This document shows, piece by piece, positions 1-32,686 of a DNA stretch of 32,686 nt; positions within the stretch are counted from its first letter, which is position 1, and each line of letters starts with the position of its first letter. Made by a program: the position numbers and the translations under genes. Origin of the DNA: Desulfovibrionaceae bacterium (lineage in GTDB: Bacteria > Desulfobacterota > Desulfovibrionia > Desulfovibrionales > Desulfovibrionaceae); assembly GCA_017454105.1 (NCBI GenBank), contig JAFTDR010000028.1, positions 1 through 32,686 of the forward strand, read 5' to 3'. The notes under the pieces were generated by a model, which searched no databases, was not told the origin of the DNA, and worked only from the letters and a program-made list of their open reading frames with translations.

Positions 1-78
1 ATGGGAGATCGTGTGCTGGATGCAAGTCTGCGAGCGCAACTGAGTATCCTGCGGGAGACTTTCAAGAGGGGTGAGTAA
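1..78 (+). CDS. atpH: ATP synthase F1 delta subunit, C-terminal end (partial)
   Basis: Only the last 25 codons lie in the window, in frame 1 and ending in TAA at 76-78. The translated tail ([20 protein letters not shown]) matches the usual end of delta (OSCP) subunits, where a conserved hydrophobic/charged helix ends in LRxxLKRG. Delta joins the top of the F1 head to the peripheral stalk. It is followed by atpA with no gap, as in most atp operons. The true start lies left of the window, so the ATG at position 1 is internal. Confidence 0.85.
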
Positions 79-82
79 GGAG

Positions 83-1591
83 ATGCAGATCAAAGCTGAA
101 GAAATTAGCAAGATCATTCAAGAGCAAATCCAGAACTACGACAAACGCGTGGAAATGAGCGAGACTGGAACCGTTCTCTACATCGGTGACGGTATCGCGC
201 GCGTTCACGGCGTTCAGAACGCCATGTCCATGGAACTGCTGGAATTCCCCGGCGGCGTCATGGGAATGGTCCTCAACCTTGAGGAGGACAACGTCGGCGT
301 GGCTCTGCTTGGCTCTGATGTAGGTATCAAGGAGGGTGATCCCGTCAAACGCACTGGGAAAATTTTCTCGGTGCCTGTCGGCGAGAAAGTCATGGGCCGC
401 GTGCTCAACCCCCTTGGCGAACCCATTGACGGCTTAGGACCGGTCGAGAGCGACGAAGTCCGCGCCGTTGAAATCAAGGCCCCAGGCATCATCGCCCGTA
501 AAAGCGTGCATGAGCCCATGCCGACAGGTTTGAAAGCCATTGACGCCATGACCCCAATCGGCCGTGGCCAGCGCGAATTGATCATCGGCGACCGCCAGAC
601 CGGTAAAACCGCTGTCTGCCTGGACGCAATTCTTGCGCAGAAAGAGACGGACATTCACTGCTTCTACGTCGCAATCGGCCAGAAGAAAGCCTCCGTCGCC
701 CTTGTTGCCGATACGCTCCGTAAATACGGTGCGATGGAATACACAACCATCATTTCTGCAACAGCTTCCGATCCCGCTCCCTTGCAGTACATCGCGGCCT
801 ATACCGGTTGCACGATGGCCGAACACTATCGTGACAACGGCAAACACGCGCTCATCATCTACGATGACCTCTCAAAACAGGCCGTTGCCTACCGCCAGAT
901 GTCCCTCTTGCTTCGCCGTCCTCCAGGACGTGAGGCTTTCCCAGGTGACGTTTTCTACCTGCATTCACGTCTCCTCGAACGCGCCGCGAAACTCAATGAT
1001 TCGCTTGGCGGCGGCAGCTTAACCGCCCTTCCCATTATTGAGACACAGGCCGGTGACGTCTCAGCCTACATTCCCACAAACGTTATTTCGATTACAGACG
1101 GCCAGGTCTACCTTGAGCCCAACCTGTTCAACGCAGGCGTTCGTCCGGCCATTAACGTCGGTCTGTCCGTCTCCCGTGTCGGTGGCGCAGCGCAGATCAA
1201 GGCGATGAAGCAGGTTGCGGGCACCATGCGCCTCGACCTTGCCCAGTACCGCGAACTCGCCGCATTCGCGCAGTTCGGCTCCGATCTTGACAAAGCGACC
1301 AAGGCCAAACTCGACCGCGGCGCCCGTCTTGTCGAACTTTTGAAGCAGCCGCAGTACCATCCGATGCCCGCTGAGGAGCAGGTGACCTCCATTTGGGCCG
1401 CAACCCGCGGTCACATGGATGATGTGCCGGTTGATAAAATTCGGCAGTTTGAAACCGAGATGCTCACCTTCATCCGCGATACGAAGAGTGATGTTCTCAC
1501 GTCTCTGAAAGAGAAGAAGGTCATTGACGACAGTATTGAAAGTGCGCTCACTGAGGCCGTGACAGCCTTCAAGAAGGGCTGGCAGGCTTAG
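83..1591 (+). CDS. atpA: F1F0 ATP synthase alpha subunit
   Basis: Non-catalytic nucleotide-binding subunit of the F1 head, 502 residues. I take the ATG at 83, giving [12 protein letters not shown], the conserved family start, rather than the GTG at 71 that overlaps the atpH stop. A purine-rich GAGGGG lies 11 nt upstream and a TAAGGAG abuts the start. Visible motifs are the Walker A GDRQTGKT at about residues 169-176 and the [10 protein letters not shown] segment carrying the arginine that reaches the catalytic site. Length is standard and the reading frame intact. It is the second gene seen in the F1 operon atpH-A-G-D-C, with 15 nt to atpG. Confidence 0.98.
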
Positions 1592-1606
1592 TAGGAGGGT
1601 ACTTCC

Positions 1607-3921
<2,315 letters not shown>

Positions 3922-3968
3922 GCTACCCTCCGTTTGCAAAAACTTGCCTTTCTGTATAAGGAGAAGCT

Positions 3969-4367
3969 ATGTCCACGCTGCAGCTTGAAGTCGTGACGCC
4001 GGACAAGACCGTCGTGAAAGAGACAGTAGAGATGGCCATATGCCCTGGGGTTGCCGGTGAATTCGGCATTCTCCCAAACCACGTCTCCATTCTCTCGGCT
4101 CTCAAGATCGGCGACCTGCGTTACCGTGTGAACGGCAAGGACGAGCATGTCTTTATCTCCGGTGGCTTTGCTGACATGAACAATAATGTTCTCTCCGTAC
4201 TCGCTGAATCCGCCGAAAAGGCGGCTGATATCGATACGGCTCGCGCTCAAGCCGCCAAGGAACGTGCTGAAAAAAGGCTTGCCGAAAAAAGTGATGCTAT
4301 TGATGAGGTGAGGGCAACCGCCGCCTTGACCAGGGCTATTATGCGTTTGCAACTCTCAAAAATGTAG
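3969..4367 (+). CDS. atpC: F1F0 ATP synthase epsilon subunit
   Basis: Epsilon subunit of the rotor, 132 residues. It opens with the N-terminal beta-sandwich (TLQLEVVTPDKTVVKE; GEFGILPNHVSIL) and closes with the two-helix domain rich in Ala, Glu and Arg that in the family inhibits ATP hydrolysis. ATAAGGAG lies 6 nt before the ATG. It is the last gene of the F1 operon: a strong terminator begins 17 nt after its stop. Confidence 0.97.
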   Translation: MSTLQLEVVTPDKTVVKETVEMAICPGVAGEFGILPNHVSILSALKIGDLRYRVNGKDEHVFISGGFADMNNNVLSVLAESAEKAADIDTARAQAAKERAEKRLAEKSDAIDEVRATAALTRAIMRLQLSKM

Positions 4368-4383
4368 CATCGTCTCTTCTTTG

Positions 4384-4418
4384 AAAGGTCTGCGGAAATT
4401 TCCGCGGACCTTTCTTTT
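4384..4418 (+). terminator. Rho-independent terminator of the F1 operon
   Basis: Inverted repeat AAAGGTCTGCGGAAA / TTTCCGCGGACCTTT with a single G-U pair, followed by CTTTT. It begins 17 nt after the atpC stop codon. The A-rich left arm means it may also work on the other strand. Confidence 0.92.
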
Positions 4419-5289
4419 ATCTAGGGCACAGACGTGTCTCTTAGGTGAAGTCCCGAACAACCGAACAGCCGAACAGGGGGCCGCACTTGGTACGTTTTTA
4501 AGTTCACTGCGAAACAAGACCTTTGGCAACGCGCACATGGGGCTCGCTTCGCGTCAAGGTGAAACTGAAAGAAGGGATAGTATGAGAGTGTCTCATAGGC
4601 TGTAGCCCCACTCAATACGAATTGATGCGTATGGATGCGTATGGAAAAGACTGCAACGATCCAATAAGCAGACAGATCACCGCAAATAGAGAGGATCGGC
4701 CTGGATTTTTGCAGGCAGCCAGCATACGAGGTATGCTTGGTCCGCAATGATTCTTCCCCTGCCGATTCCTTGGGTCACTCTCCTTTGGCGTACGCGGTAG
4801 TACCTTGTGGAAGCCCTGCTACGACAGACAGTCGGTTAGGCGATGTGGCGTAAGCGCACCACACAAGAACAGTCTGTTCCTCTGTGTGTCTTCGTCGAGA
4901 TATGGTATGTCACGACCTCCCGCTTACTGCTTCGCATTTGAAGCGGGGGCTTAGCTCCAGGGTGGGCGCAGCCCCGCAGAGACACCCGTGATACCAAAAG
5001 CAAGGGATTTCTATAGGAACTTCTTATCGGGCGATGCACTCCCAGAACTGGGGGGACAAGCCTCCCGAAACTCTCAGACTGTACCCTTGTCTATGGCAAT
5101 CGTACGTATCGGTCATAACGATGTATCTTTCACGGGTGTACGATGAAATGCGCCTTCTAGCCTACTCTCCAGACATCTTGCGAGCGGCAGAATGCGGTGT
5201 TTGTCAACAATACTACGTTTGAAGAACTACAAAATCGGCGTAGTGCCGCCGCCCCGTGCGCGGATACAGTAATTTTTAGAGAGTTATCC
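4419..5289. other. Gene-poor stretch between atpC and the AAA-ATPase gene
   Basis: About 870 bp in which I find no reading frame with protein-like composition. It holds short tandem repeats (an 8-bp unit of the CCGAACAG type three times near 4453-4477; a 10-bp GATGCGTATG unit twice near 4624-4643), a small hairpin around 4700-4720 (AGCATAC/GTATGCT), and a hairpin-rich block at 4916-5010 described separately. The tail of this stretch is open in the frame of the next gene but does not look coding. Confidence 0.5.
4916..5010 (+). mobile_element. Possible remnant of an IS200/IS605-type element end (hairpin cluster)
   Basis: Two interlocking stems are visible. CTCCCGCTT (4917-4925) pairs with AAGCGGGGG (4941-4949, one G-T pair), and the GGGGCT on the 3' side of that stem can also pair with AGCCCC at about 4970-4975. 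A further GGGTG/CACCC pairing encloses the second block. A CTCCCGCTT / AAGCGGGGGCTT hairpin like this is, from memory, typical of the right ends of IS200/IS605 elements and their omega-RNA. No tnpA or tnpB gene or fragment can be read nearby, so at best this is a decayed end. It could also be an unrelated structured RNA. Confidence 0.28.
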
Positions 5290-6846
5290 ATGCAAGAGTT
5301 GCCAATTGGAGTCCACGATTTTTTCATGATACGCGGCGACAATTTGCTCTATGTCGACAAAACAAGGCGTCTTCTTGATCTTATAGAGAGAGGGCGCCGC
5401 TATTTTTTGGCAAGGCCAAGGCGTTTTGGCAAGTCCCTGACGCTGACTACGCTTGAAGCAATGTTTTTGGGGAAGGCCTCCTATTTCAGAGGCCTTGAGG
5501 CTGAAAAGTGGGTTTCAGAACATGCCCAAAGCCCTTCTCCAGTGCTTAGGATTGACATGAGTCTCCTTTCCACACCGAAGGACGAGAGGGAATTTCATGA
5601 TGCAATGAATCAGATTCTTCAGTTTTCAGCAGATAGGCCTCTTGCTTTTGAAAAAGACTGCTCTCTAACATTTGCCAATCTTATTAGAAAAATATATCAA
5701 GAATCCGGCAGTGTTGTTGTTTTGATTGACGAGTATGATTCACTTATTCTTGCGAATATAGATGATACATCTTGCGCAAATTCCATGAGGCTTTTATTGT
5801 GTCCTTTCTATATGACACTCAAGGCATTGGATAGATATCTCCGATTTGTCTTTATAACTGGTATTTCTAAATTCAGTAAGGTCGGCGTTTTTTCGGCCAT
5901 GAATAATCTTCAGGATATTTCCTTGAGTGAAAAGTATGTCGATATTGTCGGGTATACTCAGCAAGAACTCGAGATGAATTTTTCTGAATATATTCAATCT
6001 ATTGCTGCGAAAAAAAGTTGGACACAGTTTTCCTTGTCTGACACAATTAAAATGTACTATGACGGTTTTTCTTTTGATGGGAAAACAAGAGTTTATAATC
6101 CGTATTCACTTCTTACTTTTTTTTCGAGCGGGGAAATAGCAAATTATTGGTATGAGTCTGGATCGCCTACCTTTATTGTGAACTGGATGAGGAAAAACGG
6201 AATTGATGCACCAGATGAGTACAGCGGCATAGAGGTTGGGCTTGATTTCACAAGTTCGTTTGAGATTGAAAATGCGAAACCCTATAATTTGTTGTACCAA
6301 AGCGGTTATCTGACACTTCGTAAAAAGGAGGGCAATCTCTACACTTTAGATTATCCGAACAAAGAAGTCCTTGACTCTCTTTCCGCACTCTATCTTGAGT
6401 GTGTGTACCGCGTATCCTCCTTTGCCTCTCTCGGTGCTGATCTCTGGCGGGCTCTTTTGTCCTGCGATCTCACGCGTCTTGTCGCACTTTTTTCCCAGGC
6501 CCTTTCGTCGATTCCGTATGAGGACTTTAAAAATCGTGACGAGTACTGGTATCGCTCACTCTTTCTTATGCTTTTGCGTGGTGCTGGTATTCTTGTTTTT
6601 TTCGAGGTACACTGTGCAAAAGGAAGAAGTGACCTTATTCTTGTCACAGGCAAAGCCTACTACGTATTTGAATTTAAACGCAGTCCTAATGCGGCAGGCG
6701 TCGAGCGCGCAGCAAGGCTTGGTACGCGACAGATCCGCGCACGTGACTATGCCGGAATTGTTGTAAACCGGGGGCTGCCTTGCGTGATGGCGGTGCTTGT
6801 TGCCTGCGATTGCGATAGGACCGTCTCTCTGCATACCGTTGAATAG
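5290..6846 (+). CDS. AAA-ATPase-like protein with C-terminal PD-(D/E)XK nuclease domain
   Basis: 518 residues, matching the AAA-ATPase-like plus DUF1703 (PD-(D/E)XK superfamily) architecture common in gut and host-associated bacteria. After an N-terminal YVDKT motif it shows a Walker A-like PRRFGKSLT (43-51), a Walker B VVVLIDEYD (142-150) and a sensor-like FITGISKFSK (188-197). The C-terminal nuclease core has D448, E461 and K463 in the D-x12-ExK pattern (SDLIL ... FEFKR). All key residues are kept, so it is probably functional, but the role is unknown. The ATG at 5290 gives the conserved start MQELPIGVHDFF; the frame is open 31 codons further upstream without protein character. Codons are AT-richer than in neighbouring genes, especially at 5640-6320, which suggests horizontal acquisition. 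Confidence 0.85.
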   Translation: MQELPIGVHDFFMIRGDNLLYVDKTRRLLDLIERGRRYFLARPRRFGKSLTLTTLEAMFLGKASYFRGLEAEKWVSEHAQSPSPVLRIDMSLLSTPKDEREFHDAMNQILQFSADRPLAFEKDCSLTFANLIRKIYQESGSVVVLIDEYDSLILANIDDTSCANSMRLLLCPFYMTLKALDRYLRFVFITGISKFSKVGVFSAMNNLQDISLSEKYVDIVGYTQQELEMNFSEYIQSIAAKKSWTQFSLSDTIKMYYDGFSFDGKTRVYNPYSLLTFFSSGEIANYWYESGSPTFIVNWMRKNGIDAPDEYSGIEVGLDFTSSFEIENAKPYNLLYQSGYLTLRKKEGNLYTLDYPNKEVLDSLSALYLECVYRVSSFASLGADLWRALLSCDLTRLVALFSQALSSIPYEDFKNRDEYWYRSLFLMLLRGAGILVFFEVHCAKGRSDLILVTGKAYYVFEFKRSPNAAGVERAARLGTRQIRARDYAGIVVNRGLPCVMAVLVACDCDRTVSLHTVE

Positions 6847-7151
6847 GCTCTATACGAATGCTCGCTTCTCCGTTCTACTCAATTGTACGCAAAGATTTTC
6901 AAGTCCACGTGGCAACTTTTTTTCTGACCGCAGAATACTCTCGTTCAGAGTGGACGCTGCACTGTATCTGCCGTGTGTAGTCAGTGACTGCAAAAAAGAA
7001 GCAAGAATGCCTTAAAAAACTGAAAAACCTGTTTCTTAGGGCTCCCGAGCTTGGCCGATATATCATTCCGCGCGCAATTTTTGCCTGCCCAATTCGCCCG
7101 AACACAAAGTCTCAAGTTGACAGAGCGGACGAATTGGGGATGTGCAATGGC
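6847..7151. other. Intergenic region between convergent genes
   Basis: About 300 bp between the stop of the AAA-ATPase gene and the stop of nifS. Apart from the inverted repeat at 7084-7142 (separate entry) I see A- and T-rich runs (7008-7035) but no gene and no clear terminator for the plus-strand gene. Confidence 0.5.
7084..7142 (-). terminator. Long-loop hairpin just after nifS, possible transcript end
   Basis: CCCAATTCG (7088-7096) and CGAATTGGG (7130-7138) form a perfect 9-bp inverted repeat. Read on the minus strand the stem extends through a U-G pair to about 13 bp around a loop of about 25 nt. It begins 13 nt after the nifS stop. There is no good T-run after it, so it may protect the 3' end or act in another way rather than terminate by itself. 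Confidence 0.4.
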
Positions 7152-8303
7152 TTAAGATTTGAAAGGCGAGAGTTTGCGCAGGGTTTCTATAATGCCTGGG
7201 AGCGTTTCGAGAACTTTGGTTATCTCCTCGTCCTTTGTGTAGCGCGAAAGGGAAAAGCGAACTGAACCGTGGGCAAAGCTTTGGGGGACGTGCATTGCAC
7301 CAAGAACATGGCTTGGCTCAAGGCTGCCCGAGGTACAGGCCGAGCCTGAACTCGCGCATATGCCGTAGCGATCGAGCATAAGGAGAATCGCTTCGCCCTC
7401 GACGTTTTTAAAAGATATATTGCTCGTGTTTGGGAGCCTGTGTGCGCGGTCGCCGTTTACGCGGCTGTTTGGTATACGCTCAAGGAGCGTCTGTTCCAGA
7501 CGATCCCGCAGGATGCGCACATTGTCTTCAGCACGAACGCTCTCTTGCGCGAGTCTACAGGCTGCGCCGAGAGCGACAATCGATGCCGTATTCTCTGTCC
7601 CTGCGCGCCGTCCGCGTTCCTGATGGCCGCCGCGAATTAAGGGGCGGAAGAGCAGTCCCTTGCGGATGTAGAGCCCGCCTATACCCTTCGGCGCGTGGAG
7701 CTTGTGGCCTGAGAAGGAGAGCATGTCAACTGGCAGGCTTTTTGTGTCAATCGGGATTTTGCCTGCCGCCTGCACGGCGTCTGTGTGGAAGAGTATCCCT
7801 TTGTCCTTTGCCATGCGCGCGAGCGTGTCTATGGGGAAGAGAGTGCCTGTCTCGTTATTCGCAAACATTATGGAGACAAGAGCCGTGTCAGGGGTGAGGG
7901 CCTGGGCGTAGAGGTCGAGATCGAGTCGTCCTTCATCGTCCACCGGGATCTTGGTTACATGGTAGCCTTTGCTTTCGTAGAAACGCGCGCAGTTGAGTAT
8001 GGCTGGGTGTTCGACACTGCTCACAACAAGATGCTTTTTTTCCGGCTGAAGCTCGGTTGCCGTGAAAAAGGCGCTGTTGTCGGACTCTGTGCCGCAGGAG
8101 GTGATCAGTATCTCCTCGGGAAGGGCGCCGAATAGGGCTGCGATCTCCTCGCGGGCGGAGGCTATTTTCTTACCGACCTCACCGCCGAAGGAGTACATGC
8201 TTGAAGGATTGCCGTAGAACTTGGTCAGATACGGCTGCATGGCCTCGTAGACTTCCGGCGCGATGGCTGTTGTCGCGTTGTTGTCAAGATAGATTACGTC
8301 CAT
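7152..8303 (-). CDS. nifS: Cysteine desulfurase NifS
   Basis: PLP enzyme that takes sulfur from cysteine and passes it as persulfide to the NifU scaffold. 383 residues from the ATG at 8303 (MDVIYLDNNATTAI, the family start). The longer open frame upstream is only the overlapping end of nifU in another frame. Lys201 in SFSGHK is the PLP lysine, and Cys323 in SSGSACTSGS is the persulfide cysteine. The loop around Cys323 is of the class I (NifS/IscS) type. The start lies one base after the stop of the upstream rrf2-nifU frame, so the two are surely cotranscribed. It is the last gene of the metA-nifU-nifS operon. Confidence 0.96.
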   Translation of the reverse strand: MDVIYLDNNATTAIAPEVYEAMQPYLTKFYGNPSSMYSFGGEVGKKIASAREEIAALFGALPEEILITSCGTESDNSAFFTATELQPEKKHLVVSSVEHPAILNCARFYESKGYHVTKIPVDDEGRLDLDLYAQALTPDTALVSIMFANNETGTLFPIDTLARMAKDKGILFHTDAVQAAGKIPIDTKSLPVDMLSFSGHKLHAPKGIGGLYIRKGLLFRPLIRGGHQERGRRAGTENTASIVALGAACRLAQESVRAEDNVRILRDRLEQTLLERIPNSRVNGDRAHRLPNTSNISFKNVEGEAILLMLDRYGICASSGSACTSGSLEPSHVLGAMHVPQSFAHGSVRFSLSRYTKDEEITKVLETLPGIIETLRKLSPFKS

Positions 8304-8304
8304 C

Positions 8305-9522
8305 TCAGACCTCCAGAACGCAGAGAGTCGGCTCGACCTTCTTGCGCAGTAGTGCTTCAATGTCCGCCCTGAGTGTTTGGGGCACAGTGCCAGTGAAGGA
8401 CAGGCTGACACTGTTTCCATCGACCTCGATAAGCTCAACGCTTGCCCCATGGGGAAGAGTGGGCGAAATGTCACTGTCAAGGAGTTTCATGACTGCCCGC
8501 ATGCGCTGGACATTGGTGAGCTTAGGCGCGCTTTTTTTCTTTTGCGCAACGTTGAGTTCAGAGGCGAGTATCTCGGCGATAGTGTCCCTGCATTCTCCAC
8601 AGGCACCGCCGGCCTTGGTATAGTCTGTGACAGCCTCAACGCTTGTGAGCCCATTCTCCCGTATGGCCCGGACTATCTGCGCGTCGGTTATGCCAAAGCA
8701 CTTACAGACGAGCTTGCCGATTTCCTGGGCGTGCGGCACGGCTTTTTCCCCGCGCCAGTTTCTGAGAGCCGCCTCAAGGGCCTCCTGGCCCATGACGGAA
8801 CAGTGCATTTTTTCTCTGGGAAGGCCGCCCAGTTTTTCGACGATGTCCTTGTTTGTGATCGCGCTAGCCGCATCGACATGCATGCCGATCACCATGTCTG
8901 TCAGCACGGAGCTTGAGGCAATGGCGCTCGCACAGCCGAATGTCTCAAAGCCTGCGTCCTCGATAATGCCGTCCTTCGAGATTTTAAGGTACAGACGGAG
9001 CGCATCGCCACAGGCGAGGCTTCCGACCTCGCCGATTGCGTTGGCGTCGGCTATGGGGCCGGCATGGTGGGGATTGAGAAAGTGATCGTGGACAGCCTGC
9101 GTGTAGTCCCACATAGGTGCTTTCCTTGTGCTGCGCGCGAGCAGACTCTTAAGGTTTGTCGCGCGCAGATAGCGGTTAAGGTAGGCGTCAAAATCCTCCC
9201 AGAAGAGCCGCGCCGCGCATTGGGCGCTGCGCTCGCAGGGAGTGTCAAGACAGGGGACAAGAGTGCGTGTCCCCTCAAGTTTCAGGAGAATTGTGTCAAG
9301 CGGGATTGTGGCGGGATTTTGGATAAGCGTGTAGCCGCCTCCGCTGCCGCGGATCGAGCGGAAGAGCTTTAAGGGGCGGAGAATGCCGACAATTTGCTCA
9401 AGATAGCCGACTGATATGCCTTCCTCGCTCGCCACCTCGCGCAATGTCAGCGTTTCGGGAAATCGCTCGGCCAGGCGGAGGAGAAAACGCAGACCGTAGC
9501 GAGAGCGTGTTGAGAAATGCAT
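8305..9522 (-). CDS. nifU: Fusion of Rrf2-family regulator and NifU Fe-S scaffold
   Basis: One uninterrupted frame of 405 residues with four parts. Residues 1-135 are an Rrf2 (IscR-like) winged-helix regulator (MHFSTRSRYGLRFLLRLA, GISVGYLEQIV, RGSGGGYTL) with cysteines 91, 96 and 102 (CX4CX5C), the pattern that binds [2Fe-2S] in this family. From 137 (MWDYTQAV) the protein is NifU: an IscU-like scaffold with C171 (ACGD), C197 (FGCAS) and C241 (HCSVMG), then a BFD-like [2Fe-2S] domain with C273/C275 and C308/C311. Residues about 337-405 form an Nfu-like domain without the usual CXXC. AAGGA lies 8 nt before codon 137 (position 9114), so NifU alone may also be made. GAGGCGG overlapping the metA stop serves the full-length start. 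Probable role: Fe-S cluster assembly with self-regulation. Confidence 0.92.
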   Translation of the reverse strand: MHFSTRSRYGLRFLLRLAERFPETLTLREVASEEGISVGYLEQIVGILRPLKLFRSIRGSGGGYTLIQNPATIPLDTILLKLEGTRTLVPCLDTPCERSAQCAARLFWEDFDAYLNRYLRATNLKSLLARSTRKAPMWDYTQAVHDHFLNPHHAGPIADANAIGEVGSLACGDALRLYLKISKDGIIEDAGFETFGCASAIASSSVLTDMVIGMHVDAASAITNKDIVEKLGGLPREKMHCSVMGQEALEAALRNWRGEKAVPHAQEIGKLVCKCFGITDAQIVRAIRENGLTSVEAVTDYTKAGGACGECRDTIAEILASELNVAQKKKSAPKLTNVQRMRAVMKLLDSDISPTLPHGASVELIEVDGNSVSLSFTGTVPQTLRADIEALLRKKVEPTLCVLEV

Positions 9523-9529
9523 TGCCGCC

Positions 9530-10471
9530 TCAGTTGAAGGTCGATCTGTGGCAGGTCGGAATGGCGCTCAGGCTGAAGGGTGTCTCCTGGTAGACGTAGA
9601 AATTGAGCCAGTTACTGTAGAAAAGATGGGCGTGGGCCCGCCAGTTCATGGTTGGAATGGAGCTTATGTCGCCGTCTGGGTAGTAATGTTCTGGGGGAAG
9701 GGGATCTAAGCCTCGGCCAATGTCTCTGTGGTATTCGGCATCGAGGGTATCCCGATCGTATTCAAGGTGACCTGTGATAAAGACCTGGCTGTGATCCCTG
9801 TTTTCAACAATTGTGAGTCCCGCCTCGCGCGAGGCCGCAAGAATGCGTAAGTCTGGGACGCGCAGCACGTCTTCAGAGCGGATTTCTGTTTTCCGCGAGT
9901 GGGGCGCGTAGAAAATATCGTCAAAACCGCGGAAGAGACGGCATTCGGGATGAAGGATGTGGTGTTCGTAGATGCCGCTCACTTTCCGTTCAAGGATATA
10001 TTTTGGCACGCGGAAGAAATGGTAGAGCGCCGCCTGCGCAGCCCAGCAGATGTAGAGTGTTGAGTAGACGTGCTGCTTCGCGTATTCCATGATCCTGCGC
10101 AATTCATCCCAGTAGTCGACCTCTTCGAATGGGAGATGCTCGACAGGGGCGCCTGTGACGATCATGCCGTCAAAGCTTGTGTCCGCTATGCTGTCAAAGG
10201 TTTTGTAGAAGCGCTCAAGATGCTGTGCGGGCGTGTTTTTTGATTCGTGCGCCTCTGTGCGCAGAAGGGTGATATTGACTTGAATTGGGGAATTGCCGAG
10301 GAGTCGTAAAAGCTGCGTCTCGGTCGCAATCTTTGTCGGCATGAGATTCACGATCGCGATTTCAAGGGGCCGTATGTCCTGTGTGTTTGCGCGATCGTCT
10401 GTCATGACAAAGATGTTCTCGTTCTCAAGGGCCAGTCGCGCGGGAAGATCTGTTGGAATTTTTATTGGCAT
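9530..10471 (-). CDS. metA: Homoserine O-acyltransferase MetA (predicted acetyl-CoA type)
   Basis: First committed step of methionine synthesis: activates homoserine for sulfur transfer. 313 residues, full length for the family. The catalytic Cys142 (YICWAAQAALYHF), His235 and Glu237 (ITGHLEYD) are present. Residue 111 is Glu (TGAPVEHLPFEE). In characterised MetA proteins Glu here selects acetyl-CoA and Gly selects succinyl-CoA, so O-acetylhomoserine is the predicted product, despite the common name homoserine O-succinyltransferase. GAGAGGA lies just before the ATG at 10471. First gene of the operon with rrf2-nifU (7-nt gap) and nifS. Confidence 0.95.
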   Translation of the reverse strand: MPIKIPTDLPARLALENENIFVMTDDRANTQDIRPLEIAIVNLMPTKIATETQLLRLLGNSPIQVNITLLRTEAHESKNTPAQHLERFYKTFDSIADTSFDGMIVTGAPVEHLPFEEVDYWDELRRIMEYAKQHVYSTLYICWAAQAALYHFFRVPKYILERKVSGIYEHHILHPECRLFRGFDDIFYAPHSRKTEIRSEDVLRVPDLRILAASREAGLTIVENRDHSQVFITGHLEYDRDTLDAEYHRDIGRGLDPLPPEHYYPDGDISSIPTMNWRAHAHLFYSNWLNFYVYQETPFSLSAIPTCHRSTFN

Positions 10472-10501
10472 TCTGTCCTCTCTTTCCTTATTCCACCGAA
10501 T

Positions 10502-10529
10502 ACAATAGTAATCTACTAGGTTTTGTCAA
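10502..10529 (-). promoter_or_regulatory. Predicted promoter of metA-nifU-nifS with internal palindrome
   Basis: On the minus strand TTGACA (10529-10524) is a perfect -35, followed after 16 bp by TATTGT (10507-10502). The spacer contains the palindrome TAGTA-ATC-TACTA (10506-10518), placed where a bound repressor would block RNA polymerase. The metA start lies about 30 nt downstream. Confidence 0.6.
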
Positions 10530-10570
10530 TGCGGCAGTTTGGACTTTTGAGATGTTTTTGAGAAAAACAA

Positions 10571-10615
10571 TTGCTTTCCCAAGTCCTTCGATGTACACTC
10601 GTCACACTTTGTGTG
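10571..10615 (+). promoter_or_regulatory. Predicted promoter of the atpZ-atpI-atpB-atpE operon
   Basis: TTGCTT (10571-10576), 17 bp, TACACT (10594-10599). Directly after it, across the expected transcription start, is the palindrome CACAC-TTT-GTGTG (10603-10615). This placement supports ATG 10645, not the in-frame ATG at 10591, as the atpZ start. The palindrome could be an operator or a 5'-end hairpin. Confidence 0.45.
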
Positions 10616-10644
10616 GAACCATATCAACCGCTGGGGCCAAGCCG

Positions 10645-10929
10645 ATGCACTCTCAGGAAAACACTCCCGATAAGCCGAAAAGCGCGGGTTTCCGCGATTT
10701 TTTATCCCAGCAGCGCGACGGCATGAGTGCCCTGTCGAGTGTTGGGGTCATTGGTCTGCATATGGTGAGCGGTCCGCTTGTGGGATTTGCGATCGGCTAT
10801 GGTATTGACACATGGCTTGGCCTGCACCCGTGGGGAAAACTTGTGTTTCTGATAATCGGCATAGGCGCGGGCTTTTTGAATGTCTACCGCGACACGCAGA
10901 TTCTCCTTAGGCGCATGGCGAAAAAGTAG
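10645..10929 (+). CDS. atpZ: AtpZ/AtpI-family ATP synthase accessory membrane protein
   Basis: 94 residues, two predicted membrane helices (about 35-56 and 63-82) with the conserved pattern GPLVGFAIGYGIDTWLG then a second hydrophobic segment ending GFLNVYRD. This is the ATPase gene 1 (AtpZ) family, small proteins encoded at the head of atp operons and implicated in Mg2+ transport or c-ring assembly. I choose the ATG at 10645 because a predicted promoter covers the upstream in-frame ATG; the ribosome-binding site is weak. It is 9 nt from the next gene and leads the F0 operon. Confidence 0.75.
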   Translation: MHSQENTPDKPKSAGFRDFLSQQRDGMSALSSVGVIGLHMVSGPLVGFAIGYGIDTWLGLHPWGKLVFLIIGIGAGFLNVYRDTQILLRRMAKK

Positions 10930-10938
10930 GCGCAGTGC

Positions 10939-11376
10939 ATGAAATCATTCGTACATCGCTTAGGCGCACTTCCGTATGCTCTTGACAGATGGCTTTGGCA
11001 AAAAAAACTGGGCCATCCGCTTGTCATGCCCATAGTGCGCAACGAGATTCTCTGCGCCCTGGCAGGACTTGGGCTTGGGCTTCTTCTTGCGCCCATAACC
11101 CTCTGGCTTTTCTGGTTTGGCTTTGGCTTTGCCATTCTTGCCCTCACATTTTTCACCCTGGCTCACTTTTTTCTGCACATCCGCCTGGATGCCTACTCAA
11201 GCGCGCTCTTTATGCGGGTCTTGTTTCGCTGGTGCGGACGTCTCCTTGTGACCGCGCTTCTTCTGTATATCGCTCTTGTTCTTTGTGCGGCACCGGTTTC
11301 GGCTATACTTGCCGGTCTGGTCGCTGCCTCCGTTGTCGCATTGGTGACCTATGCAATACATGCGCAGAGGACTTAA
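10939..11376 (+). CDS. atpI: AtpI-like membrane protein (ATP synthase subunit I family)
   Basis: 145 residues with about four hydrophobic helices in two pairs (roughly 38-58, 59-80, 97-115, 118-138), as expected for the ATP synthase I chain family, thought to help assemble the c-ring. The sequence is poorly conserved, as usual for this family, and the assignment rests on length, topology and position between atpZ and atpB. Start ATG 10939, 9 nt after the atpZ stop. The track of aromatic residues in the second helix (LWLFWFGFGFAIL) is notable but not diagnostic. Confidence 0.7.
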   Translation: MKSFVHRLGALPYALDRWLWQKKLGHPLVMPIVRNEILCALAGLGLGLLLAPITLWLFWFGFGFAILALTFFTLAHFFLHIRLDAYSSALFMRVLFRWCGRLLVTALLLYIALVLCAAPVSAILAGLVAASVVALVTYAIHAQRT

Positions 11377-11410
11377 CCGTAGAACCTAACCGTTGAAAGA
11401 GGGGGTAAGT

Positions 11411-12118
11411 ATGGCCGGCGCACTGCCTGAACCAGTACTTCTATCAACAGCCCTTGGCATTGACGAGATACTGATCAATGGCCAAGTCATTGAATTCAAA
11501 CACGTTTTCTTTTCCTGGACAGCCATAGCCATCTTGGTCCTGCTTTCACTGCTGGTCCGCTGCAATCTTAAGGAAAAGACGCCGGGGATGTTGCAGAACG
11601 TCTTTGAAAGTGTCATAGACACGATAGAAAAATTCGTCGTGTCGAACATGGGAAAAGACGGCCATTTCTACACACCGCTGCTTGCGGGTATGTTTCTCTA
11701 TATTTTCTGCATGAATTTCCTGGGCCTTGTGCCTGGTTTCGACGCGCCGACGGCCAATCTGAACTCCACAGTCTGCATGGCCCTCTTCGTCTTTGTCCTC
11801 TACAATATCGTGGGCATGATACGCTGGAAGTTCGGCTACATCCATCAGTTCACCGGCCCCTCGAAGATTTTAATTCCGCTTATGCTGCCCCTTGAGATGG
11901 TTTCGCACCTTGCGCGTCCTCTCTCTCTTTCTCTCCGTCTTTTCGGAAATATCCGCGGCGAAGAGATCGTTATGATTCTTTTCTTCACAATGGCACCAAT
12001 TTTAAGTACAGTGCCGATATACGCGCTGTTCTTGCTCGGCAAGACAATGCAGGCCTTTGTCTTCTTCATGCTGACCATGTTCTACTTGAAGAGCGCTCTC
12101 GAAGGTCCTGAACACTAG
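11411..12118 (+). CDS. atpB: ATP synthase F0 subunit a
   Basis: Membrane stator subunit that forms the two proton half-channels against the c-ring. 235 residues from ATG 11411, with GAGGGGG just upstream; the frame is also open from a TTG at 11393, which I do not use. The essential arginine is in [14 protein letters not shown] on the penultimate helices, and the [10 protein letters not shown] motif is also typical. Five to six membrane helices. Followed after 50 nt by atpE. Confidence 0.96.
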
Positions 12119-12168
12119 CGGGGAATGGTCGTTTACGACCCAAACATATAACTTCGGAGGAATCTCCA

Positions 12169-12492
12169 ATGCGCAAACTTCTCTTCATCGTGCTGAACAC
12201 CGTTGCACTTCTGGGCATCGCAAGCCTCGCTTTCGCCGCCGGTCTTGATCCCATGGCCATGGGCTACAGCAACCTCGCTGCCGCTCTCGGCATCGGCATC
12301 GCCGCCTGCGGTTGCGGCTGCGGCATGGGCCTTGGCCTCAAGGGTGCTTGCGAAGGTGTTGCCCGCAATCCCGAAGTCAGCGGCAAAATCACCGGCACGA
12401 TGATTCTGGCCTTCGCGTTCATCGAATCGCTGGCCATTTACGCTCTTGTCATAAGCTTCATCCTTCTCTACACCAATCCGCTTGGTGCGTAG
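12169..12492 (+). CDS. atpE: ATP synthase F0 subunit c
   Basis: Proteolipid of the rotor ring, 107 residues. An N-terminal hydrophobic leader (1-24, ending SLAFAA) precedes the two-helix hairpin, as in other long c subunits. Helix 1 carries the glycine repeat in an unusual cysteine-rich form ([11 protein letters not shown]). The loop reads EGVARNPE, and helix 2 has the ion-binding glutamate in FAFIES. At the helix-1 position where Na+-binding c subunits have Gln there is Met, pointing to H+ rather than Na+. A near-perfect CGGAGGAA site 6 nt before the ATG suits the high copy number of this subunit. Confidence 0.95.
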
Positions 12493-12518
12493 TAGTTATA
12501 CACATACGCAGGACATAC

Positions 12519-12550
12519 GGGTGAGCGGGCTTCCCCCTCACCCTTTCTTT
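12519..12550 (+). terminator. Terminator after atpE
   Basis: GGGTGAG (12519-12525) pairs with CTCACCC (12537-12543). An inner GGG/CCC pair closes a CTTC loop with one bulged C. TTTCTTT follows. It lies 26 nt after the atpE stop. Confidence 0.85.
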
Positions 12551-12559
12551 CGACTGTCT

Positions 12560-12609
12560 GAACAAAAAAACAATTCATTTCCCTAGGGAGATGAATTGTT
12601 TTTTTGTTC
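12560..12609. terminator. 50-nt near-perfect palindrome, probable bidirectional terminator
   Basis: The 25 bases 12560-12584 are the reverse complement of 12585-12609 with one mismatch, which becomes a G-U pair. The core arm CAATTCAT is flanked outside by seven A on the left and seven T on the right. On either strand this gives a hairpin followed by a T-run. It lies between the atpE terminator and rex, and 28 nt before the rex start. Confidence 0.7.
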
Positions 12610-12637
12610 CAGACCAAACTCTCACAGCGGGAACCGT

Positions 12638-13306
12638 ATGTATACGCCGCCGAAAAGCAAGCATATTCCACAGGCAACCATCAAGCGCCTAGCGACCTAT
12701 GTGCAGGTTCTTGAGAGCTTGCAGCGCGACAATATCGACCTTGTGGCCTCGCGTCCGCTTGCCGAGGCCTGCGGCGTGCAGGGATCGCAGGTGCGCAAGG
12801 ATCTCGCGTATTTTGGCGAGTTCGGGATTCGGGGAGTGGGCTATCAGGTGAAGAATCTGATACTTGCGATAACCACATCCCTGGGCGTTGATCATGAGTG
12901 GCCCATGGTCCTGCTCGGTGTCGGCAATCTTGGGCGGGCGATCATAAATCACATAGGCTTTCACGCCCACGGCTTCCGGATCCAGGCGATTTTCGACTGC
13001 GATCCTGAAAAAATCGGCAAGACTGCGCACGGCTTTGAAATCCTGCCACCCGAGGCTCTTGCCCCGATTGTCGCAATGCATAAGATAGAAATCGGCATTG
13101 TCACGACGAAGCCGAACTCAGCCCAGCTTGCCGCAGACACCTTGGTTAGCGCCGGCATCTCCGCGATCCTAAATTTCTCGCCCGCCCGTATCAAGGTGCC
13201 AGAATCCATCCATGTCGAATATGTCGACTTCTTCCGCCAGCTCTACAGTCTCGTTTTTGACATCGTCCGCGACAAGACAAGCGTTTGGGACGACAATGAC
13301 AGTTAG
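12638..13306 (+). CDS. rex: Redox-sensing transcriptional repressor Rex
   Basis: 222 residues. An N-terminal winged helix (QATIKRLATYVQVLESL ... GSQVRKDLAYFGEFGIRG) is followed by a Rossmann fold with the NADH-binding LLGVGNLGRAI and a final segment (VDFFRQLYSLVFDIV) that swaps between subunits in the family. Rex senses the NADH/NAD+ ratio and represses energy genes; in sulfate reducers it is known to act on sulfate-reduction and ATP synthase genes. I use ATG 12638 (MYTPPKSKHIPQA), with a weak GGGAA site. An in-frame extension to 12596 would start inside the palindrome. No separate promoter is visible, so rex may rely on read-through from atpE. Confidence 0.96.
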   Translation: MYTPPKSKHIPQATIKRLATYVQVLESLQRDNIDLVASRPLAEACGVQGSQVRKDLAYFGEFGIRGVGYQVKNLILAITTSLGVDHEWPMVLLGVGNLGRAIINHIGFHAHGFRIQAIFDCDPEKIGKTAHGFEILPPEALAPIVAMHKIEIGIVTTKPNSAQLAADTLVSAGISAILNFSPARIKVPESIHVEYVDFFRQLYSLVFDIVRDKTSVWDDNDS

Positions 13307-13314
13307 GAGGTCGC

Positions 13315-14079
13315 ATGCATTTAGTGCAGCGCATCTGGGACGCTCTCTCGTTTTTGACCTGTATTCCGGCGAGAAGGGACCAGACTGCGGCCGCATGCGC
13401 GGAGAGCTTTCTTTTTTTCGCGCCGGCCGGCCTCCTTATAGGCTGTCTCCTCCTTGCGCTCAGCCTCCCCCTCCCTGTGTGTTGTCTGGAAAATGAGGCC
13501 GGTCTTGCGCCTCTCCTTTTCGCCTGGATTTGGCTTGTTTTCGAGTGTATGCTCACCCGCGCCCTGCACTGGGATGGTTTAGCCGATGTCTTTGACGCTC
13601 TTGGGAGTGGCCGGACTGGGGACGAGTTTTTTGCGGTACTTAGCGACAGCCGCATCGGCACCTTTGGTGTACTCGGTCTTCTTTTTGTTTTTTCCGGCCA
13701 GTTTCTCGCTCTTCAAGCCCTTTTTGCCAAGAAAGAGTGGCTTAGCCTTGTGCTTGCACCAGCCTGGGCTCGAGCCGTGCCCCTCGTCCTTGCTGCGCGC
13801 TTTTCTTTCCGTCAAGACTCCCGCCTGGGACTCTTCTTTGCGCGCGTAGTAAACCAGCATCCAGGGGCAATACCTGTACACGCAACTCTCCTCCTTCTCC
13901 TTCCGATCCTTCAAAGCTTTCTTCTAAGCCCCCTCTTCCTCCTCCTCATTCCCCTGCAGTATGGACTTATCTCGCTTCTTGTTTTGTGCGCAAAGAAACA
14001 GGGAGGTTTGTCCGGCGATTTTTTAGGGGCCAGCATTGAGCTAAGCCAGCTTCTTTTTCTCTTTCTTGCGTTTTTGTGA
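13315..14079 (+). CDS. cobS: Adenosylcobinamide-GDP ribazoletransferase (cobalamin synthase)
   Basis: Integral membrane enzyme that joins adenosylcobinamide-GDP to alpha-ribazole in the last steps of B12 synthesis. 254 residues, strongly hydrophobic. The family signatures LTRALHWDGLADVFDALGSG and LSDSRIGTFGVLGL, with their acidic metal-binding residues, are intact. TTAGGAGG lies 5 nt before the ATG, only 8 nt after rex. The downstream nitroreductase begins 34 nt later, so rex, cobS and the nitroreductase probably share a transcript. Confidence 0.95.
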   Translation: MHLVQRIWDALSFLTCIPARRDQTAAACAESFLFFAPAGLLIGCLLLALSLPLPVCCLENEAGLAPLLFAWIWLVFECMLTRALHWDGLADVFDALGSGRTGDEFFAVLSDSRIGTFGVLGLLFVFSGQFLALQALFAKKEWLSLVLAPAWARAVPLVLAARFSFRQDSRLGLFFARVVNQHPGAIPVHATLLLLLPILQSFLLSPLFLLLIPLQYGLISLLVLCAKKQGGLSGDFLGASIELSQLLFLFLAFL

Positions 14080-14113
14080 TGCGCCGTGCGCGATACAACT
14101 TTTAGGAGGAACT

Positions 14114-14695
14114 ATGGATTTTCTCTCATTTGTCCAGCAGGCGAGAACATGCAGGCGTTTTGTGCAGGAAAAAGCCCTGCACACCGAGGATCTTGACTGG
14201 CTGGTCTCCTGCGCCAGACTCACCCCCTCTGCCCGGAACGCCCAGGTGGTCCGCTTTATCGAGGTCACAGGGGAAGCCTGTGAAAAAGTCTTTCCGCTCA
14301 CACATTGGGCCATGGCGCTTAAGGACTGGAAGGGCCCAGCGGAAGGCGAGCGCCCAACTGCCTTTTTGGCCCTTCTTCTGCCCGAGAAGGCCGACGCCTT
14401 AGCCTCCGTTGATCTTGGCATTGTTGCGCAGACAATTCAGCTTGCCGCCCACAGTAGAGATCTTGGCTGCTGTATTATCAAATCCTTTGAGCTTGGCAAA
14501 ATGACGGAACTTCTTCCTGTCCCAGAGGGCTATGTGATTTCTCTGGTCTTAGGCCTTGGGGTCGCGGCGGAAAAACGCGTTGTGAGCGATGTGCCAGAGG
14601 ATGGCTCACTCTCCTACTGGCGGGATGAGGCGGGCACGCATTATGTGCCGAAGCGTTCTCTCTCGGACCTTATTGTCGCCCGCGTCTCGAAGTGA
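14114..14695 (+). CDS. Nitroreductase family protein
   Basis: 193 residues of the FMN-dependent nitroreductase fold. The N-terminal RTCRRFVQEKALHTEDL and LTPSARNAQVVRFI segments are the usual flavin-binding region, and GIVAQTIQLAAHSRDLGCC is the central helix. Start ATG 14114 with AGGAGG 5 nt upstream. Its place between cobS and cbiA raises the idea of BluB (lower B12 ligand synthesis, same fold), but the motifs look like generic nitroreductases and not BluB, so the substrate is unknown. Its last 26 nt overlap the end of the convergent cbiA. Confidence 0.88.
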   Translation: MDFLSFVQQARTCRRFVQEKALHTEDLDWLVSCARLTPSARNAQVVRFIEVTGEACEKVFPLTHWAMALKDWKGPAEGERPTAFLALLLPEKADALASVDLGIVAQTIQLAAHSRDLGCCIIKSFELGKMTELLPVPEGYVISLVLGLGVAAEKRVVSDVPEDGSLSYWRDEAGTHYVPKRSLSDLIVARVSK

Positions 14696-16115
14696 CCGCG
14701 AGATCGACAAAGCGCGGCGCCCACTCAGGCGTCGCTTGCGCGAAGATATGCGTGTAGGAGGCCCAGACAGCATGGCGGCAGAGCCCGTCCATTGACTGTT
14801 CGTAGCCGAGCCCAAGGCCTTTTTTGAGGCCTAGGACACAGCGTTCACTTGTCTTGGTTACGCGCGAGTAGTGGAACTCGTGGCCGCGTATGCGCGTGCC
14901 CTTCTTGTAGAAGGGCGTGTCCACAAGCACTTCGCCTTCAGTGTAGCCCAGTCCTTGGGGTTTCTCGAAAAAGGTGATCTCAGCTTTAAAAATGCCGGCC
15001 ATAGAGTAGCGCGCGCCGCGGACAAGAAGAGACTCGGCTAAGAGCATGAGGCCCCCGCATTCAGCATAGATCGGCCGCTTATCTTCGGCCATGGCCCGTA
15101 TGGTGGAAATCTTAGGCGAGTTTGCGATTGTCCAGGCCATGTCTTCTGGAAAGCCACCGCCAATATAGAGGCCGTCGAGAGAAGACCAGGCGTCATCCTC
15201 TCCGTTGGAACCAGCTTGTGTGAGTGTCAGAGGGATCAGGGTGGCGCCATTTCTGCGCAGAGCCTCGAGATTTTCCTCATAGTAAAACCAGAAGGCCTGA
15301 TCGCGTATGTAGCCAATGGTTGCGCGGGGGGATGTGACGGTAATCTGTTCTGCGCGCACATCCTGCTTGCGCTTTGATCGCATGCAAAGGAGCGCAAGAT
15401 CGCAGTTTTCGCGAAGATAGGCTGAGAGTTTGTCTAGGCGCAGCTCAATGTCACAGGCTAGTTCCACCCCGGCGCTTGCTATGCCCATGTGGCGTTCTGG
15501 CAGGGGATTGTGCGCTAAGCGCGGCAGGGCGCCAATAACTGGGATGGCGCATGTGTCAGAGAGAACCTCTGTTATGAGCTTCTCCTGCCGTTTTGTGCCG
15601 ATATTGTTTAAGAGAATGCCGGCAAAGGATATGTCCGGCTCAAAGCGCGTAAGTCCAAGCACAAGAGCCGCGACAGTCCTGGTCATCTTTGTGCAGTTGA
15701 GCACAAGGAGGATTGGGACATCAAGAGTGCGGGCAAGCTCAGCTGTGGAACAGCTGCCCTCTTTGTCTACGCCGTCAAAAAGGCCCCTATTGCCTTCAAT
15801 AAGGGCGAAGAGAGGTTTTTTTCTCCTATCGTCCGCTCGTAGTGTGAGAGCGGAGCTATAGAGTGTTTTTAGTTCTTCCTTGGTCAGAAGATAGGGGTCA
15901 AGATTGGTTGCTGGAAAGCCCGTTGCGCGGGCGAGCCAGGCTGCGTCGATATAGTCCGGTCCTTTTTTGAAGGCCTTGACAGGATAGCCCAGATCTGTGA
16001 GAGCCCGCGCAAGGCCGAGGGACACAAGTGTTTTTCCGCCGCCGCCCCTTGGGGCCGCAACGCAGAGAGAGAGGTAGTCTAGGCTTTGTCTATTGTCTTT
16101 GTGTGCAATTGGCAT
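14670..16115 (-). CDS. cbiA: Cobyrinate a,c-diamide synthase
   Basis: ATP- and glutamine-dependent amidation of cobyrinic acid in B12 synthesis. 481 residues, standard for the family: an N-terminal dethiobiotin-synthetase-like domain with P-loop APRGGGGKT (21-29) and GPDYIDAAW, then a class I glutamine amidotransferase domain with nucleophile Cys353 (YAECGGLMLLAE) and the late GHEFHYS histidine. Start ATG 16115; the ribosome-binding site is weak. It lies downstream of the AICAR transformylase gene on the same strand but after a terminator-like hairpin, so it probably has its own promoter, though none is clear in the 70 bp available. Confidence 0.93.
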   Translation of the reverse strand: MPIAHKDNRQSLDYLSLCVAAPRGGGGKTLVSLGLARALTDLGYPVKAFKKGPDYIDAAWLARATGFPATNLDPYLLTKEELKTLYSSALTLRADDRRKKPLFALIEGNRGLFDGVDKEGSCSTAELARTLDVPILLVLNCTKMTRTVAALVLGLTRFEPDISFAGILLNNIGTKRQEKLITEVLSDTCAIPVIGALPRLAHNPLPERHMGIASAGVELACDIELRLDKLSAYLRENCDLALLCMRSKRKQDVRAEQITVTSPRATIGYIRDQAFWFYYEENLEALRRNGATLIPLTLTQAGSNGEDDAWSSLDGLYIGGGFPEDMAWTIANSPKISTIRAMAEDKRPIYAECGGLMLLAESLLVRGARYSMAGIFKAEITFFEKPQGLGYTEGEVLVDTPFYKKGTRIRGHEFHYSRVTKTSERCVLGLKKGLGLGYEQSMDGLCRHAVWASYTHIFAQATPEWAPRFVDLAVTSRRGRQ

Positions 16116-16184
16116 GTGCTGTCCGCGTCCGTGTATGCAAGTCTCGGCTTTTGGCTTGAGATTTGTTTTGGCCTAATAGTTAGA

Positions 16185-16210
16185 GAAACCCCGGATGAAT
16201 CCGGGGTTTC
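16185..16210 (-). terminator. Hairpin after the AICAR transformylase gene
   Basis: GAAACCCCGGAT and ATCCGGGGTTTC form a perfect 12-bp inverted repeat with almost no loop. It lies 12 nt after the stop codon on the minus strand. The trailing T-run is short (TTTC, then TCTAACT), so termination may be partial and allow some cbiA read-through. Confidence 0.7.
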
Positions 16211-16221
16211 GTCTGTGGGAC

Positions 16222-17502
16222 TTAGTGCTTAAATGAGCGCTGCGCCGTAAAGACCATGGCGACCTGGGGGCTCGCCTCATTGCAGGCCATAATGACCTCT
16301 GCGTCCCGTAATGATCCGCCTGGTTGGGCTACGGCGGTCACGCCTTCGCGTATTGCGACATCAACGCCGTCTCTAAAGGGGAAAAAGCCGTCTGAGACAA
16401 GACGCGAGCCCACAAGGCCGCCGTGCGCCTTCTTTGTTTTTTCCTCGATATCGGCCAGCGTGTCTGCGAGATCGCTTTTTTTCTGCGCCGCCTGTTGTAA
16501 TTCGTAGAGGGAGAGTCCTTTTTCCTGAAAGGCGAGCCTGTCAGCGTACTTTGTGTAGGCTTTGTGGATTGCCAGCTCAACGCAGCCCACACGGTCCTGT
16601 TCGCCTGTACCGATTGCGCAGGTCACCCCGTCGCGGGCAAAGATCACCGAATTTGAGGTCACCCCGGCCTCGACTGCCCACGCAAAGCGCAGATCGTCCA
16701 TTTCCTCTTCCGTCGGCTTGCGGGTTGCAACGGAGAGGCCCTCCTTTGTTGTGGTCTGCGCGGGCAAAAAGTCCGTGTTCGCAAGAATTCTGTCTGTGAA
16801 GGACTTCTGGAGAATGAGACCGCCGTCTGCGAGGCTTTTGATATCGAGGAAACTTGAGTGTGTGAGTTCCTCAAGGCGCCCTAGGCCAGGAAGCTCCATG
16901 ATGCGCAGGTTTTTGCGGCTCTTTATGATCTCAATTGTCCCTTCTTCATATGCTGGGGCAGCGACGACTTCAAAATAGTTTGCCTGGACAAGATCGGCCG
17001 CCTCCTTGGTGAAGGGCCTATTGATCACAAGGGCGCCGCCAAAGGCCGCAATGCGGTCGCAATAGAAGGCTTTTGCGAGCGCGTCGCCCACGCCCTCTTT
17101 TGACCAGGCGCAGCCGCAGGGATTGTTGTGTTTCACAATAACTGCGCAAGGCCGCTCTGTTAGGTACTGCAGAATATTGGCCGCATTGTCCACGTCTGTG
17201 AGATTTGTCTTGCCTGGATGCTTGCCCGCCTGGATCATCTGCCCTTCCGTCATGGCGGAGACAATGGCGTTTTCCGGTTTGCGCAGCGCAAAACCGGCAA
17301 GGGGCTCTGGTTGACTTGTGAGCTGATAGAGAGCTGCCGGCTGATCTGGGTTTTCGCCGTAGCGCAGGCCTTTATGCTCCCCGTCGATTGTCCAGGTGCG
17401 CTTTGTGTAGGTGAGCTTTTGATCCCCGAGGATGAGGGTGACGGTTTCTGGGAAATCGTCCGTGACTATTGTTTTGTACATGGCCTTGAGATCGTTTGGC
17501 AT
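16222..17502 (-). CDS. AICAR transformylase without IMP cyclohydrolase domain (PurH-type)
   Basis: 426 residues covering only the formyltransferase half of bifunctional PurH, which adds the last carbon of the purine ring from 10-formyl-tetrahydrofolate. It has LRYGENPDQPAALYQ, the catalytic KHNNPCGC (Lys124-His125), and the C-terminal SDGFFPFRDGVD and QPGGSLRDAEVI motifs. Start ATG 17502 (MPNDLKAMYKTIV) with TTGGAG 7 nt upstream; the longer open frame upstream is non-coding in character. The cyclohydrolase (MGS-like) domain is absent, so IMP ring closure must be done by a separate protein outside the window. Divergent from rpoZ. Confidence 0.93.
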   Translation of the reverse strand: MPNDLKAMYKTIVTDDFPETVTLILGDQKLTYTKRTWTIDGEHKGLRYGENPDQPAALYQLTSQPEPLAGFALRKPENAIVSAMTEGQMIQAGKHPGKTNLTDVDNAANILQYLTERPCAVIVKHNNPCGCAWSKEGVGDALAKAFYCDRIAAFGGALVINRPFTKEAADLVQANYFEVVAAPAYEEGTIEIIKSRKNLRIMELPGLGRLEELTHSSFLDIKSLADGGLILQKSFTDRILANTDFLPAQTTTKEGLSVATRKPTEEEMDDLRFAWAVEAGVTSNSVIFARDGVTCAIGTGEQDRVGCVELAIHKAYTKYADRLAFQEKGLSLYELQQAAQKKSDLADTLADIEEKTKKAHGGLVGSRLVSDGFFPFRDGVDVAIREGVTAVAQPGGSLRDAEVIMACNEASPQVAMVFTAQRSFKH

Positions 17503-17867
17503 AGGCACTCCAAAGCGTGTTTTTTCCTGTTTACGGCTTGCGCAATGTGGCCAAAGCCATACGCGAGCCCAAAAAAGTCCCAAAGAAAATTCGGGAGAGG
17601 GGAGAAGCGCTAAACTACTACACTTGCGCAAATCCCGCAATCGCTTGCGCGCATTTTGCCTTGACAAGTAGGGGGGATGTCTATAAAAATTTACATTTCT
17701 GTTGCCTATCGGTCTAGAAAGATTGCTCGTATTTCTGGTACAATGCCACCCGGCATTCTGCCAGATGCCTATAGTGATTGTATTGTGTACTCCCCTGCTC
17801 ATTTTTGAGCGGGGACTTTTCTTGTGTTTCGTGTGGCCGGCAGAAGCTGCCAAGGAGCGGAAGACGT
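17503..17867. promoter_or_regulatory. Divergent regulatory region with rpoZ leader
   Basis: No gene. On the plus strand there is TTGACA (17661-17666) with TATAAA 15 bp later, and a better extended -10 TGGTACAAT (17737-17744) predicting a start near 17751. A short hairpin, GGCAT (17752-17756) with ATGCC (17765-17769), and the terminator at 17791-17823 follow before the rpoZ ribosome-binding site. On the minus strand the promoter for the transformylase gene is not obvious; TTGCGG-17-TAGTTT near 17590-17635 is a weak candidate. Confidence 0.45.
17791..17823 (+). terminator. Terminator inside the rpoZ leader
   Basis: TCCCC(T)GCTCA pairs with TGAGCGGGGA around a four-T loop with one bulged T. CTTTTCTT follows. 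It lies 44 nt upstream of rpoZ and downstream of the only good plus-strand promoters. It must therefore either attenuate rpoZ-dnaJ transcription or end a short RNA of about 70 nt. Confidence 0.75.
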
Positions 17868-18125
17868 ATGGCCCGGATTACAGTGGAAGATTGTCAGGAA
17901 CGAGTCAGCAATCGCTTCCTTCTTGTTCAGATGGCCATCAAAAGGGTGCATCAGTACCGGGATGGGTATGAACCGCAGATCAATACGAAGAATAAGGAAT
18001 GTGTGACCGCGCTTAGGGAAATCGCAGCCGGAAAAGTACAGCCCGATGATCTGAGTCTCTACACGCCGTTCCCGAAAGAAGAGGAATCAGTGATGGCCGG
18101 CCGCAGGGACTATCCCGAGGATTAA
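17868..18125 (+). CDS. rpoZ: RNA polymerase omega subunit
   Basis: 85 residues starting [20 protein letters not shown]. It has the conserved omega core (arginine/lysine helix AIKRVHQ, then [15 protein letters not shown]). Omega helps assemble RNA polymerase by clamping the beta-prime C-terminus. AAGGAG lies 10 nt before the ATG at 17868; open frame upstream of this is not conserved-looking. 54 nt separate it from dnaJ, and they are likely cotranscribed. Confidence 0.95.
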
Positions 18126-18143
18126 TTCGCATTTTTACTACCA

Positions 18144-18158
18144 TTCTCATGATGAGAA
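18144..18158. other. Short palindrome between rpoZ and dnaJ
   Basis: TTCTCAT-G-ATGAGAA, a perfect 7-bp palindrome around one base, 21 nt before the dnaJ start. As RNA it would fold with a five-base loop. It could be an operator or a translational hairpin. It does not match the CIRCE heat-shock element. Confidence 0.35.
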
Positions 18159-18179
18159 GGATTTCGAGAGCATACTAGC

Positions 18180-19274
18180 ATGTCGCAGCGCGATTATTAT
18201 GAAGTTCTGGGTGTCAACAAAAACGCGAGTGACGATGAGCTGAAACGGGCCTACCGTAAACTTGCTATGAAATATCATCCGGATCACAATCCGGGAAACA
18301 AGGAAGCAGAGCAGAATTTTAAGGAGGCCGCCGAGGCCTACGATGTTCTCCGCGATCCAGAAAAGCGGGCCCGCTACGATCGTTTCGGTTTTGCCGGCGT
18401 CCAGGGCGGGGGTGGCGGATTCAGCGATGCGGAAGACATTTTTTCGCATTTTGGTGATATTTTCGGCGATCTCTTTGGTTTCTCCTCCCACATGTCAGGA
18501 TCGCAGGCGTCTTCAGGCGCCGATCTGCGCTACAATCTGACAATAAGCTTTGCCCAGGCGGCCAAAGGGGATAAGATCACCTTGACTTTGCCCAAGCACG
18601 TGCCCTGTACAGACTGCAATGGCACAGGCGCAGCTCCAGGCACACGTCCTGAAACGTGCCGCCACTGTAACGGCACAGGCCAGGTCAGGCGGAGCCAGGG
18701 TTTCTTCCAGATCGCAACTCCCTGTCCCATCTGCCGCGGCGAGGGCCATGTCATCCGCAAGCCCTGTCCCCGTTGTAAGGGCGAGGGTGTGATTGTCGAC
18801 ACCCGGAAGCTTGAGGTGAGTGTGCCCGCAGGTGTTGACACAGGCGTGCGTCTGCGCGTGCGCGGTGAAGGCGAGCCCGGTGTCCATGGAGGGCCTCCAG
18901 GAGATCTCTATGTGGTTATCTCCGTTGAGGAGGATGCCCGCTGGGAGCGCAACGGCCAGGATCTGCTCTGCCATGCAAAAGTAAGCTTTGCCCAGGCTGC
19001 CCTTGGCCACAAGATGGAAGTTCCAGGTCTTGATGGCCCAATTCCCATAGAAATTCCAAAGGGCATCCAGACAGGCACGATTTTGCACTGCCCTGGCGAG
19101 GGTATGCCCTATCCTGGAAGAAGCCGGCGCGGCGATTTGCTCGTGGAGGTCGTAGTTGTCACGCCCACGCATCTCTCTGAGCGGCAGGAGGAACTTTTGC
19201 GCGAGTTTGAGGCAGCAGGCGATGATTCCCTTCTTTCAAAAACGAAAAAACTCTTCAAACGGGGCAAGGCATAG
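18180..19274 (+). CDS. dnaJ: Chaperone DnaJ
   Basis: Hsp40 co-chaperone that delivers substrates to DnaK and stimulates its ATPase. 364 residues with the full type I layout: J domain with HPD at 33-35, Gly/Phe-rich linker (about 72-102), four zinc-binding repeats ([32 protein letters not shown]), then two C-terminal substrate-binding barrels. GAGAG precedes the ATG. No dnaK or grpE is in the window. A following small gene of unknown function is probably in the same transcript. Confidence 0.96.
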
Positions 19275-19321
19275 GTCGGAGAGAAGCCCGCGTTTTTTGC
19301 ATCTCATAGCTTGGGGGATAT

Positions 19322-19702
19322 ATGGAAAAATTGCTTGCCCGCATAGCTCGTCAGCTGGATTCCCTAGACGAAGCATCCCTCATGGCGCTGTGGTCAAAAT
19401 ACGCAACAATTGTCAGCCGTTTTGAGCCGACACAGCGCTGGGAGGAAGCGGCGCTTATTTTCTCCCTGATCCAGGCGAAGCATTGGAAAAATCAGCTTTT
19501 CAACTACAATCTCGCAAAAATGAGCCGCCCGCTCTACGGTTCGGATGGCGATCGTGAGGAACTCACTTTCGGTTTCTCCCTTGAACCGCCTCCCTCTGAG
19601 GCGAACAGCAAGTCCCGCTGCCGCATCCTTGCTTTTCATGCGAGCCAGAAGGACGATGCTCCCAAAGACAATGCTTCCAAAAATGACGGCAAACCAGAGT
19701 GA
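19322..19702 (+). CDS. Conserved-looking protein of unknown function
   Basis: 126 residues that I do not recognise. The N-terminal two thirds are mainly helical and amphipathic (EKLLARIARQLDSLDEASL, RWEEAALIFSLIQAKHWKNQ). The C-terminus is low-complexity, polar and probably disordered (residues 95-126, with a repeated KDNASKND-like pattern). There is no signal peptide or membrane helix. It lies 47 nt after dnaJ in the same direction and before a terminator, so it probably belongs to the rpoZ-dnaJ transcript. Codon use resembles the neighbours, which supports a real gene. Confidence 0.72.
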   Translation: MEKLLARIARQLDSLDEASLMALWSKYATIVSRFEPTQRWEEAALIFSLIQAKHWKNQLFNYNLAKMSRPLYGSDGDREELTFGFSLEPPPSEANSKSRCRILAFHASQKDDAPKDNASKNDGKPE

Positions 19703-19766
19703 GCCTGCGTGGGAGATCTCTTCCTTCGTGAAAAATTTCTGTTTGTTTTTGGCGTAGGTAGAGCAA

Positions 19767-19801
19767 AAAAGACGCTCTGCGCTCTGTCTTTTGGATTTTT
19801 T
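19767..19801 (+). terminator. Terminator of the rpoZ-dnaJ transcript
   Basis: AAAAGAC (19767-19773) and GTCTTTT (19786-19792) form a 7-bp stem. GGA and a run of six T follow. It lies 64 nt after the unknown gene and before purA. Confidence 0.55.
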
Positions 19802-19873
19802 GCCTTGCAATGAGCCGCGCGGACAAAAAAGCGGGCTTAAAAAATTGAAAAAATTTCACGAGAGTGTACGTGA

Positions 19874-22097
<2,224 letters not shown>

Positions 22098-22119
22098 GTG
22101 TGACCCAAATAGCTATTAG

Positions 22120-22156
22120 GCACTCCCGATTTGTGCAGACGGGAGTGCGTTCTTTT
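22120..22156 (+). terminator. Terminator after purA-holB
   Basis: GCACTCCCG (22120-22128) and CGGGAGTGC (22140-22148) form a perfect 9-bp stem, followed by GTTCTTTT. It sits between the convergent holB and the RNA methyltransferase gene. Confidence 0.88.
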
Positions 22157-22161
22157 ACTGC

Positions 22162-23529
22162 CTAGGCCTGTTTCACGCAAAAGCGCGCAAGGCATTCGAT
22201 GTGCGCCGAATGGGGAAAGAGATCGACTGGGACTACAGAGTTCAGAGTGAAGGCGTCCGCAAGCCTTAGTATATCGCGCGCGAGCGTTGCCGGATTGCAT
22301 GAGAGATAGAGAATGTTTGCCGGCTTGAGCGTTGTGAGAGAGGCCACAGTTTTTGGCGCAAGACCCGATCGCGGCGGATCCAGCAGAACGAGCGTCTTTT
22401 TCGGATCGCCTGCGTAGCCAATGGTTTCTTTTTCAAGCCGGCACTCGGTGTAGAGCGCGTCTATGCCGAAGCGCTCAGCATTGATCTTCGCGTAGCGTAC
22501 GGAGCGTGCGTGCGACTCAAAACCGTGGACAGTTTTGCCCTGTCCTTTTTTGGCAAGAATGAGACCAGGCGCCCCGACCCCGCAATAGCAGTCAAGGAGT
22601 GTCTCAAAGTTTGGGAGTTCGTCTAGTGCCGCATCGACCAGAAGATTTGCGGCCGCAAGATGTACCTGGAAGAAGGATGTCGCGTCGAGGTAAAAATTGA
22701 GACCTCCGAGCGGGAGTGTGAGTGTCGCTGTCTGGCCCTCGTCCCGACAGAGCGTGCGCAGGCGTTTTTCGCCGATCGCCAAAGCATCTTTTTTGCGCCG
22801 CTCCTCGTGGACAAAGCCCGCAATCTCTGGATGTGCGGCTAGGAGTTTTTCACCCACCCGCTGCACTTTCCGGCGATCGCCTACCTGTGCTGCGCCTGTC
22901 AGGCAGACAAGCCACCACTCTAATCCTTTGGCGCCTATCCCGTAGCGCACAACGAGATGGCGGAGGATCCCGCCTTCGTCATACGCGGCAAGATCGCTTG
23001 CCGAAAAAAACTCTTCCGCGTCCTTACGTATGGCATTTGCATAAGGTGGGAGGAGTACGCAGCCTTCGGCCCCATGCACAAGTCGGCTTCCCTCCTCGCG
23101 CAATCCGAGCAGAACGCCTTTTTCCCCGTTTTTGTGGCCAAACGCAAATTCCATCTTATTGCGGAAGCCACTTTCCTTGGAATCCGCACGTATCGGCCTA
23201 ATTGTTTCCGCTGATATGTGCGATATTTTTATCAGAGTGTCCTTGACTAGGCGCTCTTTCCAGTAGAGCTGCTCGCTTCGCGGAAGACGCTGCAGGGGAC
23301 AGCCGCCGCAGCGCAGAGCTTCCGCACACAAGGGCTCGCGCAGGCCCTCCTCCGCTTCGATGCGCACAATGGACGCCTCCGCGTACTGCGGATGTTCCTT
23401 GGTGAGCGCGACTGTCACGCTTTGACCGGGGAGCGCATGGGGAATAAAGACAACGCGATTGTCTTGTAGCCTCGCTATGCCCCGCCCATCGTGGCTTAGG
23501 GCATGTACTGAAACAGTGTATGTGTCCAT
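22162..23529 (-). CDS. TrmA/RlmD-family RNA 5-methyluridine methyltransferase
   Basis: SAM-dependent methylation of a uridine C5 in rRNA or tRNA. 455 residues: a TRAM-like RNA-binding domain (1-60), a [4Fe-4S] cluster site with C68, C74, C77 and C157 (CAEALRCGGCP ... EGCVLLP), and a Rossmann methyltransferase domain with DCYCGVGAPGLILA, LLDPPRSGL and the catalytic cysteine in YLSCNPATLARD. Start ATG 23529 (MDTYTVSVHAL); the open frame to 23709 is not protein-like. The cluster makes RlmD or RlmC types more likely than TrmA, but the target cannot be fixed from sequence alone. Likely single-gene transcript. Confidence 0.9.
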   Translation of the reverse strand: MDTYTVSVHALSHDGRGIARLQDNRVVFIPHALPGQSVTVALTKEHPQYAEASIVRIEAEEGLREPLCAEALRCGGCPLQRLPRSEQLYWKERLVKDTLIKISHISAETIRPIRADSKESGFRNKMEFAFGHKNGEKGVLLGLREEGSRLVHGAEGCVLLPPYANAIRKDAEEFFSASDLAAYDEGGILRHLVVRYGIGAKGLEWWLVCLTGAAQVGDRRKVQRVGEKLLAAHPEIAGFVHEERRKKDALAIGEKRLRTLCRDEGQTATLTLPLGGLNFYLDATSFFQVHLAAANLLVDAALDELPNFETLLDCYCGVGAPGLILAKKGQGKTVHGFESHARSVRYAKINAERFGIDALYTECRLEKETIGYAGDPKKTLVLLDPPRSGLAPKTVASLTTLKPANILYLSCNPATLARDILRLADAFTLNSVVPVDLFPHSAHIECLARFCVKQA

Positions 23530-24186
23530 GGTCTTCTCTTTTTCTTTTGGTTTCTTAGGATTGTTTCCTTGTGCCTTACGCGTATCTCGAGGACAAAAGG
23601 CTGTAAGAGCGCCCGTGCATACCCTCAAGTATCTGGATAGACGAGGACGAACGCTTCCGTCGTGAGTATAGCACGTTAGCGGATCGGAACGTTTGCTCGA
23701 AAGAACCACCTATTCGTCGTAGGCTGTCGCGCTTTTTGTTACCCGCAAGCGCCGTATCTTGTCAAAAACCGTTTTTTGCGCTCGCGCGCGACGCACGCTT
23801 CTGGCCGAAAGGAGAGAGGAGACTTTTTTGGAGAATATGCTGTTTTTCTTGCGGCGAGACGTGAGTGCGCATACTCTCTCGCACCGCACAGTGTTCCGAT
23901 TTCCCCGATTTCTAAGAGATACTGCGGGCATGGCTCCGAAGTCTCTTTTTTTCAGGCGTACGTAGCCCAAGCCCGCACTATCCCGTAGAGAACCTGCAAT
24001 GCCTTATCTGGCAAACAGAAAACCATGCGCTTGGCATGGCTTTGTCCATCGCCTACATGACAGAACTCGAAGATGTGGTAACTTTGTGATGCGCCTAATG
24101 TCATCTGCTGCCTGTTTTTGCGTGGGCCTTGCGCACAAGAGAAGCCCGGTCCGGCAGGGGCCGTATCTGTGGCCGTATTGGCGCGC

Positions 24187-24256
24187 GGAGTAAATAATGG
24201 TATACTCCCTTTTTCGCGCACAAGAGGAATCGCGGCCATGCGCTGCGATTTTTCTT
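24187..24256 (+). terminator. Two tandem terminator-like hairpins with no upstream gene
   Basis: First: GGAGTA (24187-24192) with TACTCC (24203-24208), then CTTTTT. Second: AATCGC (24228-24233) with GCGATT (24245-24250), then TTTCTT. Both point along the plus strand, yet no plus-strand gene is seen between the holB terminator and this point. Stems are only 6 bp. Confidence 0.35.
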
Positions 24257-24290
24257 AGCAACCATGAGCCTTGTGTCGCATTTCATTCAC

Positions 24291-24347
24291 ATTCTATACA
24301 CTGCGCTTCTGGAAATAGCGTAGTAGACCGCAAGATTTGTATAGAAT
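24291..24347. repeat. Spaced 10-bp inverted repeat upstream of mreB
   Basis: ATTCTATACA (24291-24300) and TGTATAGAAT (24338-24347) are perfect inverse complements separated by 37 nt. Inner TGCG/CGCA bases could extend the fold. Function unknown; it may be a stem-loop RNA or a pair of operator half-sites. Confidence 0.5.
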
Positions 24348-24874
24348 ATTACTGAGATACGACAGAAAAGCTTGGCGAGTCTTTTTGGCGGATACGCCGC
24401 AAGTCACTTTTTTGTTGGAACTTTGTCCACTGCTAAAAAAAGGAGAGAAGAGGAGAGTCGTGTTTTCTCGTGCTTTGTGTTGACAGGATAGTCAATAACT
24501 ACAATACTGCGCTAAGACGGTACGGCGCACCGTAGCTGGAATTCTCGCTTTTTCAGTTGAGAGTACGCTGATTTTCGATATAACTTTGCAAAAGGAGACT
24601 TGCGACCAAAGAGTCGCCCTAGAGTCTTATTTGCAAACGCATAAAGCCCGCGTTTCCTCGGAATATCTGTCTATGTGGCCCTGTTTTGCTTTTGGCTGGG
24701 GCTTAAGGGGAGCGCACAATAGTATGATGTGCTTGCACGCGAACGTGCGTACAGGGCACGTCTGCCTTTGACTGAGAGTCTTTATATGCTTCAACTCGTA
24801 CGTTCCCCCAAAGAGTCGTCTTTGACTCGCTTTCTCATGCGGGAAAAGTGTGCGCGGGCAGCAGCGATGAAGTA

Positions 24875-24880
24875 TATAAT
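24875..24880 (+). promoter_or_regulatory. Likely -10 element of mreB
   Basis: A consensus TATAAT lies 48 nt before the mreB start. No good -35 is present at 16-18 bp. A second possible promoter with TTGACA lies further upstream at about 24480. Confidence 0.4.
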
Positions 24881-24928
24881 CCTACATTGGTGCCTGCTTT
24901 GTCCTTTTTGAGAAAGGTGTATTAAAGG

Positions 24929-25969
24929 ATGTCCAAATTTCTGGATCTTGCATTTGGTTTGTTTTCTAACGATCTGGCAATAGATCTAGGCACAGCCAAT
25001 ACCTGTGTGTATGTCAAGGGCCAGGGGATCGTGCTGCGTGAGCCTTCCGTTGTGGCTGTACGGAAGGATGCCCGCAATAATACCGAAGTTGTCGCTGTGG
25101 GCCATGAAGCCAAGCGGATGATTGGCCGCACACCGAGCAATATATGGGCCATTCGCCCCATGAAAGATGGGGTGATCGCTGACTTTGAGACCACAGAGGC
25201 TATGCTCCGCCATTTCATAGCTATGACCCACAGCACGCGCTACCTTGTCCGTCCTCGCATCATGGTCTGTGTGCCGACCGGCATAACTCAGGTCGAAAAG
25301 CGCGCCGTGAAAGAATCGGCTCAGTCTGTCGGAGCCCGTGAGGTCTATCTTATTGAGGAGCCAATGGCAGCCGCAATCGGCGCCGGCCTCCCCTTTCAGG
25401 AACCGACAAGCAATATGGTGCTTGATATCGGTGGCGGAACAACAGAAGTCGCGGTCATATCGCTTTCAGGCATCGTCTACTCGCGCTCTGTCCGCGTTGG
25501 CGGCGACAAGATGGACGAGGCCATTCTCACCCATGTGAAGCGCAAATATAAAATGCTTATCGGCGAGGCGACTGCCGAGGCGATCAAGCTGAAACTGGCC
25601 TCTGTCTATCCTCTGGATCAGGAACAGCAAATCGAAGTGAAGGGACGGGATCTTGCGACCGGCATTCCCCAGAATATCACCATTTCCTCCGAGGAAGTCC
25701 GCAAAGCGATTTCAGAACACGTTGACACTATTGTTTCGGCAGTGCAGACTGCTTTGGAGCAGACCCCGCCAGAGCTTGCCGCAGACATAGTCGACCGCGG
25801 AATCATTCTCACTGGCGGTGGAGCCCTATTAAACGGCTTGGATATGCTTCTGCGCGAGGCGACCCAGCTGCCCATAACAGTTTTGGACGATCCGCTCTCA
25901 ACTGTTGTGCTTGGGGCGGGGAGGGTTCTCGACAATATCGGTCTTCTCCGCGGCGTCTGTATTGACTAA
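24929..25969 (+). CDS. mreB: Rod shape-determining protein MreB
   Basis: Bacterial actin that forms membrane-bound filaments guiding side-wall synthesis. 346 residues with the actin-fold nucleotide motifs DLGTANT (19-25), [14 protein letters not shown] and [10 protein letters not shown]. The start [21 protein letters not shown] includes the hydrophobic N-terminal segment used for membrane contact. GAAAGGTG and AAAGG lie upstream of the ATG. First gene of the elongasome operon mreB-C-D-mrdA-rodA, though the 190-nt gap to mreC contains another promoter. Confidence 0.98.
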
Positions 25970-26159
25970 AGAGGCCTACGCCTTTCTGCGCGAAAGCTCG
26001 CCCAAAGTAGGGAGCAAGGGGCATTTGTCACGACATTGTATTGCAACGTATATTCCGTACAAAGTTGGCAACAGACTATTTTGTCGGTCAACTGAGAATC
26101 CCACGACTGTCTCGTGGGAGGTATGTCAATCTTAGCTCTTCGTACAGCATGAGGAAACC
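25970..26159 (+). promoter_or_regulatory. mreB-mreC spacer with promoter and perfect hairpin
   Basis: TTGTCA (26025-26030), 18 bp, TATATT (26049-26054) make a good promoter for mreC onward. A perfect 8-bp hairpin, TCCCACGA-CTGTC-TCGTGGGA (26099-26119), lies in the resulting leader. It has no T-run, so it is not a normal terminator. Confidence 0.5.
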
Positions 26160-27050
26160 GTGACCTTACGTCGACTACTCGTTCTCGCAGGTGTGCTGCT
26201 GATTCTTTTTCTCGGAATGTATTCCTGGAATCAGTCTACGCACGCGCTCGACGATATATCGACAGATCTCGGTCTTGAGATCGGAGGCGCCGTCCTCTCC
26301 CCTGTGCGCTCCCTTCAGGATATTCTCTCTGACTTCTGGCTCAATTATGTGGATTTGCTCGCTGTGCGCGAGGAGAACGAGGTACTCAAAGCCCATGTGG
26401 CTAAGCTTGAGTCGCGTCTGCTTGCGACAACTGAAGATTTGGCGGAATTGAAACGTCTCCGACTTCTCCTCCGAATGCCAGTTGACAAGCGCTGGAAGCC
26501 TCTTGGCGCGCGTGTTCTCTCAGGCCAAGTCGGTCCGAACGCCGTTTTAAACAGCATAACAATCAACCGGGGCTATGCGACTGGAGCCAGGCCAGGGACA
26601 CCGCTTGTGAGTAGCCGGGGACTTATTGGCCGGGTTTTGCGCGCAAGCGCACACAGCGCAAGCGTTCTTATGATAACTGATCCCGCAAGCCGCATCGCTG
26701 TCTACACCCAGCAGAACAGAGCCATGGGAATTATGCGTGGCAATGGGCCGTCAAAGCCGCTTCTTTTGGATTTTGTCCCAAGAGATGAGGGGGTCCGACT
26801 TGGCGAGCATATCGTGACAAGCGGGCTTGACGGTGTCTATCCGAAAGGTCTGCCCATTGCGCGTGTCATATCGGCTGAGCCCTCCAACTACACAGAGTTT
26901 CTGGCTATTACAGCCGAGCCGCTCGTTGATTTGAAGCATTTGGAGGAAGTACTCCTTCTTGAAGACACTGGGGTTGCGCCTGAGGTTGACGAGAATTCGG
27001 TCCAGCAAAAGGAGTTTGTCGGGCCCCAGAAACCGGGTCGCTACAGGTAG
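26160..27050 (+). CDS. mreC: Rod shape-determining protein MreC
   Basis: Periplasmic scaffold that activates PBP2-RodA. 296 residues from a GTG start with GAGGA 6 nt upstream. A single membrane helix (about 5-20, LLVLAGVLLILFLGMY) is followed by a coiled coil rich in Leu and Glu (about 65-100) and the two beta-domains (GYATGARPGTPLVS, GLIGRV, DPASRIAVYTQQNRAMGIMRG, VTSGLDGVYPKGLPI). The acidic tail after 265 is non-conserved. 9 nt to mreD. Confidence 0.95.
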   Translation: MTLRRLLVLAGVLLILFLGMYSWNQSTHALDDISTDLGLEIGGAVLSPVRSLQDILSDFWLNYVDLLAVREENEVLKAHVAKLESRLLATTEDLAELKRLRLLLRMPVDKRWKPLGARVLSGQVGPNAVLNSITINRGYATGARPGTPLVSSRGLIGRVLRASAHSASVLMITDPASRIAVYTQQNRAMGIMRGNGPSKPLLLDFVPRDEGVRLGEHIVTSGLDGVYPKGLPIARVISAEPSNYTEFLAITAEPLVDLKHLEEVLLLEDTGVAPEVDENSVQQKEFVGPQKPGRYR

Positions 27051-27059
27051 GGGGGGCGC

Positions 27060-27533
27060 ATGAGCGGATTTGGCAACGTATGCTTCTGGCTTGCCTTCAC
27101 CTATGTGGGCATTGTTATCCAGATGTTTGTTCCAAGGCTCGATGCCCTGGTTCCAGGTGTCATCCACCTTTTGCAGGCGCGCGCGTACAAAACCCTTCTT
27201 TGGCTTATGCCGATTATCATCCTCCTGCAGGAAGGCCTGGGCACCCGTCCCTTTGGGGGGGCGATTGTCTGGTACACGACTATTTATCTGATTTATCGGC
27301 TGGGCGAGCGATTCTTTACGAGCGACACCTATGTTTTTGTCTTTTTTCTCTCAGCCGCCTGCGGATCCGCCTATTATGGCTTCAATGTCCTTTTGGCCCC
27401 TCTCCAGGATCTAGAAATAGACAGCCAGCTTCTTATGGATCTGAGCTTTTTGCAGGCCCTGTATCTGCCTTTTGCGCTCTCTATCTGCAAATATCTGCGC
27501 CGGGAGGTCAAGATAGGTGAAGAAAAATCCTAA
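27060..27533 (+). CDS. mreD: Rod shape-determining protein MreD
   Basis: 157 residues, mostly hydrophobic, with five to six predicted membrane helices, which fits MreD. Sequence conservation in this family is low, and the call leans on its place between mreC and mrdA. ATG 27060 follows a G-rich stretch (TAGGGGGGGCGC) that can act as ribosome-binding site. Its last 17 nt overlap the GTG start of mrdA, implying coupled translation. Confidence 0.85.
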   Translation: MSGFGNVCFWLAFTYVGIVIQMFVPRLDALVPGVIHLLQARAYKTLLWLMPIIILLQEGLGTRPFGGAIVWYTTIYLIYRLGERFFTSDTYVFVFFLSAACGSAYYGFNVLLAPLQDLEIDSQLLMDLSFLQALYLPFALSICKYLRREVKIGEEKS

Positions 27534-29403
27534 TCCCGAAGATGCAGTCGAGTCCGAGCTTGGGCAGGAAGCTCTTGAGCAACAGGCAAGCTCGTGGCTC
27601 AAGATTCCCGTTGAGCAGGAACATTACCAGCCGCCCAGAACTGGGATCATCTTTTTGCAGGTTCTGGTCGCGCTCTTCTTTTTTGTCGTGGTCATCCGTT
27701 TTTGGTACCTGCAGATGCACAAAGGCGAGTATTTCGCAAAGCAGGCTATCGAGAACAGAATGCGCGAGGAATACATTCTTGCGCCGCGCGGCAGAATCTT
27801 CGATGTGAACGACAATATTCTGACCGACAATAGGACCGCCTACGGTCTCTCTCTTGTCCGCGAGGACTGCCCAGACATTCCAGCGACTCTTGCGCAGATC
27901 AGCGTCTGGTTTGGCATTCCCCTCTCGAAAGTCTACGATAAATACCAGCAGGATAAGGTTAAGATAAAACCCTACGAGCCCCTGCTCATGGTCACAGACA
28001 TCACTTTCGAGCTTGTCGCGCGCATTGAGTCCGAGATCCATGCCTGGCCGGGACTACAGATCGTTGTTCTCACAAAACGGAGCTATCCAGAGCGGGAGCT
28101 TTTTTCGCATATTTTGGGCTATGTCGCAGAGGTGAATGAGCAGGAAATGAACCGCGACAGCCAGCTCGCCATGGGTGATCTTGTTGGCAAGCAGGGTCTT
28201 GAACTGCAGATGGAAAAGCGTCTGCGCGGCAGCAAAGGCCTCTACGAGGTCGAAGTGGATGCCTACGCCCGGGTCATGGGGAAGTTTATGCGCGAGGAGC
28301 CCCACGGCGGGCAGGATCTGAAGCTGAGCCTTGATCGGGATCTCCAGGAAGCCTGCTGGGACGCACTCGGAAATTCAACCGGCAGTGTCGTTGTTATGGA
28401 GCCATCGAGCGGTAAGGTGCGCGCCCTTGTGACCTCGCCTGCGTACGACAACAATCTTTTTGCCGGCGGAATCTCCCACAAGGCCTGGGAAGAACTGCGC
28501 ACAAATAAAAATTTTCCCCTGCAGAATCGCGCAATTCAAAGCGTCTACCCTCCAGGATCGGTCTGGAAGCTGCTTATGGCGGCCTTAATTCTTGAGAGCG
28601 GGGTCGGCGAGAAGGAATCCGTGTACTGCCCAGGCTTTGCGCGGCTTGGTAAGCAGATTTTTCGCTGCTGGAAGCACAGTGGGCACGGTTTCATGAATCT
28701 TGAGAACGCGCTCATCCATTCCTGCGACGTGTATTTTTACATCATGGCCGAGCGCCTTGGCATCGACAAACTCGAGAATTTCGCGAAGCTGAGCGGTTTC
28801 GGCCGGCCGACAGGCATTGATCTGCCGCACGAGCGTTCAGGTCTTGTGCCCTCAAAGGCCTGGAAACAGCGGCGTTTTGGCCGATCGTGGGTCAGAGGCG
28901 ACACGTACAATGCGTCGATTGGCCAAGGCTACACGCTTGTGACACCCCTTCAGATGGCGAGCTATGTCTGCTCGCTTTTAAATGGCGGAAAGCTTTTAAA
29001 GCCGCAGCTTCTGGAGAACGCTCCTCCCGAGCTTATGGGCACGATCCCCTGCACGCAGAAGACGCGCAATTTTATTTTAAACGCCATGCATAGAACGGCG
29101 ACCGTCGGCACGGCGCGCGTCGTCTCAAGGCGAGACGCTGTTATGGGGGGGAAGACCGGCACAGCGCAGGTCGTAAAATTAAGGATGGCTGGCGGCAACC
29201 GGAGAGTCAAGAATAAGGACATGCTGTACGCTATGCGGGACCATGCTTGGATAGCGACATGGGGTCAGAAGAACAATAAAACCTATGTCGTGGTTGTCAT
29301 GGTTGAACATGGCGGCGGCGGCTCGTCCGTGGCCGGACCAGTGGCCAAGAAGGTCTACCAGTTCCTCTTCGACCACGATGAGGGCAGGAAGTCGCGGTCA
29401 TGA
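27517..29403 (+). CDS. mrdA: Penicillin-binding protein 2 (elongasome transpeptidase)
   Basis: Class B PBP that cross-links peptidoglycan during side-wall growth with RodA. 628 residues from GTG 27517, with GGGAGG 9 nt upstream. A long cytoplasmic N-terminus (1-41), one membrane helix (about 42-60), the PBP dimerisation (pedestal) domain, then the transpeptidase domain with S348-V-W-K351 (active serine), S402-C-D404 and K546-T-G. SCD in place of SXN is normal for PBP2. The acidic cytoplasmic leader of about 40 residues is somewhat longer than in E. coli PBP2. The stop overlaps the rodA start (ATGA). Confidence 0.97.
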   Translation: MKKNPNPEDAVESELGQEALEQQASSWLKIPVEQEHYQPPRTGIIFLQVLVALFFFVVVIRFWYLQMHKGEYFAKQAIENRMREEYILAPRGRIFDVNDNILTDNRTAYGLSLVREDCPDIPATLAQISVWFGIPLSKVYDKYQQDKVKIKPYEPLLMVTDITFELVARIESEIHAWPGLQIVVLTKRSYPERELFSHILGYVAEVNEQEMNRDSQLAMGDLVGKQGLELQMEKRLRGSKGLYEVEVDAYARVMGKFMREEPHGGQDLKLSLDRDLQEACWDALGNSTGSVVVMEPSSGKVRALVTSPAYDNNLFAGGISHKAWEELRTNKNFPLQNRAIQSVYPPGSVWKLLMAALILESGVGEKESVYCPGFARLGKQIFRCWKHSGHGFMNLENALIHSCDVYFYIMAERLGIDKLENFAKLSGFGRPTGIDLPHERSGLVPSKAWKQRRFGRSWVRGDTYNASIGQGYTLVTPLQMASYVCSLLNGGKLLKPQLLENAPPELMGTIPCTQKTRNFILNAMHRTATVGTARVVSRRDAVMGGKTGTAQVVKLRMAGGNRRVKNKDMLYAMRDHAWIATWGQKNNKTYVVVVMVEHGGGGSSVAGPVAKKVYQFLFDHDEGRKSRS

Positions 29404-30521
29404 GTGGTGCGCGTATGGACATGCGTCTTTTTAGTCACGTCAATTGGTCTCTTCTGGCCTGTCTGACGGTTCTTTTTTTTATCGGACTGCTCAATCTTTA
29501 CTCTGCAAGCGGCACGCGCATTGAAGACGGCGTCATGGTCTCAACCTTTTACCAGAAGCAGATCATCTGGGGCGTCTGCGGGCTCGGCTGCATGCTTGCG
29601 AGCATGACCTTTGATTATCGAAGACTGCGCAATTTCGCCTGGGTTTTCTACTGGGTGACCGTGGCTTTGCTCATACTTGTCGAACTCGTCGGCAAGAATG
29701 TCTACGGCGCGACACGCTGGATATCAATTGGTGGCATCAGTCTTCAGCCGTCGGAGCTTGCGAAGATAGCCGTTCTGGTCTTAGCTGCCCGTCTGCTCTC
29801 CCATGACGGTCAGCCTCTTGGCTGGAAGCGTTTTTCAAGCATACTCTGCATGGGCCTTCTCCCCTGCGCTCTCATTCTCCACCAGCCGGATCTTGGCACA
29901 ACCATGATGCTGCTGCTCATACTTGGCGGCATGATCCTCTTTCATGGGATGCGGGCCTCTGTGCTTCGGACCTGCCTTGTGGCTATCCCGTTTTGCGGGG
30001 CCCTTTTGTGGTTTGTCGGCATGCACGACTACCAGCGCCAGCGTATCTTGAGTTTCTTAAATCCAGGTGTTGATCCCAGGGGGGCAGGATACCATATTCT
30101 GCAGTCACGCATAGCGATTGGCAGCGGACAGCTCTGGGGCAAGGGCTTTGCTCAGGGCACGCAAAGCCAGCTTCGTTTTCTGCCTGAACGGCATTCGGAT
30201 TTTGCACTCGCGGTTTTTGGCGAGGAATGGGGATTTGTCGGCTGCGTCACCCTCGTCTCTCTCTTCTGCCTCTTTCTGCTCACAATTTTTTCCTCCGCCA
30301 TTCAGGCCAAGGACCGCTTCGGAAGCATGCTTGTTGTCGGTATATTCTTTTATTTTTTCTGGGAGATTTTGATCAACATGGGCATGGTTATTGGGCTTAT
30401 GCCGGTTGTGGGCATTCCTCTTCCCTTTATAAGCTACGGGGGAAGTGCCACTCTCGTTAATTTCACCTTGATCGGCATAGTACTCAATGTTTCCATGCGT
30501 CGGTTTATGTTCAAGGGCTGA
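29400..30521 (+). CDS. rodA: Peptidoglycan polymerase RodA
   Basis: SEDS-family glycosyltransferase that polymerises glycan strands from lipid II, paired with PBP2. 373 residues, about ten membrane helices. Signatures: NLYSASG, RWISIGGISLQPSELAK, the LHQPDLGT loop, the catalytic aspartate in FLPERHSDFALAV, and the C-terminal PVVGIPLPFISYGGSA. The ATG at 29400 overlaps the mrdA stop (ATGA). Last gene of the mre operon; no clear terminator between it and gapA. Confidence 0.97.
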   Translation: MSGARMDMRLFSHVNWSLLACLTVLFFIGLLNLYSASGTRIEDGVMVSTFYQKQIIWGVCGLGCMLASMTFDYRRLRNFAWVFYWVTVALLILVELVGKNVYGATRWISIGGISLQPSELAKIAVLVLAARLLSHDGQPLGWKRFSSILCMGLLPCALILHQPDLGTTMMLLLILGGMILFHGMRASVLRTCLVAIPFCGALLWFVGMHDYQRQRILSFLNPGVDPRGAGYHILQSRIAIGSGQLWGKGFAQGTQSQLRFLPERHSDFALAVFGEEWGFVGCVTLVSLFCLFLLTIFSSAIQAKDRFGSMLVVGIFFYFFWEILINMGMVIGLMPVVGIPLPFISYGGSATLVNFTLIGIVLNVSMRRFMFKG

Positions 30522-30578
30522 GGAACGGACATTTTGGTTGAGGTACAGGCAAATGCCTGGTTGGAGACAATTTTTATC

Positions 30579-30602
30579 GGAGGCAGCGTATTTGCTACGC
30601 TG
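30579..30602 (+). promoter_or_regulatory. gapA ribosome-binding site followed by a hairpin
   Basis: GGAGG (30579-30583) is directly followed by the perfect hairpin CAGCGTA-TTTGC-TACGCTG (30584-30602). In the unfolded RNA the site is 27 nt from ATG 30611, too far. With the hairpin folded the gap is 8 nt, which is ideal. This favours [10 protein letters not shown] at 30611 over the ATG at 30605. Confidence 0.6.
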
Positions 30603-30610
30603 AAATGTTG

Positions 30611-31624
30611 ATGAGTAAAGTCAAAGTTGCAATCAACGGTTTTGGTCGAATTGGTCGTCAGGTTTTTCGTGCCCTGCATCAGATGTACCGCGATAAAGTT
30701 GAAGTTGTAGCCATCAACGATCTCTATGATGCCGAGCAGAATTTTCACCTTGCCGAATATGATTCCGTCTACGGGCCCTGCCATTTTGATGCGAAAATAA
30801 ACGGTAGCGAAGTTGCTGTCGGCGATTGGAACATCCATTGCTACGCTGAGCGCGATCCGAAGAATCTGAAATGGAGTGACTACGGTGTTGATATCGTGGT
30901 CGAAAGCACCGGCATATTCCGCAAGGCCTCCCAGGCTTCTGTGCATAGGGAGAACGGCGCAAAGAAAGTGATCATCACTGCCCCTGCTAAGGAAGAGGAC
31001 ATCACCATAGTTATGGGCGTAAATGACAACGCCTATGATCCAAAGAAGCACCACATTGTCTCCAATGCCTCCTGCACAACAAACTGCCTGGCACCTGTTG
31101 CCCTTGTCCTGCAGCGTGAGTTCGGTATTGAACTCGGCAATATGGTGACAATCCACTCCTACACGAACGACCAGCGCATTCTCGACCAGGCGCACAAGGA
31201 TCCCCGCCGCGCCCGCGCCGCTGCCTGCAACATTATTCCCACAACCACCGGCGCAGCCCAAGCTGTCGCCAAAGTCATTCCTGAACTTAAGGGAAAATTC
31301 ACCGGCTATTCGCTCCGTGTCCCGACCCCGACAGTTTCCGTTGTTGACTTCTCCGGTATTCTCATGAAGGAGACGACAACAGAGGAAGTTCTCGCGAAGC
31401 TTAAGAGTGCAGCCGAGGGCTATTTGAAGGGCATCCTCGAATTCAACGAAAAGCCCCTCGTGTCCATGGACTTCAAGGGCAATCCCGCATCCTCCATTCT
31501 TGAAGCGTCCTGCACGACCGCTCAGGGCCGCTTAGTCAAGGCTGTTGCCTGGTATGATAACGAGTGGGGCTATTCCTGCCGCGTTTGCGATCTCATTTGC
31601 CTTATGCAGGCAAAGGGATTCTAA
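30611..31624 (+). CDS. gapA: Glyceraldehyde-3-phosphate dehydrogenase, NAD type
   Basis: Glycolytic/gluconeogenic enzyme, 337 residues. NAD-binding NGFGRIGR (9-16) with Asp37 in AINDLYD, a residue that favours NAD over NADP. The catalytic Cys155 is in SNASCTTNC, and His182 is in TIHSYTND. C-terminal [12 protein letters not shown] is intact. The start at 30611 is chosen because of the leader structure described above and the family start; an ATG two codons earlier is possible. Followed at once by a strong terminator. The 89-nt gap to rodA has no convincing promoter, so it may be partly transcribed with the mre operon. Confidence 0.97.
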
Positions 31625-31627
31625 TAC

Positions 31628-31664
31628 AAAAGACCTCTGACCGCGTTGTGGTCAGAGGTCTTTT
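31628..31664 (+). terminator. Strong terminator after gapA
   Basis: AAAAGACCTCTGACC and GGTCAGAGGTCTTTT form a perfect 15-bp stem around GCGTTGT, four nt after the stop codon. A-run and T-run flanks make it usable on both strands. Confidence 0.93.
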
Positions 31665-32391
31665 GTTCGCGTGCGCTCGCGTATTTTCAATAGTTCACAG
31701 GATATAGTCGGCGCAACAACGATTTCTTCTCTGCGAAGTGCGCCTAAGCGGGAGCCGACACATTGAGGTCGCTCTCCTGTATTCTCAAGGGAAAATCAGT
31801 ATGCGGCCCAGGTATACGTGCCTCAATGCTTGTGGACAGAGTACTATTATGTGAGAAAGTAGCTTTACCAAACGTTTTTCCGCCTGCGCATTCTGGGCTT
31901 TTCCACGTACGCGCTCCGAACTCTCCCACCGAGCAGAGATCTGTAGTATCCCCTTTACGGCGTGCCAAGGGAATGATGGCGTACTGTATTTTCCTTTTTC
32001 TATCCATATAAAAGAGGGGCTTACGACTCGGTCCCCCTCCCTCGGAGTGCTTGAACTTGAAAAAGGGAAAAGCTCAAAATGTGCAGGCGGAATTTTTTTA
32101 TTATCTTTGCGGCAGATCGTATTCCTGTAGTCTGCGCTAACTTCCTGGTCATGAATTGGTGATTTCGTCTTGCAGATCTGGTCACATATACTCCTTAGTA
32201 AAAGGTGAGGGCATTCGAGAACTTGCGCTGCGGAAGTCTCTGTGCCGGAGGAACTCACATAGATTGTATATACTCGGCGTCACAAGTATTCTTTCCTTGG
32301 CGATTCCTTGGAGTCGATCTCCATTGACTTGTGTGGGAAAACCAATACTCGGCCAAGTATACCTAAGAAGAAAAAAATCCAGCCTATGCCG
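31665..32391. other. Gene-poor stretch between gapA and the coiled-coil gene
   Basis: About 730 bp. Several overlapping minus-strand frames (31744-32007, 31785-32258) have no recognisable domain or good ribosome-binding site. On the minus strand GAGGGG/CCCCTC near 32012-32037 followed by TTTTAT looks like a weak terminator. Nothing else supportable was seen. Confidence 0.45.
32012..32037 (-). terminator. Weak minus-strand terminator-like hairpin
   Basis: On the minus strand GAGGGG, a 14-nt loop, CCCCTC, then TTTTAT. It could end the transcript of the coiled-coil gene, although that gene stops about 350 nt earlier. Confidence 0.35.
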
Positions 32392-32686
32392 TCAGATTAG
32401 CATGCGTATCATGGCGAATATTAAGCCCAGGAAGGCAAACAACATGCCTCCGAGCCTAATAAGTAGTCGATGTTCCATATTATCGAGAGGTTTGATCCGA
32501 TTATCAATTTTTTCAAGCCGAGAGTCCACCTCGTCAAAGCGCTTATCCACCGCTTCAAAGCGAGTGTTCACCGCGTCAAAGCGCTTATCCATAGTCTCTA
32601 AGCGAGTGTTCACCGCGTCAAAGCGCTCGTCCATCCGCTTGTCCATAGTCTCAAAGCGAGTGTTCACCGCGTCAAAGCGCTCGTCC
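32392..32686 (-). CDS. Heptad-repeat coiled-coil protein with C-terminal membrane helix (partial)
   Basis: The frame is open to the right edge, so the N-terminus is outside the window; 97 residues are visible. They consist of repeats of the type RFDAVNTRFETMDK, 14 residues (two heptads) with hydrophobic residues at heptad positions, predicting a long parallel coiled coil. A linker (RIKPLDNMEHRLLIRLG) and one membrane helix (GGMLFAFLGLIFAMIRMLI) follow at the very C-terminus. Such tail-anchored repeat proteins are widespread and poorly understood; I assign no function. The visible GTG at 32667 is part of a repeat and not a real start. Confidence 0.7.
   Translation of the reverse strand, partial: DERFDAVNTRFETMDKRMDERFDAVNTRLETMDKRFDAVNTRFEAVDKRFDEVDSRLEKIDNRIKPLDNMEHRLLIRLGGMLFAFLGLIFAMIRMLI
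32519..32686 (-). repeat. In-frame tandem repeat of 42 nt inside the coiled-coil gene
   Basis: The block beginning CGAGTGTTCACCGCGTCAAA occurs at 32561, 32603 and 32657, with spacings of 42 and 54 nt. A more diverged copy lies further left. Nearly identical copies point to recent expansion or gene conversion. The 54-nt unit has four extra codons (RMDE). Confidence 0.85.

Follow-up and report, generated by a model that had tools for sequence, protein, structure and literature searches.

In Escherichia coli, the Rrf2-type regulator IscR exerts autoregulatory feedback on iscRSUA, and its cluster ligands are C92, C98, C104 and H107 (PMC8593673). The [4Fe-4S] regulator NsrR uses three cysteines and Asp8 from the partner subunit (PMC5411485). 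Among scaffolds, the C-terminal domain of Azotobacter vinelandii NifU transiently assembles [4Fe-4S] clusters, and some deltaproteobacteria carry NifU_N-NifQ fusions (PMC11605450). Finally, an internal translation start contributes to the function of Xanthomonas HrcQ (PMC8553256). A Fe-S regulator might read cluster status by competition for the scaffold or by taking over a cluster directly, two modes that are difficult to test while regulator and scaffold are distinct proteins. Here, we describe a locus of Desulfovibrionaceae in which the two are one polypeptide. Our search of open-access papers found none that describes an Rrf2-NifU fusion.

The window, the whole stretch of 32,686 nucleotides that was analyzed, contains a rrf2::nifU gene of 405 codons on the minus strand (8305..9522), whose domains were assigned with Pfam and NCBIfam. 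A first-pass annotation, made from the letters and without mention of the strand, had described a single open frame joining an intact Rrf2 domain to a complete NifU. The frame indeed runs without a stop from 9522 to 8305, and the Rrf2 domain is intact, with its winged helix and C91, C96 and C102 (residues 4-129; 9136..9513, minus strand; PF02082, E 1.8e-25, 90 bits vs a cut-off of 30). The Rrf2 superfamily model TIGR00738 is also exceeded (88 vs 73.3 bits). A linker of 10 residues follows (residues 130-139; 9106..9135, minus strand), to which AlphaFold2 gives low confidence (mean pLDDT of 53 at residues 131-140, below 50 at 136-138). The model of the fusion (mean pLDDT 85.6, pTM 0.50) represents the domains well and the linker poorly, as would be expected of domains that are joined flexibly, and it gives no reading of their positions relative to each other. 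In the 4.26 Mb of the window genome, rated 100% complete, the fusion is the sole match to PF02082 and the sole match to PF01592. NifU need not be the sole Fe-S assembly route, because one SufB-like gene was also found in this genome.

The NifU half passes the NifU_proper model TIGR02000 of NCBIfam (298.6 vs a cut-off of 273.3 bits). It starts with the U-type scaffold domain NifU_N (residues 140-260; 8743..9105, minus strand; PF01592, 154.7 bits, E 1.7e-45), which carries C171, C197 and C241, and continues with a BFD-like [2Fe-2S] domain (residues 271-320; 8563..8712, minus strand; PF04324, 72.6 bits, E 3.3e-20), which carries C273, C275, C308 and C311. All seven NifU cysteines are thus there, and every cysteine listed in the annotation, in either half, lies at the position it was given. 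Contrary to what the annotation claimed, however, the NifU half is not complete. The CXC and CXXC motifs exist, but both lie within the BFD-like ferredoxin domain, and the CXXC of the C-terminal NifU (Nfu) domain is gone. The latter domain is still recognizable at residues 344-399 (8326..8493, minus strand), with a sub-threshold match to PF01106 (21.4 vs 27 bits); its CXXC loop is missing from the alignment, while the remaining fold is modelled with a pLDDT of about 95. We found no second PF01106 protein in the window genome and not a single one in G162, another species with the fusion, both genomes being rated 100% complete. From its domains, the fused NifU is a putative U-type scaffold that would assemble and transfer clusters.

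Our search of 79 Desulfovibrio genomes revealed the stop-free in-frame join in five species (G000, G162, G260, G262 and G265), the window locus sharing it with four others (L002, L031, L032 and L033). Among the fused species, identity to the window is 49-55% in the Rrf2 parts and 65-72% in the NifU parts. The linkers, counted after the last conserved Rrf2 motif, have 16, 18, 19, 17 and 18 codons, and thus differ by whole codons only. The chance that frame and openness survive such changes is roughly estimated at about 0.002, on the assumptions that the length changed independently three times or more and that the codons of the linker are random. The fused Rrf2 halves are monophyletic among their orthologues (support 96/97), which points to a single fusion event. 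The NifU halves group in one branch (100/99) with those of three genomes that lack rrf2 in the operon (G264, G267 and G261; L034, L035 and L036), so that the operon rrf2 is missing in three of the eight branch members. These trees would most simply be read as a single fusion, with the Rrf2 half lost later, once or more often, in some lineages. All eight members have a deletion of the C-terminal CXXC and keep the rest of the fold; unfused relatives keep the motif as CAQC or CSQC.

No fusion was found in 247 genomes of the family outside the genus, nor among 395 genomes of the phylum, 162 of them with a NifU-level match, a survey that distant, weaker fusions could escape; IMG/VR viral contigs gave no relative. 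Elsewhere, two NifU frames are open upstream for about 160 codons (L071, from a Pelotomaculum MAG) and 285 codons (L074) without any Rrf2 match; these may be further fusions or frames that are open by chance. The commonest order in the genus is metA-rrf2-nifU-nifS, and most of its other members have regulator and scaffold as mere neighbors, the arrangement that the annotation had expected. In the unfused adjacent pairs, rrf2 and nifU overlap in 33 of 54 cases, nifU is in the +1 frame relative to rrf2 in 39 of 54, and the nifU ribosome site sits within the end of rrf2. A change of frame at this overlap is enough to merge both genes. The join is a genuine fusion of known parts that has been inherited, the merger of two overlapping operon genes, and its product is, most likely, an autorepressor to which part of the NifU pool is tethered.

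The operon in which the fusion lies suggests what the regulator acts upon. Its first gene, metA, ends 7 bases upstream of the fusion (9530..10471, minus strand) and encodes a homoserine O-acyltransferase of the acetyl type (NF047918 MetA_acetyl, above cut-off). The last gene, nifS, encodes a cysteine desulfurase (7152..8303, minus strand; TIGR03402 FeS_nifS, above cut-off), and its ATG comes 1 base past the fusion stop. Just past nifS, and convergent with the operon, a predicted AAA-ATPase with a PD-(D/E)XK nuclease domain occupies 5197-6846 on the plus strand (PF09820, PF08011). Upstream of metA, we identified a putative 25-bp palindromic operator, AAAACCTAG-N7-CTATTGTAT (10500..10524, minus strand; 22.9 bits), the single match in the window at up to 3 mismatches. 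It overlaps a sigma-70-like promoter, TTGACA-16-TATTGT, proposed by consensus only (10502..10529, minus strand; 10 of 12 matches), a TTGACA promoter that the palindrome AAAACATAG-N7-CTATGTTTT lies across. The operator is present in 43 of 50 unfused operons, the source of the training set. The matrix, trained on unfused relatives only, gives 15.0-28.0 bits in all five fused operons, which are outside the training, and at most 13.95 bits in 1360 upstream regions randomized by simple base shuffling. Operons without an adjacent rrf2 have the operator in 2 of 13 cases, these being G264 and G267 of the fused branch, and the difference from 5/5 has a hypergeometric probability of C(13,2)/C(18,7) = 0.0025, which is optimistic given the relatedness of the genomes.

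This co-occurrence of operator and rrf2 supports repression of the operon by the fused Rrf2 and, since none of the five fusions has lost the operator, the Rrf2 half very probably still acts on its own operon. A larger regulon is not apparent in the window genome, where operator-like matches number 5 vs 4 in reversed-pattern controls. Rfam found nothing in the window, and thus no known riboswitch precedes metA. The operator-like sites of G264 and G267 are perhaps relics. We considered that the cognate Rrf2 had been relocated in these two genomes, but the Rrf2 proteins remaining there are distant paralogues, and a weakly similar stretch upstream of their nifU is not a remnant of Rrf2 but the end of metA. 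Another regulatory arrangement perhaps exists at six loci of the genus (L211-L216, in G203, G282, G249, G287, G240 and G269) where rrf2 is adjacent, metA lacks an upstream operator, and NifU has 298-302 residues.

The fusion might also be a chance, near-neutral event, with halves that work independently, a tether devoid of regulatory meaning, and an Rrf2 on its way out. Adjacent genes fuse easily. Beyond the three branch members, others in the genus lack the operon rrf2, and evolution of the fused Rrf2 halves is fast, with branches as long as 1.46. The tether is also dispensable, because the relatives of the same branch that lack the operon rrf2 keep nifU behind metA. Against this, all five fused operons retain the operator, the winged helix and the three cysteines persist, and five divergent species have kept the frame, and kept it open, despite changes in linker length. 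We regard this explanation as unlikely.

The autorepressor that we favor would be tethered to only part of the NifU pool if the merged gene still allows nifU to be translated by itself. Codon 137 of the fusion is an ATG (9112..9114, minus strand) that aligns with the start of unfused nifU, and each of the five fusions retains this ancestral start at its junction. The window copy is preceded at normal spacing by AAGGA, a possible internal Shine-Dalgarno sequence for free NifU (9123..9127, minus strand), with a duplex energy of -5.4 kcal/mol, weaker than the corresponding site of any other fusion. The other four have energies of -9.3 to -11.7 kcal/mol, vs a median of -9.5 for unfused nifU and of -2.4 for the background of internal ATGs. 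Internal ATGs with sites as strong make up less than 0.5% of those in the same operons for these four fusions, and about 9-12% for the window. Since four of the five fusions have a strong internal ribosome site and an ATG, free NifU is likely made in these species too; it is possible in the window species. Moreover, the three rrf2-less relatives of the branch have nifU directly behind metA with its own ribosome site, so the nifU start can serve alone. On these sequence features, the fusion gene probably yields both Rrf2-NifU and free NifU.

These features bear on the proposal of the annotation, in which the scaffold exists only in tethered form. As a full explanation, this would make the fused chain the sole form, with NifU passing its cluster directly to the Rrf2 of the same dimer, so that scaffold load is read out in DNA binding. 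The weak internal ribosome site of the window species, the presence of a single Rrf2 and a single NifU_N in its genome, and the frame kept over large divergence would all suit such a load sensor. However, ATG137 and a normally spaced AAGGA remain even there, and the strong internal start of the other four fusions fits poorly with a scaffold that is never free; we find this explanation quite improbable. A variant that does accommodate free NifU has the cluster occupancy of NifU control DNA binding by Rrf2 in the same dimer, with the ratio of fused to free protein tuning the sensor. We doubt this self-reporting scaffold to a similar degree. If true, the internal ribosome site would set the proportions of the two forms, and the loss of the C-terminal site would leave those of NifU_N and Rrf2 as the sole cluster docks. 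Direct reporting is an attractive idea, and one of several options.

The explanation that we prefer is a two-product autorepressor with IscR-like feedback and an Rrf2 anchored to the scaffold, and we hold it, taken as a whole, with a little better than even confidence. The merged gene would make the Rrf2-NifU chain and, by internal initiation, free NifU. The Rrf2 half would dimerize, bind the palindrome that overlaps the metA promoter, and repress the operon. Free and fused NifU would mix to form the U-type scaffold of the cell, together with NifS. When NifU carries spare clusters, the three-cysteine site of Rrf2 would be filled and repression would tighten; when demand drains the clusters, repression would relax. 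The net effect would be feedback like that of IscR, by a regulator that is held on its scaffold. Of this explanation, we are least sure of the step that depends on the cluster.

The three cysteines of the Rrf2 half are kept, with Fe-S-type spacing, in all five fusions and in the aligned unfused orthologues. The position of the fourth IscR ligand (His107) is not conserved across the five fusions (R, R, R, K and H), and neither is that of NsrR Asp8 (R in the window, R or S in the other fusions). We infer cluster sensing from the three cysteines, because no fourth ligand of the IscR or NsrR type is conserved, and a Fe-S cluster on the Rrf2 half is plausible. The main alternative is a sulfur signal: the Rrf2 half would read cysteine, sulfide or a CymR-like signal instead of Fe-S status, and its coupling to NifU would reflect the use of sulfur common to metA and nifS, a reading that we consider, as a whole, very unlikely. 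The operon does begin with an acetyl-type metA and end with a cysteine desulfurase, and CymR ranks with the better matches both to solved structures and to NCBIfam models. But the Fe-S-type spacing of the cysteines argues otherwise, and the fusion is far below the cut-offs of both the CymR model (NF047409, 78.1 vs 195 bits) and the IscR equivalog (TIGR02010, 69.6 vs 207.55 bits). TAL-effector matches in the PDB list are probably noise caused by repeat composition.

In one fused species, G162, a copy of the operator with 31.4 bits lies upstream of metY (contig C17; L155:1501-1525, the ORF starting at 1812), which we take, from reading its sequence and without a family search, to encode O-acetylhomoserine sulfhydrylase. 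Together with an acetyl-type metA at the head of the operon, this site would suit a sulfur signal too. Of eight close metY loci tested, that of G162 alone had a strong site, those of G137 and G190 having a weak one at best, and the window genome has no comparable operator at metY. We thus rejected the notion of a genus-wide operator upstream of this gene.

Finally, an artefact in which a lost stop or a frameshift joins two separate genes might be feared from a draft assembly of 341 contigs and from genes that are adjacent in unfused relatives, where one indel could join them, but it can safely be set aside, because the in-frame join recurs in four other independent genomes with linkers of different sequence and length. 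The view of the annotation that no stop or frameshift divides Rrf2 from NifU, and that the join is a true fusion, thus holds across five species. The fusion is an intermediate of gene merger that apparently keeps both old starts. As a natural fusion with an internal start, and the sole Rrf2 and sole NifU_N of its genome, it offers a ready test of cluster readout.

Compared with the systems described above, rrf2::nifU would share with HrcQ the use of an internal start within one gene (PMC8553256); the proteins are unrelated, and internal initiation in rrf2::nifU is deduced from sequence alone. It resembles NifU of the Azotobacter type in having NifU_N, the BFD ferredoxin and the C-terminal domain in this order, and in passing TIGR02000, and differs from it by the N-terminal Rrf2 and by the absence of the C-terminal CXXC. 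As in E. coli, where iscRSUA is autoregulated, a Rrf2 gene stands beside a U-type scaffold and a cysteine desulfurase (PMC8593673), and the fused Rrf2 has three cysteines in the expected region. Yet, IscR and its scaffold are separate proteins, the His107 ligand is not conserved in the fusions, and the fused operon starts with metA and has NifU in place of IscU. Like the NifU_N-NifQ fusions (PMC11605450), rrf2::nifU places a U-type scaffold domain in one chain with the protein it would serve. The two differ in the partner, which in NifU_N-NifQ is a client that takes clusters for cofactor synthesis and in rrf2::nifU is a regulator that binds DNA, and in the order of the domains, which is reversed.

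Follow-up and report, generated by a model that had tools for sequence, protein, structure and literature searches.

A fused rrf2::nifU gene in Desulfovibrio as the probable source of a regulator-scaffold hybrid and of free NifU

The window analysed here, a 32,686-nucleotide stretch of a Desulfovibrionaceae genome, carries on its minus strand an operon in which rrf2 and nifU are joined into one reading frame, within a gene order (metA-rrf2-nifU-nifS) that is common to relatives. The first operon gene (9530..10471), which by its sequence is presumably metA, encoding homoserine O-succinyltransferase, has a conserved position upstream of rrf2/nifU, and the start of the next gene sits 7 nt past its stop codon. 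That next gene (8305..9522) is a single open frame of 405 codons in the window's list of open reading frames, and Pfam and NCBIfam profiles identify its 405-residue product as a fusion of Rrf2 with NifU. Its Shine-Dalgarno sequence (SD), GAGG at 9528..9531, overlaps the metA stop codon. The cysteine desulfurase gene nifS (7152..8303; TIGR03402, 588.7 bits against a cut-off of 530.75) starts 1 nt past the nifU stop. Upstream of metA, and on the same strand, lie a sigma-70-like promoter, TTGACA-16-TATTGT (10502..10529, 10 of 12 matches), and, overlapping it, a predicted operator in the form of an imperfect inverted repeat, AAAACCTAGT-N5-ACTATTGTAT (10500..10524).

Within the fused protein, Pfam places Rrf2 at residues 4-129 (9136..9513), NifU_N at 140-260, a BFD-like [2Fe-2S] domain at 271-320 and a weakly matching Nfu domain at 344-399. 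The N-terminal part belongs to the Rrf2 superfamily (PF02082, 90 bits, cut-off 30; TIGR00738, 88 bits, cut-off 73.3), falls below the cut-offs for both IscR proper (TIGR02010, 69.6 bits versus 207.55) and CymR (NF047409, 78.1 bits versus 195), and has a winged-helix motif together with three cysteines of the IscR kind (Cys 91, 96 and 102, spaced C-x4-C-x5-C), three cysteines also being present in every one of the five fused proteins described below. The cluster ligands of E. coli IscR are likewise three cysteines, spaced C-x5-C-x5-C. The remainder is NifU proper both by profile (TIGR02000, 298.6 bits versus 273.3) and by its three scaffold and four BFD-type cysteines in the alignment, and its terminal Nfu domain is degenerate, lacking the CXXC motif (PF01106, 21.4 bits, below the cut-off of 27). 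We found no second Rrf2 and no second NifU_N in the window's genome, the fusion being the sole one found of each; a SufB/D-type protein is also encoded, so the organism may not depend wholly on NifU.

The NifU part has a candidate start of its own inside this frame. Codon 137 is an ATG (9112..9114), AAGGA (9123..9127) stands 8 nt upstream of it, and the TIGR02000 match begins at residue 137 with profile position 1, all of which bears out the original prediction that a NifU start, with its own SD, opens at codon 137 of the fused frame. Initiation there would give a free NifU of 269 residues (8305..9114) composed of IscU-like, [2Fe-2S] BFD-like and degenerate Nfu domains; between codons 30 and 137 we found no other in-frame ATG, GTG or TTG.

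Taken alone, the window's site does not rise above chance. Its duplex energy against the anti-SD octamer is -5.2 kcal/mol, compared with -4.9 at the first start, and an SD at least as good occurs at 15 of the 168 ATGs that lie internally and in frame in 25 genes of the window (its own site counted), a total that is approximate because for four of these genes (nifS, 14111, 17409 and 23538) the start was assigned manually to a position that is not a start codon, and in two of the four (nifS and 14111) that position lies outside the gene's frame or its frame is unchecked. Nearly the same fraction, 10.3%, reaches -5.2 among 466 internal ATGs of rule-called ORFs from the five fused loci, and the predicted mRNA accessibility of the internal start was no better than that of random internal ATGs. 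So weak and ordinary an SD is compatible with the internal SD and ATG being an unused relic, in which case just the 405-residue hybrid would be made and would do both jobs, having by itself all the domains that these require.

Across orthologues, by contrast, the site does stand above chance. The fusion is present at full length and without a stop in 5 of 79 Desulfovibrio genomes (G000, which is the window's, G014, G081, G080 and G032), and because these five species carry it with different linkers (STRKAP, LKEES, FQEEH, FWRNEH and REETV, in that order), a sequencing or assembly artefact was ruled out as its source. The original prediction had named loss of the ATG and SD from relatives that keep the fusion as its own refutation, and both are retained at the junction in 5/5 fused genes, which supports an internal nifU start. 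In the same order of genomes, the internal SD energies are -5.2, -12.1, -10.3, -9.3 and -10.3 kcal/mol and those of the first start are -4.9, -8.1, +0.6, -4.7 and -4.2, so that the internal SD is the stronger in all five, by just 0.3 kcal/mol in the window. The level seen in the other four (-9.3 to -12.1), whose strong SDs lie in the same place as the window's, is reached by only 0.9% of the 466 internal ATGs. As the linker residues differ and the four-fold degenerate sites of nifU are near random (29-47% identical between the five fused genes), we read the retention of ATG and SD as maintenance rather than inertia; an unused relic should have decayed over such a distance, yet this site has been kept in every fused gene, and strongly in four.

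The bases that resemble an SD could instead be a by-product of the linker's amino acid sequence or of chance, with Met137 kept for reasons of the protein. Given the linker residues, 8-42% of random synonymous-codon draws for a gene do as well as the observed energy (0.16, 0.08, 0.42, 0.08 and 0.13 for G000, G014, G081, G080 and G032), and the combined p of 0.035 is favourable to a selected SD yet modest, so that part of its retention could stem from residues such as Glu-Glu. As a full account we find this very unlikely in view of that combined value and of the fact that the SD-encoding residues differ between genes, the SD occurring in more than one codon phase (within W-R-N in G080, not E-E).

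In unfused relatives the same ATG is the ordinary start of nifU. A search of the 79 genomes of the genus matched nifU in 74 at an E-value of 1e-20 or better; 67 of these are tabulated, and the other seven (G023, G025, G030, G031, G035, G095 and G096) each have rrf2 and nifU as separate matches. Among the 67, rrf2 is separate and ends, in a different frame, 14-29 nt beyond the nifU ATG in 31 genomes, its stop precedes nifU in 17, 14 are without rrf2 and 5 are fused. All 62 unfused nifU genes begin at this same ATG with an SD (-7.3 to -11.5 kcal/mol in those with rrf2), and it is the shared gene order and the unfused layout that mark it as an ordinary nifU start. The frame length in G099 suggested a further fusion and proved to include three stops between rrf2 and the nifU end, and long upstream frames or partial matches at L065, L068 and L071 were without Rrf2. 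Outside the genus, no fusion was found among the matches listed from 247 genomes of the order (cut-off E 1e-75), in 395 genomes of the phylum (cut-off 1e-85) or among 80 of 583 wider genome-contig matches, searches that diverged fusions below the cut-offs would escape.

Evaluating the history of the fusion, we placed the five fused species and three species without Rrf2 (G024, G083 and G079) in one clade (support 98/96) on a NifU tree of 58 rows, which holds one copy of each locus and 7 of the 80 wider-search loci. On a MetA+NifU+NifS tree of 36 genomes, chosen by hand from the 67, G079 joins fused G080 (99.5/100), G083 and G024 join fused G081 (100/100), and the branch to the other species has 100/100. 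On these trees the fusion is ancestral to the eight-species clade and its Rrf2 half was lost twice inside it, since one fusion followed by two losses takes the fewest steps. The Rrf2-less members keep the nifU start, with SD energies of -10.3 (G083), -7.4 (G024) and -5.8 (G079) kcal/mol; nifU thus came out of each loss with a start and SD of its own, as would be expected had that start already functioned within the fused gene. An ancestral fusion, in a clade with four-fold identity of 0.29-0.47 and with two losses of the Rrf2 half, speaks against a fresh fusion carrying a fossil ribosome-binding site, an option that the original prediction had left alongside the two-product one and that we set aside. 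Two losses of the Rrf2 half with NifU retained also need a working nifU start, and this, with the retention described above, makes the unused relic improbable in our judgement.

The C-terminal CXXC of the Nfu domain, read by eye in the same alignment, is absent from all eight clade members and present in the other 50 of the 58 rows. Its loss, at 8305-8500 of the window (minus strand) and also at L002, L003, L004, L031, L032, L034 and L035, coincides exactly with the eight-species fusion clade.

An inverted repeat, TTGACAAAACATAGT-N5-ACTATGTTTT, which the original prediction had overlooked, lies over the promoter upstream of metA in most relatives. With a position weight matrix trained on 40 unfused genomes, the fused and Rrf2-less ones remaining outside the training, the window's operator scored 19.3 and the five fused loci 12.1-27.2, against a best of 9.9 in 1300 shuffled regions, and the only window match to the core AAAACMTAGTNNNNNACTA with at most two mismatches is the operator itself, with none (0.16 expected). 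The operator is present in 45 of the 48 Rrf2-bearing genomes (5/5 fused and 40/43 unfused, the latter figure being partly circular because the matrix was trained on 40 of those genomes) versus 2 of 13 without Rrf2, counts that leave out four genomes whose sequence upstream of metA could not be read and G087, in which no metA was found; G012 is included in the operator-score table. This predicted site therefore tracks the regulator gene, as in an autoregulated iron-sulfur operon, and its conservation is in part that of the -35 and -10 boxes themselves. The two Rrf2-less genomes that have it, G024 and G083, are sisters of a fused species. Counting the -35 box plus left half-site across the window's genome gave 8 occurrences, equal to the 8 of the reversed control, and thus gave no sign of a regulon extending past metA.

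A sigma-70-type scan of the minus strand across 7000-10700, the interior of rrf2 included, found no promoter-like site other than the one upstream of metA. Free NifU might otherwise be translated from an mRNA of its own, whose 5' end is set within rrf2 by initiation or processing; with no sigma-70-like minus-strand site between 7000 and the operon promoter, one promoter type having been scanned, we regard this source as exceedingly improbable.

The Rrf2 half has diverged more than the rest of the protein, the other four fused Rrf2 halves being 49-56% identical to the window's versus 65-72% for NifU. Together with a first-start SD that falls short of the internal one in 5/5 genes and with the two losses of the half in the clade, this could mean that useful amounts of free NifU alone are made behind what is now a decaying leader. 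We give that reading very little credence, since the open frame, the winged-helix residues and the three cysteines have been kept in all five despite the divergence, as has the operator. Retention of the operator in 5/5 fused genomes versus 2/13 Rrf2-less ones suggests that autoregulation by the fused Rrf2 half probably still works.

Given these lines of evidence, we think it rather likely that the ATG at 9114 is an authentic nifU start, still in use within the fusion, with the hybrid regulating the operon and free NifU doing the bulk of assembly; by its sequence, the one gene would probably make both proteins. A single mRNA covering metA, rrf2::nifU and nifS would be transcribed from the metA promoter, ribosomes starting at 9522, beside the metA stop, would make the Rrf2-NifU hybrid, and ribosomes starting at 9114 would make free NifU. 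The Rrf2 half of the hybrid would then bind the inverted repeat that overlies the metA promoter and so repress the operon, the putative signal being an iron-sulfur cluster bound by the three cysteines of that half, and free NifU with NifS would account for most iron-sulfur assembly. Counting against this two-product reading are the window's SD, which is weaker than the other four and no better than background, the null result for accessibility, the modest codon test and the operator in Rrf2-less G083 and G024.

How much of each product might be made bears on a further part of the original prediction, which had the hybrid in minority and the free scaffold in excess. An internal SD that is stronger in 5/5 genes agrees with this, in the window by a gap of just 0.3 kcal/mol, relative SD strength being the measure used throughout; an excess of free NifU over the hybrid is therefore likely in the four relatives with strong sites and weakly indicated in the window's species, where the two SDs are about equal. 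A more tentative idea, which we rate as possible and somewhat doubtful, is that the hybrid is a self-loading sensor: a cluster built by the NifU half would pass in cis to the Rrf2 half, repression would thereby read the occupancy of the scaffold directly, and internally started free NifU would set the ratio of sensor to working scaffold.

That Rrf2-family proteins regulate iron-sulfur operons is known, and autoregulation of the IscR type operates on the isc operon of E. coli and reportedly on the isc-suf operon of R. sphaeroides. The rrf2::nifU locus resembles these systems in having an Rrf2-family regulator with three conserved cysteines in an iron-sulfur operon, and an operator at the operon promoter. 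It differs in joining regulator and scaffold in one polypeptide, in the NifU type of that scaffold, in an operon led by metA and in a TIGR02010 score far below the cut-off. Gene fusion usually imposes a 1:1 ratio on two proteins, and here selection seems to have kept the start signal of the second gene, which would leave the ratio of hybrid to scaffold free and would have let the scaffold gene continue unchanged when the regulator half was lost. The fusion further puts an iron-sulfur regulator in one chain with the scaffold whose product regulators of this kind presumably sense, so that how a regulator acquires its cluster becomes a question testable in one protein. Genome annotation would list the hybrid alone and overlook free NifU. 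The literature searched, which covers few subscription journals, yielded no account of an Rrf2-NifU fusion.

Internal in-frame initiation as such is of a kind already known (PMC11005335, PMC11899642, PMC6199135). The Salmonella Ribo-RET census describes N-terminal proteoform pairs that arise in this way, like rrf2::nifU in being two proteins from one frame with a second in-frame start (PMC11005335); rrf2::nifU differs in that its second start is that of a formerly separate gene and its short product a complete known protein. Cas11b arises within cas8b in a comparable way: an internal Met there yields the 3' portion of a longer frame as a protein of its own, and effective interference by that same CRISPR system requires this short form (PMC11899642). 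The predicted short form of rrf2::nifU would instead be a biosynthetic scaffold set apart from a DNA-binding domain. The long and short isoforms of AerR, again regulator isoforms that differ at the N-terminus, are separated by 41 residues of one protein and have different regulatory roles (PMC6199135), whereas the rrf2::nifU products would differ by a whole DNA-binding domain.

Several minor observations accompany these results. At L033 / L130 (G068), from a species outside the fused clade, nifU shares the frame of rrf2, and one TAG stop, ending 18 nt upstream of the nifU ATG, is all that divides the two. A second set of species that lack rrf2 at this locus, also outside that clade (L050, L144, L148, L149, L158, L163, L166-L168 and L183), has no operator score above the shuffle maximum. 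The iron-sulfur operon described here is headed by metA. In the window, a 549-residue ORF at 5197-6846 on the plus strand, presumably an AAA-ATPase/PD-(D/E)XK protein by its resemblance, lies between the ATP synthase genes and nifS.
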